Origin: Bacteroidota bacterium
Lineage (GTDB): Bacteria > Bacteroidota > Bacteroidia > Chitinophagales > Chitinophagaceae
Length of the DNA: 64,000 nucleotides
Direction: 5' to 3'
Assembly (NCBI GenBank): GCA_016183765.1
Contig: JACPEA010000009.1
Span: 1-64,000, forward strand
Under the pieces are notes generated by a model that saw only the letters and a list, made by a program, of their open reading frames with translations, was not told the origin of the DNA and made no database searches. The first letter of the stretch is position 1. The number at the start of each line of letters is the position of its first letter. Of the stretch, positions 1 through 64,000 are shown one piece after another. The position numbers were made by a program, and so were the translations under genes.

Positions 1-135
1 ATAGAAGACTGGCGACATGAATACAACCACTTCAGACCGCATAGTTCATTAAACGGAATGACACCTCAGGAGATGGTTGAAATGTACCAAAAGGGAGCCC
101 GGATCTCTAATTTACCGTGTCTGATTATTGGGTGA
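1..135 (+). CDS. IS3-family transposase (OrfB), C-terminal fragment
   Basis: Open at the window start; the last 44 codons and the stop of an IS3-family DDE transposase are visible. The translation contains W-x6-N-x-x-RPHSSLNGMTPQE, the typical end of the rve integrase core with the final glutamate helix and the 'RPH.SL...P' tail. The TGA stop lies inside the terminal inverted repeat, as is usual in this family. The catalytic D, D and E residues are outside the window, so activity cannot be judged. Confidence 0.85.
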   Translation: MEDWRHEYNHFRPHSSLNGMTPQEMVEMYQKGARISNLPCLIIG

Positions 136-141
136 GGGTCA
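115..141. repeat. Right terminal inverted repeat of the IS3-family element
   Basis: Read inwards from 141 on the minus strand the sequence begins TGACCCTCACCCAATAATCA and continues GACACGG. As I recall them, IS3 ends begin TGATC.TACCCA..AAT..GGACACG, so this is a good match. The element should therefore end at 141, with any target duplication starting at 142. The left end is outside the window. Confidence 0.7.
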
Positions 142-252
142 GATTAATTTGTCATTACTTTTTATGTCTGACAGTTTAAAGGGGTTAATTAATAAAGTTT
201 AAGCACCTTGAAATTAATCCCAACTGTCAGATTAAGTATTGACTATTTCAAC
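142..252. other. AT-rich spacer between IS end and integrase, with repeated CTGACAGTT words
   Basis: No gene is visible. The word GTCAGATTAA occurs at 138-147 and again at 226-235. CTGACAGTT (168-176) is inverted as AACTGTCAG (222-230), and the inner flanks GGTTAATT/AATTAATC extend the pairing imperfectly. This may be a recombinase arm or accessory site, or remains of another element end. The pattern is direct observation; the role is not known. Confidence 0.4.
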
Positions 253-1569
253 TTACACTAACTCGCCACGGTTTTGCCATAGTTCCTTCATTCTTTGCCC
301 GGCTTGTTCTGGCGCAATCTTTATATATCTATAAAAATCTTTTAGACTTTTATGCCCAGAAATTTTCATTATTAGTTCTACAGGGGTTTCGGCCATAAAC
401 TCATTAGTACAAAAAGATCTACGGCAAGTATGAGATGTGATCCATTCAAATTTAGCTTTAGTTTCTACTATTTCGCGATTTCCCTTTTTATATGAATGCT
501 TTATTGGTTGGGTTAATCCAGCAAGTTTGCCAACCTCTTTAATGTATTTATTAAACTCTGGATTACTTACCTCAGGGAAAATTTTGTTAAAGCCATATGT
601 ATAAATATGGATTGCTTCTTTTCTTAAGTGGATTACGACCCAGTGTTTTGTTTTGCCTTGTTTCTTATATAACATTCCATCACGAACATCGTCTGAACTG
701 ATGACTGAAAAATCCGAAAAACGCAGTCCTGTAAGACATCCAAAGATAAACAGATCCCTATATTTTTTCAGATAATCTTGTTGGGACAAATCCAGATTAT
801 AGATTGACTTTATTTCACTTGTAGTTAAGTAGATCGCATCTGCTTCCTCTTCGAATATTTTAAATCCTGAAAGATCGAGTTCATTGATAATTCTTTTCAG
901 CTTTCTGTTTTTTAAGAAAATAATAAGTTGTTTAATTGTTTTCCCAATAGTATTTGCTTTAAATCCCTTTTTGACTTCTTTTCTTCGATAATGAGTATGC
1001 TCAAATGTAAGATACTGGACAAGTTCCTCGTAGAAGCTGAAATTTATTTGGTTAAAACATATTTTCTTATTTCGGAAGGTTTCGAAGGAGTGCATAATTT
1101 TTTTGAGATTTTTAAATACATCCATTGTTCCATCTGCTACTGTTCCTTCTTTAGATCTAATATAGTCGTCCATTTGGAAAAAGAAATCCAGATTGATTTT
1201 AGGATTTTTACTGGCGGCTTTAGCGTATGTTTTTTCTAGCTGGCCATGTTCAAAATTTGGAGAAAATGTATTTTTCACAAATTTTACAGGATTTGATATT
1301 TTTTTGTATAGTGCAAAACTTATAATGTCTTCTGCCAATCGGACTTGTCTTTGTAATTCTTTGTTTATTTGTTCTGCTATTCCAAATTTAATAGGCATAC
1401 TTTCCAACACTCGCATATACTTCTTATGCCAATAATTTGCAGGAATGGCTATTTCAGTATTAAGCAGAGTTTTATTCTCAGCGTTCATACAATACTGTAT
1501 GAAAATCAGGCTAGTGCCATTTCGCCTAGCTTTTGATGCATTGCATATTAGTTTGATAGGTAACAACAT
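253..1569 (-). CDS. Tyrosine recombinase / integrase of a mobile element
   Basis: 438-residue site-specific recombinase of the type carried by Bacteroidota integrative elements. An N-terminal arm-type DNA-binding domain (about 1-95) precedes a SAM-like core-binding domain (about 125-225) and the catalytic domain. Catalytic residues are visible: R283 (GLRFSD), a lysine in GKTKHW near 306-308, H380/R383 (SHTCRRS), H406 (SGHKS) and probably nucleophile Y415. The gene is much more AT-rich than its right-hand neighbours and points into the left-hand foreign DNA, so it most likely marks the right edge of an integrated element. The family assignment is secure; the identity of the element is unknown because only its end is present. 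Confidence 0.9.
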   Translation of the reverse strand: MLLPIKLICNASKARRNGTSLIFIQYCMNAENKTLLNTEIAIPANYWHKKYMRVLESMPIKFGIAEQINKELQRQVRLAEDIISFALYKKISNPVKFVKNTFSPNFEHGQLEKTYAKAASKNPKINLDFFFQMDDYIRSKEGTVADGTMDVFKNLKKIMHSFETFRNKKICFNQINFSFYEELVQYLTFEHTHYRRKEVKKGFKANTIGKTIKQLIIFLKNRKLKRIINELDLSGFKIFEEEADAIYLTTSEIKSIYNLDLSQQDYLKKYRDLFIFGCLTGLRFSDFSVISSDDVRDGMLYKKQGKTKHWVVIHLRKEAIHIYTYGFNKIFPEVSNPEFNKYIKEVGKLAGLTQPIKHSYKKGNREIVETKAKFEWITSHTCRRSFCTNEFMAETPVELIMKISGHKSLKDFYRYIKIAPEQAGQRMKELWQNRGELV

Positions 1570-1720
1570 ATTTAGTTGAATTTTTAGTCGAATTAAGTGA
1601 TGTTGCGCCTTGTAAAGATAATTAGTCTGAAAATGAGTAAATGTTATAAATTATTCAAAATCAATCACTTACTGTAAGTATAGTTTTAGGTAGGTTAGCT
1701 TAAATAGGTATGAATTTATT

Positions 1721-1733
1721 CCGTCCGGTCCGC
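1721..1733. other. Candidate attachment-site core (tRNA 3'-end-like)
   Basis: CCGTCCGGTCCGC directly precedes a perfect terminator hairpin and sits about 150 bp outside the integrase start, where an att site is expected. It resembles the 3' part of a tRNA T-arm and acceptor stem. Base composition changes from AT-rich to the genome norm soon after it. No complete tRNA can be folded here, so this is a hypothesis only. Confidence 0.3.
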
Positions 1734-1765
1734 AAAAAGGTCTCTACGTAAGTAGAGACCTTTTT
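1734..1765. terminator. Perfect 14-bp terminator hairpin
   Basis: A 14-nt arm (AAAAAGGTCTCTAC, 1734-1747), a GTAA loop and the exact complement (1752-1765) ending in T5 form an intrinsic terminator that works in both directions. No complete gene on the plus strand ends just before it, which fits the terminator of a tRNA or other gene displaced by the insertion to the left. Confidence 0.75.
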
Positions 1766-1869
1766 GTTTTCATCCCCCAAGCGGACAGATAAACGTTCTT
1801 GACAGCGAATTCTCACTGCAGGCTGGAACTGGTCGGCAGTATTTAATATACTTTATTGTAATATAAAAA

Positions 1870-1888
1870 ACACAGGACTGTAATTTTG
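1870..1888 (+). promoter_or_regulatory. Promoter of the 1952 gene (shared 19-mer)
   Basis: ACACAGGACTGTAATTTTG ends in TAATTTTG, a match to the Bacteroidota -7 element TAnnTTTG. An ATTG at 1855-1858 could serve as a loose -33 element (22-nt spacing). The identical 19-mer lies upstream of ribBA. The leader to the ATG at 1952 would be about 60 nt. Confidence 0.5.
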
Positions 1889-1951
1889 TATTATGATTTG
1901 GTCTATATGAATAAAGCAATTATCTTTTGATTTAAATCACTGACTGCTCCT

Positions 1952-3928
1952 ATGAAGAAACCATTATTGGGCATTTTTTTACTCTTTATACAGTTCATCC
2001 AGGCGCAAACCTTTGTCAGTGTCAGGGACTGGCCCATGCCAGCCGGCGACAGGTCCGGACTGGTAACCCCTGGCTTCAAAGTGGTGCCTAATTTTTTTCT
2101 TGAAAAAATAGGCACAAAGACCTACCTGGCCCTTAAAATAGACATTACCCTGGCCAGTCCCCGAAATCCCATCGCCCCTTATTCGTACAGGTATATGCGT
2201 GAGGGAAAGATCTACACAGACCACAACCTTGGCTTTGATCCTTTTTATCCGATCAGCCTTTCATCGGCTACCTTCAGCGTTCGGGTGCAAGGGCCGGGTA
2301 TCAACAAGCAGATCAGTTATGAAAGTTTCCTGGGACGGAACCAGGTAGGGGAAGTGGCCAGTGATGCACGACCGGACAACTACGCGGCACATATACAGGG
2401 ATTGACCTATGTTGCCTACCGGGGTACCGGTGCCATAGAAAAAGCGATCACGGATTATGAAGCCGCCATCCGCAAAAAGCAGGAAGATGCCAAACGGGCG
2501 GAAAAAGAAAAAACCGATGCTGACAATAAAAAACTGGATGATGCAAAGCGGAATGCAGAATTAGAAAAGAAAAAGGCAGAAGAGGATAAAAAGAATGCGG
2601 ATGCCGGAAAGACCAATCCCCAGGCAACTAAGAACAGCGCTGCAAATGACACTGAGAAGTCGAATATAGGCGCAGCAAAATTAGCTCCCTTTAGCAGCTA
2701 TCCGCAAGGCGATCCCTCCATAAAACCAACGGCTACCCCGCCGGTGGGGAATAAGGCAAAATCTGATCAGAGTTTCTGGTCGGAAAAAAAGCAGGAAAAG
2801 GGCGGGCCAATACCGGAACAACCCAATCATAAGAACCTTCCCGATTTTGTACGAACGACTGATGGGGGCTATTTTCATCGGGGAACAGACGGGAAATTCA
2901 GGGAAGTGACGCAAAAGGAATACCAGGACGCCAAAACTGCCGCTACAGCCAAATCGCAAAAACCGGTAGAACCGGAACAGCCAACTATGACAGCCGAGGA
3001 AGTGCGTAGCCAGGTAAATAAAATGTTTACAGATGCGGAGGCGCAGAACAACGCCATCACGCAAAGGATAGAGCAGAAGGCGGAAATGTGGAAACAGAAT
3101 TATTATTATGCAGAAGCAGTACGCAATGGAAAAGAGAACCTTGCCGCACTCAGTTCCTTGAATGGTACTTATAATTCCGTTCAGGAGCTGGAATCCGCTT
3201 TTCAACAACAAAGCAGCTCCATACGGTCAGAAGTACAGAACCTGGAGCAGGCGCGTAATGCTAAATTGAATAATGCCATCAACGGAAACTTTAATGAGAA
3301 CAGCACCGAACGGGCCATCGGCCAGAGCATGCAGCTGATCGGCAGCATCATCAATAGCAGTAAGGCTGCCAAAGAGGAAAAGGAAGCCAGGGAAGCGCTG
3401 AGGGCAGAAAGGGAAAGGCAACTGGCTGCCATCGCTGCAGCCAAGCAAAAAGCGCGGATAGACATGCGGAACCAGCTCCTGCGAAGTTTTCCCAATGGTG
3501 GTACACCGCTGACTTCGCACAAAGTAACATTACCCGAAGTGTACATGTTTGCCTATGTAACAGAGATGGCTTCGTTCGATAAGGAGCAGTCTGTTGTAGC
3601 GGTAAGTAATGTTTTCCCGGTTCAGCAGTATTCGGATGGTACATTTCCTTATAAGACCAGCGTGATCAGCAAACTAAAAGGTTATGCACCCGGAGATGTG
3701 ATGCTGGTGGGCTATTATGGAGAGAAAGATAAGGCCGAACAGATGCGCAAAACTTTTGTGAACCTGGCAGCCCAGAGTGAACTCGCCGTAAAAACATTTG
3801 CCATGAAAACCCCGCCAGGGACCACTGCCCTTGTATCAGGTGCTGGTGGCGATTTCTGGGAAACCGGTAAGAAGGATTCTACCGGCACAAAAAAAGCAGC
3901 CACAAAAAACGATTTCTGGAATAATTAA
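1952..3928 (+). CDS. Secreted coiled-coil protein of unknown function
   Basis: 658 residues with a clear Sec signal peptide (MKKPLLGIFLLFIQFIQAQ). Residues about 20-165 form a possible folded domain rich in aromatic residues. A highly charged Lys/Glu/Ala/Asp stretch (about 168-225) should be a coiled coil, followed by a Pro/Lys-rich linker, a second helical coiled region (about 345-520, including an 'AKEEKEAREALRAERERQ' segment), and a compact C-terminal domain of about 135 residues containing MFAYVTEMASFDKEQSVVAVS. I do not recognise a family. It is followed after 19 bp by two related secreted proteins in the same direction, so it may be co-transcribed with them. Envelope or periplasmic location is inferred from the signal peptide only. 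Confidence 0.75.
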   Translation: MKKPLLGIFLLFIQFIQAQTFVSVRDWPMPAGDRSGLVTPGFKVVPNFFLEKIGTKTYLALKIDITLASPRNPIAPYSYRYMREGKIYTDHNLGFDPFYPISLSSATFSVRVQGPGINKQISYESFLGRNQVGEVASDARPDNYAAHIQGLTYVAYRGTGAIEKAITDYEAAIRKKQEDAKRAEKEKTDADNKKLDDAKRNAELEKKKAEEDKKNADAGKTNPQATKNSAANDTEKSNIGAAKLAPFSSYPQGDPSIKPTATPPVGNKAKSDQSFWSEKKQEKGGPIPEQPNHKNLPDFVRTTDGGYFHRGTDGKFREVTQKEYQDAKTAATAKSQKPVEPEQPTMTAEEVRSQVNKMFTDAEAQNNAITQRIEQKAEMWKQNYYYAEAVRNGKENLAALSSLNGTYNSVQELESAFQQQSSSIRSEVQNLEQARNAKLNNAINGNFNENSTERAIGQSMQLIGSIINSSKAAKEEKEAREALRAERERQLAAIAAAKQKARIDMRNQLLRSFPNGGTPLTSHKVTLPEVYMFAYVTEMASFDKEQSVVAVSNVFPVQQYSDGTFPYKTSVISKLKGYAPGDVMLVGYYGEKDKAEQMRKTFVNLAAQSELAVKTFAMKTPPGTTALVSGAGGDFWETGKKDSTGTKKAATKNDFWNN

Positions 3929-3947
3929 TTGACTAAATAGAAACCAC

Positions 3948-4838
3948 ATGCGTTCGTACATGATCTTTTCTTTTTTATTGGTACTTTCTTTCCCGGCTTT
4001 TGCGCAGATAAATGAAACCGAGGCCAAAGCCTCCTATATGCTGGCTGAGGAGAATTATGGCAAGGGCAACTACCCGGTAGCACTTACGTTCCTTAAAAAT
4101 GCCAAGGCCAACCTGGGTGGCGCCAACTGTAAGATCCTGTATCTCCAGATCCAGATAGAAAGTGAACTGGCCAAAACCAGGAGAAATTACAGGGATAGCC
4201 TGCTCAAAACCATAGCCGCTTTTCAGACCGCGCCCGATATCAGGGATTTTAATGAGGACAAGGTATTGGAAGTGGTGAAAATGAAACTGGAATTAGCACA
4301 AAAACTAACAGAAGAAAAGGCGTTGCTGGCAGAACAGAAGGCAGCAGAAGAGGCGAAAAATGAAAAGACCTTCAAAGACTGGCGTTTCACTGCGGGATTG
4401 AACCTGGGTTTAACGGTCAAAGAAGCGGAAAAAATGTATCCGGCTTTTTTTCGCAGAACAAAAGCGGAACCCAGCCAGGATTATCCCGGAATAGAAATGA
4501 TCACGTCAAGGCCTGTGGATGCCGCTAATGTGATCACCACTGCTTCCATTTTCATCAGGAACGATAAAATTGTGGGAAACAGGATATCGATTGAATATGT
4601 GGAGAGTGGTAGTAAAAAAAATAATTACGAAACCTTCCGGAAATCCATGCTGGATGAGCGGGACAGGAACAACAAACTATTCGGCTTTGAACCGGTCTCT
4701 CTGCCTTCTGTTGATGGGTTGGGATTCGTATGGAAGAAAAATGGCAAAACGTTTACCCGTAACTGGACAAAAATTATCAGAAAAGGAGATGGCTTTTATG
4801 GTGTCTATGTCTCAGATATAGTGGATGAATCGTATTAA
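3948..4838 (+). CDS. Secreted TPR-like protein, paralogue 1
   Basis: 296 residues with a signal peptide ending FPAFAQ. The N-terminal third (about 22-75) looks like tetratricopeptide helices: the motif A.YMLAEENYGKGNYPVALTF fits the TPR pattern, followed by a helical, charged region to about 140. The C-terminal part (about 145-296) is a separate domain with the landmarks FRRTKAEP, KLFGFEPV and GDGFYGVYVSD. No family is recognised. The next gene downstream is a close but broken copy, so this arose with it by tandem duplication. Confidence 0.75.
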   Translation: MRSYMIFSFLLVLSFPAFAQINETEAKASYMLAEENYGKGNYPVALTFLKNAKANLGGANCKILYLQIQIESELAKTRRNYRDSLLKTIAAFQTAPDIRDFNEDKVLEVVKMKLELAQKLTEEKALLAEQKAAEEAKNEKTFKDWRFTAGLNLGLTVKEAEKMYPAFFRRTKAEPSQDYPGIEMITSRPVDAANVITTASIFIRNDKIVGNRISIEYVESGSKKNNYETFRKSMLDERDRNNKLFGFEPVSLPSVDGLGFVWKKNGKTFTRNWTKIIRKGDGFYGVYVSDIVDESY

Positions 4839-4912
4839 AGAATTTTTCCGGTAAGGTTTGGATAATTACTGAGGCGCTGTTGAATTTTTATCTATAGATG
4901 AAATCGGTTTAT

Positions 4913-5794
4913 ATGAATGGTACTCAAAAGGTAATGTTTTTTTTTATTGATGCTGTTCTTTGGTCCCCTTTACAGCCAGGTGAATGAAACGGAAGCCAAA
5001 GCGGCTTACATGCTGGCTGAAGAGAATTACGGGAAAGCCAATTATCCCGTAGCGCTCACCTTCCTCAAAAATGCAAAACTGAAACTGGGCGGGGCCAACT
5101 GTAAGATCCTGTACCTCCAGATCCAGATAGAGTCTAAGCTGGCTAAAACACAGAGGAATTACAGGATAGCTTATGGCAGACGATTGCTGCATTTCAGTCA
5201 TCACCTGATATTAAAGATTTCAATGAGGATAAAGTACTGGAAGTGGTGAAGATGAAACTGCAAATGGAACAGAAAGGCATCGAGGAGAAGGATCTGAAAG
5301 AAAAAAGGATGGCGGATTCTCTCAATAAAGAAAAGATTTTCAGGGATTTTTCATGGACACCTGGGTGGGAATTCGGTCAGACGCTGGAAGACGCAGCAAA
5401 AAAACATCCTGATTTTTTCCGCAGGACCTCCAGTGAAAAAAGTGGCCTTTTCCCGGGACTGAAACTGATCAGCTCAAAAGATGTAACGAATATGTCGGTC
5501 TATGTGAATGACAATAAGAAAATTGTTGGATTCAGAAGTAACACAGATTATCCAAAACTGATCAGCAAATACCAGGATTATGCTTCCTCCAAAGACCTTA
5601 AGCTGAAGATGATAGATACCTATACACAATTGTTCGGATTCTCTCCGGTTAAGGGTTATGTAACTCCGGATGGCTTGCAATATAGCTGGCAAAAGAATCA
5701 AAAATCTGTGATCATCTCATGGATGGTGTATAGGAATGGGAATGGCTTTTATGGTAATGAATACTGGTACGTGGTAGATAGTACTATTCAGTAA
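4913..5794 (+). pseudogene. Secreted TPR-like protein, paralogue 2, with two single-base frameshifts
   Basis: This copy aligns along its length with the preceding gene (shared AKA.YMLAEENYGK.NYPVALTF, LGGANCKILYLQIQIES, NEDKVLEVVKMKL, FFRRT, GNGFYG). Two breaks are visible. At T9 (4937-4945) one T too many separates an upstream ATG from the signal peptide; with eight T the reading becomes M-F-F-L-L-M-L-F-F-G-P-L-Y-S-Q. At 5164-5165 a GG replaces the GGG of paralogue 1; restoring one G gives N-Y-R-D-S-L-W-Q-T-I-A-A-F-Q. The pieces readable today are 4947-5249 and 5243-5794. Whether the changes are real mutations or assembly errors cannot be told here. Confidence 0.75.
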
Positions 5795-5880
5795 CAAAGC
5801 TTTATAAACTGTTCCCGGTCATTTGTTGTGCAAAACCGGTACAAAAAGGATAGTTTCCGTATTTTACCCAAAAACCAACT

Positions 5881-7059
5881 ATGGAACAGCTGGCCTTATT
5901 GAAAAAAAGGATCGATTCGATCGATATCCTCCGTGGCAGCATTATGATCCTGATGGCGCTGGATCATGTACGGGATTTTTTTCATCTCGGGGCCATGACC
6001 AGCGATCCCACCGATCCGGCAACCACAACACCCATTTTGTTCTTCACCCGTTTTATCACCCATTACTGCGCACCCGTATTCGTATTCCTGGCAGGTACTT
6101 CTGCCTTTTTATCGGGCAGGAAAAAAACGAGAAAGGAACAGTCTGTTTTTCTGCTGAAAAGGGGCTTGTGGCTGGTATTGCTGGAGATCACTGTATTTAA
6201 CCTGTTATTCTCTTTTGATCCGTTATACCATTTCCTGGGGCTGCAGGTGATCTGGGTAACGGGGATCTCCATGATGTTATTGGCGGCATTCATCTATCTG
6301 CCCATCAATGTGTTGTTTGTGACAGGGCTTGTGATGGTAGTGGGGCATAACATGCTGGACAGCCTGAACACCACGGCCATGGAAAAAACGAGTGTATGGT
6401 GGGGACTGCTGCACCAGCAATATTTTGTGCAATATGCACCGGGGCGTTTCTTCGGAGTGCTGTATCCCTTGATTCCCTGGCCAGGTATCCTGTTGCTGGG
6501 TTATTGTATGGGTACCTTGTTCGTACCTGGTTACGATGCCGGTAAACGCCGGCGTAAACTCATTGGCTTTGGGGTAACCGCCACGCTGGCTTTTTTCCTG
6601 GTTCGCTGGCTGAACGCTTATGGCGACCCGGTTATATGGACAGAACAAAAGAACAGTACCGCCACTGTCTTATCCTTCTTCAATGTATCCAAGTACCCAC
6701 CTTCTTTCTTGTATTGCTGTATCACACTGGGGCCTGCCCTGATCCTGCTTGCCTGGTTGGAAAAGGTCAAAAGCAAGTGGACAGAGATAATAGTGGTTTA
6801 CGGACGGATACCTTTGTTCTATTACCTGCTCCATTTTTTCCTCATCCACCTGCTGTGCACCATCGCCTTTTTTGCCAGCGGATATACATTGTCGCAGGCA
6901 GCAACCGGTATGATGTTGTTCCGCCCCAATGATTTTGGTTATCCGCTGGGCATAGTGTACCTGATCTGGATTGCGGTAGTGGCTGTTTTATACCCGTTCT
7001 GCAAGCGTTACAGCCGGTATAAAGCCACACATGATCAATGGTGGTTATCTTACCTGTAG
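5881..7059 (+). CDS. DUF1624 / heparan-alpha-glucosaminide N-acetyltransferase-like membrane protein
   Basis: 392-residue polytopic inner-membrane protein. The N-terminus carries the DUF1624 signature: R-I-D-S-I-D-I-L-R-G followed by M-A-L-D-H-V-R-D and then a helix with FVFLAGTSAFL. About ten hydrophobic helices follow, including FYYLLHFFLIHLL near the C-terminus. The family is related to the catalytic domain of HGSNAT, which moves acetyl groups across a membrane to amino sugars; the bacterial substrates are mostly unknown. No neighbouring gene suggests the substrate. The family call is firm, the activity is inferred. Confidence 0.85.
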   Translation: MEQLALLKKRIDSIDILRGSIMILMALDHVRDFFHLGAMTSDPTDPATTTPILFFTRFITHYCAPVFVFLAGTSAFLSGRKKTRKEQSVFLLKRGLWLVLLEITVFNLLFSFDPLYHFLGLQVIWVTGISMMLLAAFIYLPINVLFVTGLVMVVGHNMLDSLNTTAMEKTSVWWGLLHQQYFVQYAPGRFFGVLYPLIPWPGILLLGYCMGTLFVPGYDAGKRRRKLIGFGVTATLAFFLVRWLNAYGDPVIWTEQKNSTATVLSFFNVSKYPPSFLYCCITLGPALILLAWLEKVKSKWTEIIVVYGRIPLFYYLLHFFLIHLLCTIAFFASGYTLSQAATGMMLFRPNDFGYPLGIVYLIWIAVVAVLYPFCKRYSRYKATHDQWWLSYL

Positions 7060-7079
7060 ACAAATCGCTGCCAAATCAG

Positions 7080-7087
7080 TAACTTTA
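7080..7087 (+). promoter_or_regulatory. -7-like element just before the methyltransferase ATG
   Basis: TAACTTTA lies four bases before the ATG at 7092. It differs from TAnnTTTG at the last base. If used, the mRNA would begin at or close to the start codon. Confidence 0.4.
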
Positions 7088-7091
7088 CACC

Positions 7092-7742
7092 ATGAAGGCA
7101 GGTAAGATGGCTCAAAAGGGGCCATTACATACAACACAAGCTGTTCATACAGTACCCGGGTCCATCCACCAATGGTTCGCATCCGATCTGCAGTTTCATC
7201 GCTTGTATCCCGAAGCTGTGCAGGCCCAGGCAACTATGCACTGGACACCCCTTCATGTGGCACGCAGGGCGGCCGAATTTCTCACGGCAGATCATAACAA
7301 ACACATTCTTGATATCGGCAGCGGCGCAGGTAAATTTTGCCTGGCAGCGGCATATTATTGCCCGGATGGCACTTACACTGGTGTAGAACAAAGGGCCAAT
7401 CTCGTAGCCTGCGCCGAAGATGCCAGGCGAAAGCTTGGTTTTGCCAATGTCTCATTCCTGCATCAGAACCTCCTGCATACCGACCTCTCCGACTATGATC
7501 ATTTTTATTTTTTCAACGCTTTTTTTGAGAACCTGGACGATAGTTTCCGGATAGACGAGGAAGTGGTGTATTCGCGCGAGCATTATGCACAGTATAACCG
7601 CTATCTGTTCCGCCAGTTGGAGAAAAAACCGGTTGGCACACGTCTCGCTACTTTTCACAGCACCGAGAATGAGATACCCGGCGATTACCATGAAGTAGGG
7701 GCTACGGCAGATGAACTGCTGAAGTTCTGGATCAAGGTATAG
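7092..7742 (+). CDS. Class I SAM-dependent methyltransferase
   Basis: 216 residues with a Rossmann-type methyltransferase fold. Motif I is H-I-L-D-I-G-S-G-A-G-K-F (about residues 72-83), followed by the acidic end of strand 2 (YTGVEQR) and a motif-IV-like stretch D-H-F-Y-F-F-N-A-F-F-E-N. About 50 residues precede the core, including ALQ-like aromatic positions that may shape the substrate site. The substrate cannot be predicted. ATG 7092 is the first start; 7107 is an alternative five codons in. It is separated by 32 bp from the DUF1624 gene and by 107 bp from the SulP gene. Confidence 0.8.
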   Translation: MKAGKMAQKGPLHTTQAVHTVPGSIHQWFASDLQFHRLYPEAVQAQATMHWTPLHVARRAAEFLTADHNKHILDIGSGAGKFCLAAAYYCPDGTYTGVEQRANLVACAEDARRKLGFANVSFLHQNLLHTDLSDYDHFYFFNAFFENLDDSFRIDEEVVYSREHYAQYNRYLFRQLEKKPVGTRLATFHSTENEIPGDYHEVGATADELLKFWIKV

Positions 7743-7849
7743 CAGGATTCGTATAAAAGTTCTTTGAGCACAGCGATATACAGTAGAAACATTGCCAATG
7801 ATGTTGTTCTGTAGATCCATGTGTTAGCATCCATAAACGTACAGTACAT

Positions 7850-9499
7850 ATGTTCAAACCCAAACTGGTTGATACGCTGAAAAATTATAACCGGCAGCAG
7901 TTCTCCAAAGACCTGATGGCCGGTATCATTGTGGGTATTGTGGCTTTGCCGCTGGCCATTGCCTTTGCCATAGCATCGGGTGTGTCGCCCGAGAAAGGAT
8001 TGTTCACGGCTGTGGTGGCTGGTTTTATCATATCGGCCATGGGGGGAAGTAAAGTGCAGATTGGTGGCCCTACCGGGGCATTCATAGTGGTGGTATACGG
8101 TATTGTTCAGCAGTTTGGTGTGAATGGGTTGATTATCGCCACTTTGCTGGCGGGGATCATGCTGATCATCATGGGTTTTGCAAGACTGGGCGCCGTGATC
8201 AAGTTCATCCCGCATCCGCTGATCATTGGGTTTACCAGCGGGATCGCCCTGATCATCTTTTCATCGCAGATGAAAGACTTCCTGGGTTTGCAGATGGGGG
8301 CAGTTCCGGCCGATTTCCTGGATAAATGGGGGGCTTACGCGGAGCATCTTTCTTCGGTTAACTGGATTGCAGTCGTAATGGCAGCAGTAACGGTGATCAT
8401 TATTCAGTTATGGCCAAAAATTTCCCATAAGATTCCGGGTTCACTGATCGCGATATTGCTGACCACTTCTGTCACTTATTTTTTTCACCTGCCCGTTGAG
8501 ACCATCGGCAGCCGTTTCGGAAGTATCCCTTCCTCGCTGCCATCTCCTGTGTTCCCGCACATAGATTTGCAAACCATCAAACAATTGGTACAGCCAGCTT
8601 TTACCATTGCCCTGCTGGGTGGTATTGAATCGCTGTTGTCTGCGGTTGTGGCCGATGGTATGATCGGCGGTAACCACCGCTCCAATATGGAACTGGTGGC
8701 GCAGGGAACGGCCAATATCTTTTCCTCCCTGTTTGGCGGTATTCCCGCAACAGGCGCTATCGCCAGAACCGCCACCAATGTGAAGAATGGCGGCAGAACA
8801 CCCGTTGCCGGTATGGTTCATGCTGCAACCCTGTTACTCATCATGTTGTTCATAGGACAATGGGCTTCTCTGATACCTATGGCCACACTGGCCGGTATCC
8901 TGGTGGTGGTGGCATACAATATGAGCGAGTGGGAGAGTTTCCTGTCCGTGTTCAAAGGCCCCCGCAGTGATGTGGCGGTATTGCTGACCACTTTTTTCTT
9001 AACGGTGCTGGTAGATCTTACGGTCGCTATCGAGATCGGTATGGTGCTGGCGGTATTCCTGTTCATGCAGAAGATCATCAAGGTGAGCGATGTGAAGAGT
9101 ATAACGTTACAGGCGGAAGAGAATAGTACAGATGTGGACTCGATCGATGATTACCAGCTTCCCAAAGAAGTGGAAGTGTTTGAGATCACCGGGCCGCTCT
9201 TCTTTGGTGCAGCATACAAGTTCAAAGATGCCATGCGTTTTATTGAAAAACCTCCCAGGATACTGATCATCCGTATGCGCAGGGTGCCCATCATCGATGC
9301 AACAGGGATCAAGACCCTGCAGGAGGTTCACAAGGAATCCAGGCACCGGGGTACTAAGATCATCCTTTCGGAAGTGCACAGCGCACAGGTATTGCAGGAG
9401 CTGAAAGATGCCCGTTTGCTGTTTGCCGTAGGAAAAGCCAATGTAACCGAAACCTTTGCCGCCGCCTTGGAGCGCAGCAAAAAGATACTCGCTGGTTGA
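7850..9499 (+). CDS. SulP-family anion transporter with STAS domain
   Basis: 549 residues. The first 400 or so form a multi-helix SulP transmembrane domain with family landmarks G-V-S-P-E-K-G-L, GGSKVQIGGPTGAF and GGIPATGAIARTATN. The C-terminal part (about 435-545) is a cytoplasmic STAS domain containing IDATGIKTLQEV. SulP proteins import sulfate, bicarbonate, molybdate or dicarboxylates; no sulfate-assimilation gene is adjacent. A periplasmic-type carbonic anhydrase exists in this window but about 38 kb away, so a bicarbonate role is only a possibility. Confidence 0.92.
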   Translation: MFKPKLVDTLKNYNRQQFSKDLMAGIIVGIVALPLAIAFAIASGVSPEKGLFTAVVAGFIISAMGGSKVQIGGPTGAFIVVVYGIVQQFGVNGLIIATLLAGIMLIIMGFARLGAVIKFIPHPLIIGFTSGIALIIFSSQMKDFLGLQMGAVPADFLDKWGAYAEHLSSVNWIAVVMAAVTVIIIQLWPKISHKIPGSLIAILLTTSVTYFFHLPVETIGSRFGSIPSSLPSPVFPHIDLQTIKQLVQPAFTIALLGGIESLLSAVVADGMIGGNHRSNMELVAQGTANIFSSLFGGIPATGAIARTATNVKNGGRTPVAGMVHAATLLLIMLFIGQWASLIPMATLAGILVVVAYNMSEWESFLSVFKGPRSDVAVLLTTFFLTVLVDLTVAIEIGMVLAVFLFMQKIIKVSDVKSITLQAEENSTDVDSIDDYQLPKEVEVFEITGPLFFGAAYKFKDAMRFIEKPPRILIIRMRRVPIIDATGIKTLQEVHKESRHRGTKIILSEVHSAQVLQELKDARLLFAVGKANVTETFAAALERSKKILAG

Positions 9500-9542
9500 T
9501 TGGCATTTTTACCGGCAAATGATTTGCCAGGTGTAACAACGC

Positions 9543-9950
9543 TTACTGTGTTGTGAACTTACTTTCCTGCTGGATCAGGTCCCAAAGATTGCCATAGAGA
9601 TCTTCGAATACGGCAACCGTACCATATTCTTCTACCTGTGGCGTGCGGACGAACCTGATATTTTTGGCACGCATGGCCTCATAATCGCGCCAGATATCAT
9701 CGGTGTTCAGGAACAGGAATACGCGGCCGCCCGTCTGGTTCCCGATCCTGGATCGTTGTTCTTCCGTTGCCGCTTTGGCCAGCAAGATGCTGCATTCTTT
9801 GGCGCCGGGTGGCGCTACCAGCACCCATCGTTTGGTCTCGCTCAATACCGTATCTTCCAGTAACCTGAAATTCAGTTTTTGGGTATAAAAGGCAATGGCT
9901 TCATCATAATCACGTACGACCAGCGCAAAATGGGTGATGTATTGTTGCAT
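9543..9950 (-). CDS. VOC-superfamily protein (glyoxalase/extradiol dioxygenase fold)
   Basis: 135 residues, one vicinal-oxygen-chelate module with paired beta-alpha-beta-beta-beta units. The start ITHFALVVRDYDEAIAFYTQKLNF is the typical first strand and helix; the end YGTVAVFEDLYGNLWDLIQ gives the usual metal-side Glu/Asp region. Many such single-module proteins are uncharacterised, and the metal and substrate cannot be told from sequence. It lies 21 bp downstream of mutS on the same strand and may be read through from it. Confidence 0.85.
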   Translation of the reverse strand: MQQYITHFALVVRDYDEAIAFYTQKLNFRLLEDTVLSETKRWVLVAPPGAKECSILLAKAATEEQRSRIGNQTGGRVFLFLNTDDIWRDYEAMRAKNIRFVRTPQVEEYGTVAVFEDLYGNLWDLIQQESKFTTQ

Positions 9951-9971
9951 GTGGGTTGGATTGCTATCAGC

Positions 9972-12614
9972 TTATTTCAGCAGGTTTTTGATCTCGTTCA
10001 GTTTCATCAAAGCTTCTACCGGTGTCAGTCGGTTGATGTCGAGGTCGTTGAGCTTTTTCCGGATCTCATCAAAGGTTTCCGAATGAGCGTCAAAAATGGA
10101 TAACTGCATTTGAGGTGCGGATATGTTTTTCAGGCTTTGTGCAGTGGGAACCCGCATACTGGCCGGTAGATTGCCTGCCGTTTCCTGTTCCGCATCTCTT
10201 CCCGATCTTTCTTCCAGCTGTGCCAGTATTTCGTTTGCCCGGTTGATCAATGCCGGGGGCATGCCGGCCATCTTGGCCACATGAATACCAAAGCTGTGCG
10301 TACTGCCACCTCTTGCCAGCTTACGAAGGAAGATGATCTTATTGCCGACTTCCTTGTTGGTGACATGATAATTCTGAACGCGGGGTAATTTCTCCTCCAG
10401 TTCGTTCAGCTCATGATAATGCGTGGCAAACAGTGTTTTAGGGGCAGCAGGGGAGTTGTGCAGGTATTCCACAATGCTCCAGGCAATGGAAATACCATCG
10501 TAGGTAGATGTGCCGCGACCGATCTCATCCAGCAGGATCAGGCTGCGTTGCGAAATATTATTGATGATACTGGCCGTCTCATTCATCTCCACCATGAAGG
10601 TAGATTCACCTCCGCTCAGGTTGTCGCTGGCGCCTACCCTGGTAAAGATCTTGTCGGTAAGCGGCACTCTTGCAGTACTGGCCGGAACAAAACTTCCCAT
10701 ATGCGCCATCAGCGTGATCAGGGCGGTCTGCCTGAGTATCGCGCTCTTACCGCTCATATTAGGACCGGTCAGGATAATGATCTGCTGATCGGCCTGGTTC
10801 AGTATAATGTCATTCGAAATATAATTCTCCCCCGCAGGTAAGTTCCGTTCGATCACAGGGTGACGGCTTTCTGTAAAAGCCAATTCAACCCCATCGTGGA
10901 GTTCCGGTTTTTTATAATTGTACTGTAGCGCATTCTCTGCAGAACAAACCAGGCAGTCCAGTGTTGCCAGCATATTGCCGTTTACCTGTATCGGTGCGAT
11001 ATAGTCCTGCAAAGCCAGTAAGAGTGTATCGTACAGATCCAGTTCAATGGCCAGTATTTTGTCTTCCGCACCGGTGATCTTTTCTTCGTATTCCTTCAGT
11101 TCCGGAGTGATATACCTTTCTGCATTGGCCAGTGTCTGTTTGCGGATCCAGTCGGCGGGAACTTTGTTCTTGTGTATATTGGTCACTTCAAGATAATAGC
11201 CGAACACATTGTTGAAGCTGATCTTGAGGGATGAGATGCCTGTTTTCTCCGCTTCCCGTTGTTGTATGTTAACGAGGAACTCTTTTCCACCACTGGCAAT
11301 ATTGCGCAACTGGTCCAGCTCTTCGTGCACACCCGCTTTGATCGCTTCTCCTTTGTTCACAGCTACAGGAGGATTGTCATTGATCTCTTTACGGATCCGA
11401 TCCAATATCCTTTCACAGCCATCCAAGGCAGCTGCCAAACGCTGAAGGTAGACATTGTCTGCAGTGGCGCAGGTTTGTTTGATCAGTGCGGTCTGTTCCA
11501 GTCCCTTGGCAAGTTGCATCACTTCACGGGGATTGATCTTCTTCATCGGGATCTTGCTCACCAGCCGCTCAATATCCCCACAGGTATTGATGGCCTGTGC
11601 CAGTTGTTTGCGCAGGTCGGGTTGCAGCACCAGGAATGCCACCGCATCCAGCCGCTCATTGATGCGGTCTATATCCTTTAACGGGAAGATCATCCATCTG
11701 CGCAGCATGCGGGCGCCCATGGGGCTCACCGTATTGTCCAGCACTTTCAATAAACTGTTGCCGGTATCGGTGCCGGTATGCAGCAATTCCAGGTTGCGTA
11801 TGGTGAAGCGGTCCATCCACAGGAAATCCTCCCGTTCCATCCGCTGGATGGAAGTGATGTGCTGCAGGTTGGGATGTTCCGTTTCTTTCAGGTAATATAA
11901 GATGGCGCCGGCAGCAGTGATGCCGTTGTGCAGGCCTTCGATGCCAAACCCTTTCAACGAGTGTGTCTGAAAATGTTTGAGCAGACTCTCGGTAGCAAAA
12001 GCCTCATCAAAGATCCAGCTCTCCATAGTGTACGTATAGAACCTGGGACCGAAAACCTCTTTAAAATGTTTCTGGTAACTGCGCTGGTAAATGACTTCTG
12101 CAGGTTTGAGTCCCTGCAGTAATTTGTCGATGTATTCGTCATTGCCCTCGGCAATAAAGAACTCGCCGGTAGAGATATCCAGGAAGGCGATCCCGGTACC
12201 GTTATCGGTAAAATGGATCGCCGCCAGGAAATTATTGCTGTTATGCTCCAGTAATTTATCGTTGGTGGCTACGCCCGGTGTCACCATTTCGGTAACGCCT
12301 CTTTTTACGATGCCTTTAACGGTCTTGGGATCTTCCAACTGGTCGCAGATGGCAACCCGGTAGCCGGCTTTTACCAGTTTGTGAAGGTAAGTGTCCAATG
12401 CATGATGTGGAAAACCAGCCAGTTCACTGGAGGCTGCCGCACCATTGTTCCTTTTGGTCAGGGTAATACCCAGCACTTTGGAAGCAACGATCGCATCCTC
12501 CCCGAATGTCTCATAAAAATCACCCACACGGAACAACAGGATGGCATCAGGGTATTTCTGTTTGATGGCCCTGTGCTGCTGCATTAAAGGGGTATCTGCG
12601 CTGGATTTTGACAT
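9972..12614 (-). CDS. mutS: DNA mismatch repair protein MutS
   Basis: 880 residues from ATG 12614; a TTG three codons upstream is less likely because the -7 promoter element overlaps it. Domain I has the mismatch-contacting D-F-Y-E-T-F near residue 35, then connector, lever and clamp regions. The ATPase domain carries Walker A G-P-N-M-S-G-K-S near residue 616, followed by the signature DNLSGGESTFMVEM and Walker B LILLDEIGRGTSTYDG. The C-terminus holds the usual helix-turn-helix dimerisation segment. MutS recognises mismatches and recruits MutL; mutL is not in this window. Confidence 0.97.
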   Translation of the reverse strand: MSKSSADTPLMQQHRAIKQKYPDAILLFRVGDFYETFGEDAIVASKVLGITLTKRNNGAAASSELAGFPHHALDTYLHKLVKAGYRVAICDQLEDPKTVKGIVKRGVTEMVTPGVATNDKLLEHNSNNFLAAIHFTDNGTGIAFLDISTGEFFIAEGNDEYIDKLLQGLKPAEVIYQRSYQKHFKEVFGPRFYTYTMESWIFDEAFATESLLKHFQTHSLKGFGIEGLHNGITAAGAILYYLKETEHPNLQHITSIQRMEREDFLWMDRFTIRNLELLHTGTDTGNSLLKVLDNTVSPMGARMLRRWMIFPLKDIDRINERLDAVAFLVLQPDLRKQLAQAINTCGDIERLVSKIPMKKINPREVMQLAKGLEQTALIKQTCATADNVYLQRLAAALDGCERILDRIRKEINDNPPVAVNKGEAIKAGVHEELDQLRNIASGGKEFLVNIQQREAEKTGISSLKISFNNVFGYYLEVTNIHKNKVPADWIRKQTLANAERYITPELKEYEEKITGAEDKILAIELDLYDTLLLALQDYIAPIQVNGNMLATLDCLVCSAENALQYNYKKPELHDGVELAFTESRHPVIERNLPAGENYISNDIILNQADQQIIILTGPNMSGKSAILRQTALITLMAHMGSFVPASTARVPLTDKIFTRVGASDNLSGGESTFMVEMNETASIINNISQRSLILLDEIGRGTSTYDGISIAWSIVEYLHNSPAAPKTLFATHYHELNELEEKLPRVQNYHVTNKEVGNKIIFLRKLARGGSTHSFGIHVAKMAGMPPALINRANEILAQLEERSGRDAEQETAGNLPASMRVPTAQSLKNISAPQMQLSIFDAHSETFDEIRKKLNDLDINRLTPVEALMKLNEIKNLLK

Positions 12615-12620
12615 GACGGA

Positions 12621-12628
12621 CAAATATA
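12621..12628 (-). promoter_or_regulatory. -7 promoter element of mutS
   Basis: On the minus strand TATATTTG matches TAnnTTTG exactly and ends six bases before the ATG at 12614, implying a leaderless or nearly leaderless transcript. Confidence 0.6.
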
Positions 12629-12706
12629 CAGCGGCGCAGTTTGTGGCAGGAAAGAAAGAAAGGGATGTGGAAAGAAAGTGAGAAGGAGGGAGAGGAGATA
12701 AAAATT

Positions 12707-12795
12707 AATAGTTAATAGGTAATGGTTGCAAAGTCAGGAGGGCTGGAATTGTGCCAGCCTCCTGACCATCGGCCAACTATTACCTATTAACTATT
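12707..12795. repeat. Long intergenic palindrome (two nested stems)
   Basis: Outer arms of 17 nt (AATAGTTAATAGGTAAT, 12707-12723, and its exact complement at 12779-12795) enclose a second stem, GTCAGGAGGGCTGG (12733-12746) against CCAGCCTCCTGAC (12754-12766) with one bulged G. It stands between the divergent-side start of mutS and the end of the M28 peptidase gene. It could end the peptidase transcript but is far longer than a usual terminator and has no strong T run. Confidence 0.7.
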
Positions 12796-12802
12796 CATTG
12801 CT

Positions 12803-14413
12803 TTAAAACCCAAATACCCCTGCTGGTCTGGGTTTGGGCATTTCTTTTCGGGGTAATTTGCCATCACGCTGGGATGCATTGTATACGAATGCGGCAACAA
12901 TGGTGGCGATCTGTTTCAGGTCGGCTTCGATCAGGTGATCGTAGCTATCCATATTGCTGTGGTGCGTGCGGGTGTCATATTCTATCGGGTCCTGGATGAA
13001 CTGGAAACCCGGCAGACCCACCGCGTCAAAAGCCTGGTGGTCGGTTCCGCCTGTATTATTGATAGTCACAGTTGTAGCCCCCAGGTCTTTGAATGGAGCA
13101 AGCCATTGTGCAAAGATGTCGCGACAGGCTTCGTTGCCCTGCAGATAGATACCCCTGATCTTCCCGGTACCGTTATCGATATTGAAGTAGGAAGAGAATT
13201 TCTCGTGTGCCGGGTTTGTTTGCATGGTAGCAGGATCGGCAAAGGTATTTTTTACATAGGCCCTTGATCCCAGCAATCCCTGCTCTTCACCACTCCACAA
13301 ACCAATACGGATGGTACGGCGGTTACTGAATCCCAGCGATTTCAGGATGCGGATGGCTTCCATCATCACCGCAGATCCTGATGCATTATCCGTGGCCCCG
13401 GTAGCGGTTTGCCAGCTGTCGAGGTGTGCGCCGATCATCACCACTTCCTCCTTCAATGCCGGATCGGTGCCCGGAATTTCTGCAATCACATTATATCCGT
13501 TCAGGTCCCTGGTCTGGAACCTGGTCTTCACATCCACATCCATTTTCAAGGTCTCGCCCGATTTGGCCAGTCGCAGCACGGTATTGTAATCTTCCACCCC
13601 CAGCACGATATCGGCGAAGTTCTCCGGGTCGTTGGCTTTATAGGCGCCTCCTCCCTGGGCAAAAACGGTTCCGTCGTGACTGCGGGGGCCGCCATTGCTG
13701 AACAATGCCACGGCACCTTCTTCTTTGGCCATATTCTTCAGTACTGCCAGCATACGGGCGGCAGGACTGTTAAAACGCGCTGCCATGGCTTCCCGCTGCC
13801 TTCTGAGGGCGGCCGTATCGGCGGCATTGGCTTGTCCCTGGCGGGGGGCCGGAGCTTTGGCGTTGGCCATCACTTCCAGTTCCGCATCGGTATACCTCAC
13901 CGCATCGGGTTTGAATGAGTGTTTGTATGGGGTTGACTGGTCGAGTATCAACAATTTGCCCTTCAGCTGCCCGCGATAAGCCCGCAGTTCGGTTGAATCT
14001 TTGGCGTTGATCACCAGTACTTCGGCATTCTTCAGTCCCCTGGTACCAGCAGTCCAGGCTTTAGGGTGTGCGGCAAGCGCCTTATAATAAGGGGCAGTAA
14101 TGGCTACATAACTTTTTTCCAGTTCCCAGCCTTTACCGAATTCACCCCAGGGCTGTATGGCGGCGTTGGAGAGGCCCCAGCCAGCCAGCGTTTCCTTTGC
14201 ATAATTGGCAGCGCGCATAAAACCGGGGGATGCTGTAAGGCGGTTGCCACTTTTATCGGTCAGGTGAAAGGCGATCTCCATCACTTGGGAGTTCTCAAGG
14301 CCTTCCTTGCGGATCTGCTGCATGATGGCAGGGTCCACTTTTTCGGTCTGAGCCAGGCCGCCAACAGGCAGGGCCAATGCCAGCAGCACCGACAGGCGGA
14401 TGTTTTTTCTCAT
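12803..14413 (-). CDS. Secreted M28-family zinc aminopeptidase
   Basis: 536 residues with a signal peptide ending at about residue 21 (VGGLAQ). The first half contains a protease-associated-type insert, and the catalytic M28 domain follows. Zinc and catalytic residues are visible: H330 and D332 (GAHLDSW), D in ATDNASG, the pair in WSGEEQGLLGS, D in FNIDNGTG and H in TRTHHSNMDSYDHL. Enzymes of this type remove N-terminal residues or dipeptides outside the cytoplasm. It is divergent from the RNA methyltransferase gene with 95 bp between the starts. Confidence 0.93.
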   Translation of the reverse strand: MRKNIRLSVLLALALPVGGLAQTEKVDPAIMQQIRKEGLENSQVMEIAFHLTDKSGNRLTASPGFMRAANYAKETLAGWGLSNAAIQPWGEFGKGWELEKSYVAITAPYYKALAAHPKAWTAGTRGLKNAEVLVINAKDSTELRAYRGQLKGKLLILDQSTPYKHSFKPDAVRYTDAELEVMANAKAPAPRQGQANAADTAALRRQREAMAARFNSPAARMLAVLKNMAKEEGAVALFSNGGPRSHDGTVFAQGGGAYKANDPENFADIVLGVEDYNTVLRLAKSGETLKMDVDVKTRFQTRDLNGYNVIAEIPGTDPALKEEVVMIGAHLDSWQTATGATDNASGSAVMMEAIRILKSLGFSNRRTIRIGLWSGEEQGLLGSRAYVKNTFADPATMQTNPAHEKFSSYFNIDNGTGKIRGIYLQGNEACRDIFAQWLAPFKDLGATTVTINNTGGTDHQAFDAVGLPGFQFIQDPIEYDTRTHHSNMDSYDHLIEADLKQIATIVAAFVYNASQRDGKLPRKEMPKPRPAGVFGF

Positions 14414-14496
14414 AGTTCGGGTTGTTTAAGTTTTGGACTGAACAAAATAATCAATCTTACCCATTTCAGCCGAACCTTTATTTGAGTGGATGGAAC

Positions 14497-14504
14497 TACC
14501 TTTG
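14497..14504 (+). promoter_or_regulatory. -7 promoter element of the SpoU methyltransferase gene
   Basis: TACCTTTG matches TAnnTTTG and is separated from the ATG at 14509 by only CGAC. The placement points to a leaderless mRNA. Confidence 0.55.
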
Positions 14505-14508
14505 CGAC

Positions 14509-15021
14509 ATGCGAAAACTGAGCATGGATGAGCTGGGTCGTATGTCGGTGGATGCGTTCAAGCAGGCCGAAAAGAACCCGGTAATGGTGGTGTTGGACAA
14601 TATCCGCAGCATGCATAATGTGGGTAGTGTATTTCGCACCGCAGATGCATTCCTGGCCGAAGGGATCTGCTTATGTGGTTATACCCCCCAGCCCCCGCAC
14701 AGGGATATCCATAAAACCGCATTGGGTGCCACGGAAACGGTCGACTGGATCTATTTCCCCACTACGCTCGATGCCGTAAGGGCCCTGAAAGAGAAAGGGT
14801 ACCGGATCTATGCCATAGAACAGGTGGAGAACAGCATCCCGCTGCAGCATTTCAACCGGGACAATGATAAAGTGGCATTGGTGTTCGGAAATGAAGTGGA
14901 AGGTGTGGATGCCGCTGTATTGCCTTTTTGTGACGGTAGTATCGAAATACCACAATATGGAATGAAACATTCCCTGAATGTTTCGGTGGCTGCGGGGATC
15001 GTTTTGTGGGAGATGGTGTGA
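14509..15021 (+). CDS. SpoU/TrmH-family RNA 2'-O-methyltransferase
   Basis: 170 residues from ATG 14509 (MRKLSMDEL), the start usual for this Bacteroidota subfamily; a longer TTG reading from 14422 would run through the promoter. SPOUT-fold motifs are present: motif 1 D-N-I-R-S-M-H-N-V-G-S-V-F-R-T-A-D-A, motif 2 ALVFGNEVEGVD and motif 3 IPQYGMKHSLNVSVAAGI, which together form the trefoil knot that binds SAM. The target RNA (tRNA G18 or an rRNA position) cannot be decided. It is followed by a prenyltransferase gene in the same direction. Confidence 0.9.
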   Translation: MRKLSMDELGRMSVDAFKQAEKNPVMVVLDNIRSMHNVGSVFRTADAFLAEGICLCGYTPQPPHRDIHKTALGATETVDWIYFPTTLDAVRALKEKGYRIYAIEQVENSIPLQHFNRDNDKVALVFGNEVEGVDAAVLPFCDGSIEIPQYGMKHSLNVSVAAGIVLWEMV

Positions 15022-15067
15022 TTAATGAGTGAATGAGTGAATGATAGAATGATAGAATGAGTGAATG
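15021..15067. repeat. Tandem GAGTGAAT / GATAGAAT word repeats
   Basis: The spacer consists of repeated 8-mers: GAGTGAAT and GATAGAAT alternate five or six times. It belongs to a set of word-repeat spacers seen elsewhere in the window. No ORF or hairpin is evident. Confidence 0.6.
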
Positions 15068-15083
15068 TTTTAATTAGGATGAT

Positions 15084-16010
15084 ATGACAACAGTAAAAAG
15101 ATATTTGAGCCTGGTGAAATTTTCGCATACCATTTTTGCGATGCCGTTTGCGTTGATCGGGTTTGTACTGGGGACCTCCCATACACAACTTTCGGGTTGG
15201 CATACGACTATCCAATCGCCAACTGCGGGGGATTTGTTTCAACAGGTATTCCTGGAAACCGGGTGGGTAAGGAAATTGCTGTTGGTGCTGGTCTGCATGG
15301 TAACGGCAAGAAGTGCGGCGATGGCATTCAACCGGTATCTCGACAGGAGTTTTGACGCAAAGAACCCCCGTACGGCTATCCGTGAGATACCGGCAGGTAT
15401 TATCTCTGCAAACAGCGCCCTGCGTTTTGTGATCCTGAATTGCCTGTTGTTCGTAACGGCCACCTATTTCATCAATGATATCTGTTTTTTTCTCTCGCCG
15501 GTGGCTTTGTTTGTGATCCTGTTTTACAGTTATACCAAACGCTTCACACCACTTTGTCACCTGGTGTTGGGGCTGGGCCTGTCGCTGGCGCCCATTGGTG
15601 CGTATCTGGCTGTGACCGGCAGGTTTGATATTTTGCCCGTTCTGTTTTCCTTCGCAGTCATATGCTGGGTAAGCGGCTTTGATGTGATCTATGCACTGCA
15701 GGATGTGGAATTTGACCAGTCACAGCAGCTTTATTCCATTCCCAGTGTATTGGGTAAGGCCAAGGCTTTGCGGGTGTCTGAATTATTGCATCTGGGCAGT
15801 TCGGTCTGTGTTGTTGCGGCAGGTATCTATGGCGGCTTTCACTGGCTGTACTGGACAGGGATCGGGGTATTTGTGGGTATGCTCATTTACCAGCACTCCA
15901 TCGTAAAACCCAACGACCTCAGTAAAGTGAATATCGCTTTCATGACGGCCAATGGGATAGCCAGCGTGGTATTCGCCCTGTTTGTAATAGGAGACCTGTT
16001 ACTGATGTAA
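15084..16010 (+). CDS. UbiA-family prenyltransferase (quinone biosynthesis type)
   Basis: 308-residue polytopic membrane protein of the UbiA superfamily. The first Asp-rich motif is N-R-Y-L-D-R-S-F-D, followed by AKNPRTAIREIPAG; the second is D-V-I-Y-A-L-Q-D-V-E-F-D. Both bind the Mg-diphosphate of the prenyl donor. The combination with SIPSVLGKAKAL recalls the 4-hydroxybenzoate/MqnP-like branch associated with menaquinone synthesis by the futalosine route. No other menaquinone gene is nearby, so the aromatic acceptor is uncertain. About eight to nine membrane helices are visible. Confidence 0.85.
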   Translation: MTTVKRYLSLVKFSHTIFAMPFALIGFVLGTSHTQLSGWHTTIQSPTAGDLFQQVFLETGWVRKLLLVLVCMVTARSAAMAFNRYLDRSFDAKNPRTAIREIPAGIISANSALRFVILNCLLFVTATYFINDICFFLSPVALFVILFYSYTKRFTPLCHLVLGLGLSLAPIGAYLAVTGRFDILPVLFSFAVICWVSGFDVIYALQDVEFDQSQQLYSIPSVLGKAKALRVSELLHLGSSVCVVAAGIYGGFHWLYWTGIGVFVGMLIYQHSIVKPNDLSKVNIAFMTANGIASVVFALFVIGDLLLM

Positions 16011-16136
16011 AACAGGGGGCTGCACAGATAAAAAGAAGCCCTCTGCGAAAACTCCCTGAACTCTGCGGCTCCTGCGGTGAAAAATCCCTCAACCTGCAGT
16101 AACTTTCCACTTCAACCCCAAAACGTTCATTCAACT

Positions 16137-16550
16137 ATGTCCCGGATCATCTGTATCGATTATGGCGGAAAAAGGACCGGGCTGGCGGTTACGGATCCTT
16201 TGCAGATCATTGCCACATCTTTGACCACTATCGAAACAAAAGACCTGATCCCTTTCCTGAAGAATTATTTCCTGCAGGAACCTGTAGAACTGATACTCAT
16301 TGGCGAACCGCTGAATCTTGATGATACCGCTACCCATGCCACGCCGCTGGTGAAAGCAGCGATCGCCAGGTTGAAAAAAGAATTCCCCGCCATACCCATT
16401 CAGACCGTTGATGAAAGATATACGTCGAAACTGGCCTCCCGTGCCATGGTAGAAATGGGTATGAAGAAAAAGGACCGCAGGGTCAAGGGAAATATTGACC
16501 AGATAGCGGCTACCATCATGCTCCAGGAATATTTACAATCCAGGCATTGA
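16137..16550 (+). CDS. ruvX: YqgF/RuvX-type pre-16S rRNA nuclease / Holliday-junction resolvase family
   Basis: 137 residues from ATG 16137, the family's usual length; a GTG 20 codons upstream would add an unconserved tail. The RNase H-like fold starts with R-I-I-C-I-D-Y-G-G-K-R-T-G-L-A, in which Asp is a catalytic metal ligand. GEPLNLDD and TVDERYTSKLA supply the later conserved acidic residues, and the end KGNIDQIAATIMLQEYL holds the last catalytic Asp. In E. coli YqgF matures the 5' end of 16S rRNA. Confidence 0.92.
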   Translation: MSRIICIDYGGKRTGLAVTDPLQIIATSLTTIETKDLIPFLKNYFLQEPVELILIGEPLNLDDTATHATPLVKAAIARLKKEFPAIPIQTVDERYTSKLASRAMVEMGMKKKDRRVKGNIDQIAATIMLQEYLQSRH

Positions 16551-17049
16551 TGTTTGCCGGGTAACGGCATTTGTATTTTTTTGGTGGGTAGTCGCTCGGC
16601 TCCGCCGAGTGACGCCTATCCTCAGGCTTCCAGCCTGAAAGCCTAAAATCTTAAAGCTACAATACCCGCAATCCAGGCAAACGCATCTATATCTTTTCGG
16701 TTTTCTGAAACGCATATCCAGCGGGAATCTGCAAAAAAAATACTTTTGTTGTGTTTACAGCACGGTTTATTCAGATCACTACAACCTATTGATAAACAGC
16801 GAAAAAATGGTCGATAAATTTACATATATTAGCCCTGTTGATATTTGGCTTAAGTGATCCTTTTAACTATCTTTAAATATGACAGGACTTAGCCTGTTAT
16901 AATATTTTCTATCCCCCGCCAATATTCCTGAAAAGCCCCTGGGTATTGTTACCTGTGATCAGCACTTGTTGCGAATTGCAGATTGGCGATACAGGTTTTG
17001 CATGAACCGTTTTTTAAGATGAAACAAAAGGGTATCCCCTCGCCCGAAT
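16551..17049. other. Gene-free 499-bp spacer
   Basis: Contains one dispersed repeat copy (16589-16665) and AT-rich DNA beyond it. A TACTTTTG at 16741-16748 fits the -7 consensus but is about 300 bp from the next start. No RNA gene or ORF worth calling is visible. Confidence 0.5.
16589..16665 (+). repeat. Dispersed hairpin repeat, copy 1
   Basis: About 77 bp beginning TAGTCGCTCGGCTCCGCCGA and ending TTAAAGCTACAATAC. It carries two internal stems: CTCGGC-TCC-GCCGAG and CAGGCT-TCC-AGCCTG. A reverse-complemented copy of about 70 bp lies at 53449-53519 with only small differences; this copy has about eight extra bases after the second stem. Confidence 0.8.
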
Positions 17050-17898
17050 ATGAAGATTAATTTTTCTCCATCATTTGATCATGCGCCGGAGCTGTCTACG
17101 GAGTATTATGCCCGTATCATCGAGAATGTGCGCGATGCGATCATCATTACCGATGCGGAAATGGTGATCCAGAGCTGGAACAAAGGAGCAGAACTGATCT
17201 ATGGCTGGACACAGGAAGAAGCCGTAGGCCGCAAGATCAATGATTTGCTTGTTTCAGCGGAAGGGCAGGAGCTATACCGTACAAAGGTGAACGAATTCCG
17301 CCGGGAGGGACATTTCCTGAGTGAGGAGACCCGCCCAACCAAATCGGGACGTATCATTCATGTTTCTATCAGCGCTTCCGCTGTATATGATAATCAGGGG
17401 AGGCAGGTTGGTCTGGTATCTGTCACTAAAGATATTACAGAAAAAAAACAGATCGAACAGCAACTCCGTTTGCTGAACCAGCACCTTACCCAGGAAGTGA
17501 GTCGCAAAACCAACCAGATCAACCATGTATTCGACAGGATCACGGACGGTTTTTTTTCGCTGGATAAAGACTGGCGTTTCCTGTACCTCAACAAACGCAT
17601 GGGCGAGATCGTTCACCATACTCCCGATTCCCTGGTCGGTACAATTATCTGGGAATCTTTTCCTGCATTGCTTGGTTCAGAATCAGAAAAGATATTTAGA
17701 GCTGCCGCTGCAGATGGTGAAAAGAGAGTGCATTACGATTATTATGCGCCCCTGTCTCTCTGGTACGAAGTGCATATTTACCCTTCAGCAGAGGGTCTTG
17801 ATGTGTTTGTAAGAGATATTACCGGTAAGAAGAAAGCAGAGGAGACCATCCTGAAAAAAACCGCCTGTACCAGTTCATCAGTAGTATCAACCAAATGA
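17050..17898 (+). CDS. Multi-PAS sensor histidine kinase, N-terminal part (before frameshift)
   Basis: 282 residues holding two PAS domains: the first (about 20-140) opens YYARIIENVRDAIIITDAEM and closes with VTKDITEKKQIEQQL, and the second (about 160-275) ends VRDITGKKKAEETIL. There is no signal peptide or membrane helix, so the sensor is cytoplasmic. Reading stops shortly after an A7 tract (17854-17860); re-reading one A there gives L-K-K-N-R-L-Y-Q-F-I-S-S-I-N-Q and joins it in frame to the next ORF, which carries the kinase. The last 14 or so residues are therefore out-of-frame sequence. Confidence 0.75.
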   Translation: MKINFSPSFDHAPELSTEYYARIIENVRDAIIITDAEMVIQSWNKGAELIYGWTQEEAVGRKINDLLVSAEGQELYRTKVNEFRREGHFLSEETRPTKSGRIIHVSISASAVYDNQGRQVGLVSVTKDITEKKQIEQQLRLLNQHLTQEVSRKTNQINHVFDRITDGFFSLDKDWRFLYLNKRMGEIVHHTPDSLVGTIIWESFPALLGSESEKIFRAAAADGEKRVHYDYYAPLSLWYEVHIYPSAEGLDVFVRDITGKKKAEETILKKTACTSSSVVSTK

Positions 17899-20168
17899 TC
17901 GTTCGTGCTACGAGCGAAGAGCTTATTTTCAAAGAAGCTTGTGATATTGCCATCCAGGTGGGTAAGTTCTCCATGGCCTGGATAGGCAAACTGGATGAAG
18001 TAACAGGAATGCTTGTTCCCATTACTTATGCAGGAGAGGAGATGGAACATTTGATTTCGCTGAGCGCCAATACTTCTTTGCGTGAGATATATAATGACAC
18101 CAGCAGCCCTACCCTAAAAGCCATTAAAGAGGCCCGGCATATTATTTGTAATGACCTGGCCGCTCAGGTTGACAATACGGCCTGGCAGGAAGTTTCTCAG
18201 CAGTTTGGTTTCCTGTCTTCCATAGCCCTACCCCTTTTTCTGGATGGCAAAGTGCGGGGTGTTTTTTCACTGTATGCTCCGGTCACAGATTTTTTTGATG
18301 AAGAGGAAGTGGCATTATTACTGGAGAGCGCCGGTGACATTTCATTTGCAGTTAGTGTGATAGATCGGGAGAAGAAGCGCGAAACCGCTGAAGAAGAACT
18401 CTTATTACTGAATGAAAGGTTTACCCGCATATCGAATGCAACCAATGATGTGCTTTGGGACTGGAACCTTGTAACCAACGAACTCTGGTGGAACCAGAAT
18501 TATAATATCCTGTTCGGACTGCCGGCCTACACCCTTACACCGGATATAAAACAATGGGAAGCCTATATCCATCCCGACGACAGGAAACGTGTTCTGGATG
18601 GCCTGCAGAAAGCGATTGACGGGGGCAGGGCATTATGGTCGGATGAGTACCGTTATGTCCGTAGTGATAAGAAGGAAACGATGATCTACGACCGTGGGTT
18701 CATCATGCGGGACGAAACCGGTAAACCTTTCCGGATCATCGGGTCCATGATGGATATCACCGAACGTAAAAAAGCGGAGAAAGAGATACGGGATTATAAA
18801 CTGGCACTGGATAAATCGGCCATTGTGGCCATTACAGACCAGCGGGGTATCATCAGGTATGCAAACGATAATTTTGCCAGTATTTCAAAGTACAGTGCAG
18901 AAGAATTAATCGGCCATGACCACCGTATCATTAATTCCGGTGTTCACCCCAAATCTTTCTTTAGCGGATTATGGGCAACCATTGCCAGGGGAGGTATCTG
19001 GAAGGGCGAAGTATGTAACCGCGCCAAAGACGGTACCCTGTACTGGGTGGATACCACTATCGTACCCTTCCTGAACGAACAGGGAAAACCTTATCAATAC
19101 CTCGTGATCCGGTATGATATCACTGAAAAGAAAAAAGCCCTGCTGCAGACACAACTGGCGAATGAACTGTATGAGAATGTGTCAAAAGCAACCAGTGATA
19201 CCATCCGCGACTGGGATCTTGTTACCCATACCATCCAGTTCAATACGGGTATTTTCGATGTGTTCGGTTATACAGCTTTTGATTTGAAGCAGGCTTCGAA
19301 CTTCGGCTGGGATAAGGTACATCCTGATGACAAGGCAAGGGTGGAAGACACACTCTCTGTCTGCCTGGAGCATAAGCTCAGGAATGTGCAGATGGAGTAT
19401 CGCTTCCGTTGTGCAGACGGATCGTATAAATATGTGTTCGACAGGTCATCAATCGTTTACGACGATACCGGAAAACCGGTCAGGATGGTTGGCGCCATGC
19501 AGGATATTACCTGGCAGAAAGAAGAGAATCTGCGTATTACCAAAGCTACGCTGGAAGCGCAGGAACAGGAAAGGAATCTCCTGGGAAGGGAACTGCATGA
19601 CAATATCAACCAGATACTGCTGGGCTCTTTGCTAAGCCTGGATATGTCGAGGAAAGTGGAACAGGACCGAAGCCCGATTTTCGTAGAAAAAACAATGGGG
19701 TATATTACCCAGGCAATTGATGAGATCAGGAAACTGTCGCACAGATTGGCGCCCGCTTCCTTAACGGAACTCCCGTTGAAACAGATCTTTGAAGGGTTAC
19801 TGCTCACATTCAATATCGGTGATCGTCCGCATATAGTGTTGGAGGTAGATGTATTTCCTAAAGATATGCTGTCCGATGAGATCAGAACTAATCTCTACCG
19901 CATTTGCCAGGAACAGGTGGGTAATGTGCTCAAATACGCTGATGCAGAAAACCTGTGGATTCAGGTAAAGCGGTCAGATAACCATATCGTGATGACCATC
20001 CGGGATGATGGTAAGGGATTCAATCCACGGGGTAAACAGAAAGGCATCGGCCTCAGCAATATGCAGAAACGCGCAGAACTGCTGCAGGGCACATTCATCC
20101 TGAAAACGGCGATCGGGCAAGGCTGCGAGATAACCGTTACGGTACCTGTTCCCGGCACGACAAATTAA
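17895..20168 (+). CDS. Multi-PAS sensor histidine kinase, C-terminal part with GAF, PAS and kinase domains
   Basis: 757 residues in frame with the continuation of the preceding PAS protein. Order: GAF domain (about 5-150), three PAS domains (about 175-300, 305-420 and 425-545, each ending in a '.DIT...' signature), then a HisKA_3/NarL-type kinase. The phospho-acceptor is H568 in GRELHDNINQILL. The ATP-binding lobe has the N-box LYRICQEQVGNVLKYA and a G-box DDGKGFNPRGKQKGIGLSNM. Its ATG overlaps the upstream stop (ATGA), so coupled translation as a separate protein is possible. No response regulator gene is adjacent. Confidence 0.8.
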   Translation: MIVRATSEELIFKEACDIAIQVGKFSMAWIGKLDEVTGMLVPITYAGEEMEHLISLSANTSLREIYNDTSSPTLKAIKEARHIICNDLAAQVDNTAWQEVSQQFGFLSSIALPLFLDGKVRGVFSLYAPVTDFFDEEEVALLLESAGDISFAVSVIDREKKRETAEEELLLLNERFTRISNATNDVLWDWNLVTNELWWNQNYNILFGLPAYTLTPDIKQWEAYIHPDDRKRVLDGLQKAIDGGRALWSDEYRYVRSDKKETMIYDRGFIMRDETGKPFRIIGSMMDITERKKAEKEIRDYKLALDKSAIVAITDQRGIIRYANDNFASISKYSAEELIGHDHRIINSGVHPKSFFSGLWATIARGGIWKGEVCNRAKDGTLYWVDTTIVPFLNEQGKPYQYLVIRYDITEKKKALLQTQLANELYENVSKATSDTIRDWDLVTHTIQFNTGIFDVFGYTAFDLKQASNFGWDKVHPDDKARVEDTLSVCLEHKLRNVQMEYRFRCADGSYKYVFDRSSIVYDDTGKPVRMVGAMQDITWQKEENLRITKATLEAQEQERNLLGRELHDNINQILLGSLLSLDMSRKVEQDRSPIFVEKTMGYITQAIDEIRKLSHRLAPASLTELPLKQIFEGLLLTFNIGDRPHIVLEVDVFPKDMLSDEIRTNLYRICQEQVGNVLKYADAENLWIQVKRSDNHIVMTIRDDGKGFNPRGKQKGIGLSNMQKRAELLQGTFILKTAIGQGCEITVTVPVPGTTN

Positions 20169-20199
20169 CGGGCTGTTCACCATTTATGCCCTTTATCCA

Positions 20200-20230
20200 T
20201 TTGCCAGTTGCCCGTTTTACGGTATTTTTG
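20200..20230 (+). promoter_or_regulatory. Consensus Bacteroidota promoter of def
   Basis: TTTG (20200-20203), a 19-nt spacer and TATTTTTG (20223-20230) match the -33/-7 consensus TTTG-N19-TAnnTTTG exactly. Transcription should start near 20236, about 20 nt before the ATG at 20257. Confidence 0.7.
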
Positions 20231-20256
20231 CTGCATTTTAGCAAATACTGTAGTCA

Positions 20257-20835
20257 ATGATTTTTCCGATCGTCGCATATGGAGCACCTGTTTTACGAAA
20301 AGTAGGCCAGGATATTGAGCCGGGTTATCCCGGGCTGACAACCCTCATCGAAGACATGTGGGAGACCATGTATGCCAGCAACGGGGTAGGACTGGCCGCC
20401 CCCCAGATCAATAAGGATATCCGCCTGTTTGTGATGGACAGCACCCAGATCTTCGCCAATCTTGAAAAAGAGGAAGAAGGTATATACCCGGATGCACCCG
20501 GCATCAAAAGGGTCTTCATCAACGCCAGGATCCGCTCGCTGGAAGGTGAGGAGTGGACCTATAACGAAGGATGCCTGAGCATTCCCCGCATCCGGGAAGA
20601 TGTAAGCCGTACCCAGACCGTGGTAATGGATTATCTCGACGAACAGTTCCAGCCCCATACGGAAAGTTTCAACGGTATCACCGCAAGGGTGATCCTGCAC
20701 GAATACGACCATATAGACGGTAAACTGTTTATCGATTACCTGAAACCCCTCCGTAAGAAAATGCTGCAGGGAAAACTCAATGATATCAGTAAAGGCAAAG
20801 TGAGAGTGGATTACAAAATGATATTCCCTAAATAA
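20257..20835 (+). CDS. def: Peptide deformylase
   Basis: 192 residues. All three family motifs are present: G-V-G-L-A-A-P-Q (43-50), EGCLS with metal ligand C106, and H-E-Y-D-H (148-152), whose two His and Glu complete the Fe/Zn site. The enzyme removes the formyl group from the N-terminal methionine of new proteins. The stop overlaps the ATG of the next gene by one base (TAATG), which indicates an operon. Confidence 0.97.
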   Translation: MIFPIVAYGAPVLRKVGQDIEPGYPGLTTLIEDMWETMYASNGVGLAAPQINKDIRLFVMDSTQIFANLEKEEEGIYPDAPGIKRVFINARIRSLEGEEWTYNEGCLSIPRIREDVSRTQTVVMDYLDEQFQPHTESFNGITARVILHEYDHIDGKLFIDYLKPLRKKMLQGKLNDISKGKVRVDYKMIFPK

Positions 20836-21758
20836 TGCGATATTCTTTTTTCTGCCTGCTTTTGTTGATCACCCTTTCTTCCCTTGCACAGGATACGGCT
20901 GTCATCATTGATGAAAAAAGATTTACCCTGAGCGAGGTGGTGGTAAGAAACAACTTCGATTACAAGACACTGCTTACCCAGATACAGGAGGATACCACTT
21001 TCTATAAAGCATTCCGCAACCTGCGCATCCTCGGGTTTTCTTCCTACAACGATATCAAGATGCTGGATAAGAAAGGAGCCGTAAAAGCCTCCCTTTCCAG
21101 TAAAACCCGCCAGAACCGGGTAGGTAACTGCCGCACCATGGATGTGCTGGAAGAAACAGTTACCGGCGATTTCTACGATCGCAAAAAAGAATACAATTAC
21201 ATGACTCCCGCATTATATGCGAGTCTTTTTTTTACCAAGGGAGAGGTATGCGGGGAAAATAATATCGTAAAAGGAAGGTTGAATGGTTTTAGTGATAAAC
21301 GGGGCATGGACAAACACCGCGAACAGTTGAAGATGCTGTTCTTTAACCCGGGCAAAAAGATCCCTGGTATCCCTTTTATCGGCGATAAGCTGGACCTCTA
21401 CGATGAGAGCGCTCATAAGTTATACGATTACAAGCTGGATATTGAGGAATCGCATGGTGGACTGGTGTATGTGTTTTCCATCACTCCCAAAGAAGATAAA
21501 GTGAAGAGCGACAGGGTGGTGGTAGACCAGATGGTAACCTGGTTCGACATGAAAACCCTGGAAGTACTTGCCCGCAATTATTCACTCAGCTACAAGGCCG
21601 GTGTATATGATTTTGATGTGAGCATGGAAGTGGAAATGACCAAATTCAACGGCTATACCGTGCCTAAAATACTTCGCTACCGGGGTAACTGGGATGTGAT
21701 CTTCAAAAAAAGGGAGCGGGCCATTTTTACCGCTACTTTGTTCGGCTTTCAAAAATAA
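20835..21758 (+). CDS. Secreted protein of unknown function, co-transcribed with def
   Basis: 307 residues with a signal peptide ending at about residue 18 (TLSSLAQ). The mature part begins with a short segment resembling the end of a carboxypeptidase-regulatory-like repeat (FTLSEVVVRN), then a mixed alpha/beta region rich in Lys and Tyr. The end (about 230-305) alternates strands as in outer-membrane or LolA-like beta sheets. No family is recognised with confidence. Translation is coupled to def by a one-base overlap and a terminator follows 4 bp after the stop. Confidence 0.75.
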   Translation: MRYSFFCLLLLITLSSLAQDTAVIIDEKRFTLSEVVVRNNFDYKTLLTQIQEDTTFYKAFRNLRILGFSSYNDIKMLDKKGAVKASLSSKTRQNRVGNCRTMDVLEETVTGDFYDRKKEYNYMTPALYASLFFTKGEVCGENNIVKGRLNGFSDKRGMDKHREQLKMLFFNPGKKIPGIPFIGDKLDLYDESAHKLYDYKLDIEESHGGLVYVFSITPKEDKVKSDRVVVDQMVTWFDMKTLEVLARNYSLSYKAGVYDFDVSMEVEMTKFNGYTVPKILRYRGNWDVIFKKRERAIFTATLFGFQK

Positions 21759-21762
21759 AATA

Positions 21763-21786
21763 AGGGCCGCGAGTGCGGCCCTTTCT
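21763..21786 (+). terminator. Terminator of the def operon
   Basis: AGGGCCGC-GAGT-GCGGCCCT followed by TTCT: a perfect 8-bp GC-rich stem with a four-base loop directly after the operon. Confidence 0.8.
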
Positions 21787-21820
21787 ATACCCCCCGGTAT
21801 ATGTTCAACAATGAACTTCT

Positions 21821-22840
21821 TTACAGATCATTCAGATAGGCGATGATCGTTTTTAAACTCTTTTTCTGTGGTATAATGGTGTAACTGGTAACGAGGGATA
21901 CGCTGCTGATCTCACGGACACCCAGGTAAAGGTCACTGCCGATCTTCGACAGGGATACCAGCCTGATCTTGCTTTTTACCGGGATCTTCCTGGCAAAAAA
22001 GGAGCGGGAAGCGTAATCGTGCCTGCAGATCACTACGGTCTTCTGGTTATCAAATACTGCAAACACTGCCGTATTCTTATTGGTGAAGTTCGGAGAAAGG
22101 ATCGCGGTCACTTTTACGTTGGGGACGGTGCTGTCGATATACCTGTCTGCCGTAACCCAGCGAAGGTTCTTCGACTCGATCTCGTAGCCATAATAAGACG
22201 GCACCAGTGGGTTATTGCTGATCTTGCTCCAGGTAGGCAGGTAACTGGTGTTAAAGTCCCGCACCCAGGAAAAAACGGTATCGACCCCTCTCAGCGGAAC
22301 TGGTACAGCTTCTCTTCCATAAAAAGCCTGCATATCGGTTTTGGCTGTATCAACGTCGTGAAACTTCAATTTAAAACTGGTATTGCTTGCCAGGGTCAGT
22401 TCCTTGTCCTCTGTAAAAGCACGTATCAGGAAACCGCCGCCGGTTTCCAGCAGGCTGCCGTCGGCAGTAGTGGTGGGCCTGAATACACGGATAAAATCGC
22501 CTTTCCTTCTTAACGGTAACAGCTCGATGCGCACATTACCCTGTGGCGTACCTGATGAGGCCGACCCTACCAGGGTGTTAGGTGCAAATTCAAGTTCCAT
22601 ACTATCGCCAAAATGCAGCTTGCCGCCGTTAACGGCATTCAGGGAATCCACTAACGGCTCTTTGGGGTAGAGAAGATCGAACAGGTCGTATACAGAAGCG
22701 GTATTGGCTACATTCCGCACCCAAACCGTATCATTCAACGGATGAGTGACGTACGTGGTAAAATTGTCCGATAACTCCTTCTTGCAGGAAGCAAGAAACA
22801 GTCCCGACAAACCAACCATGATATATACAATTCTCTTCAT
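21821..22840 (-). CDS. Lipoprotein of unknown function in the ECF sigma operon
   Basis: 339 residues with a lipoprotein signal peptide, lipobox L-A-S-C at residues 16-19. A ZU5-like beta segment may lie around 70-170 (GGKLHFGDSMELEFAPNTL), followed by beta-rich sequence with no recognised motif. It is the third gene of a leftward operon with an ECF sigma factor and a repeat/membrane/barrel protein (54 bp gap), so an envelope role under the same regulator is likely by context. Confidence 0.75.
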   Translation of the reverse strand: MKRIVYIMVGLSGLFLASCKKELSDNFTTYVTHPLNDTVWVRNVANTASVYDLFDLLYPKEPLVDSLNAVNGGKLHFGDSMELEFAPNTLVGSASSGTPQGNVRIELLPLRRKGDFIRVFRPTTTADGSLLETGGGFLIRAFTEDKELTLASNTSFKLKFHDVDTAKTDMQAFYGREAVPVPLRGVDTVFSWVRDFNTSYLPTWSKISNNPLVPSYYGYEIESKNLRWVTADRYIDSTVPNVKVTAILSPNFTNKNTAVFAVFDNQKTVVICRHDYASRSFFARKIPVKSKIRLVSLSKIGSDLYLGVREISSVSLVTSYTIIPQKKSLKTIIAYLNDL

Positions 22841-22894
22841 AAAGGTTAACTATCTGTCAGATACCCTTGGTATCGGTATTGTTGCCTGTTGCTG

Positions 22895-24583
22895 TTATTT
22901 CCTGTTTAAGTTGATCCGTAAACCTACTGCCAGTCCACCTACACTCAGGCGCTGGCGGAAACTGGCCTGCGGGCTGGTCATACTAGACAGATTATAACGG
23001 AAATAGGGTTCAAAGAAAACATGCATATCATCACTCAAACGTTTCACCACACTGAACCCGCCATACAGTCCCAGCCCTATATTACTCTTGTAAACATTGT
23101 TGCCCGACTTGTTCAGCGTTACGGTGGCCAGTGAAGAATCGAGGATCACTCCCTGGTACCAGGAGGAAAGGTTGATCACTACGCCTGCATTGATGCCGAA
23201 TTTCAGGTCCTCATTGCCAAACTGGTAACCTACCGTAACCGGAATATCAAAGCTGCGGTAGCGGTTACGCACGGTATTGTTGCGGAAACCAATGGTCTGT
23301 AATATGCTGGTATCCTGCACGATCACCGTATCGCCAGGGGCGCGGATGATGGTGCGTACCGTAACCACGGTAGTGGTCTTTACTTCATTTTCGGTACGGT
23401 ATACGTATTTTTCGTTGGCCTGCGAGTATTGCACACCGGCTTTCAATAAGATATTATCCGTGAGGGGTTTTACCAGTCGCAGACCGGCAGAATAACTTAC
23501 CTGCATGCTCTCACTGCTGTCTTTCTTCAGCAGGAACAACGGTGAGGCAGATACATTGTTTACCGATTTGAACGGCATATCAGGCGATGCATAGGCTTCC
23601 AGGTACCAATCGGTATTGCGGCGGCTGTCTGCCGGGCAGATAATGATGTTTTTGAACTGGTTGGTATGGTTAAGGGTCGAGAGATGTTTGTCCTGCAGGC
23701 TCTGCCATATATCGTATCCACCCGTCAACGTCGGTATGATGAATGCCGGCAACAGGTTTTGCTGATATGGTTCAATGATTTCCTCATGTGTATCTTCTGT
23801 CAGCTGCTTCTCCGTTACCTGGGCCTTTTTACCAAACGGGTCATACAGGGTTGTGGCAAGAGTCCTTCCGGATGGATCTGCCGGGTGCAACAGCTCGATG
23901 CCTGTTTTCCTGCGGTTGCCCAACAGGTTTCTGCTGTCTACAGGCTGCTCATCTTTTGCATCTACAGCCGGTGTATGGTTTTCTTCAGTAAGAGAAGGGA
24001 CAGCGGGATTCGCACCCTGGTGCCGGTTCTCAGAAACGGGTGTTTGGGATGATTTACCCGCGGCGGGTATTGTATTACTGATATTGTTCCCTGTGTCTTT
24101 TTGCTGTTGCGAAGTAAAATACATATAACCTCCCCAGACGGCTGCAGTTACGATGCCCAGTATCAGAACGGCGGCTGCCGGATAGCGGAACCAGAGGAAA
24201 CCGACACGGTCATCGTCCTCTTCTTCCGGCCGGACCTTCTCCCACAGGCCTGCAGGTACAGGCGCTTCCTGGTCGTGTAATTTACCGGCTACAAACTGGT
24301 CGAACTGTCCGTCACTGATACGGTCCCACAAAACTGCCGGCACAGGCGCTTCGGATCCGGACAGGGTGCCTGCCACAAAGCCATCGAATTGTTTATCGTT
24401 GATCTTCTCCCACAACCCATCCGGAACGGGGGCTTCGGCATCTTTGAGTGTGCTGCCCACGAACTTATCAAATTGACCTTCCACGACCTTATCCCAAAGA
24501 CCGGCTGGCACGGGCACAGCATGGTCTTTGAATTTGTCGTTAAAGAAGTCATCAAATTGGGTATCGTTCATTCTATACAGCAA
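22895..24583 (-). CDS. Sigma-associated membrane protein with four N-terminal 28-residue repeats and a C-terminal barrel-like domain
   Basis: 562 residues. Residues 9-117 contain four tandem repeats of exactly 28 residues, consensus Q-F-D-x-F-V-x-x-x-L-x-D-x-E-A-P-V-P-x-G-L-W, with Trp at 30, 58, 86 and 114. A single membrane helix follows (about 130-153, PAAAVLILGIVTAAVWGGYMYF), then a Pro/Ser/Thr/Glu-rich linker and a C-terminal region (about 330-562) of alternating strands ending like an 8-strand outer-membrane barrel (VGGLAVGLRINLNRK). Single-repeat relatives beside ECF sigma genes are common in this phylum and the layout suggests an anti-sigma-like role. The start overlaps the sigma gene by 11 bp; Met5 is an alternative start. 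Confidence 0.7.
   Translation of the reverse strand: MLYRMNDTQFDDFFNDKFKDHAVPVPAGLWDKVVEGQFDKFVGSTLKDAEAPVPDGLWEKINDKQFDGFVAGTLSGSEAPVPAVLWDRISDGQFDQFVAGKLHDQEAPVPAGLWEKVRPEEEDDDRVGFLWFRYPAAAVLILGIVTAAVWGGYMYFTSQQQKDTGNNISNTIPAAGKSSQTPVSENRHQGANPAVPSLTEENHTPAVDAKDEQPVDSRNLLGNRRKTGIELLHPADPSGRTLATTLYDPFGKKAQVTEKQLTEDTHEEIIEPYQQNLLPAFIIPTLTGGYDIWQSLQDKHLSTLNHTNQFKNIIICPADSRRNTDWYLEAYASPDMPFKSVNNVSASPLFLLKKDSSESMQVSYSAGLRLVKPLTDNILLKAGVQYSQANEKYVYRTENEVKTTTVVTVRTIIRAPGDTVIVQDTSILQTIGFRNNTVRNRYRSFDIPVTVGYQFGNEDLKFGINAGVVINLSSWYQGVILDSSLATVTLNKSGNNVYKSNIGLGLYGGFSVVKRLSDDMHVFFEPYFRYNLSSMTSPQASFRQRLSVGGLAVGLRINLNRK
24224..24559 (-). repeat. Four tandem 84-bp coding repeats
   Basis: The DNA for the four 28-residue repeats has an exact 84-bp period with diverged copies, so the array is old rather than a fresh slippage product. 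Confidence 0.75.
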
Positions 24584-25112
24584 CTTTTTGTAATTGTAAG
24601 ATTTGGTATTGCAGCATCTTCCGCGCCTTTACCAACTGGCTGCGACTGGTGCCGGGTTGAATATTCAGCATTTCCGCGATCTCTTCATGGCTATACCCCT
24701 CTATGGCATTCAGGTTAAATACCAGGCGGTAGCCATCGGGTAACTGGCTGATGAGTCTCATAAGGTCTGCTTCCCCCAGCTGCGAATAGGCCTGGGCATC
24801 AATAGAAGGGGTGTTCTGGCTATTGTCGTCTATGTCTTTGAACTGCAGTTTCTTTTTTTCCAGGTGGCGGATGGCGGTATTTACCACGATACGCCTGATC
24901 CACCCCTCAAAAGCCCCCTCGAACTTGAACTGGCCAATGTACTGGAACACTTTGATAAAAGCATCCTGGATCATATCCTCTGCTTCCATCTGGTCCTTGG
25001 CGTAACGGAGACATACACTCATCATTTTACCCGCATACTTATCAAAAAGCATACGCTGGCATCGGGCATCGTTGCGGATACAACCTTTTATCAGTTCGTA
25101 ATCTTCGGTCAC
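24573..25112 (-). CDS. ECF-type RNA polymerase sigma factor
   Basis: 179 residues with the two domains of group IV sigma factors. Region 2 spans about 10-90 (CLRYAKDQMEAEDMIQDAFIKVF, then F.GWIRRIVVNTAIRHL for -10 recognition), and region 4 about 115-170 (LPDGYRLVFNLNAIEGYSHEEIAEML with the helix-turn-helix that reads the -35 site). It overlaps by 11 bp the downstream repeat/membrane protein, the likely partner. The signal and regulon are unknown. Confidence 0.92.
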   Translation of the reverse strand: MTEDYELIKGCIRNDARCQRMLFDKYAGKMMSVCLRYAKDQMEAEDMIQDAFIKVFQYIGQFKFEGAFEGWIRRIVVNTAIRHLEKKKLQFKDIDDNSQNTPSIDAQAYSQLGEADLMRLISQLPDGYRLVFNLNAIEGYSHEEIAEMLNIQPGTSRSQLVKARKMLQYQILQLQKVAV

Positions 25113-25255
25113 CTGGGGAGCGTTTGTATAGTTTGGTATTCAAATAGATACCGCGGCAAGTTACTTCGTTGCCCTGGTTTTCTAATTATTTACCCGGAAT
25201 ACTTATGAGAAATCTGATATATGACAGATATGGATATTTTCTAAGTAGTTGATTA

Positions 25256-26365
25256 TTAAATAGTCAGAAATTGTTCCTGGATGTAGTCCACCACATTTAC
25301 CAGGCTACCCGTTTGCCGGTACACGGCCAGTTGCCGGTCGGCGCCTGTACCCAGCTCGAATATGCGGGTAATGTATTCGATGGCAGGGCGGCTTCCCAGC
25401 TCATCCACCACATCGTCCACAAAATTGAGCAGTTCATAGATCAGGGCGCGGGTATTGACCTCGGTCTCTTTTCCAAAATCGATGAGGGTACCATCGATGC
25501 CGTAGCGACTGGCCCGCCATTTGTTCTCATTGATCAGTGAGCGCTGGTAGATCATGAAATTCAGGTTCTGTCCCCGCAGTTTGTAGATCTTGGCACAGAT
25601 GGCCTGGAACAGTGCGGCAATGGCGATGGTTTCGTTGATGGTCATGGGTACATCGCAGATACGGAACTCTACGGTATTGAAGAAAGGGTGTACCCGAAGG
25701 TCCCACCAGATCTTCTTGGCATTATCGATACAGTTGGTTTTGATCAGCAGGTTCACATAACTCTCATAGGCTTCAATATTGTCGAAATAATCGGGTATGC
25801 CGGTGCGGGGGAATTTGTCGAACACTTTTGTGCGGAAAGATTTATAGCCTGTTTCCCGGCCTTCCCAGAAAGGGGAGTTGGTGCTTAATGCATACACATG
25901 CGGCAAAAAATACCGGGCCGTATTGGCAATATGGATGGCCATCCTGCGGTCTTCCATACCCACGTGCACATGCAGACCGAAGATCAGGTTACTCCGGGCT
26001 GCTTCCTGCAGTTCGTTCACGATCTCACTGTAACGGACGTGTTCAGTGATCAGTTGTGTTTCCCAGTGGCTGAAAGGGTGTGTGCCCGCAGCTCCGATCC
26101 GGTAACCCAGATCACCGGCTATCTGTGCTATATTGCCCCGCAGGGAAGCTACATCTTTGAAAGCTTCTTCTATGTTGCAGCAGATATCGGTGCCTACTTC
26201 CACCACTGCCTGGTGCATTTCTGCTTTCACCTTGTCTTTGAGGATCTTCTGGCCTTCCTGAACAATACGTTGTTCATGGCTCTTCAGCTCCCGCGTATGC
26301 GGATCCAGTACCATGTACTCTTCTTCCACGCCCAGCGTAAAATGTTTGTAATTCAGATTTCCCAT
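25256..26365 (-). CDS. Carboxylate-amine ligase, GCS2 / YbdK family
   Basis: 369 residues, the usual length. The N-terminal signature F-T-L-G-V-E-E-E-Y-M-V-L-D is the glutamate-cysteine ligase type 2 motif with the ATP/Mg-binding glutamates; GLHVHVGM and RVHPFFNTVEFRICDVP are the other conserved blocks. YbdK proteins join a carboxylate to an amine using ATP, with weak gamma-glutamylcysteine activity in E. coli. The next gene leftwards-reading is a separate ATP-grasp ligase, and an esterase lies beyond, which suggests a small amide or peptide pathway. Substrates are unknown. Confidence 0.9.
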   Translation of the reverse strand: MGNLNYKHFTLGVEEEYMVLDPHTRELKSHEQRIVQEGQKILKDKVKAEMHQAVVEVGTDICCNIEEAFKDVASLRGNIAQIAGDLGYRIGAAGTHPFSHWETQLITEHVRYSEIVNELQEAARSNLIFGLHVHVGMEDRRMAIHIANTARYFLPHVYALSTNSPFWEGRETGYKSFRTKVFDKFPRTGIPDYFDNIEAYESYVNLLIKTNCIDNAKKIWWDLRVHPFFNTVEFRICDVPMTINETIAIAALFQAICAKIYKLRGQNLNFMIYQRSLINENKWRASRYGIDGTLIDFGKETEVNTRALIYELLNFVDDVVDELGSRPAIEYITRIFELGTGADRQLAVYRQTGSLVNVVDYIQEQFLTI

Positions 26366-26390
26366 AACAGCACTTTCTTTATGCGTTGTT

Positions 26391-26520
26391 GTCGTGAATC
26401 GTCAGTAGTGAGTAGTGAGTGGTGAGTAGTGAGTAGGTTAGTTAACATGGATACACTCACCATTCACAATTGACCATTCACAATTGCTCACTCACCACTG
26501 CCCACTCACTACTCCCCACT
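26391..26520. repeat. Intergenic GTGAGTAGTGAG word repeats forming an imperfect hairpin
   Basis: The left arm (26405-26436) repeats AGTAGTGAGT units; the right arm (26487-26520) is an approximate complement. Between them CCATTCACAATTG is repeated in tandem (26460-26487, 14-bp unit). The first 23 bases (26391-26413) recur with two mismatches at 40939-40961. Confidence 0.7.
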
Positions 26521-26522
26521 TC

Positions 26523-27476
26523 CTAATACAGTTTCTTCCCCGCAGCGCTTCTTTTCACATATTCGCCCCAGGTAAGGTTATCGGCGCCATCTACCTGTGC
26601 CTGTGCTTTTTCGATGGCGAAATTGGCGGCAGTTTCCACTACCCAGTCAAAATTCTCCTGGCCTACGCTTTTGAGGTCCGCATCCGGTGCGGGGTTGCAG
26701 AAATCAATGGCGTAAGGAACGCCGTCACGTACGGCGAGTTCTACGGTGTTGAAATCGTAACCCAGGTATTGGTTGATGCGCAGTACGATGTCCGTCATCT
26801 GCTTCAGCCGTTCATCCGAAGGTCTGAAATCAGCTACGTATCGCAGGTGGTGCGGATTACGGGGTTCGTATGACATGATGCGTACATGTTTTCCGCCAAT
26901 GCAGTAACAGCGGTAATATTCTTCAAATAGGATCTCTTCCTGCAGCAGCATCACCAGTTGGTTGGTTTCGCTGTGTTTTTCAAAGAAATCATCCATGCTG
27001 GTCAGCTTGTACACGTTCTTCCATCCGCCGCCTGCAAAAGGTTTCATGTAGGCAGGGAAACCTACATAACGGAAAATACTTTCCCAGTCCAGCGGGTAAG
27101 CCAGGTTGCTGAACGACTGGTCAGAGGTATCCGGGGGAAGATCACGCGAAGGAAGGATCACCGTTTTGGGAACAGGCACTTCGATTTTGGTGGCAAGGCA
27201 ATTGTTGAAAAATTTCTCATCGGCGCTCCACCAGAAAGGATTGTTGATCACCGCGGTGCCGCAGAGTGCCGCATTTTTCAGGTAGGCACGGTAAAAGGGG
27301 ATATCCTGGCTGATCCTGTCAACGATCACGGAATAACCGCTGGCTTCTCCCTGGAGTACTTTGTCTATCCTCACGGGTTCTGCAATAATACCCGCTACGT
27401 TTTTACTATTGATTCTTTCCACAAAAGCCATCGGAAAACTTCTTTCCTGGCCAAACAGGATGCCGATCTTTTTCAT
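26523..27476 (-). CDS. ATP-grasp family ligase
   Basis: 317 residues from ATG 27476 (MKKIGILFGQERSFP); reading on to 27527 would add 17 unconserved residues. The N-terminal pre-ATP-grasp domain covers about 1-100. The ATP-grasp core has AYMKPFAGGGWKNVYKL as the nucleotide-binding strand and glycine loop, the EILFEEYYRCYCIGG strand-turn, and the end YDFNTVELAVRDGVPYAIDFCNPAPD with the Mg-binding Glu/Asp/Asn. The fold resembles RimK/D-Ala ligase-type enzymes that activate a carboxylate as acyl phosphate. It sits in the same direction as the YbdK-like ligase and divergent from an esterase. Confidence 0.85.
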   Translation of the reverse strand: MKKIGILFGQERSFPMAFVERINSKNVAGIIAEPVRIDKVLQGEASGYSVIVDRISQDIPFYRAYLKNAALCGTAVINNPFWWSADEKFFNNCLATKIEVPVPKTVILPSRDLPPDTSDQSFSNLAYPLDWESIFRYVGFPAYMKPFAGGGWKNVYKLTSMDDFFEKHSETNQLVMLLQEEILFEEYYRCYCIGGKHVRIMSYEPRNPHHLRYVADFRPSDERLKQMTDIVLRINQYLGYDFNTVELAVRDGVPYAIDFCNPAPDADLKSVGQENFDWVVETAANFAIEKAQAQVDGADNLTWGEYVKRSAAGKKLY

Positions 27477-27651
27477 ATACAACCGTTTGAAAGGTGAGTG
27501 GGTTCCCAGCGCAGGTTCCGTAGTCAATTTAGCGAAACTGATTTGAAATAAGAAGCCTGCCGGTATAAATCTTTTCGTTGATACGTGGCGGAATAACCTT
27601 GCCTCGCCGGTTTTGTGGAGAGATACTGCAGCAGAATTGTGATCATTCCGT

Positions 27652-27659
27652 TATTTTTG
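27652..27659 (+). promoter_or_regulatory. -7 promoter element of the esterase gene
   Basis: TATTTTTG matches TAnnTTTG and is five bases before the ATG at 27665, another leaderless arrangement. Confidence 0.5.
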
Positions 27660-27664
27660 AAAAC

Positions 27665-28483
27665 ATGTCTGAAAGCAGCCGATCCGCCACCTATACTTCT
27701 GTTATCACTGAACAATACACCCTTGCTTCCGAATACCTGGAGCGGGAGGTGCTGGTAGATATCTATTTGCCGGTAACGGATCTGCCCATTGACCAGTTAA
27801 GTCTTTTACTGATCAACGACGGCCAGGATCTGCTCACGATGTCTTTCGACGCGATGCTGGAAGAACTGGTTACTTCAGGCACTATCGAACCCCTTGTTTG
27901 CGTGGGGATCCACTGTGGTGCCGAAAGAAAAATGGAATACGGGACAGCCTATTCGGCCGACTTCAAAGGAAGGGGTGCCAAAGCGGGACTGTATACCAAG
28001 TTTGTGTTCGAGGAACTATTGCCTTTTATCCGCCGCACCTGCAAAGCCCCTTCTTTCAAACATAAATCCTTTGCGGGTTTCTCGCTGGGTGCATTGAGCG
28101 CTATGGATATTGTATGGAACCATGCCGGTGAATTCAATAAACTGGGATTGTTCAGTCCCTCGCTCTGGTGGAGAAGAAAAGCTTACGAAGATGGATACGA
28201 CGATGAACTGGATCGCCTGATGCACCTGCAGGTACGGAAAGGTGGTTTTTATCCCTGGCTGCAACTATTCATTGAGTGTGGTAACCTGGATGAAACGGCC
28301 GACAGGAACAGCAATGGTGTCATCGATTCTATAGATGATGCACTGGACCTGATCGTGGAGCTGAAAGCCAAAGGATATACCGATGCCCATATCCAATACC
28401 TGGAACTGGAAGACGGCAAACACGATGTGCCCACCTGGCGCAAAGTATTCCCTGAATTCCTGAAATGGGGATGGGGTAAATGA
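27665..28483 (+). CDS. Alpha/beta-hydrolase, putative esterase (Fes/esterase D-like)
   Basis: 272 residues from ATG 27665; upstream codons before the promoter are unlikely to be used. The PF00756-type fold is shown by YLEREVLVDIYLP, LLLINDGQDL and the nucleophile elbow G-F-S-L-G with S140. FIECGNLDETADRNSNG supplies a likely acid region, and the His is probably in ELEDGKHDVPTWRKVFPEFL. No signal peptide. Relatives hydrolyse esters such as siderophore lactones or acyl groups. It is divergent from the ATP-grasp gene (188 bp between starts). Confidence 0.87.
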   Translation: MSESSRSATYTSVITEQYTLASEYLEREVLVDIYLPVTDLPIDQLSLLLINDGQDLLTMSFDAMLEELVTSGTIEPLVCVGIHCGAERKMEYGTAYSADFKGRGAKAGLYTKFVFEELLPFIRRTCKAPSFKHKSFAGFSLGALSAMDIVWNHAGEFNKLGLFSPSLWWRRKAYEDGYDDELDRLMHLQVRKGGFYPWLQLFIECGNLDETADRNSNGVIDSIDDALDLIVELKAKGYTDAHIQYLELEDGKHDVPTWRKVFPEFLKWGWGK

Positions 28484-28510
28484 CCAGGGAGAAACGATCT
28501 TGCATACATG

Positions 28511-28549
28511 ACATAAAAAAACCGGGGAAATGCCCCGGTTTTTTTATGT
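28511..28549. terminator. Bidirectional terminator between convergent genes
   Basis: ACATAAAAAAACCGGGG and its exact complement form a perfect 17-bp stem with a five-base loop and A7/T7 flanks. It ends both the esterase gene and the TonB-dependent receptor gene from the other side. Confidence 0.9.
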
Positions 28550-28563
28550 TGGTGTCACATATA

Positions 28564-31500
28564 TTAGAAGATATAACGGATACCAAACTGGGCCTGCCAT
28601 ACATCGTTGATACCGGTTCCTTTACGGTAACTGGTATAATTGATGCTGTTGTTCACACGGTTCATCCTGAATACAGGTACGCCACTTGCATCCACACCTG
28701 CTGCTGACAGCGGGTTGAATGTGTTTACAAAGTAGCTCACGCCTGAAGCATGGTTCAGGAGGTTGCCGACGTTGAAAATATCAAACCTCAATTGTACGGT
28801 GTGCCTGTTCTTGCCAATATTTCTGAACAGTTCAAGTTGTGTAGAGAAGTCGAAACGTACCAGGTATGGCATCAATACGCCGTTACGCTGAACATATTTA
28901 CCACGGTTCTTGCTCAGGTAAGGGTCCTGGCTGATGTAATTGTCAAATGCAGTTTTCTGATCTGCAACAGTAGCGGCAGGCGCAGAACCTGAGGCAGACA
29001 ATGCCAGGAAGTTCATTTCGCTCTGGTCGCGGGGAACATACATCAGGTCGTTGCCGCTTACACCATCACCGTTCATATCACCGCTATAGGTATAAGAGTA
29101 ACGGCCCTGGTTCTGCGACTGTCCATACAATGAGAACTGCAGGGCAGAGAATTTACCCAGCTCTATACGGTAGTTCACGTTACCGATCACACGGTTACGG
29201 ATTTCATTGTCGCTATAAGCCATGTCGATATTATTGTTACCACGCACGCTCTGGATGGCTGTCCAGGAACTGAATGCGATAGAACCGGGCGACATATAAT
29301 CACGCGCCCTGGTAAATGTATAAGCTACCATCCAGCCCAGGCCTTTTGATTTGGTCGGTTTTTCGATCTTGATGGTTGCTGCAATAGAAGTGGCCAGCGG
29401 GGCGCTTTCCATTACAGTGGCATCAGAAAGTTTAGGGTTGATGCGGATGGCATTGTTCTGTGCAGTACCTGATAAACCTACTCCTGCAAAACGTGGCCTG
29501 TTATCCGGCCCGTTAAAGGTGGCGGTAGAAGGAACCAGGTTGGCATTATAATAATTGATGGCAGACAGGGCCTGTGTAAAGATCAGCTCTCCCGTTGCTA
29601 CGATGTCCTGGTAGATCTTCTGGTCAACCGCTAAGTTGGCACGCAGTACCTGCGGGAACCGGAAATTCCTCTCAGTGGCAGCGATGTTGTAAGAAGAAGC
29701 TGGTACACCGGGATTAGGTGCAAAACTTGGGTAGCTGGACGGTGTATTGGGGTTAAATGGATAGGCTGCGGTATTATTGGTATTCACGCCGCCGTTCAAC
29801 ACGCCATTGTTGCCCATCTGGTTACTGATGAACACAAAAGAAGGACGGCCAGTGAACAGGCCAATACCACCACGTAACTGGGTAGATTTGTCTCCCTTGA
29901 TGTCATAGTTGAAACCAACCCTTGGGCTGATCATCAGTTTGGCACTGGGTAATTGTGAAGTGCTGAGTTTTACGGAATTCAGGTGGTTGTCAATGAAACT
30001 CATATTATCAACCTCTGTATTGGCGAAACCGGAACCTGAGAAATAAGGCACTTCAAAACGGATACCATAGGTAAGGTTGAAGTTGGGTTCCAGGTTCAAT
30101 TCATCCTGTACATAAGCGGCTATCTGGCGGGCTTTGGTTGTTACCAGCCAGGCACCACCACCAGGCAGGTTGCTGAAGTTGGCACGGTAGTTACGCATGA
30201 ATACCGGGCTGTAAGTGGCGTTTGGATTGGCCAGGTAAGCATTGGCAGCTGTGTAAAAATCTGTCAGGCTGTTGAATGTGTACACACCATTGATCAACGG
30301 GGTGAAACCATTAGTGAAAGTGAAACTTTCATAAGAGATACCTGCAGAGATCGTGTGTTTGCCGGCATACATGGTCAGGTTATCGCTAAACTGCCAGGTA
30401 TCTGTGTTCAGCAGGTTATTAGGCGTGAACGGATCGTTACCGAAAGAAATATAGTTCAGGCTCTGGCTGGTCTGTGCACCCGGTACAGTAGAACTGCCTG
30501 AAGTAGGGGTGGCTGTCAGCGGGTTACTCCCATCCTGGATATCCACCATCGGGAAGTTGCCACCTTTTACAGCCCTGAAATCCCTGTTGGCGGTATAACC
30601 GAAAGTGATCTCATTGCTGATCTTATTGCTGAAGCGGCTGTTCAACTGGCCAATAATGCCATAGATGTTATTGTTGATGATATAAGCAGAATTGGCGAAT
30701 GGCATGGCATTTGTATTGGGTCCCCTGCTACCACTGGTCGTGTTACTGCTGCTGACAACCACGTCTCTTTTTGATTTCAGCAGGTTACCCCTGATGCTCA
30801 GTTTGTGTTTGTCGTTGATGTTCCAGTCGATACGTACCACCGCTTTATCACTCTTGGTTACAAAAGGATATCCCTGGTAAGCTCCTGTTTCGTAATTGAA
30901 TTTGGTTTTCAGGAAAGTTGATAAAGTCTCCAGGTCAGCTACTTTTACACGTGAAGTGTTTCCGCTGATGGGTTGTGTACCGTTGCTGGCATCTGCTGTA
31001 AAAAGAGAGCCCACATCATTTCTTCTTTCCCCTTCATAGTTCAGGAAGTAGAACAATTTGTTTTTGATGATGGCTCCGCCGAGACTGGCTCCGAATTGTT
31101 TTACATCAAATGCCGTGGTAACCACATCCTGTTTGCCATCGGCGCCGGCTTTTGTTCCTACATATCCTTCGTTACGCACATTGTAGAAGGCAGTTCCGTG
31201 CAGGCTGTTGGTACCGCTTTTAGTAACAGCATTGATACTGGCTCCGGTAAAACCTGCGTCTTTCAGGTTATAGGGAGATACGTTGATCTGGATCTCCTGG
31301 ATCGCATCCAGGGAGATGGGGGCAGAGTTGGTTTGTCCGCCATTCAGTGCACTCAGACCAAAAGAGTTATTGAAGATGGATCCATCCAGGGTGAAATTGA
31401 TAGCACGGGCGTCCTGGCCTGCAAACGACAGACCATTTGACTGGGGCACCAGTCGGGTAATATCTGTCACGTTACGGCTGATGGTAGGTAATGAGCTGAT

Positions 31501-31944
31501 CAGTCTTGAATTGATATTGGTAGAAGCACCTTTTCTATCTTTAGAGATCAGTGCACCTTTTCTGCCCAGGGTACCGCTTACCACTACTTCTGATAATTGG
31601 GTACTGTTGTCGAGCAGGGATACATCCACCACAGAAGGTTCGCCCAGCTGGATATAGACATCCGTAATGATCTCGGTTTTCAATCCAACATAAGTGATGG
31701 TGATCTTGTAAGGTCCGCCTACGCGTAAAGCGGGCAGGTTGAATTTTCCGGAATTGACAGAAACTGTTTTGTAACGGGTTCCTGAGGGTTCGTGTACAGC
31801 TTCAACCGAAGCCCCGATGAGTGGCTGGTTCTTACTATCTTTTACCGTACCGGTCAGGGTACCGCCAGTTACCTGGGCCATAACTGCTGTTATGGATAAA
31901 AGAAGCACTGTCACAAAAAGTGATAGTCTCTTAAGCGATTGCAT
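28564..31944 (-). CDS. TonB-dependent receptor, Oar-like, copy 1
   Basis: 1126 residues. Signal peptide to about residue 23 (TAVMAQ), then a carboxypeptidase-regulatory-like beta-sandwich (about 27-108, GGTLTGTVKDSKNQPLIGASV), a plug-like region (about 130-240) and a large beta-barrel ending in the aromatic R-Y-I-F typical of outer-membrane proteins. Oar-like receptors have a long barrel and no SusD partner; none is encoded here. The substrate is unknown. It lies downstream of a second receptor of the same type, with a terminator between them, so the two are probably separate units. Confidence 0.9.
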   Translation of the reverse strand: MQSLKRLSLFVTVLLLSITAVMAQVTGGTLTGTVKDSKNQPLIGASVEAVHEPSGTRYKTVSVNSGKFNLPALRVGGPYKITITYVGLKTEIITDVYIQLGEPSVVDVSLLDNSTQLSEVVVSGTLGRKGALISKDRKGASTNINSRLISSLPTISRNVTDITRLVPQSNGLSFAGQDARAINFTLDGSIFNNSFGLSALNGGQTNSAPISLDAIQEIQINVSPYNLKDAGFTGASINAVTKSGTNSLHGTAFYNVRNEGYVGTKAGADGKQDVVTTAFDVKQFGASLGGAIIKNKLFYFLNYEGERRNDVGSLFTADASNGTQPISGNTSRVKVADLETLSTFLKTKFNYETGAYQGYPFVTKSDKAVVRIDWNINDKHKLSIRGNLLKSKRDVVVSSSNTTSGSRGPNTNAMPFANSAYIINNNIYGIIGQLNSRFSNKISNEITFGYTANRDFRAVKGGNFPMVDIQDGSNPLTATPTSGSSTVPGAQTSQSLNYISFGNDPFTPNNLLNTDTWQFSDNLTMYAGKHTISAGISYESFTFTNGFTPLINGVYTFNSLTDFYTAANAYLANPNATYSPVFMRNYRANFSNLPGGGAWLVTTKARQIAAYVQDELNLEPNFNLTYGIRFEVPYFSGSGFANTEVDNMSFIDNHLNSVKLSTSQLPSAKLMISPRVGFNYDIKGDKSTQLRGGIGLFTGRPSFVFISNQMGNNGVLNGGVNTNNTAAYPFNPNTPSSYPSFAPNPGVPASSYNIAATERNFRFPQVLRANLAVDQKIYQDIVATGELIFTQALSAINYYNANLVPSTATFNGPDNRPRFAGVGLSGTAQNNAIRINPKLSDATVMESAPLATSIAATIKIEKPTKSKGLGWMVAYTFTRARDYMSPGSIAFSSWTAIQSVRGNNNIDMAYSDNEIRNRVIGNVNYRIELGKFSALQFSLYGQSQNQGRYSYTYSGDMNGDGVSGNDLMYVPRDQSEMNFLALSASGSAPAATVADQKTAFDNYISQDPYLSKNRGKYVQRNGVLMPYLVRFDFSTQLELFRNIGKNRHTVQLRFDIFNVGNLLNHASGVSYFVNTFNPLSAAGVDASGVPVFRMNRVNNSINYTSYRKGTGINDVWQAQFGIRYIF

Positions 31945-32068
31945 AGTTTGTTAGTTTTTGAGTGGCAAATATCTGTTGCTAATGCGGCATTAAAAAACAA
32001 AATGGAAACATAATAATTACTTAATTCAAAAAAAATGCCTATTTCCGCTGTTGAATCGTATTGGTCGG

Positions 32069-32083
32069 GCCCCTGTTAGGGGC
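32069..32083. repeat. REP-like palindrome
   Basis: GCCCC-TGTTA-GGGGC followed by GATT. The stem matches the GCCCC/GGGGC palindromes around the REP-associated transposase at 63 kb, so it may be a dispersed member of that family. A single short match is weak evidence. Confidence 0.4.
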
Positions 32084-32100
32084 GATTGGATACGGGAAAT

Positions 32101-32134
32101 AAAGCAAAACCCCACATTTGCGGGGTTTTGCTTT
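32101..32134 (-). terminator. Terminator of receptor copy 2
   Basis: AAAGCAAAACCCC and its exact complement form a 13-bp stem with an eight-base loop, 19 bp after the stop of the 32153 gene. On the minus strand it ends in GGGGTTTTGCTTT. Confidence 0.8.
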
Positions 32135-32152
32135 ATCTGAAACTTTTTTTCG

Positions 32153-35100
32153 TTAGAAAGTGAAACGTACACCCAACTGGCTGATCCAGCGTGCCGCATA
32201 AGCGGCATTGGTACTTGTGCTCACACCCCATGCAGATGATATGCTTGGGTTAAAGCGGTAAGTAGGCGTCAGGTCGGTAGCGCTCTTGTATCCGGCAAAC
32301 TGGACCAGTGAAAACTGATCGTTGCTCTGGAAGTACTGGCGGCCCCAATCCCTGTTCAGCAGGTTGCCCAGGTTGAATACGTCATAAGTCACCTGGAACT
32401 GGTAACGTTTGCCAGCCACTTTGATATTGAAGTCCTGGGCAATTTTCAGGTCAACGATATTGGTGAAAGGTAAACGGCTTCCGTTCCTTTCAGTATACTG
32501 GCCTCGGCGGTTACGCAGGTAATCATCTTTGGTGATATAAGCTTCCAGGGCGGCTTTCTGTACATCAGGAGCGGCAGTAACACCACTACCTGTTACAAAA
32601 GTCATAGCAGCCAGGTCGGCGCTGGTAGGTACGTAGATCAGGTCATTACCACCGGTCGAGCCATCATCTCTGGTCATACTGCCAGAACCATATACATAAC
32701 TCAGGGATGAGCCGGACTGGCCGGTATAAGCCAGGGTAATGGTAGTGGCCAGAGATTTGTTGGCGTACTCGAATTTCTTGCTCATATAAGCGAAGATCCT
32801 GTGACCTGCGCTGAAGTCAGAAATAGAACGGCCAATATAGTTACGTCCGTTAACGGTTTCCATGAACCTCCACTGGCTCAGGTTTACAGAGCTGGTTCCT
32901 TCGTTCTGAACGGTTGAGTTACCATAGCTATAGTTCAGTTCAAAAGTGAAATTGGTACGGGTACGCTTGGTTACCGTAGCGGTCATACCATAAGAGAAAC
33001 CGGTCTTTTCTGAGTTGTTGGTCAGCAGGATGGCATTGTCATAAGGGTTAGAACCGTCGGCATTGATCGGGATTTTACCATTGTTAACGGTAGAGTATAC
33101 CTTACGTGTATCCGGTCCGACTGCATTTGCGGTCGGGGGCAGCAGGTTGATATTGGTATAGCTGATCTCGTTGATGTTCTTTGAGAAGTATCCTTCCAGG
33201 GTAGCAGACCAGCCATCGCTGAAACGCTTGTCAAATGCCAGTGAGGTCCTGAAGATCTTTGGTAGTTTGAATTCTGAAGAAACCAGGTTCAATGGTCCTT
33301 TAGTGACACCTGCACCCACTTCGCTGGGTTTCCACTGGTTGCTCGGATCCTGGCGGAAACGTATCTGGGCTAACTGGGTAGCATTGGCCGTATATCCGCC
33401 AATGAAGATACCGTTGTTGTTGAAAATACCGCCTGGCCATACCAGCGGGATACGACCTACGAACAGCCCAAAACCACCCCGGATGGTCAGGTTCTCATCA
33501 GGTATTTTGTAAACGAAACCTACACGTGGTGACAGTGACAAAGGAATCTTAGGTGCTTGTCCGGAACGTGCCCCTTTCAGATCCCAGTACTGGGAGAATT
33601 TAGGGATGGCAATAGTGTTGGTATAATCATCAGCCCATGGGATACTCAGGAATTTAGAGTAGTCGGCACGGATACCGAAGTTCAGTGTCAGGTTCTCAGA
33701 TGCCCTGTACTCGTCCTGTAAGAACAGTGAACCAGAAGCATATTTGAATTTGGCAGCGGCATTGGTGTTATCGCCCTTGCCATTGTCAATTTGCGGGAAA
33801 CCATAAGTGTAAGCGCTTGGTGCCGCTCCGGTCAGGAATGCATTCAGGTTAGCATAGGTGTAGTTGCCGAATGTGTTCTGGATAAAGGCATTGAACACAC
33901 TGCTGTACTCCCAGTCAACACCCACTTTCAGGCCGTGTTTGCCCAGGGTGAATTTGAACTCGTCGATAACGGTCCAGTTCTTTTGGGTCAGCAGGTTTAC
34001 GGTAGAGCTGTTATCTGGTCCGAAGATGATCGCGCCGGAACCGTCATTGATCCTTACGCGGGGGAAGTCCTGTCCCAGCGGGCTACGGTCGTCAGATACG
34101 TCTGTAAAGGTTACCAGGAATTTATTGGTGGCATTTCTGCCTACAATACTTTTCAGTTCGGCAGAAGTAGAGTTGCTGCGGGTGGGGAAACGGTATCCGT
34201 TGTTGTAGAAGTTGATGGTACCGGTGCTGCTGCTGCTGGTATTCAAACGCTCACCTTTGGTGTAACGGTTGCTCAGGGTCAGCTTGTGTTTATCGCTGAT
34301 GTTCCAGTCGATACGGGAAGCGATCCTGTCGGCCTTCACTTCTTCTGTATTATCCAGGAAACCGCCTGGCTCATAACCATAAGTGGTACGCAGGGTATTG
34401 GCCAGTCCATTCAGGGTAGCCAGGTCCTTAGTGTTACCGTTATAGGAATTGAAATCAAATGGCTGAGGACGGATATCGCGCTGCAGATCTACGTTGATGA
34501 AGTAGAACAGTTTGTTTTTCACAAATGCCCCGCCTACACGGAAACCATAGGTCTTTTTGGAGAAGTTACTCAGTTTTACGGCATTCTCCTTCAGGCCTGT
34601 GGGTGTTTTACCTGCCAGGTTCTGGTTTTGTAAGAAATAGTAAACCGAACCTTCGGTCTTGTTGGTACCCCCTTTGGTAATGGCGTTGATACCACCACCT
34701 ACAAAGTGACCCTGGGCCGCATCGTAAGGAGAAATTACCACCTGGAACTGGTCGATCGCATCGATAGAGATCGGGGAAATGCTTGCCTGGCCACCATTGG
34801 TTCCGGAAGCAGCCAGACCAAATACGTCGTTATTGATGGCACCATCCACGTAGAAGGCATTATAACGGTTGTTCTGTCCTGCAATGGAAATGGCACCTTC
34901 GGTACCGTTCACCAGTTTGGCCTGGGGAACAGCGCGGAGGTAGTCATAAATATTACGTCCTACCGTAGGTAAGTTGGCCATTTTATCACGGCCTACAGTG
35001 GTTTCTGTACCTCCCTTACCGGAAGCTTCAGTGGTTTTGCGCAAACCGGTAACCACCACATTGCCCAGGTTGGACGCTTTGGGAGCTAATGCAAAATCTA

Positions 35101-35413
35101 CCTTGTAAGAATCACCCAGGGTAAGATAGATATCTGTCTTTTTCTCGTTGGCAAAGTTGATAAACGATACTTCAACAGAATAAGGACCGCCCGGGTTGAG
35201 GTTGCTCACATCAAAACGGCCGGCTGAACGGCTTTGAACGCGGTAGATGGTACCGGTAGGTTCATGGATCACCGTTACAGTTGCACCTACCAGGGGCTCA
35301 CCTGTGTTGGTTTTTACAGAACCGCCCATACTACTGGTGGTGGTCTGTGCCAGGGCAAACGCCGGCAAGAGCAAAACCGCCAGTATAAATTGTACAATTC
35401 TTTTACTTAGCAT
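32153..35413 (-). CDS. TonB-dependent receptor, Oar-like, copy 2
   Basis: 1086 residues with signal peptide (ending FALAQ), a carboxypeptidase-regulatory-like domain (about 25-110, MGGSVKTNTGEPLVGATVTV), plug region with AISIAGQNNRYNAFYVDGA, and a barrel ending L-G-V-R-F-T-F. It shares its plan and many blocks with the neighbouring receptor (for example EPTGT.Y, NAFYVDG versus INFTLDG, and NLLNRDWG versus NLLNHASG), so the pair arose by duplication long ago. No SusD, sugar hydrolase or regulator is adjacent. Both genes have a similar CAAATAT word 22-29 bp before the ATG, a possible -7 region read on the minus strand. Confidence 0.9.
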   Translation of the reverse strand: MLSKRIVQFILAVLLLPAFALAQTTTSSMGGSVKTNTGEPLVGATVTVIHEPTGTIYRVQSRSAGRFDVSNLNPGGPYSVEVSFINFANEKKTDIYLTLGDSYKVDFALAPKASNLGNVVVTGLRKTTEASGKGGTETTVGRDKMANLPTVGRNIYDYLRAVPQAKLVNGTEGAISIAGQNNRYNAFYVDGAINNDVFGLAASGTNGGQASISPISIDAIDQFQVVISPYDAAQGHFVGGGINAITKGGTNKTEGSVYYFLQNQNLAGKTPTGLKENAVKLSNFSKKTYGFRVGGAFVKNKLFYFINVDLQRDIRPQPFDFNSYNGNTKDLATLNGLANTLRTTYGYEPGGFLDNTEEVKADRIASRIDWNISDKHKLTLSNRYTKGERLNTSSSSTGTINFYNNGYRFPTRSNSTSAELKSIVGRNATNKFLVTFTDVSDDRSPLGQDFPRVRINDGSGAIIFGPDNSSTVNLLTQKNWTVIDEFKFTLGKHGLKVGVDWEYSSVFNAFIQNTFGNYTYANLNAFLTGAAPSAYTYGFPQIDNGKGDNTNAAAKFKYASGSLFLQDEYRASENLTLNFGIRADYSKFLSIPWADDYTNTIAIPKFSQYWDLKGARSGQAPKIPLSLSPRVGFVYKIPDENLTIRGGFGLFVGRIPLVWPGGIFNNNGIFIGGYTANATQLAQIRFRQDPSNQWKPSEVGAGVTKGPLNLVSSEFKLPKIFRTSLAFDKRFSDGWSATLEGYFSKNINEISYTNINLLPPTANAVGPDTRKVYSTVNNGKIPINADGSNPYDNAILLTNNSEKTGFSYGMTATVTKRTRTNFTFELNYSYGNSTVQNEGTSSVNLSQWRFMETVNGRNYIGRSISDFSAGHRIFAYMSKKFEYANKSLATTITLAYTGQSGSSLSYVYGSGSMTRDDGSTGGNDLIYVPTSADLAAMTFVTGSGVTAAPDVQKAALEAYITKDDYLRNRRGQYTERNGSRLPFTNIVDLKIAQDFNIKVAGKRYQFQVTYDVFNLGNLLNRDWGRQYFQSNDQFSLVQFAGYKSATDLTPTYRFNPSISSAWGVSTSTNAAYAARWISQLGVRFTF

Positions 35414-35775
35414 AGTGTTAATTTTTCAAGAGCAAAGAAAGCAAATATTCTTTTGTGTATTAACAGCTTATATTAACATCTTGTCATTAACCAGGGATGT
35501 CTATAAATTCAGTCGAATTATTTGTATTTTCTTATTGATCCTTAATATATAATTATTTTTATCTATTAAAATATTTGTTTCATTATATAATATTCAACCC
35601 GTAAGGGAATTTTGTTGCCAAATCCCTCACCAAATTGTTAATTTCCCTTGCCCGGCTGTCTAAAACGGCATTTTTTGTGGGGGTAGTGGCAGGTTCCTTT
35701 ACCCATTGCTTTTCGGTTTTCGTAAAAAATCGGGTCATAAAACGGGCTTTCTTTCCGATTATTCCGGAAATAAAG
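35414..35775. other. AT-rich intergenic region upstream of receptor copy 2 and ribBA
   Basis: A gene-free stretch between divergent starts. It must hold the promoters of both genes; apart from the CAAATATT at 35442-35449 and the ribBA element, I see no operator, RNA gene or FMN riboswitch fold. Confidence 0.5.
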
Positions 35776-35794
35776 ACACAGGACTGTAATTTTG
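35776..35794 (+). promoter_or_regulatory. ribBA promoter region (shared 19-mer)
   Basis: ACACAGGACTGTAATTTTG, identical to 1870-1888, ends in the -7 match TAATTTTG, 17 bp before the ATG at 35812. Identity over 19 bases exceeds what the -7 element alone needs. Confidence 0.6.
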
Positions 35795-35811
35795 CACTTT
35801 AATTATTGATT

Positions 35812-37014
35812 ATGTTAGACAGGATTGAACATGCGATTGAAGATATAAGGGCCGGTAAAATGGTCATAGTGGTGGATGATGAGGACCGTGAGAATGAGGG
35901 CGATTTTATCGTAGCCGCCCAGCATGCCAGTTCGGAAGTCATCAATTTCATGAGCAAGGAAGGCCGTGGACTGATCTGTGCGGCATTGACCGAAGCGCGT
36001 TGCGCCGAACTGGACCTGGGGCCCATGGTCGTTTCGAATACATCCCTGCATGAAACCGCTTTTACCGTATCGGTCGATCTTATCGGCCAGGGTACTACAA
36101 CGGGTATTTCGGCCCAGGACAGGGCCAAAACCATACAGGCCCTGGTGAACCCTCACACGCAACCCGCGGAACTGGGCAGGCCGGGACATATTTTCCCGCT
36201 GAAGGCAAAGACCGGTGGTGTATTGCGCAGGGCAGGCCACACAGAAGCTGCGGTTGACCTGGGCAGGCTTGCCGGATTGGAACCTGCCGGTGTGCTGGTG
36301 GAAGTGATGAATGAAGACGGTACCATGGCCAGGCTGCCCGAACTCCAGGAGATCGCTAAAAAATTCGGGATGAAGATCATTTCCATCAAGGACCTGATCG
36401 ATTATCGCCTCAAGACAGATTCGCTGATCGAAGAACTGGTGCGGGTAGATATGCCCACCAAATACGGCCATTTCACCCTCGTGGCATTCAAAGAAAAAAC
36501 TACCGGTGCAGAACACCTGGCCCTGATCAAAGGCAGCTGGACGGAAGAGGAAGCAGTACTTACCCGCGTCCATAGCAGTTGCTTTACCGGCGATATCCTG
36601 GGAAGTTTCCGTTGCGATTGTGGTGAGCAGCTGCACAAAGCCATGCAAATGGTGGAACAGGAAGGCAAAGGCATCATCCTGTACATGAACCAGGAGGGAC
36701 GCGGTATCGGTCTTATCAATAAACTGAAAGCCTATAAATTACAGGAAGATGGCATGGATACGGTAGAAGCTAACCTGCACTTGGGTTTTGGCATGGATGA
36801 ACGTGATTATGGGGTAGGCGCCCAGATACTCCGCTACCTGGGTGTTACCAAGTTGCGACTGATGAGCAATAACCCACGCAAACGCGCCGGTTTAAAAGGG
36901 TATGGACTTGAAATAGTAGATACAGTACCCATCGAGATCCGTCCCAACACCCATAACCGGAAATACCTGGAAACCAAACGAGACAAGCTGGGACACGAGA
37001 TATTGGGAAAATAA
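35812..37014 (+). CDS. ribBA: Bifunctional DHBP synthase / GTP cyclohydrolase II (riboflavin)
   Basis: 400 residues from ATG 35812; a TTG two codons upstream is an alternative. The N-terminal RibB half has [11 protein letters not shown] and [24 protein letters not shown] and makes 3,4-dihydroxy-2-butanone 4-phosphate from ribulose 5-phosphate. The C-terminal RibA half has the zinc cysteines in [20 protein letters not shown] and [14 protein letters not shown], and opens GTP. Both feed lumazine and riboflavin synthesis. No other rib gene is in the window. Confidence 0.97.
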
Positions 37015-37039
37015 ACAGTCATGTTCAGTTCTTATGTAT

Positions 37040-37078
37040 AAAAGAAAAGGCCTCAATATCATTGAGGCCTTTTCTTTT
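37040..37078. terminator. Bidirectional terminator between ribBA and phoH
   Basis: AAAAGAAAAGGCCTCAAT-ATC-ATTGAGGCCTTTTCTTTT: a perfect 18-bp stem with a three-base loop, A-rich on one side and T-rich on the other, serving two convergent genes. Confidence 0.9.
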
Positions 37079-38070
37079 TATCTGTGTCCATGATGATTCC
37101 CATGTTCTGCATCTTCTTTTTCTTTTTCCTTGTCGTAAGCCCTGATGATGGCTTTTACCAGGCGGTGTCGCACCACATCTTCTTCGGTTAACTCGATATG
37201 CGAAATGCCATCGATGTTCTTGAGGATGCGGGTCGATTTCTCCAGGCCGCTGCGCATATTACGCGGCAGGTCTACCTGGGTAGGGTCGCCGGTGATGATG
37301 GCTTTGGCATTGGCGCCGATACGGGTAAGGAACATCTTCAGCTGGAGATCATTGGTATTCTGCGCCTCATCCAGGATGATGAAGGCATTGTCCAGGGTAC
37401 GTCCGCGCATATAGGCCAATGGTGCGATCTCGATGGTGCGGGTGCTCATATAATAACCGAGTTTATCGGCAGGTATCATATCGTCCAACGCATCGTATAA
37501 GGGACGCAGGTAAGGGTCGATCTTTTCTTTCAGGTCGCCGGGAAGAAAACCCAGGCTTTCGCCAGCTTCCACTGCCGGACGTGTGAGGATGATCTTCTTG
37601 ACAACCTTGTTTTTCAAAGCCCTTACCGCCAGTGCTACTGCAGTGTAGGTTTTACCGGTACCCGCCGGCCCGATGGCAAAAACAATATCATTCCTGTCAA
37701 CCGCATGCACCATCTTTTTCTGGTTCTGCGTTCGGGCTCTTACGGTTTTCCCGTTCGGACCAAATACCAGGATGTCGTTGGGATTGCGGTCAACAAAATT
37801 GTCGATGGTCTCTGCATCATCGCCACCAAGGATCTGTTCAAAATAGTTTTCACTCAGGTGCCCGTTGCGTTCCAGGTACTGAATGATGAGGTCGATCTTT
37901 TCTTTTGCTGTTTCGATCTGTTCAGGAGCCCCGCTCAGTTTTAATTGCGTCCCGCGGGAGAGGATCTTTAACAATGGAAATTTCTTTTTCAGCAAATCTA
38001 ACTTTCCGTTATTGACACCAAAGAATTCGATGGGATTAACGGATTCGAGGTTAATGATGGTTTCTGTCAA
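37078..38070 (-). CDS. phoH: PhoH-family ATPase
   Basis: 330 residues. A KH-like N-terminal domain (about 15-75) precedes a helicase-like ATPase core with Walker A G-P-A-G-T-G-K-T (about 134-141), Walker B AFIILDEAQN and sensor ITGDPTQVDLP. It begins with TTG (38068-38070): an in-frame stop lies upstream and no ATG is available before residue 60, while MTETII fits the family. The C-terminus is His-rich (HGNHHGHR). PhoH-like proteins act in RNA metabolism. It shares its terminator with ribBA. Confidence 0.92.
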   Translation of the reverse strand: MTETIINLESVNPIEFFGVNNGKLDLLKKKFPLLKILSRGTQLKLSGAPEQIETAKEKIDLIIQYLERNGHLSENYFEQILGGDDAETIDNFVDRNPNDILVFGPNGKTVRARTQNQKKMVHAVDRNDIVFAIGPAGTGKTYTAVALAVRALKNKVVKKIILTRPAVEAGESLGFLPGDLKEKIDPYLRPLYDALDDMIPADKLGYYMSTRTIEIAPLAYMRGRTLDNAFIILDEAQNTNDLQLKMFLTRIGANAKAIITGDPTQVDLPRNMRSGLEKSTRILKNIDGISHIELTEEDVVRHRLVKAIIRAYDKEKEKEDAEHGNHHGHR

Positions 38071-38113
38071 GCTGATGAGATTTTATGGATTAGTAAGATC
38101 TGAACTACTATTC

Positions 38114-38121
38114 CAAATGTA
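38114..38121 (-). promoter_or_regulatory. -7 promoter element of phoH
   Basis: On the minus strand TACATTTG matches TAnnTTTG, 43 bases before the TTG start. Confidence 0.45.
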
Positions 38122-38243
38122 ACTGGAAGACCCTATAAAATCCTAACATTTCTTATACACAGATGTGGATACCTAAGGCGGAAAATTCAGTGTGAAATTT
38201 CTGTGAACTTTTTACCGGTATTCTTCCGGTGAGAAGGATTATG

Positions 38244-38891
38244 TTATATTTTTTTCAGGGCTGCGATTGTGGCAACCGGGTCTGCAGATTTGAAAACGGT
38301 ATTACCTGCGACCAGCACATCTGCACCAGCCTGCAGGATAGAAGGTGCATTCTCTAAGGTAACACCGCCATCGATCTCGATCAGGGTATTTGCGCCCCTT
38401 TCGGTAATGAGTTGTTTGAGTGTCCGGATCTTGTCGAGCGTACGTGGAATAAATTGCTGGCCGCCAAAACCGGGGTTAACGCTCATCAGGCAAACCAGGT
38501 CAATATCCTGTATGATATCGGTGAGTTGGTTCACCGGTGTGTGCGGGTTGAGTGCCACGCCAGCTTTCATGCCCAGGCTTTTGATCTGCTGCAGGTTGCG
38601 GTGCAGGTGCGGACAGGCTTCAATATGTACGGTAAGGATATTGGCACCGGCTTTCTGGAACGCTTCGGCATATTTACCGGGCTCCAGTATCATCAGGTGC
38701 ACATCGCAGACCTTGGTGGTGGTTTTGCAAACCCGCTCGATCACGGGGAAACCAAAACTGATATTGGGAACAAAACTCCCGTCCATCACATCCAGGTGGA
38801 ACCAGTCGGCTTCACTGGCATTCAGCATCTCACAATCTTTCTGCAGGTTCAGAAAATCGGCACTTAACAGGGAGGGGGCAATGATCGGCAT
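38244..38891 (-). CDS. rpe: Ribulose-phosphate 3-epimerase
   Basis: 215-residue TIM barrel. Metal and catalytic landmarks are intact: I-A-P-S-L-L-S-A-D-F near the N-terminus, W-F-H-L-D-V-M-D-G-S-F-V-P-N with the metal-binding His/Asp pair, CDVHLMI, SVNPGFGGQQF and IEIDGGV with the second catalytic Asp. It converts ribulose 5-phosphate to xylulose 5-phosphate in the pentose phosphate route. It stands alone between phoH and a TPR lipoprotein gene in the same direction. Confidence 0.96.
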   Translation of the reverse strand: MPIIAPSLLSADFLNLQKDCEMLNASEADWFHLDVMDGSFVPNISFGFPVIERVCKTTTKVCDVHLMILEPGKYAEAFQKAGANILTVHIEACPHLHRNLQQIKSLGMKAGVALNPHTPVNQLTDIIQDIDLVCLMSVNPGFGGQQFIPRTLDKIRTLKQLITERGANTLIEIDGGVTLENAPSILQAGADVLVAGNTVFKSADPVATIAALKKI

Positions 38892-38946
38892 AACTCTGAT
38901 TTGTGGTGCAAAATTGCAAAAATTTATCCTTTTACCCGGATTAAAT

Positions 38947-39753
38947 TTAAGAAGGGCCCAACCGTTTCAATGCTTTACTTGCTTCGGTTAATCCGGGGTC
39001 GAGTACCAGTGATTTCTTATAGTTATCAATCGCTTCTGCCGGATGTTTCAATTTTTCCTCACATTTGGCGATCCAGTAATATCCATCCGCATAGGTATTT
39101 TTGAGGGTTGTCACCGTACGGAACACTTCAAGCGCTTCCTGGGTTTTCTGTGCATCGAAATACAGAAAACCTTTTTCCATATAGGCTTCCATATAATTCA
39201 GGTCGTTCCGGATGCAATTATCAAAAGCTGCTATTGCTTTTGATTGATTGCCGGTTCTTGCCAGATAGACACCTGTAATAAAGTGACAGTGTGCGGTGTA
39301 TTCTCTACCCATATGCTGATCGGCTACCTGCTGGCAAAGCAACAGGGCGGTGCTGTCTTTTTTTTCTGCCAGCAGATTGGCAGCGGCCAGTATGGCGTCT
39401 GGTGAAGGATAGATGCGAATGGCATACCGATAGGAGCGGAGAGCACCATTGGTATCGCGGGAGTTTTCCTGCAACATGCCTTTGCGGTACCAGAAGCCAT
39501 TATTCAGACTGTCGTTCAGGATCAGTGAATCCATCTGCGCCAATGCCTGTCCGTATGCCCCCAGACTGTCCAGAGCATCTACCAGCTGCATCCGCAGCCG
39601 GGTACTGTCCGGGTATTTGTTCAGTTTGTTAAAAAGCTCCTGTACCGGGGCGGGCATCTGTTCCTGGGCAAGACTGCCTGGTGGCGGAACCCTCGCCTCA
39701 TTTTTACAGGCTATCAGTAACAACAGGCAACAGGCAACTATCCATGATCTCAT
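38947..39753 (-). CDS. TPR-containing lipoprotein
   Basis: 268 residues with lipobox L-I-A-C (residues 13-16). At least five tetratricopeptide repeats follow, for example YGQALAQMDSLILNDSLNNGFWY, GALRSYRYAIRIYPSPDAIL and PAEAIDNYKKSLVLDPGLTEA. Such proteins are envelope scaffolds; no partner can be named. The -7 element sits four bases before the ATG. Confidence 0.85.
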   Translation of the reverse strand: MRSWIVACCLLLLIACKNEARVPPPGSLAQEQMPAPVQELFNKLNKYPDSTRLRMQLVDALDSLGAYGQALAQMDSLILNDSLNNGFWYRKGMLQENSRDTNGALRSYRYAIRIYPSPDAILAAANLLAEKKDSTALLLCQQVADQHMGREYTAHCHFITGVYLARTGNQSKAIAAFDNCIRNDLNYMEAYMEKGFLYFDAQKTQEALEVFRTVTTLKNTYADGYYWIAKCEEKLKHPAEAIDNYKKSLVLDPGLTEASKALKRLGPS

Positions 39754-39757
39754 GCTG

Positions 39758-39765
39758 CAAAATTA
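39758..39765 (-). promoter_or_regulatory. -7 promoter element of the TPR lipoprotein gene
   Basis: On the minus strand TAATTTTG ends four bases (CAGC) before ATG 39753, a leaderless layout. Confidence 0.55.
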
Positions 39766-39819
39766 TGGGGATAGGGCATGTCGTGACATTTTTCTGACAC
39801 AAGAGAGGGGCTTCGCACC

Positions 39820-39827
39820 TATTTTTG
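39820..39827 (+). promoter_or_regulatory. -7 promoter element of the beta-propeller gene
   Basis: TATTTTTG matches the consensus 22 bases before the ATG at 39850. No convincing -33 TTTG at 19-21 nt spacing is seen. Confidence 0.45.
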
Positions 39828-39849
39828 CCGAATCTTAACATAAGACTTT

Positions 39850-40935
39850 ATGAAAAAAGGATTGTTTGTATGGATATGTTGTTTAGCAGGGATGGGTCAG
39901 TTACTGGCGCAGGCGCCGGCACTTGTATCGGACTCGGTGCTGTTTGCCGGTGAAAAACATTTTAAGAATGTTCGCCAGCTCACTTTTGGCGGTGATAATG
40001 CAGAAGCATATTGGAGTTATGATGGTAAACACATCATTTTCCAGCGCACGAACCCCAAAGAAGGGCTCAATTGCGATCAGATCTTTATCGGCAAACTGCC
40101 TTCCTCACCCAATGAGAAGTTCACCTATCAAATGGTCAGCAGCGGCAAGGGACGAACCACCTGTGCCTTTTTTCTGCCAGATGGGAAACATTTTATCTAT
40201 GCTTCCACTCATCAGGGTGCGGATACCTGTCCGCCCACGCCTGACCGTGCAAAATATGGCAACCGTTATATCTGGCCTTTGTACAACAGCTACGATATTT
40301 TCATGGCCGACCTGGATGGTAAGATCGTGAAACAGCTGACTACGGCCAAGGGTTACGATGCCGAAGCCACCCTCTCTCCCGATGGAAAAAAAATGATCTA
40401 TTGCAGTGATAAGGAAGGTGATCTGGAACTGTATATCATGGACCTCGCTTCCGGCAAAGAGAAACGGATCACCCATATGTTGGGTTATGATGGCGGCGCA
40501 TGGTTTAGCCCCGACGGCAAAAAGATCGTTTGGCGTGCCAGTCGCCCCAAAACCGATGCGGAGATCAAGGAATACAAAGAACTGCTGGCCGATGGTATGG
40601 TGGCGCCCACCAATATGGAAGTATGGGTGGCCGATGCTGATGGCAGTAATGCCCGCCAGATCACTAATCTGGCGCAGGCCAACTGGGCGCCCAATTTTAC
40701 GCCCGACAGCAAACACATTGTTTTTTGCAGCAACCACGAATACAAAAGGGGCTTCCCGTTCAATATGTACCTGACCGATATCAATGGTAAGGGTCTTGAA
40801 AAGATCAGCCGCGATAAAGGATTTGATGCATTCCCCATGTTCAGTCCAGACGGCAAAAAGATCATTTTCTCTTCTAACCGTAACAATGGCGGAACCAGGG
40901 ATACGAATTTGTTTGTAGCGGAATGGGTGGAGTAG
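39850..40935 (+). CDS. Secreted TolB-like beta-propeller (PD40) protein
   Basis: 361 residues with a signal peptide ending QLLAQ (residue 21). Several WD40-like PD40 blades are visible by the repeated S-P-D-G-K-K-I motif: EATLSPDGKKMIYCSDKEGD, GAWFSPDGKKIVWRAS, NFTPDSKHIVFCS and MFSPDGKKIIFSSNRNNGG. The fold is that of the TolB C-terminal propeller, but the TolB N-terminal domain is missing, so this is not TolB itself. A periplasmic binding or scaffold role is inferred. Confidence 0.88.
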   Translation: MKKGLFVWICCLAGMGQLLAQAPALVSDSVLFAGEKHFKNVRQLTFGGDNAEAYWSYDGKHIIFQRTNPKEGLNCDQIFIGKLPSSPNEKFTYQMVSSGKGRTTCAFFLPDGKHFIYASTHQGADTCPPTPDRAKYGNRYIWPLYNSYDIFMADLDGKIVKQLTTAKGYDAEATLSPDGKKMIYCSDKEGDLELYIMDLASGKEKRITHMLGYDGGAWFSPDGKKIVWRASRPKTDAEIKEYKELLADGMVAPTNMEVWVADADGSNARQITNLAQANWAPNFTPDSKHIVFCSNHEYKRGFPFNMYLTDINGKGLEKISRDKGFDAFPMFSPDGKKIIFSSNRNNGGTRDTNLFVAEWVE

Positions 40936-40938
40936 GCA

Positions 40939-40961
40939 GTCGTGAGTCGTCAGTGGTGAGT
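40939..40961. repeat. Second copy of the GTCGTGA.TCGTCAGT word repeat
   Basis: 23 bases matching 26391-26413 with two mismatches, directly after a gene stop. Part of the same word-repeat family. Confidence 0.6.
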
Positions 40962-41034
40962 GATTGCCCTTTACTAAAGAAACTTTCGTGTTTATTCAAA
41001 GCCTTGATTATCTTTCTACCTTAAAAAAAATAGT

Positions 41035-41508
41035 ATGCAAACAGGAATGGTTCACTTACATAATTTTCTTCGTTGGGTGATATTGATATTGTTGTTGGTA
41101 TCGATCATCAAAGCCTATACCGGATGGCAGGGTAAAAAGACCTTTGCTGCGGGTGACAAAAAAATATGGTTGTTCACCATGATCAGCGCCCATATCACTT
41201 TGTTGCTGGGACTGTACCAGGTGGCATGGGGCCGTTACGGTTTCTTCACCACAACCTTGCCGGAAGGTACCAGTGTGATGAAAGATCCCTTTTATCGTTT
41301 TTTCTGGGTGGAACATCCGCTTGGAATGATCATCGCCATTACCATGATCACGCTGGGTCATGGTATGGCTAAAAAGCCTGTGAGCGATGAAACGAAGTAT
41401 AAAAAAGCATTTATCTATTTCCTGCTGGCGCTGGTCGTGATCCTTGCCACCATCCCCTGGCCTTTCCGGGAGATCGTGGGAAGACCCTGGTTTCCGGGAA
41501 TGAACTAA
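41035..41508 (+). CDS. Four-helix membrane protein, cytochrome-b-like
   Basis: 157 residues with four predicted membrane helices (about 10-30, 45-67, 92-112 and 127-147). The start M-V-H-L-H-N-F-L-R-W and the conserved His residues in ISAHITLLLG, FFWVEHPLGM and TLGHGMAK resemble the set of haem-ligand candidates for which such proteins are often named cytochrome B in this phylum. Haem binding is not proven. A terminator follows immediately. Confidence 0.75.
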   Translation: MQTGMVHLHNFLRWVILILLLVSIIKAYTGWQGKKTFAAGDKKIWLFTMISAHITLLLGLYQVAWGRYGFFTTTLPEGTSVMKDPFYRFFWVEHPLGMIIAITMITLGHGMAKKPVSDETKYKKAFIYFLLALVVILATIPWPFREIVGRPWFPGMN

Positions 41509-41510
41509 AT

Positions 41511-41539
41511 AAAAAAAGCCGCGTTTTGCGGCTTTTTTT
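41511..41539. terminator. Bidirectional terminator
   Basis: AAAAAAAGCCGC-GTTTT-GCGGCTTTTTTT: perfect 12-bp stem between the convergent membrane-protein and phosphoesterase genes. Confidence 0.9.
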
Positions 41540-41563
41540 ATGGCGGATAGGTATGTGAACATA

Positions 41564-42058
41564 TTAACGGTTGCCCAATTCTATCACTTCACATTGTTTC
41601 ATATCTTTTCCATCGATCACAAAACGGATCAGTGTTCTTGTTTTATGCCAGCCCTGTTTGCCTGCGGCGCCGGGATTCATATGCAGGCAATGCTGTTTGT
41701 CGTCGTACAGGATCTTTAGTATGTGCGAATGACCGCTGATGAATAACTGTGGACGGTGTTGCTGTATCAGCGGTTTGGAGGCCGGGTTGTATTTGGGCGG
41801 GTAACCACCGATATGCATCATCAGAATGGTCACCTGTTCGCAGGTCCAGACCAGTGTTTCGGGGAATTGGCTCCGGATATCCTGCCCATCAATATTTCCA
41901 TACACACCGCGCAAAGGTTTGAATTGCTGCAAGGCTTCTGCGATCCCGGCACTGCCAAAATCGCCCGCATGCCAGATCTCGTCGCAATTGGCGAAATGCC
42001 GGAATACGGCTTCATCCAGGTAGTCATGCGTGTCTGATATCAGTCCGATGGTCGTCAT
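41564..42058 (-). CDS. YfcE/MJ0936-type metallophosphoesterase
   Basis: 164-residue calcineurin-like phosphoesterase with the complete metal site: G-L-I-S-D-T-H-D (Asp, His), EIWHAGDFG (Asp), GVYGNIDG (Asn), MHIGGYPP (His) and ISGHSHI (two His). Small members of this family hydrolyse phosphodiester bonds; physiological substrates are mostly unknown. A TATCTTAG six bases before the ATG may be a weak -7 element. Confidence 0.92.
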   Translation of the reverse strand: MTTIGLISDTHDYLDEAVFRHFANCDEIWHAGDFGSAGIAEALQQFKPLRGVYGNIDGQDIRSQFPETLVWTCEQVTILMMHIGGYPPKYNPASKPLIQQHRPQLFISGHSHILKILYDDKQHCLHMNPGAAGKQGWHKTRTLIRFVIDGKDMKQCEVIELGNR

Positions 42059-42144
42059 GCGCTGCTAAGATACTGGCAGGAACGATAGGAACCGTTGGCT
42101 GATTTCTGTATACCTTAGTGGGTACCGGTTCAACCGGGGAACAT

Positions 42145-42963
42145 ATGACTAAACGGATTTTCATCGCGATCATGGCAGGTATCCTGCTGCAATCCTGCAG
42201 CGGCAGCAGGACCATGTTTTGGCCGGTCTGGAAAGAAGCGCATAATGCACAAACGGGCACAGCTTTTTACCAGCAGGTTGCTGCTGCCCAATGGCGCGAA
42301 AGGGACTCTCTTGCAAAACAGGAGATACTTGCCGGTAATATTCCCGGTTTTCTCCGGAAGTTTGCCCGGATCCGGGTTTCGTTGACAGACAGCGTTACCG
42401 GTAAAACCATACAGGCGCATTATTTTGTCTCACCGGATTATCTCTCGCTGGGAACCGATAACGACTGGGCAAGAATCCCGCTGACGCCCATGGCTGCACA
42501 GGTCATCGCCGATAGTTTTCATTGTTTTCTTCCTACCCGTAAAATGGTGAATGATATTTATGCACAGGCGGTAGTAAAACTGGCGCCGGTTCCCATGTAT
42601 GCTTGCCGCGACAGCTCGGTTACCATGTGGCAGCATCACCTGATCGTGGAAGGACAGCGGAAAGGACGAAAAGGACTGATAGCTGGGATTAAAAAAGATG
42701 TGGTGATCTCAGGAAAGGTTTCGCGCGATCCCCGTCCCGGCAGGGAAGCGATCTATGGCTGGCATAAACTGGATGGCAAGCCGATACAGCCATTGTACAC
42801 GGGCCATATTAACTGGTGGGTGGATTATAGTCATGGTATCCGCCTCGTATACAGAACCATCTGGGTGAACGGTAAAGCCATGGATTACACCGAAGTAATG
42901 AAAGATCCTGTTTTACAGAAATTATTATGCGATGAGGAATGGTGTGATTTTGTGAGGTATTGA
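42145..42963 (+). CDS. Lipoprotein of unknown function
   Basis: 272 residues from ATG 42145, where the signal peptide starts; the lipobox is L-Q-S-C. The mature protein has DSVTGKTIQAHYFVSPDYLSLGTDNDW early and a middle catalytic-looking stretch with ARIPLTPMAAQVIADSFHCFLPTRKMVNDIYAQ. The end GHINWWVDYSHGIRLVYRTIWVNG contains paired His and Trp residues that could form an active site, but no family is recognised. The gene is followed by a long word-repeat spacer. Confidence 0.75.
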   Translation: MTKRIFIAIMAGILLQSCSGSRTMFWPVWKEAHNAQTGTAFYQQVAAAQWRERDSLAKQEILAGNIPGFLRKFARIRVSLTDSVTGKTIQAHYFVSPDYLSLGTDNDWARIPLTPMAAQVIADSFHCFLPTRKMVNDIYAQAVVKLAPVPMYACRDSSVTMWQHHLIVEGQRKGRKGLIAGIKKDVVISGKVSRDPRPGREAIYGWHKLDGKPIQPLYTGHINWWVDYSHGIRLVYRTIWVNGKAMDYTEVMKDPVLQKLLCDEEWCDFVRY

Positions 42964-42975
42964 GGGGGTAAAGCA

Positions 42976-43125
42976 GGTTAAAAGGGTTGAAGAGGTTAAA
43001 ATAGTTAAAAGGGTTAAAAGAGGTTAAAAGGGTTAAAATAGTTAAAAGGGTTAAAATAGTTTAATGTAGTAACATAGTTAGGAAGTTTACGCTTGCCTCC
43101 TTTTAACCCTTTTAACTATTTTAAC
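42976..43125. repeat. GGTTAAAAG word-repeat hairpin
   Basis: The left arm (42976-43061) repeats GGTTAAAA, GAGGTTAAAAGG and AGTTAAAAGGG units about nine times; the right arm (43098-43125, CTCCTTTTAACCCTTTTAAC and on) is the complement. One long imperfect hairpin could form. It lies between convergent genes, so it may also end their transcripts. Confidence 0.7.
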
Positions 43126-43143
43126 CAGTTTTACTATTAACTA

Positions 43144-43659
43144 CTAACCCACCAGATACCTCTCTTCCAGAACAGCCTTATGATGCAGCAGGTGGCCGAA
43201 CAGGATAAAACCGATGGCATTGGCGGTTACGGGCAGGTTGCTGGCGGTGCCTTGTTCTGCCAGTTGTTCCTGGCTCAGGGAGGTCAGTAGCAGGTCAGAG
43301 GATCTGCGTACGGCAACGAACTCTTCTTTCAGGGAGGCAAAAGACCTTTTATCGGCCTGTGCGTGTTGTGCATAACTGTCTTCGTCAAAGGAAGCCAGCG
43401 GGGTTTTGTCTTTCCGGGAGATACATAATATGCGGTAAGCGAAAATTCTTTCTGCATCGATCACGTGCTGCAGTAGTTCCTTAATGGTCCATTTGCCTTC
43501 TGCGTAACGGTAGTTGGCCTTGTCTTCGGGGAGCGAGGTATAAAAATCGTTGAGCTCAGCAGCGTAGCGTTGAATGGCTTCGGCCACGCTGTCCGTTGCT
43601 ACCTGCGAAACATATCTGGCGAAATATGATGGGAATTCAGCGGATTGCGGTCTGGACAT
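43144..43659 (-). CDS. DinB-family protein
   Basis: 171 residues with the DinB/YfiT four-helix bundle. Metal-binding His candidates are in ELLQHVIDAERIF and FGHLLHHKAVLEERY. Members include metal-dependent thiol transferases and DNA-damage-induced proteins; the function here is open. The ATG overlaps the stop of the upstream subtilase gene by one base (TAATG), so the two are translationally coupled. Confidence 0.88.
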   Translation of the reverse strand: MSRPQSAEFPSYFARYVSQVATDSVAEAIQRYAAELNDFYTSLPEDKANYRYAEGKWTIKELLQHVIDAERIFAYRILCISRKDKTPLASFDEDSYAQHAQADKRSFASLKEEFVAVRRSSDLLLTSLSQEQLAEQGTASNLPVTANAIGFILFGHLLHHKAVLEERYLVG

Positions 43660-45374
43660 TATCTATTGGATTTTGTGTTTTTCTGGACTGGAATATTGGA
43701 TGGTTTTACCGGTGTTCTCAGGATGACTGCTGCAGCTGTTTTAGTGGTATCGGCACTTACAACGGCTTTGTACGCATTAATGATACCACCTGTTTTGCTT
43801 AGCAGGTTAAAAGGCACTTCTTCGTCTTTGGTGCCGGGTTTCACAACGGTCAGGGTGTTCCCGGGTTGAACTGCCGATTCTTCAATGATCTTTTTCACCT
43901 GTACTGCGGTCAGTTCGGGATAATACCCGCGTATCATGGCGGCGAGGCCACTTACGATGGGGGCCGACATGCTGGTGCCTCTCAGGTTACCGTACTGGTT
44001 ACCGCCCGGAAAAGTGGAGTATATCTTTACGCCCGGAGCAAATACATCTACGTTATGCCTGCCATAATTACTGAACTCGGCCGCTATGCTGCCGGTGATC
44101 CTGGGGTCGCTGCTTGACCCTACGGTAATGAAATTATTGGCCGTTGTATTCCATTGCTTCAGCCAGGGATTGGGAAAATTCTCTTTTTCATCCAGGTTAT
44201 TACTTTCGTTACCCGATGCATGCACAATGAGTACATCATGCAGTTCTGCATATTTTACGGCACTGTCTACCCATCTTTTTTCGGGGGAGAAGGATTTGCC
44301 AAAACTCATGTTGATCACTTTGGCGCCGTTGTCTATGGCATAATGAATGGCGAGCGCCACATCCTTATCATATTCGTCGCCATCGGGTACTACGCGCAGC
44401 ATCATCAGCTTTACATTATCGGCCACGCCGTCGACCCCGATCCCGTTATTACGTTGTGCGGCGATCAGGCCCGATACATGTGTGCCATGTTTGGCGCTGC
44501 TGATCGGCCCCATTACATCGTTGTTGCCATAAAACCGGTCGGTAATGTCCTCGTAGTTGTCTTTAATGATCTCTGCCCGGTAATCGATCGGCGGCGTATC
44601 TTTTGATTCAAAAGCTATTTTTTTACCTTCTACATATTCGTCCAGGTCGGCAATGGTATTGGTATTCTTCTCATCAGGATCCACACCGATCATCTTGATA
44701 CAGGTCAGGTATCCGAATTTTGCCTCACGTGCGGCTTTGGTCCTGGGTTCAAATTTCTCCAGGTAGTCGGAGCTGTATTCTTCCACGCCCATTTCTTTGC
44801 GTAACACTTTGTCGTGACGTTTAATGGCTTTGGCGGTCACTTCCACGAACAACAGTTCCACCTGTTCATCGGAACTGAAGTTGAGTTCGTTGGCTGCTTT
44901 TTTCCAGGTAAGGTATTGCTCTTTTTCATTGCCTGCAAGGGTGGTGGTATCTACCGACTGGCCGGAGAATTTTCCTTTTAAACGATGGTACACGCGTGAT
45001 CTTTCATCGGAAGTACGGCATACATCGCGGCCGTCTTTTCCGCCCAGGAAATTCCAGCCGTATACATCATCTATGTATCCGTTGCCATCGTCATCTTTTC
45101 CGTTCCCCGGAATTTCTTTGGGGTTGTGCCAGAGTATATTCTTCAGGTCTTCGTGCGTGGTATCAACACCTGAATCCAGCACCGCAACGATCACGGGTCT
45201 GGAGATCTTGCGTTTTTCTTTCAGGAAAGTGTAGGCTTTGTTAAGACTGATGCCATAAAAGGAATCCTGTGCATAATCCATCAGGTGCCAGCCTTTGGGC
45301 ACTTCTGTCTGCGCATGCCCCTGGTAGAAAAAGAAAGGCAATGCCACTATGGCAACAATCCCACGATGCATCAT
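43659..45374 (-). CDS. Secreted subtilisin-like serine protease (S8)
   Basis: 571 residues with a signal peptide ending near residue 22 (YQGHAQ). The catalytic triad is D67 (AVLDSGVD), H299 (HGTHVSGL) and S468 (GTSMSAP). A long insert (about 130-290) with Lys/Glu-rich helices separates Asp and His, typical of a Bacteroidota subfamily. There is no type IX sorting domain at the C-terminus, which ends in a short basic tail (NTKSNR). A periplasmic or outer-membrane-associated protease is likely. It is the first gene of a two-gene unit with the DinB-like gene. Confidence 0.93.
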   Translation of the reverse strand: MMHRGIVAIVALPFFFYQGHAQTEVPKGWHLMDYAQDSFYGISLNKAYTFLKEKRKISRPVIVAVLDSGVDTTHEDLKNILWHNPKEIPGNGKDDDGNGYIDDVYGWNFLGGKDGRDVCRTSDERSRVYHRLKGKFSGQSVDTTTLAGNEKEQYLTWKKAANELNFSSDEQVELLFVEVTAKAIKRHDKVLRKEMGVEEYSSDYLEKFEPRTKAAREAKFGYLTCIKMIGVDPDEKNTNTIADLDEYVEGKKIAFESKDTPPIDYRAEIIKDNYEDITDRFYGNNDVMGPISSAKHGTHVSGLIAAQRNNGIGVDGVADNVKLMMLRVVPDGDEYDKDVALAIHYAIDNGAKVINMSFGKSFSPEKRWVDSAVKYAELHDVLIVHASGNESNNLDEKENFPNPWLKQWNTTANNFITVGSSSDPRITGSIAAEFSNYGRHNVDVFAPGVKIYSTFPGGNQYGNLRGTSMSAPIVSGLAAMIRGYYPELTAVQVKKIIEESAVQPGNTLTVVKPGTKDEEVPFNLLSKTGGIINAYKAVVSADTTKTAAAVILRTPVKPSNIPVQKNTKSNR

Positions 45375-45559
45375 TTTGTAAAAGTGTTTTCTATGCTTAC
45401 AAATTTGAGAAATGATAACGATAAAATAACGAGGGTCATCTAGTTTTAGGAAAACCTTAATTACAACCTGAATAACTTTCTATTGTATTGATTATTAATA
45501 TATTAAAAAGTATTAAATCGAAAATTTCTATACTATTTGCTGCGGTTTTTATCATTGTT

Positions 45560-46879
45560 TCAGGGTTTGGCCGGCAACAGGTCGGCCGGGGTAACAGGGT
45601 TGCTGAGCAGTTTGGCAAACAGTTGCCAGTGTTTGGCCGGGTCCTTATCCGTGCCACCATTGGATTCGATATAGTTTTTCACGAGGTCTTTTCCGTAGTT
45701 GTAGTTGATCACATAACTACGGTTGGTCCTGATGAAGCTGATCGATTTTAACGCTGTTTCACGGTTGTTCAATCCGTACTCCTGCAGCCATCGCAGGGCT
45801 TCGGTTTCTGTCATGGTGCCATTTAACAATCCTCTTGCCACTTCATTGCGCGCATAATTCAGTTCGCTTTTCAGTTCCAGTGCGGCGAAATACTGATCAA
45901 GCCCGGTCGTGTCCAGACCGGCCAGTGGCAGTAGCACTTCCCTGGCGAACCTGTTTTTTTCTTTGCCGGGGAAAGTCACATCAATCCCGTAATTGGCGCT
46001 ACCTTCGGCGATCAGGGATTGCGGACTGAACAGCGGGTACAAAGAGATCTCTAACCATCCTTTATCCTGATACAGGTTTTTCTCCAGCAGCATATTGTAC
46101 ACGTGATGGCCGGGATAACTTTCATGACTGCCCACATCGATCGCTTTTTCAATAAAGATGTTCAGGTCGGTATTGATCTGCACCAGGCTTTGGTACCTGC
46201 CCTTGTACCAGTTATATCCGCTCCAGGGTTTGTTGGTCACATATTCCAGTGTAAAATCTTCGGTAACGGGTAACTCGTAATGGGCTTTGGTCCTTTTGCG
46301 GCATTCGGCAATGGCTGCCCTGAAAACCGTATTCAGCTTTTCTTTGGGGATGATGAAGCGGTTGGCCAGTTGCTGGAAACGTTCATTCAGGTTTCCTTTT
46401 CCGGGTAAACTGTTATTGAGTTGTGCCACCAGTTCCCGGAAATGTTTTTCGGGATAGGTGGGTACGGTCACGCCAAAAAGTTCTTTGGTCTCTTCTTCAA
46501 AACTGGGGTACTGTCCGGAGAAGATCCGGATCCTGCTGGTAAATGCAGTGAGTTGCGCCTGTATCCAGGCCGTCCTTGTCTGTAGCAACGTATCATTTTT
46601 ACCAAAACGTGCCAGTTCCTGCAGTTTAACCGATAATTCAGCTACGGCTTTCAATAAACTGTCCTTGGGGAACACGGCGGCTTTCGGCGCCTGGGGACGA
46701 AGGGAATCCGGGCCATAATAGGCATCAACAAAAGCTTCGTCGTATTGACCAATGGTGAGTCCCAGACGGACATATTGTTCGGCTAGTTGGTTAAGCTGTC
46801 CTGTTGTGTTCTGGGCGGGTTTGCTTGGTGAACAGTCCCCAGCCAGGAGCAGTAACGATACGTAAAAGAATTTTTTCAT
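45560..46879 (-). CDS. DUF885-like zinc metallopeptidase, secreted
   Basis: 439 residues with an N-terminal signal peptide (a Cys at 16 lies in AGDC, a poor lipobox). The central motif H-E-S-Y-P-G-H-H (252-259) with EGSANYG downstream matches the HExxPGHH pattern of DUF885 proteins, thought to be zinc-dependent peptidases. Most of the protein is helical. Substrate unknown. Confidence 0.8.
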   Translation of the reverse strand: MKKFFYVSLLLLAGDCSPSKPAQNTTGQLNQLAEQYVRLGLTIGQYDEAFVDAYYGPDSLRPQAPKAAVFPKDSLLKAVAELSVKLQELARFGKNDTLLQTRTAWIQAQLTAFTSRIRIFSGQYPSFEEETKELFGVTVPTYPEKHFRELVAQLNNSLPGKGNLNERFQQLANRFIIPKEKLNTVFRAAIAECRKRTKAHYELPVTEDFTLEYVTNKPWSGYNWYKGRYQSLVQINTDLNIFIEKAIDVGSHESYPGHHVYNMLLEKNLYQDKGWLEISLYPLFSPQSLIAEGSANYGIDVTFPGKEKNRFAREVLLPLAGLDTTGLDQYFAALELKSELNYARNEVARGLLNGTMTETEALRWLQEYGLNNRETALKSISFIRTNRSYVINYNYGKDLVKNYIESNGGTDKDPAKHWQLFAKLLSNPVTPADLLPAKP

Positions 46880-47318
46880 AACAAGCAGGTGTTGGTAAGA
46901 ATGCCTGCCAATGGCATTTTGCTGGTAAGATAATAAATAACGGTTGTGCCATGAAACAATCCCCTGGGTAGTCCGGATTTGTGATGCTCAGGGTTCAGCA
47001 GTGGCGAATGCCCGTACCTGTTGCCGTTGCGCCTTGAGGGATTTGACTGATGATACAGCTTCTGTGGAATGCGCTCCCTCATTTTGACGGCACTGTCTAC
47101 GCCCGGTACTGGACAAGAATTCCGCATGGCGGGAGGTCTGCTGAAACTGATTGGAAATTTTCATCGATCACCCTTACAGGCATTTTTTATGTTTCTGGCA
47201 ACAGAGATTTTAAATAATCTAATACAAAGCGTTAATAAGTTGAAAGATGCGTTTTGTCATGTTTCTTTCCGATTCTTTGAAGGAGTTTAGCGTATGATTT
47301 CATACGAAAACTTTCTCC
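46880..47318. other. Gene-free 439-bp spacer
   Basis: Lies between the divergent DUF885 and carbonic anhydrase genes. No convincing ORF, hairpin or -7 element is seen; an AAACTTTC just before the ATG 47319 is only a partial match. Confidence 0.4.
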
Positions 47319-48008
47319 ATGGATATTTTATTGGCAGGTAAAAAGCTGATGGTTATTTTAGTTAGCGTACTTCTTCTTTTTGAAGGGGGATGTACAGTGT
47401 CAGATTCAACTCCGGCAAAGAATGCTGTTGGCATAACGCCCTTGGATCGGCTGGCAGAAGGGAATGCTCGTTTTGCAGCATACCGCCCGGAACATCCTGA
47501 TGCAGACAGGAAGCACCTTGCAGAAGTGGCCAGCCAGCAACATCCTTTTGCCGCGATTGTTTGTTGTGCGGACAGCCGTGTATCTCCAGAACTGTTATTT
47601 GATCAGGGAATGGGCGATCTGTTTGTGATCCGAACAGCTGGAAATATGATCGGCCCGTTGGAATTGGGCAGTATTGAATATGCGGTAGCGCATCTTGGCG
47701 TACCATTAGTTGTGGTGATGGGGCACGAGGATTGCGGCGCTATCAAAGCTTATCTTGAAGGAGGAGATGCTCCCGGACACATTCGTGACATTGTTGACAG
47801 CATTACTCAGGAAGCTGAAATCAAAGCCCTGCCTCTCACAAACGCGAACCGGGTGGATGATTGTGTGATGGCCAATGTAAGGCATGCACTCCGGCAGCTA
47901 CAAACACAATCGGGTATCACCCAGGAAAAAATGAGAAAGGGTGAACTGGTAATAGCAGGTGCCCTGTACGATCTGCACAATCTGAAAGCCAGTTTTTTCA
48001 AACCTTAA
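47319..48008 (+). CDS. Lipoprotein beta-carbonic anhydrase
   Basis: 229 residues. The N-terminus is a lipoprotein signal with lipobox E-G-G-C and C25 as the lipidated residue. The mature part is a complete beta-class carbonic anhydrase: Zn ligand C83 with the D85/R87 dyad (CADSRVS), H136 and C139 (GHEDCGAI). It interconverts CO2 and bicarbonate, here on the periplasmic face of a membrane. Most characterised beta enzymes in bacteria are cytoplasmic, so the export signal is notable. Confidence 0.93.
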   Translation: MDILLAGKKLMVILVSVLLLFEGGCTVSDSTPAKNAVGITPLDRLAEGNARFAAYRPEHPDADRKHLAEVASQQHPFAAIVCCADSRVSPELLFDQGMGDLFVIRTAGNMIGPLELGSIEYAVAHLGVPLVVVMGHEDCGAIKAYLEGGDAPGHIRDIVDSITQEAEIKALPLTNANRVDDCVMANVRHALRQLQTQSGITQEKMRKGELVIAGALYDLHNLKASFFKP

Positions 48009-48175
48009 CTGATCCGGTCCGGCAACAGCGAAGATTGCCATCTCTAAAATAAGTGTACCAGAGACATAGCAGCTGAAATTTAGCAGCCTGTATGGTGTGT
48101 AATTGGGTAAACTCCTTATATTGGGTGAATGATTTTGCCCGGAAGGAAACATCCCTTACCCGATAAACGATTGCT

Positions 48176-48505
48176 ATGCCGTATACCTCTGCTGTCAGTG
48201 CTGACTTTGTGCAGCAATGGCTTGCCGATAAACGATCGGTTGAGTCTGTTCAGGACGAACTCCTGCAGTCGGGTCTTGATCCCGATTTTATCCGGGAACG
48301 ACTGACAACCTACCGGAAACTGGTTCATGCCAGGAGACAGACCGCGGGGTTCCTGTATATGGGTATCGGTGCTTTCCTGGGTTTTGTGAGTTGTGTGCTT
48401 ACCCTGGTGAACCCTGTTCCTGAATTGTATAACTGGATACTCTATGGCCTCACTTCGGTAGCCATCGGGATTATTTTTGTAGGCTTGTATTTTGTGTTCG
48501 AGTAG
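48176..48505 (+). CDS. Small two-helix membrane protein
   Basis: 109 residues: an N-terminal helical part (about 1-50) with FVQQWLADKRSVESVQDEL, then two membrane helices (about 60-80 and 87-107). No family is recognised. It converges on the YqaE-like gene 5 bp away. Confidence 0.7.
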   Translation: MPYTSAVSADFVQQWLADKRSVESVQDELLQSGLDPDFIRERLTTYRKLVHARRQTAGFLYMGIGAFLGFVSCVLTLVNPVPELYNWILYGLTSVAIGIIFVGLYFVFE

Positions 48506-48510
48506 TGGAC

Positions 48511-48711
48511 TTACCTGCGTGTTTCCCTGATCGCTTTGATCAGTTTCTGGTTCCTTTTTTCGGCGCGGGCATTCTGTAAAGACAGTACTGCCCACAAAGC
48601 AGCGGGCAGCCATCCCAGCAGGGTCAGTTGCAATATCAGGCAGATCACGGCCGTGAATATCTTTCCCCGGAAGAAAAATGACAGGAAGGGGAATAAGATC
48701 GCCAATAACAT
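48511..48711 (-). CDS. YqaE/Pmp3-family small membrane protein
   Basis: 66 residues, two hydrophobic helices joined by a short loop: LLAILFPFLSFFFRGK then LILQLTLLGWLPAALWAVLSL, the Pmp3 pattern. A basic C-terminal tail follows. The family is often stress- or salt-responsive and affects membrane potential. Confidence 0.85.
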   Translation of the reverse strand: MLLAILFPFLSFFFRGKIFTAVICLILQLTLLGWLPAALWAVLSLQNARAEKRNQKLIKAIRETRR

Positions 48712-48763
48712 TTTGTTGGTTTTAGAAAGCTATCCCGAAAGATACGATACAGTTGCCGGAAAA

Positions 48764-50287
48764 CTACAGGTCAAACACAATGCCCTGTGCCAACGGAAGT
48801 TTGTCGCTCCAGTTGATGGTATTGGTCTGCCGGCGCATATAAGCTTTCCAGGCATCGCTGCCACTTTCGCGGCCGCCACCGGTTTCTTTTTCTCCGCCAA
48901 ATGCACCGCCGATCTCAGCGCCGCTTGTGCCAATGTTCACGTTGGCAATACCACAGTCGCTTCCGGCATGCGACAGGAACCTTTCTGCTTCGCGCATGTT
49001 CAGGGTCATGATGGAAGAGGAGAGTCCCTGCGGAACGCCATTATGTAAAGCGATGGCTTCTTCGAGGGTGCTGTAAGACATCAGGTAAAGGATCGGGGCA
49101 AAAGTTTCATGCTGTACGATGGCCATGTCATTGTTTGCTTCGGCAATACAGGGTTTGACATAACAGCCGCTTTCGTATCCCTTGCCTTCCAGTATACCGC
49201 CTTCCACGATAAAATGCCCGCCCTGCTCTTTACATTGCTGGATGGAGCTGAGGTACATATTCACGGCGTTGGTATCGATCAGGGGGCCTACATGGTTATG
49301 TGTATCCAGTGGATCGCCTATGCGCAACTGGCCATAGGCTTTGATCAGTTTCTGTTTGAAGGTCTCATATACCGATTCATGGATGATAAGCCTGCGGGTG
49401 GTGGTGCAGCGTTGACCGGCAGTACCCACGGCCCCGAATACAGAGCCGATCAGAGCCATGTCAAGGTCGGCCTCTTTTGAAATGATGATGGCATTGTTGC
49501 CTCCCAGTTCAAGGATGCTTTTTCCCAGCCTGGCTGCTACTGTGGCGCTCAGTATCTTACCCATGCGGGTAGATCCTGTAGCGGAAATCAATGGGATACG
49601 GGTATCCCTGCTGATCCATTCGCCCACTTCTTTGCCGCCCTGTACCAGTCCGTTCACACCTTCAGGTACCTGGTTCTTCGCAAATACTTCCGCTACGATC
49701 TTTTGTACGGCGATACCGCATAAAGGTGTTTTTTCGCTGGGTTTCCAGATGGTCACGTTGCCGCATACCCATGCCAGTGCCGCGTTCCAGCTCCATACGG
49801 CAACGGGGAAATTGAAGGCGGAAATGATCCCCACAATGCCCAGCGGGTGCCATTGTTCGTACATCCGGTGTGCAGGTCGTTCGCTGTGCATGGTTAAACC
49901 ATACAACTGGCGTGAAAGGCCTACGGCAAAATCGCAGATATCGATCATTTCCTGTACTTCTCCATATCCTTCCTGCAGGCTTTTTCCCATTTCATAACTG
50001 ACCAGTTTGCCCAGTGCTTCTTTATGGGTGCGAAGGGCATCACTCACCTGGCGAACGATTTCGCCACGTTTTGGGGCAGGCCACATACGCCACAGGGCAA
50101 AAGCTTCCTGCGCTTTGCTGATCAGGGTTTCGTAGGCTGCGGTATCCGTTTCGGTAACGGAACCGATCTTCACCCCATCAACGGGTGAGAAAGAGCCGAT
50201 TTGTGCGCCTTTGCTATTGATCCATTCTGTGCCGCTTGAAGTGCCGGCATTTTCTGCAGTGATACCGAGTTGTTTAAGAAATTCCAT
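48764..50287 (-). CDS. ALDH7-type aldehyde dehydrogenase (aminoadipate-semialdehyde dehydrogenase)
   Basis: 507 residues, the antiquitin/ALDH7 length. NAD-binding and catalytic parts are intact: Glu in ILELGGNNAIII and the nucleophile C294 in GTAGQRCTTTRRL. The C-terminal GGAFGGEKETGGGRESGSDAWK matches ALDH7 rather than betaine or succinate-semialdehyde enzymes. The likely reaction is oxidation of alpha-aminoadipate semialdehyde (piperideine-6-carboxylate) in lysine breakdown. No other lysine catabolism gene is adjacent. Confidence 0.9.
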   Translation of the reverse strand: MEFLKQLGITAENAGTSSGTEWINSKGAQIGSFSPVDGVKIGSVTETDTAAYETLISKAQEAFALWRMWPAPKRGEIVRQVSDALRTHKEALGKLVSYEMGKSLQEGYGEVQEMIDICDFAVGLSRQLYGLTMHSERPAHRMYEQWHPLGIVGIISAFNFPVAVWSWNAALAWVCGNVTIWKPSEKTPLCGIAVQKIVAEVFAKNQVPEGVNGLVQGGKEVGEWISRDTRIPLISATGSTRMGKILSATVAARLGKSILELGGNNAIIISKEADLDMALIGSVFGAVGTAGQRCTTTRRLIIHESVYETFKQKLIKAYGQLRIGDPLDTHNHVGPLIDTNAVNMYLSSIQQCKEQGGHFIVEGGILEGKGYESGCYVKPCIAEANNDMAIVQHETFAPILYLMSYSTLEEAIALHNGVPQGLSSSIMTLNMREAERFLSHAGSDCGIANVNIGTSGAEIGGAFGGEKETGGGRESGSDAWKAYMRRQTNTINWSDKLPLAQGIVFDL

Positions 50288-50291
50288 ACAA

Positions 50292-50299
50292 CAAAAGTA
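50292..50299 (-). promoter_or_regulatory. -7 promoter element of the ALDH7 gene
   Basis: On the minus strand TACTTTTG is four bases (TTGT) before ATG 50287. Confidence 0.55.
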
Positions 50300-50410
50300 C
50301 CGTCATTCCGGATATCGCCCAAGAATATCGGGTTAAGGTTATGGTGTCCGGTCAGCGTGTACAATAACTGTTGCTCTGTTCATATGGCAGGTAGTATAAA
50401 AGAAGGGGAA

Positions 50411-50453
50411 TAAAAAAAGGTACCACCTGTTGAGAACAACCGCTGGTACCTTT
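50411..50453 (-). terminator. Terminator of the LytS/LytTR operon
   Basis: AAAGGTACCACCTGTTG (50416-50432) pairs with ACAACCGCTGGTACCTTT (50436-50453) with two mismatches. On the minus strand it is followed by a T7 run and lies about 110 bp after the response-regulator stop. Confidence 0.65.
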
Positions 50454-50561
50454 CATCAAAACCTTGCATGAAACATTTATGAAAAATGATCCGTACAAAT
50501 GTATTACTGTTGAAACATTGTTGCCTGGTTAATAGGCGAGCATGCCAACAGAATCGGGGAA

Positions 50562-51260
50562 TTATCTTGTTTTGGAAATAGTTAACAATTGATCATATAC
50601 CTGGCTGTAGCTGCTGCCGATTGGGATCTCTTTTCCGGCGGTCCAGAGTTTGGTCTTGCTGAATTTCTCGATCCTGGCCAGTGGTATGATAAATGAGCGG
50701 TGTACCCTTACAAAATCTCGCGGGGACAGTTTTTCCTGGATGCTTTTGAGTGTCATCAGGGTCAGTACCGGGTTGGGTTTGATATAGATCTTGATATAAT
50801 CGTCCAGCGCTTCAATCAGCTCAATGTCTTTCAGGTTGATCTTCATGATCTCGTAATTCACTTTCACAAAGATGGAGTTGAGCTGCATTTCCTGTGTACT
50901 CAGGAATTCAAGGTACTCTTTGGCCTTGTAACAGGCTTTCAGAAAACGGTCGTATTCAAAAGGCTTCAGCAGGTAATCCACCGCATCCACGTTAAAACCC
51001 TCTGCGGCAAAATCCTTATAGGCCGTGGTGAAGATCACAGGTGGTTTTTCGGCCAGCGCTTTGTAGAACTGCATACCGTTGATATCGGGCATCTGTATGT
51101 CTAGGAACAGCAGGTCTACCTTTTGCTGCTGCAGGTTTGCTTTGGCTTCGTCTGTATTGGTAAAAGTCTTTTCCAGCTTCAGAAATGAGATCTTGCTGCA
51201 GTACTCATGTATGAGTTGCAGTGCTAAGGGCTCGTCGTCGATGGCTATGCAGTGTATCAT
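50562..51260 (-). CDS. LytTR-family response regulator
   Basis: 232 residues. The receiver domain (about 1-120) has the acidic pair in C-I-A-I-D-D-E, phospho-acceptor Asp in LLFLDIQMPD and the conserved Lys in VDYLLKPFEYDR. The C-terminal LytTR DNA-binding domain (about 140-230) contains FVRVHRSFIIPLARIEKF. It overlaps the sensor kinase by four bases (ATGA), so the two form one unit. Confidence 0.94.
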   Translation of the reverse strand: MIHCIAIDDEPLALQLIHEYCSKISFLKLEKTFTNTDEAKANLQQQKVDLLFLDIQMPDINGMQFYKALAEKPPVIFTTAYKDFAAEGFNVDAVDYLLKPFEYDRFLKACYKAKEYLEFLSTQEMQLNSIFVKVNYEIMKINLKDIELIEALDDYIKIYIKPNPVLTLMTLKSIQEKLSPRDFVRVHRSFIIPLARIEKFSKTKLWTAGKEIPIGSSYSQVYDQLLTISKTR

Positions 51261-52354
51261 TGTGTCTCTATTTCCAGGTAAACATGATAGTAGTTGTCTT
51301 TCTCAAAACTGGTGAGTTGGTGTTTGCCGGGGTACATCAGCTCCAGCCTTCTTTTTACGTTGTTGATGCCTATGCCCGTATTTTCGGTCAGGTTGTTCTC
51401 TGAAGGTACAATATAATTCACCGCCGAAAAATAGATGGTATTTCCCCCGGTCCTGATCCTGATGCCGATAGTGGAGGCTTCCTTGGTACTTACCCCGTAT
51501 TTGAAGGCATTTTCCACAAAGGGGATGAATAACAGCGGCGCCACCAGCAGGTTGTCGGTAGACCCCTCGGTGGAGAAATCCAGGGTCACTTTATCGGTCA
51601 GCCTTACTTTCTGCAGGTCAATGAAATTATTCGTGAAATCCACTTCGTTCTGCAGCGGAACCAGGTCGCGCTGGGTTTCGGTAAGTATATACCGCATGAT
51701 GGAAGAGAGTTTCATCACGGCTGGCGCAGTTTTCTCGCTCCGTACCACCGCCAGCGAATAAATATTGTTCAGCGTATTGAAAAAGAAATGTGGGTTGACC
51801 TGCGATTTCAGGAACGACAGCTCGGTATTCAGTTTTTCGTTCTCGGTTTCTTTCCGGTTCTGTTCGGTCTGCAGCCAGCGTTGTATCACCGATATGCAGG
51901 TGCCAACGGTAAAGATCAACAGGAATAAGACCGTATTGTAAGGGTCGGCCACGGGTCTCTGTCTGCGCATATACCCAGTGAACCTGGGTCTACCCTTGAA
52001 TGCCGGGTTACGGATGAACTCGCGGTTATTAGGATTGAAAGGCTCCGGTTCTGCTATCAGTAATGCGACCTGTTTGGGTGCATACAGGAATACGACCAGG
52101 CAGACAATGATCGATAAGATATAAAGAAACCATTTCTCCTTTACCAGGAAACGGGGGATCAATAACAGGGTATTCAGGTAGTAGAACAGCACCAGGAAAA
52201 CATTATTGCAGATAATGGCCGCCAGCTGGTGGTTGCTCATGCTGAAATCGCGCAGTCGGGGAAAGAATACGAGATAGGGAAGTGTAAAAAAACAAAGCCA
52301 TGCCGCACTGTGTGCGATCAGTGTCACTGTCTTTTTATTGTTGTTGAAGGGCAT
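51257..52354 (-). CDS. LytS-like sensor histidine kinase
   Basis: 365 residues. Four membrane helices occupy the first 160 or so residues. The cytoplasmic part is a His_kinase (PF06580) domain with the phospho-acceptor His in LKSQVNPHFFFNTLNNIY, then an ATPase lobe with LLFIPFVENAFKYG as N-box and GIGINNVKRRLELMY as the glycine loop. The membrane part has no large periplasmic domain, so the signal is probably sensed in or at the membrane. It is first in the operon with the LytTR regulator. Confidence 0.93.
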   Translation of the reverse strand: MPFNNNKKTVTLIAHSAAWLCFFTLPYLVFFPRLRDFSMSNHQLAAIICNNVFLVLFYYLNTLLLIPRFLVKEKWFLYILSIIVCLVVFLYAPKQVALLIAEPEPFNPNNREFIRNPAFKGRPRFTGYMRRQRPVADPYNTVLFLLIFTVGTCISVIQRWLQTEQNRKETENEKLNTELSFLKSQVNPHFFFNTLNNIYSLAVVRSEKTAPAVMKLSSIMRYILTETQRDLVPLQNEVDFTNNFIDLQKVRLTDKVTLDFSTEGSTDNLLVAPLLFIPFVENAFKYGVSTKEASTIGIRIRTGGNTIYFSAVNYIVPSENNLTENTGIGINNVKRRLELMYPGKHQLTSFEKDNYYHVYLEIETQ

Positions 52355-52497
52355 ACGGCTATTGTTTTAAACGCATGGCTGATGAGATCCTGGTGTCTTT
52401 TTCCGACTTTGAAGCCGGCTTAATTACCAAATCTATTCAGACAGGTATCACCCATGAAACATTATGGGTGAAAACAAGGGTCTTATCGGTGAAAAAT

Positions 52498-53313
52498 TCA
52501 GTAAGATTCCTGCTGGTTGGGGAAATCCCGCGTTTTTACATCCCGGATATACTGTTGTACCGCCGTAGTGACCTGGCTTTCCAGGTCAAGGTATTGCCGG
52601 AGAAAACGGGGCTTGAATTCGTTGTTGATGCCCAGCATATCATGCATGACCAGTACCTGCCCGTCGCATTCCGGTCCGGCCCCGATGCCAATGGTAGGGA
52701 TGTTCAGGCTCCGGCTGACCGTTCCGGCCAGCTGTGCAGGTATCTTTTCCAGTACCAGGGCAAAACAGCCTGCTTCCTGGAGTAAAAGTGCATCCCGTTT
52801 CAGTTTTTCCGCTTCCGCCTCTTCTTTTGCCCTGACCGTATAGGTCCCGAATTTGTAGATCGATTGTGGTGTTAATCCCAGGTGCCCCATTACCGGTATG
52901 CCTGCCGATACAATGCGCCGGATGCTGTCGATCACTTCCTCTCCACCTTCCAGTTTGATGGCATGCCCACCTGTCTCTTTCATGATGCGGATAGAAGATG
53001 CTACGGCGATATCGGGATTGGACTGGTAAGATCCGAATGGAAGGTCTACCACTACCAGCGAACGGTGTACGCCGCGAACCACGCATTGTGCATGATAGAT
53101 CATCTGGTCGAGTGTGATGGGGAGGGTGGTATCGTGTCCGGCCATGACATTACTGGCGCTATCGCCCACCAGTATCGCATCAACACCGGCCGCATCAAAT
53201 AACCTGGCAAAAGAATAATCATAGGCGGTGATCATGGAGATGGGACTGCCCTGCGCTTTCAGTTGCAGTAAAGTATGTGTAGTGACTTTTTTGATTTCCT
53301 TGTGGCTGGACAT
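52498..53313 (-). CDS. panB: 3-methyl-2-oxobutanoate hydroxymethyltransferase
   Basis: 271 residues from ATG 53313 ([11 protein letters not shown]); a TTG eleven codons upstream is less likely. Family motifs include [27 protein letters not shown] with the Mg-binding Asp, [20 protein letters not shown]-like [18 protein letters not shown] and [20 protein letters not shown]. It adds a hydroxymethyl group from methylene-THF to ketoisovalerate, the first step of pantothenate synthesis. panC lies about 5 kb away on the same strand. Confidence 0.97.
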
Positions 53314-53448
53314 TTGTGTTGTTTTTATAGGAAGTAAGTGGATCAATATGCTTTGTTATGAACGCATATTCCAATGCCGCGCTAAAATTAGGAAGATTCA
53401 GCTGATTCCGGAATAATTCAATGGGTGCGTTTGTTCTGAAGGGGGCGT

Positions 53449-53519
53449 GTATTGTAGCTTTAAGATTTTTAGGCTGGAAGCCTGGGGATAGGCGTCACTC
53501 GGCGGAGCCGAGCGACTGC
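53449..53519 (-). repeat. Dispersed hairpin repeat, copy 2
   Basis: Reverse complement of the repeat at 16589-16665, with CTCGGC/GCCGAG and AGGCT/AGCCT stems conserved and only a few differences. It sits between panB and ppx/gppA. The pair is inverted at a distance of about 37 kb. Confidence 0.8.
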
Positions 53520-53579
53520 GCAGAAAAAAAAATTAATGCCTTTGCCCTGTGGCTGCCTGGCTTGTCCAGGACTTGCTTG

Positions 53580-54476
53580 TCAGGAAGTGATGCCCTTGGC
53601 GGCAAGCGCGTAATACAGGTGTTGTATCAATCCATCAGCCAGACCGATCTTGGGTACATAGATCTCTGCCGCATCGGCCCAGCGCATGACATTGATGTAG
53701 ATCTGCAACGCAGGCACGATCACATCAGCACGGTCTTCGCGCAGTTTGTAGATATTGATCCTGTCTTCCAGCGAAAAACTGGCGATCTCCTTGTAATAGT
53801 CTTTCAGTAATTCAATGTTCAGCGGTTTGCCATCCTTTCTTTTGCTGAGTGAGAATACCTTGTTGATATTACCCCCGGTTCCGATGGCGGTGATCTGCTT
53901 GTATCCTTTTGTTTTGTTTTTGATGGCTTCTTTCATCTCGTTCCACTTGCTGTCATCAACCATGTCCTTCAGCATACGGATGGTGCCGATATTGAACGAC
54001 TGCTTAAAGACCAGTTTGCCATCAGCAAAAAAAGTAAGTTCGGTGCTGCCTCCGCCCACATCTATGTACAGGTAGCTGTGCTCCGTATCCATGTGTTCGG
54101 CCACATGGTTCTCGTAGATGATGGAAGCTTCCAGGTCGCCACTGATGATCTCGATCTCCAGGCCCGTTTCCAGTTTTACCTTACGGATGATATCGGCGCT
54201 ATTACCGGCATCGCGCATGGCGCTGGTGGCGCAGGCGATCACATTTTTTACGTTGTAGGCATTGATGAGATGACCATAGGCTTTCATGGTCTGCAGGATC
54301 ATGCCCCTTTTTTCCTTGGAGATCTCGCCTTTTTCAAACACGTCAAAACCCAGGCGCAGGGGCACACGTACCAGGTTCAGTTTATTGAAAAGCGGGTTGC
54401 CCTCACGGTCCTGGCTAACTTCTGTGATCAATAACCTTGCGGCGTTACTTCCAATATCAATGGCTGCTAACCTCAC
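53580..54476 (-). CDS. Ppx/GppA-family exopolyphosphatase
   Basis: 298 residues, the two actin-like domains of Ppx/GppA without the C-terminal HD extension of the long enzymes. Phosphate-binding loops are A-A-I-D-I-G-S-N-A-A-R-L and YIDVGGGSTELTFF; ITAIGTGGNINKVF supplies the third conserved glycine region. It degrades polyphosphate or pppGpp. It overlaps ppk1 by 20 bp and follows it in the operon, so synthesis and breakdown of polyphosphate are co-encoded. Confidence 0.93.
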   Translation of the reverse strand: MRLAAIDIGSNAARLLITEVSQDREGNPLFNKLNLVRVPLRLGFDVFEKGEISKEKRGMILQTMKAYGHLINAYNVKNVIACATSAMRDAGNSADIIRKVKLETGLEIEIISGDLEASIIYENHVAEHMDTEHSYLYIDVGGGSTELTFFADGKLVFKQSFNIGTIRMLKDMVDDSKWNEMKEAIKNKTKGYKQITAIGTGGNINKVFSLSKRKDGKPLNIELLKDYYKEIASFSLEDRINIYKLREDRADVIVPALQIYINVMRWADAAEIYVPKIGLADGLIQHLYYALAAKGITS

Positions 54477-56577
54477 TGTTCACTATGTTTTTCTTGTGCA
54501 GGTAATGGTAAGTCCCGATCTGGGAACGTACCTGTTTTTTACCTGTGGAAGGTACATAGTTGTTGTTTAAATCATTGTCGAGGATTCTCGCTTTTACGTT
54601 ATCTCTTAATTGAATGTGGATAATCTCTTTTAATTCTTCGCAAATGCCGGGGTCGGTTACCGGAACAGCGGCTTCCACACGATGGTCCAGGTTTCGGACC
54701 ATCCAGTCGGCGCTGGATATATAGATCTTTTCTTTTCCCAGGTTGTGGAAGATCATTACGCGGGCATGTTCCAGGTATTCATCCACAATACTGATAGCGG
54801 TCACTTCTCCTTTTTCTTTTTTGGGTTCCCGCATCATACAGTAAATACCTCTTACCACCATACGGATCGGAACGCCGGCCCTGGCGGCTTCGCCCAGTTT
54901 GGCAATAAGGGCGGCATCACTCAGCGAATTCACTTTCAGGATGATGCCCGATTCTTTGCCTGCTTTGGCATTTTTGATCTCTTTGTCAACCAGCGCCAGG
55001 AGGCTCTGCCGCATTTGGATCGGGCATACCATCAATGTTTTACACATCCGCAGGTGCTGTATCCCGGTTTTCCAGTTCTCTAAATAATGGAAAATGCGGT
55101 TGATATCTGCCATCACATTCCGGTTGGCGGTAAGCAGGCAATGGTCGCCATACACTGTGGCGGTCTTCTCGTTCAGGTTACCGGTACTCACAAAACCATA
55201 CTGGATGGTTTTGTTGCCTTTTCTTTTTTTGATGATACAGAGTTTGGCATGGATCTTCATCCGGGGTACGCCCAGCAATACGGTAACCCCTTCTTCTTCC
55301 AGGATCTTTTTCCATTCAAGGTTGGCTTCCTCGTCGAACCGGGCTTTCAGTTCCAGCATGACCACTACTTCCTTGCCATTACGGGCAGCGTTGATGAGGG
55401 CATTGATCACTTTTGAATTCGATGCCAGCCGGTATGCGGTGATCTTGATGGAGCTAACATCCGGGTCCATCGCTGCTTCGCGAAGCAGGTCTATGATCGC
55501 ATTGAAGGAATGGTATGGGAAATGCAGCATCAGATCTTTCTTCACGATAACATCAGTCACCCGCATAGAGCTTTGTAAAGCAGGATGGGTAAAAGCAGCG
55601 CGGCGTGGGTTCTTGGTGCGGAACACATCCGGGAAATCCATGAAATGCCGGAAATTATGGATTCGTCCGCCGGGTATGATATTGCTTTTGTGATTCAGGC
55701 TGAGCCTGCGTATCAGGTATTCCAGCAAACCCGCGTCCATTTCCTTGTCGTACACAAAACGAACCGGTTTGCCTTTGCGTCGGTTCTTAACTCCTTTTTC
55801 GATCTTCTCCACAAAACTGGTGCTCACATCATTGTCAAGGTCTATCTCGGCATCCTTGGTTACTTTGAAAATATGTGATTCAAAATGATCGTAACCGAAA
55901 TAAGAAAAGATGACCGGCAGGTTAAAGCGGATCACGTCTTCCAGTAAGATAATGTGCTTCTCGTTGGTCTTGGAGGGCAACTGTATAAATCTTCCCACCG
56001 CTTTGGCAGGCACTTCTATCAGCGCATATTTCTGGTGATAGGCCGAGTTCTTTTTACGCATCACCACCCCGAGGTAAATACTTTTATCGCGCAGGTAGGG
56101 TAGTTGTGGCAGACTCTCGACCATCAGCGGGATGATGTTGGAGCGGACCTCTTCATCAAAATATTTTTTGACAAAGGACTGTTGCTCGCGTGTCAGTTGT
56201 TTTTCGGTTACCAGTTGTATCTTTTCTTTTTTCAGCTCTTTCTGGATCCCTGTCCATATCCGGTTAAACTCGTTCTGCTGCTGTAATACGATGGTCTGTA
56301 TCTGGTCGAGGATCTGTTGCGGGTCTTCTTCCATGTGCATGTTCAGCTTCCTGCGTTTTTCGCTGAATTCGAGCATGCGTTTCAAGGTGGCAACCCGAAC
56401 CCGGAAGAATTCATCCATATTATTGGAAAAGATCCCCAGGAAACGGATCCGCTCTTTTAAGGGAACGGTGAGGTCATTGGCTTCCTGTAAAACCCTTGCA
56501 TTGAAACTTAACCAGCTGATATCTCTCTGAATGAGTAATTTTTTTGGCATGCGATAAGAGGGTGTTTTGTCAATCAT
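54457..56577 (-). CDS. ppk1: Polyphosphate kinase 1
   Basis: 706 residues from ATG 56577; the alternatives are a GTG at 56613 and an ATG at 56550, the latter directly before the conserved L-I-Q-R-D-I-S-W-L-S-F-N. Four PPK1 domains are present: N, head, C1 and C2. The catalytic HKD-like motifs are KIHAKLCIIKK and ISSADWMVRNLDHRVEAAVPV, the first probably carrying the phosphorylated His. The enzyme makes polyphosphate from ATP. It is first in the operon with ppx/gppA and overlaps it. Confidence 0.95.
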   Translation of the reverse strand: MIDKTPSYRMPKKLLIQRDISWLSFNARVLQEANDLTVPLKERIRFLGIFSNNMDEFFRVRVATLKRMLEFSEKRRKLNMHMEEDPQQILDQIQTIVLQQQNEFNRIWTGIQKELKKEKIQLVTEKQLTREQQSFVKKYFDEEVRSNIIPLMVESLPQLPYLRDKSIYLGVVMRKKNSAYHQKYALIEVPAKAVGRFIQLPSKTNEKHIILLEDVIRFNLPVIFSYFGYDHFESHIFKVTKDAEIDLDNDVSTSFVEKIEKGVKNRRKGKPVRFVYDKEMDAGLLEYLIRRLSLNHKSNIIPGGRIHNFRHFMDFPDVFRTKNPRRAAFTHPALQSSMRVTDVIVKKDLMLHFPYHSFNAIIDLLREAAMDPDVSSIKITAYRLASNSKVINALINAARNGKEVVVMLELKARFDEEANLEWKKILEEEGVTVLLGVPRMKIHAKLCIIKKRKGNKTIQYGFVSTGNLNEKTATVYGDHCLLTANRNVMADINRIFHYLENWKTGIQHLRMCKTLMVCPIQMRQSLLALVDKEIKNAKAGKESGIILKVNSLSDAALIAKLGEAARAGVPIRMVVRGIYCMMREPKKEKGEVTAISIVDEYLEHARVMIFHNLGKEKIYISSADWMVRNLDHRVEAAVPVTDPGICEELKEIIHIQLRDNVKARILDNDLNNNYVPSTGKKQVRSQIGTYHYLHKKNIVNSEVSSH

Positions 56578-56643
56578 GTGCTTACGAACGAATCGGGAAA
56601 CCCTGGCATCCACGGATGGGTATACACCTGTCGGCCCTCATAC

Positions 56644-56651
56644 CAAATATA
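56644..56651 (-). promoter_or_regulatory. -7 promoter element of ppk1
   Basis: On the minus strand TATATTTG matches TAnnTTTG 66 bases before ATG 56577 and 93 bases before ATG 56550. This is consistent with either ATG start. Confidence 0.5.
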
Positions 56652-56722
56652 AGAAATACAGTTTTTCAATAATGTTAAGTTTACTGATAAACAGTTGTCT
56701 GTTGGCTGAATAAACAGCAGGA

Positions 56723-57220
56723 TCAGGAGAAAGATGCTTTGATCTGCTGGATGATGCCCGTTGTGGAAAAACCCGGAAGAATAGGATTGATCACAACCCG
56801 TCCGCCATTGGCTATAACCTCTTTGGCACCCACGATCTGGTCAAGGGTATAGTCGCCGCCTTTCACCAGCACATCGGGCAGGATCGCCGTGATCAGTTCT
56901 AAGGGGGTGTCTTCTTCAAAGAGCACCACTGCATCCACGATACTGAGACTGGCCAGCAGCAGGGCGCGGCTGTGTTCATGGTTAACGGGTCTGTCGGGGC
57001 CTTTGAGTTTTTTGGTGCTGCTATCGCTGTTCACGCCTACCACCAGGTAATCAGCTTCAGAAGCAGCTTGCGAAAGTGAGGCGATATGTCCTTCGTGCAG
57101 GATATCGAAACAGCCATTGGTAAAAGCAATGGTCTTATGGGTTACCCGCCAGCTGGCGATCTGCGCCCGTAACCGCGGTAGGGTGATTATCTTTTTTTCG
57201 ATGGCGCTAACGGCTCTCAT
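56723..57220 (-). CDS. rfaE2: Heptose 1-phosphate adenylyltransferase (RfaE2/HldE C-domain)
   Basis: 165 residues, nucleotidyltransferase domain only. T-N-G-C-F-D-I-L-H-E-G-H is the HxGH motif region, with VVGVNSDSS and VKGGDYTLDQIVGAKEV. In relatives it adenylates D-glycero-beta-D-manno-heptose 1-phosphate for lipopolysaccharide core. Lack of the kinase half is normal for RfaE2-type proteins, and the kinase gene is not in this window. It overlaps the next upstream gene by 14 bp. Confidence 0.88.
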   Translation of the reverse strand: MRAVSAIEKKIITLPRLRAQIASWRVTHKTIAFTNGCFDILHEGHIASLSQAASEADYLVVGVNSDSSTKKLKGPDRPVNHEHSRALLLASLSIVDAVVLFEEDTPLELITAILPDVLVKGGDYTLDQIVGAKEVIANGGRVVINPILPGFSTTGIIQQIKASFS

Positions 57221-58220
57221 GTTTTTTCTTTTTGTTGTAATAAGGTAGCAGTACCAGGCAAACGGAACCTACCAGCACCACAATAATGAACTGCACGAAC
57301 CACTGGAGGGTACCGTTGGCAAAACCGATCTCGAAGGGGATATCGTTCTTCTCCAGCACTTTGGCCAGGAAATAGGCATAAGCCCCAATTCCGCCCGGTG
57401 TAACGATCATGCCGATACTGGCGAATGCCAGGCCGGAAGTGGCGGTCCGCAAACCAAGATGCGCGGTTCCTTCTGTTGCCAGTAAACCTACCCAGGTTCC
57501 CACGATGTATAGTATCCAGATGGCAGCACTGTACAGAATGAAATGTCTTTTTTGCTGCAGGTTACGGATACTGTTCAGTCCTTCCCAGATACCCAGTAAT
57601 ATTTTTTTGGTCACCATCACGATCCTCAGATGCGAGAATTGGTCGAACCAGATCCTGATAGCGATCGTCAGCACGATCACGACCGCCGCCACAATACCCA
57701 ATTTTACCAGCGACAGGCTGCCGCTGCGGTTCTCGAACAATTGACTGAACAGCTGGTGCGCAAATTCGCCCACTACTTCAAACTGGCTGAACAGGGCCAG
57801 CAGGAATACCAGTCCCAGGCTGATCACATCCACGGCTCTCTCTGCCACAATGGTGCCTACCAGTTTTTCGGCGGGTACTTTTTCATATTTGGCAAGGATG
57901 GTGCATTTCAGCACTTCTCCCAGTCGCGGTACCGCCAGGTTGGCCAGGTAACCGATCATCACGGCGAAGAAGGTATTGGAAATCGAGGGTCGGTAACCCA
58001 TGGGCATCATCAGGATGCGCCAGCGCAATGCCCTGAGCAGGTGACTCAGGGAAAGGATCAGGAACACCGGCAACATCAGCCAGTAATTGGCCGTTTCGAG
58101 CGAACGTTTGAACTGGCCCCATTTATCATCCGGTATCTGGTGCAGGCTCCACCATACCAGGAATACCCCCAGGCCCAGGAAAAACAGGTATTGTATCGCA
58201 AATAACAAGCGTTTCTTCAT
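57207..58220 (-). CDS. LPG-synthase transmembrane-domain protein (UPF0104)
   Basis: 337 residues with about eight membrane helices. Landmarks of the family are SHLLRALRWRILM, NTFFAVMIGYLANLAVPRLGEVLKC and GIGAYAYFLAKVLEKN, shared with the flippase-like domain of lysylphosphatidylglycerol synthases. The aminoacyl-transferase half is absent, so it is not MprF. Lipid transport or modification is an inference. Coupled to the heptose adenylyltransferase by overlap. Confidence 0.87.
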   Translation of the reverse strand: MKKRLLFAIQYLFFLGLGVFLVWWSLHQIPDDKWGQFKRSLETANYWLMLPVFLILSLSHLLRALRWRILMMPMGYRPSISNTFFAVMIGYLANLAVPRLGEVLKCTILAKYEKVPAEKLVGTIVAERAVDVISLGLVFLLALFSQFEVVGEFAHQLFSQLFENRSGSLSLVKLGIVAAVVIVLTIAIRIWFDQFSHLRIVMVTKKILLGIWEGLNSIRNLQQKRHFILYSAAIWILYIVGTWVGLLATEGTAHLGLRTATSGLAFASIGMIVTPGGIGAYAYFLAKVLEKNDIPFEIGFANGTLQWFVQFIIVVLVGSVCLVLLPYYNKKKKHESR

Positions 58221-58296
58221 AGCGGCATATTCGTTGGCAAGTTACACAAGCAATTCTAATAATCCTTTTTTAGCAGGTGATGATCAGTTGGTTGGC

Positions 58297-59166
58297 TTAT
58301 CCTACCGGGCTGCCTGTTTCTGTCAGGGGAAGATTGTCAATAAGGCGAACGCCGCTGATGAAAGCCGCTACCAATGCCACCAGCGGACTATGCCCATCCC
58401 ATTCCGCCACTTCCGAAAGGTCCTGTGCGGAAGCGATGGATACATAATCTATTTGCTCAAAACCGGCGGCCCTGATTTCAGCAACGGCCCTGGTGATGAG
58501 TGGCTCCAGGTTACCGGGACGTAGTTCGTTCCGGATCATCTGTAATGATCGGTAAATAGCGGTAGCCGCTTCTTTATCCTTCCCGGACAGTCGCAGGTTA
58601 CGGCTGCTCAGCGCCAGTCCGGATGTTTCGCGCAGGGTAGGGATGATGCGTAATGCAACGGGCAGCTGCTTCAGGCGGATGAGTTGTTGGACCACCATAC
58701 ATTGCTGGTAATCTTTCTGACCCATGAACAGGAGGGAGGGCTGTACCAGTTCCAGCAGCCGGTGTACTACCTGGCATACCCCCTGGAAATGCCCGGGACG
58801 GTATTTACCCTCCAACAGGTTTTCCAGGTAGCCCAGGGCATAGGGTTCCTCTAAGGAAGTTCCTTCAGGGTAAATCTCTTCTATGGCAGGAAGAAATAAT
58901 ATGTCGCAACCAGCCTGCTCCAGCAGATAAATGTCTTTTTCCAGTGTAATAGGGTACCGGGTGTAGTCGTTCGGGTCGTTGAACTGGGTGGGGTTCACAA
59001 AAATACTCACCACAGTGGCATCACTGTTTTTTTTACTATGACCGACCAGTTTCAGGTGTCCGGGATGTAATGCCCCCATGGTGGGAACAAAACCGATCCG
59101 GGCGCCGGAAGCTCTTTGGGATGCCAGTAAACTGGATAGGTCAGCAGCTGTTTTTATTAGGATCAT
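58297..59166 (-). CDS. panC: Pantoate-beta-alanine ligase
   Basis: 289 residues. Nucleotide-binding and active-site motifs include F-V-P-T-M-G-A-L-H-P-G-H (HIGH-like), VSIFVNPTQF, FMGQKDYQQCMVVQQL and RETSGLALSSRN (KMSKS-like). It joins pantoate to beta-alanine with ATP. The start is divergent from the GT5-like gene. panD is not visible in this window. Confidence 0.96.
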   Translation of the reverse strand: MILIKTAADLSSLLASQRASGARIGFVPTMGALHPGHLKLVGHSKKNSDATVVSIFVNPTQFNDPNDYTRYPITLEKDIYLLEQAGCDILFLPAIEEIYPEGTSLEEPYALGYLENLLEGKYRPGHFQGVCQVVHRLLELVQPSLLFMGQKDYQQCMVVQQLIRLKQLPVALRIIPTLRETSGLALSSRNLRLSGKDKEAATAIYRSLQMIRNELRPGNLEPLITRAVAEIRAAGFEQIDYVSIASAQDLSEVAEWDGHSPLVALVAAFISGVRLIDNLPLTETGSPVG

Positions 59167-59198
59167 TTGAGGTCGATTTGGGCAAAAGCCGGATTTGC

Positions 59199-59229
59199 GT
59201 TGCTTTTCGGTGCATTTTACGTAACTTTG
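59199..59229 (+). promoter_or_regulatory. Promoter of the GT5-like / DUF4270 pair
   Basis: GTTG (59199-59202), a 19-nt spacer and TAACTTTG (59222-59229) fit the -33/-7 consensus with one mismatch in the -33 element. The ATG is at 59271. Confidence 0.6.
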
Positions 59230-59270
59230 CCAACTGATTTTTTCGGGATCGTGCTAAAATTCACGTACTA

Positions 59271-60089
59271 ATGTCAACAAAGAAAAGAATTTTATTCATT
59301 GCTACAGAAATGTCGCCTTACCTGGAGCTCACCGAGTTCGCCGAGGTGATCAACAAGCTGGCGATCAAAAGCAATGACAGTGGTTTGGAAGTGAGGTGCA
59401 TTATGCCACGCTTTGGGGTGATCAATGAGAGAAGGCATCGTTTACATGAGGTGGTGAGGCTTTCGGGCATCAATGTGTCGGTAGATAACGACGATTATCC
59501 ATTACAGATCAAAGTGGCTTCTTTACCAAACGCCCGTTTACAGGTGTATTTTCTGGAGAACGAAGACTTTTTCAAACGAAAGCAGGTGTTTCATGATGAT
59601 GAGGAAGCCTGGTTCGATGATAATATACTCCGTACCGTTTTCTTCTGTAAGGGAGCCCTGGAAACCGTTAAGAAATTCGGATGGCCCCCGGATCTGATCC
59701 ATTGCAGTGGCTGGATGACCGGCCTGATCCCCGCCTATATCAAAACTGCCTATAAAAAAGAGCCGGTATTTGGTAACAGCAAAGTGATCTTCACAATCGG
59801 GCAGAATACGTTCAAGGAAAAACTTGGGGCCGATTTTGTGCAGAAAGCCATCATCAACGGCAACATCAAAGACAAGGACCTGGAATCATTCAAAGAAGGT
59901 AACAATACGGCCATGTTCCGTGGCGGAGCCAGCTTTGCAGATGCCATCACTTTTGGTGCCGATAAAATAGAAAAGAAACTCGTTGAGGATTTCGCCAAAG
60001 TGAAAGGAAAGAAGATAGTTCCTTTCAAGGGATGGGATTCTGATTTAACAGAGTATTTAGAATTGTACAACGACCTTGCGGGCAAGTAA
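59271..60089 (+). CDS. Short glycogen/starch-synthase-like protein (GT5 N-domain only)
   Basis: 272 residues aligning only with the N-terminal domain of GT5 glycogen synthase (FIATEMSPYLELTEFAEVI, MPRFGVINERRH, WPPDLIHCSGWMTGLIPAY). The KTGGL.D motif that binds ADP-glucose is replaced by L-E-L-T-E-F-A-E-V-I, and the whole C-terminal GT-B domain is missing. Short relatives of this kind are common in Bacteroidota and are annotated glycogen synthase, but these features make catalysis doubtful. It is followed 10 bp later by a DUF4270 gene and lies opposite panC, a recurrent neighbourhood. Confidence 0.8.
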   Translation: MSTKKRILFIATEMSPYLELTEFAEVINKLAIKSNDSGLEVRCIMPRFGVINERRHRLHEVVRLSGINVSVDNDDYPLQIKVASLPNARLQVYFLENEDFFKRKQVFHDDEEAWFDDNILRTVFFCKGALETVKKFGWPPDLIHCSGWMTGLIPAYIKTAYKKEPVFGNSKVIFTIGQNTFKEKLGADFVQKAIINGNIKDKDLESFKEGNNTAMFRGGASFADAITFGADKIEKKLVEDFAKVKGKKIVPFKGWDSDLTEYLELYNDLAGK

Positions 60090-60099
60090 TCACTAACTC

Positions 60100-61581
60100 A
60101 TGCATTCACTTTTTACGCTGCGTAGAATATTTATTTCCGGTGTTGTTTTGATCGCTTTTCTGACAGGCTGCACGCGTATCTCTTCTACAGATGTTGGTTC
60201 GGGACTGATCCCTGCCATTGACGGTGTGATTACGAAAGACACCATCCTGGATATTCTTACAGACACGTATGAAGATACAGATTCTACCCGCATTTACAAG
60301 AGCGATAACCAACTGCTCGGTTCAATCAATACGGACCCGCTTTTCGGTAAAACGCAGGCTTCCTTGTTTTTTGAGCTGAAACCTGCCAGTTATCCTTACT
60401 TCATTCCGGGGCAGAAGGATAGCATCGTGGTGGACTCCGCCGTATTGATACTCAGTTACAAGGGGCTTTATGGAGATTCTACGGCGCCTATCCGGTTGAA
60501 TGTGTTTGAGATAGACAACAATACCCGGCTGGACCCTTACCGTGCCTATCCCTCCAATTATGGTTCTGCCGTTAATATCAATCCTGGACAATCGCTGGGG
60601 CCGTCCCGCACTTTCGATATCCGGAGACTGGGCGATTCAGTGAAAAATCGTTATGAGAACGCCAAGAACCAGATACGGATCCCGCTGAACAAATCGGTTG
60701 CCACGCGTTTTCTCAAGACCTATGATTCCACCAATGCTTATCTGACCGATTCTACATTCCGGTTGTATTTTCCTGGTTTTGCGGTAACGGCAGATGCAGC
60801 AGGCGCCAATGCCCTGCTGAAAGTGAATCTGGCAGATACCAATACCAAGTTCGCCCTGTATTATAGTTCCAGTTCAACCGGCGCCACACAGCGCGATACT
60901 GCAGTAAGTTATTTTAGAATGAGTACCTTGAGCAGTGGTAATGTGAACCTGGTATTGCGTAACCGGACCGGTAGCGAAGCAGCCAAATACCTGACCACAA
61001 CGCCCAAATCAGACTCACTGGTCTATGTGCAAACAACACCCGGTACCTATGTAAGGGTGCGGATCCCGGGTTTACAGAACCTTTCCAACCGGATCATCCA
61101 CCGGGCGGAACTGATTGCAGAACAGGTTCCGGACGATGCTAACCTGAATACGATTGAAAAGCAGATGGTACCACCCAGGTACCTGTTGCTGAGCAGGTTC
61201 GACTCTGCGATCAGCAGTAAAAGGAATATCCCCAACGATTATATCATCAGCAGCAGTGGCCCCAATATTTCCAGTTTTGGGGGATATCTTACCTCTAAAG
61301 CAGTACAGGGGTACGACAATGTAGCTGCCTACCATTTTGACCTCAGTCGTTATGTACAGGGGATCGTTACCCGGAAAGACACTTCTTATACCCTGCGGAT
61401 ATCGGCCCCCACCAACGATTCGTTGCATTATACCCCCCCTTATCCGGGAAATATCGGTAACTCCCTGTATTACCTCAATCCTTCTGTCGGAAATGATGCA
61501 GGGGATGGACGGGTAAGGCTCGGAGGCGGTACCCACTCCCGGTTCCGTATGCGTTTACGGATTATTTTCTCACGGATTTAA
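60100..61581 (+). CDS. DUF4270 lipoprotein
   Basis: 493 residues with lipobox L-T-G-C (residues 21-24). The DUF4270 region starts just after (DVGSGLIPAIDGVITKDTILDI) and contains LLGSINTDPLFGKTQASLFFEL and IVVDSAVLILSYKGLYGD, beta-rich throughout. Members are cell-envelope proteins of unknown function found in Bacteroidota. Co-transcription with the GT5-like gene is likely from the 10-bp gap. Confidence 0.88.
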   Translation: MHSLFTLRRIFISGVVLIAFLTGCTRISSTDVGSGLIPAIDGVITKDTILDILTDTYEDTDSTRIYKSDNQLLGSINTDPLFGKTQASLFFELKPASYPYFIPGQKDSIVVDSAVLILSYKGLYGDSTAPIRLNVFEIDNNTRLDPYRAYPSNYGSAVNINPGQSLGPSRTFDIRRLGDSVKNRYENAKNQIRIPLNKSVATRFLKTYDSTNAYLTDSTFRLYFPGFAVTADAAGANALLKVNLADTNTKFALYYSSSSTGATQRDTAVSYFRMSTLSSGNVNLVLRNRTGSEAAKYLTTTPKSDSLVYVQTTPGTYVRVRIPGLQNLSNRIIHRAELIAEQVPDDANLNTIEKQMVPPRYLLLSRFDSAISSKRNIPNDYIISSSGPNISSFGGYLTSKAVQGYDNVAAYHFDLSRYVQGIVTRKDTSYTLRISAPTNDSLHYTPPYPGNIGNSLYYLNPSVGNDAGDGRVRLGGGTHSRFRMRLRIIFSRI

Positions 61582-61608
61582 TAGAGTATTCACATTATTC
61601 TATATTTG
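61577..61608 (+). promoter_or_regulatory. metK promoter
   Basis: TTTA (61577-61580), a 20-nt spacer and TATATTTG (61601-61608) fit the consensus; the -33 element overlaps the stop of the DUF4270 gene. The leader to ATG 61631 is about 18 nt, with no room for a SAM riboswitch. Confidence 0.7.
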
Positions 61609-61630
61609 CACCCATTAAAAACAACCTAAT

Positions 61631-62884
61631 ATGCCTTATTTGTTTACTTCGGAGAGCGTATCTGAAGGACATCCGGACAAAGTAGCCGACCAGATTTCAG
61701 ATGCATTGATCGATAACTTTCTTGCCTTCGACGCACAGTCGAAAGTGGCCTGCGAAACACTGGTCACAACCGGTCAGGTGGTACTGGCGGGTGAGGTGAA
61801 ATCAAAAGCTTACCTGGACGTTCAGGAAATTGCCCGTGGCGTGATCCGTAAGATCGGTTATACCAAGAGCGAATACATGTTCGAAGCAAATAGCTGTGGT
61901 ATCCTGTCTGCCATTCATGAGCAGTCTGCCGATATCAACCAGGGAGTTGACCGTAAGAAAAAAGAAGAACAGGGTGCAGGCGACCAGGGAATGATGTTTG
62001 GTTATGCCTCCAACGAAACAGATGATTATATGCCGCTGGCACTCGATCTGGCCCACAAGATCCTGATCGAACTGGCTGCGCTGAGAAGAGAGAACAAACA
62101 GATCAAATACCTCCGTCCTGATGCGAAAAGCCAGGTGACACTGGAGTATGACGATAATAACCGCCCCGTTCGTATCGATGCGATCGTGGTGTCTACCCAG
62201 CACGATGATTTTGATACTGAAGCCAAAATGCTGGCCAAGATCAAAGAAGACATCATCAACATCCTGATCCCCAGGGTGAAAGCCAAATACAAGAAATACG
62301 CAAAACTGTTCAACGATAAGATCAAATACCATATCAACCCAACCGGTAAGTTCGTGATTGGTGGTCCGCATGGCGATACCGGTCTGACCGGCCGTAAGAT
62401 CATCGTAGATACCTACGGTGGTAAGGGAGCACACGGTGGTGGCGCTTTCAGCGGAAAAGATCCCAGCAAGGTAGACCGTTCAGCAGCCTATGCAACCCGC
62501 CACATCGCTAAAAACCTGGTAGCAGCCGGTATTGCGGATGAAGTGCTGGTTCAGGTATCATATGCAATCGGCGTAGCACAGCCTACTTCTATCAACGTGA
62601 ATACCTACGGTACTGCCAAGGTTCAGCTGACCGACGGACAGATCGGTAAGATCGTGGAAAGTATTTTTGATATGCGTCCTTACTTTATCGAGCAGCGCCT
62701 GAAACTGCGTACCCCTATGTACAGCGAAACGGCAGCTTACGGTCACATGGGTCGTAAGACCGAAGTGGTAACCAAAGAGTTCACCCTGCCCAACGGTAAA
62801 GTGAAGAAAGTAAAAGTAGAACTGTTCACCTGGGAGAAACTGGATTATGTTACTAAAGTGAAAAAAGCTTTCGGCATAAAATAA
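61631..62884 (+). CDS. metK: S-adenosylmethionine synthetase
   Basis: 417 residues. Active-site motifs are [12 protein letters not shown] (Mg and triphosphate binding), [12 protein letters not shown] (flexible loop) and [19 protein letters not shown] (catalytic loop). It makes SAM from methionine and ATP for the methyltransferases, including those in this window. Length and motifs are normal. Confidence 0.98.
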
Positions 62885-62908
62885 TTCTTCCAACAACCAC
62901 ATAATCAG

Positions 62909-62935
62909 GCCCCTGCACACCAGCAGGGGCTTTTT
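62909..62935 (+). terminator. metK terminator
   Basis: GCCCCTGC-ACACCA-GCAGGGGC followed by T5: a perfect 8-bp stem 25 bp after the stop. Confidence 0.85.
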
Positions 62936-63050
62936 GTTTTCCGTAACGAGGTTGAGTAATTTTGATAGGCTCGCAGATAAACCCCGTAGCTGCAACCTTA
63001 CAAAGACAACGACTGTGAAAGAAACGACTGCTGACTTAAAAAATCAATGC

Positions 63051-63179
63051 GGAAAGCCCCATCGGGGCAACATCCTAATAGAAAAAATGAAAATCCAAAT
63101 CAATCAATTCGGAAAACCCCATCGGGGCAACATCCTAATAGGAAATGGAAAATATAAAAACAAAGCCCCGTAGGGGCGA
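63051..63179. repeat. REP palindromes upstream of the RAYT gene
   Basis: Two nearly identical units, GGAAA(G/A)CCCCATCGGGGC then AACATCCTAATAG, lie at 63051-63081 and 63111-63141, an exact 60-bp period. A third palindrome, GCCCCGTAGGGGC, is at 63165-63177. All have a GCCCC/GGGGC stem and a two- or three-base loop, the form of REP sequences recognised by RAYT transposases. Confidence 0.8.
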
Positions 63180-63203
63180 AATAAATTGCAAAACAAATAC
63201 AAG

Positions 63204-63665
63204 ATGGCAAACACATACACCCAAATATATCTGCATATTGTGTTTTCGGTAAAAGGACGACAAAACCTGATTCAAAAAAAATGGAAAGACGAATTATACA
63301 AATACATCTGTGGAATTGTCAATGGAAAAGAACAAAAAGTATATGCCATTGGAGGCGTGTCAGACCATATACATATACTGATCAGTATGAGACCGAATAT
63401 GGCTATTTCAGATTTAGTTAGAGATATTAAAGCAAATTCATCAAAATGGATAAATGAAAAGGGATATGTAATTGGTAAATTTCAATGGCAGGAAGGTTTT
63501 GGCGCATTTTCATATGGTCAATCACAATTAGATACGGTAATAGCCTACATCAATAATCAGGAACAACATCATCAAAAGAGGGCATTTAAAGATGAATATA
63601 GGGAGCTCTTACAAAAATTTAATGTTGCATACGATGAAAAATATCTTTTTGAATGGATTGAATGA
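63204..63665 (+). CDS. REP-associated tyrosine transposase (IS200/Y1 family)
   Basis: 153 residues from ATG 63204 (MANTYTQIYLHIVFSVKGRQ); a TTG six codons upstream is unlikely. The HUH nuclease pair is D-H-I-H-I-L-I, and the catalytic tyrosine is probably the one in SYGQSQLDTVIAYINNQ (the first Tyr is part of the motif too). It is AT-rich compared with the neighbouring genes and is flanked by palindromic repeats on both sides, as expected of RAYT elements. It may mobilise or disperse those REP units. Confidence 0.88.
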   Translation: MANTYTQIYLHIVFSVKGRQNLIQKKWKDELYKYICGIVNGKEQKVYAIGGVSDHIHILISMRPNMAISDLVRDIKANSSKWINEKGYVIGKFQWQEGFGAFSYGQSQLDTVIAYINNQEQHHQKRAFKDEYRELLQKFNVAYDEKYLFEWIE

Positions 63666-63669
63666 TGCC

Positions 63670-63733
63670 ACTCCTACGGAGTTGGATACATCTCATATTC
63701 CATTATTCTATTATTATGATGCTCCTATGGAGC
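63670..63733. repeat. REP-like palindromes downstream of the RAYT gene
   Basis: ACTCCTACGGAGT (63670-63682) and GCTCCTATGGAGC (63721-63733) have short stems with a CCTA.GG core like the upstream units but different arms, and are 51 bp apart. Confidence 0.65.
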
Positions 63734-63777
63734 AGAGATTAGGTTTTATGGTTTGACGGAAGAGGAAATTAACATAA

Positions 63778-63939
63778 ATGGCAACATTGGCAATCTGTAA
63801 CAGCCACACGGATTGGCAAGCCGCACCAGCCGGTGATGAAGACCAGGATTTGGCAAAGACTGTGTCTATCCTATTGCACAACCCACAGACAATCAACACA
63901 GAAAGCAGAATGGTAGCAGCTGGCAGCGGATTGGCGTAA
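63778..63939 (+). CDS. Possible 53-residue small ORF
   Basis: Short open frame (MATLAICNSHTDWQAAPAGD and on) ending TAA at 63937-63939. No signal peptide, known motif or -7 element within 20 bp was seen. The word TTGGCA or TTGGC recurs through the stretch, which may mean the DNA is a repeat remnant rather than a gene. Only codon regularity supports it. Confidence 0.2.
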   Translation: MATLAICNSHTDWQAAPAGDEDQDLAKTVSILLHNPQTINTESRMVAAGSGLA

Positions 63940-64000
63940 TAGCAGGTTCAGTGCTAAATTAAACAGTAGTAATTTTAATCAATATTTGTGCTTGGTTAAC

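Follow-up and report, generated by a model that had tools for sequence, protein, structure and literature searches.

The usual picture of an anti-sigma factor is of one domain serving one sigma factor. The closest described systems to the one reported here are Dma1 and Dma2 of Bacteroides thetaiotaomicron, with Das1 and Das2, for which both the architecture and the control of sigma have been published (PMC13088901). In the part of that paper available to us, the Dma layout comprises an N-terminal anti-sigma domain, a membrane helix, a disordered tether and a C-terminal beta-barrel, next to an ECF sigma gene, and the description includes no tandem units. The open-licence literature searched likewise yielded no description of tandem anti-sigma units. 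The architecture is thus a known one, while tandem amplification of its anti-sigma unit is apparently undescribed.

We analysed a stretch of 64,000 nucleotides (the window) from contig JACPEA010000009.1 of a member of the Chitinophagaceae, in which a protein of this type begins with four units. There is, in our judgement, an even chance that it is a Dma-type transenvelope anti-sigma factor whose minimal anti-sigma domain has been multiplied in tandem, providing multivalent docking for sigma.

Gene order and protein architecture

A first-pass annotation of the sequence had coupled an ECF sigma factor to a repeat-bearing protein. Both open reading frames are present, on the minus strand and 1 nt apart, so that the ECF sigma gene adjoins the anti-sigma gene as in Dma systems, in which the sigma factor belongs to group ECF21 and is inhibited in the cell by its anti-sigma factor:

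24573..25112, minus strand: ECF sigma factor P0002, 179 aa (Pfam Sigma70_r2, E 6.7e-15; Sigma70_r4_2, E 1.6e-15)
22895..24571, minus strand: Dma-type anti-sigma factor P0001, 558 aa (likely ATG start, 1 nt beyond the stop codon of the sigma gene)
24122..24178, minus strand: predicted membrane helix, approximately residues 132–150 of P0001 (hydropathy maximum; helix 131–162 in the model)
22910..23605, minus strand: C-terminal beta-barrel-like domain, residues 323–554 of P0001 (weak Pfam OMP_b-brl_2 match; strand-rich model)
21821..22840, minus strand: putative lipoprotein P0006, 339 aa, third gene of the apparent operon (P0006 relatives lie beside the anti-sigma gene)

The ATG at 24571 is a likelier start for P0001 than the TTG at 24583, since the same or a similar stop–start junction recurs in relatives. 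Most of the barrel-type loci retrieved for the genus and the family have a P0006 relative next to the anti-sigma gene, which suggests a three-gene operon of sigma factor, anti-sigma factor and putative lipoprotein. P0006 has no family match in Pfam or NCBIfam; kept beside the anti-sigma gene, it is a possible partner of the barrel. Viral contigs held four relatives of the sigma factor, mostly distant, and viral contigs queried with P0002 returned no sigma relatives. A natural sigma–anti-sigma fusion was also considered and rejected, as a search of the phylum with a sigma profile gave open reading frames of at most 289 aa among the matches listed.

Judged from its sequence, P0001 has the N-terminal order of Dma: the units, as predicted anti-sigma domain, come first and a single membrane helix follows. 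The membrane helix proposed to follow the repeats was indeed recovered, together with a barrel-like domain whose match to an outer-membrane barrel family is weak (OMP_b-brl_2, 24.2 bits, under the curated cut-off of 27). AlphaFold2 was run on the whole of P0001 alone, with an alignment of five sequences (P0001 and four relatives), and gave a model of low confidence (mean pLDDT 41.8) in which residues 131–162 form a long helix, the putative tether region (residues approx. 158–319) lies below 50, and the putative barrel region is strand-rich and partly above 70. The units also lie below 50; the model suggests that they are helix-turn-helix-like, but it is too weak to be relied upon. The link between cytoplasm and envelope put forward for this protein fits the architecture of the Dma family, as far as the available part of its description extends (PMC13088901).

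The repeated unit

The first 116 residues of P0001 consist of four 28-residue units, each starting with QFD:

24476..24559, minus strand: unit 1, QFDDFFNDKFKDHAVPVPAGLWDKVVEG (self-match; no amino-acid change in two orthologues)
24392..24475, minus strand: unit 2, QFDKFVGSTLKDAEAPVPDGLWEKINDK (self-match; dN/dS)
24308..24391, minus strand: unit 3, QFDGFVAGTLSGSEAPVPAVLWDRISDG (self-match; dN/dS)
24224..24307, minus strand: unit 4, QFDQFVAGKLHDQEAPVPAGLWEKVRPE, membrane-proximal (self-match; dN/dS)

At a lag of 28, this N-terminus matches itself at 45 positions; in 20,000 shuffles, no lag from 10 to 59 gave more than 21 matches. The repeats had been described as exact: the register is so, but the letters are not identical, as any two units share 12–17 of 28 residues (44–52 of 84 nt), with QFD, a VP pair and a Trp common to all. 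Similarly, the 28-residue spacing reported for QFD stands, but the positions given (residues 9, 37, 65 and 93) were counted from the TTG at 24583 and become 5, 33, 61 and 89 from the ATG at 24571. Synonymous differences between the units are high or saturated, which indicates that they are old duplications.

The unit has no convincing match in Pfam, NCBIfam or the PDB, and the best hit of P0001 among solved structures was unconvincing (E 0.081). Its nature is nevertheless suggested by its relatives. Indeed, loci retrieved across the class by sigma similarity mostly encode one unit directly before the membrane helix, in long and short proteins alike, and all 81 single units aligned contain the Trp. 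Given this single copy in most sigma-linked proteins and this constancy of the Trp, the unit is very probably a minimal anti-sigma domain, amplified in the window protein.

Several related ECF sigma factors are encoded in the same genome and the four units differ in sequence, as would be expected if different units captured different sigma factors and the protein acted as a hub. We regard this as very improbable: the three closest sigma paralogues each lie beside a one-unit, one-helix protein of their own, and the number of units differs among close relatives.

Mutual information was computed on 165 natural sigma–unit pairs (mean of the top 20, APC-corrected) and compared with 60 clade-restricted shuffles, after removal of the gapped end columns that had dominated an initial run. 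Real pairings exceeded all 60 shuffles by a small effect, with the same excess for first and last units and the top pairs spread over sigma regions 2 and 4. This excess may be residual phylogeny, and lends at best weak support to a contact between sigma factor and unit.

Variation in unit number

Relatives had been expected to carry usually one unit, and this is the case in most of the 207 unique sigma/anti-sigma pairs scored with a unit profile, the others having 2, 3, 4, 5, 6 or 8, although these counts vary with the profile and the thresholds chosen, and some one-unit proteins escape detection. The survey of homologous operons proposed in the first-pass annotation thereby found a repeat number that varies (1–6 and 8) rather than a constant one.

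In the window's genus, one group keeps the 28-residue register with 4 to 6 units and another has 2–3 units at a spacing of approximately 35 residues; the two may be a single group (p-AU 0.34). On the barrel tree of 60 rows, the state changed between single and multiple at least seven times, a count that does not separate gain from loss. A further protein of the genus, L233 (genome G193), lies outside this tree and has eight units, of which the adjacent units 6 and 7 are identical at 77 of 84 nt (seven differences) and, judged from this pair, are a recent tandem duplication.

Several other arrays were encountered. Two longer proteins (L142 and L137), from the same taxonomic order, carry several diverged units ahead of the membrane helix. 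Short sigma-linked proteins (L094, L118, L120 and L123; open reading frames of approx. 300 aa) carry 2–4 related units at other spacings, apparently through separate multiplication. In L007 and L020, some internal units lack the otherwise invariant Trp, which suggests decay of individual units.

The recent duplication in L233 and the repeated changes on the tree are what would be seen if slippage or recombination simply let copy number drift, with little consequence for function. We consider this unlikely for the window protein, whose units are old, under constraint and kept in three related genomes.

Constraint on individual units

When the window is compared with its two closest relatives, dN is well below dS in all four units; unit 1 has no replacement, and units 2 and 3 have the most. 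First and last units are also the closest to single units: against a single-unit profile, median scores were 28.6 bits for singles, 29.6 for first, 25.2 for last and 16.4 for internal units. As internal units fit this profile less well, not all units may bind sigma.

Such a pattern bears on the main rival to multivalent capture, namely that only a terminal unit, either the first or the membrane-proximal one, inhibits sigma, the internal units being spacers that lengthen the cytoplasmic arm. The resemblance of first and last units to single ones, their stronger constraint among close relatives of the window and the loss of Trp from internal units of L007 and L020 all point in this direction; against it, QFD, the VP pair and the Trp are all intact in the window's units 2 and 3, whose dN/dS is low. 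We hold this explanation to be possible, though doubtful.

Multivalent capture is our preferred mechanism, at about even odds. Each helix-turn-helix-like unit of approximately 28 residues, with its invariant Trp, could offer the cognate ECF sigma factor a place to dock, and the array would make both the capture and the rebinding of sigma at the membrane more likely or, alternatively, allow one receptor to hold more than one sigma molecule. Sigma would then be released when the putative outer-membrane barrel senses a change. More tentatively, the array could be a multivalent sigma store in which a fast-evolving copy number sets capacity or release threshold, forming an evolvable dial on transenvelope signalling.

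Comparison with described systems

Sigma factors beside the series of one to eight units are approximately 68–89% identical to the window sigma factor in the rows compared. This natural series within one genus offers a direct test of unit number against sigma capacity, affinity and signal threshold, and copy number among relatives could tune the release of the switch.

Short ECF-linked anti-sigma proteins of Bacteroidia, such as those described above, share this type of unit, placed ahead of a membrane helix, and some carry two to four copies of it. However, they are too short for a tether and barrel of the P0001 type, and their units are spaced by approximately 30–36 residues. As far as the Dma description available to us goes, P0001 shows the same order of unit(s), helix, tether and barrel beside an ECF sigma gene, tether and barrel being predicted, and it apparently belongs, as Dma2 does, to a three-gene operon (PMC13088901). 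It differs in that Dma has one anti-sigma domain, whereas P0001 has four tandem units (PMC13088901).
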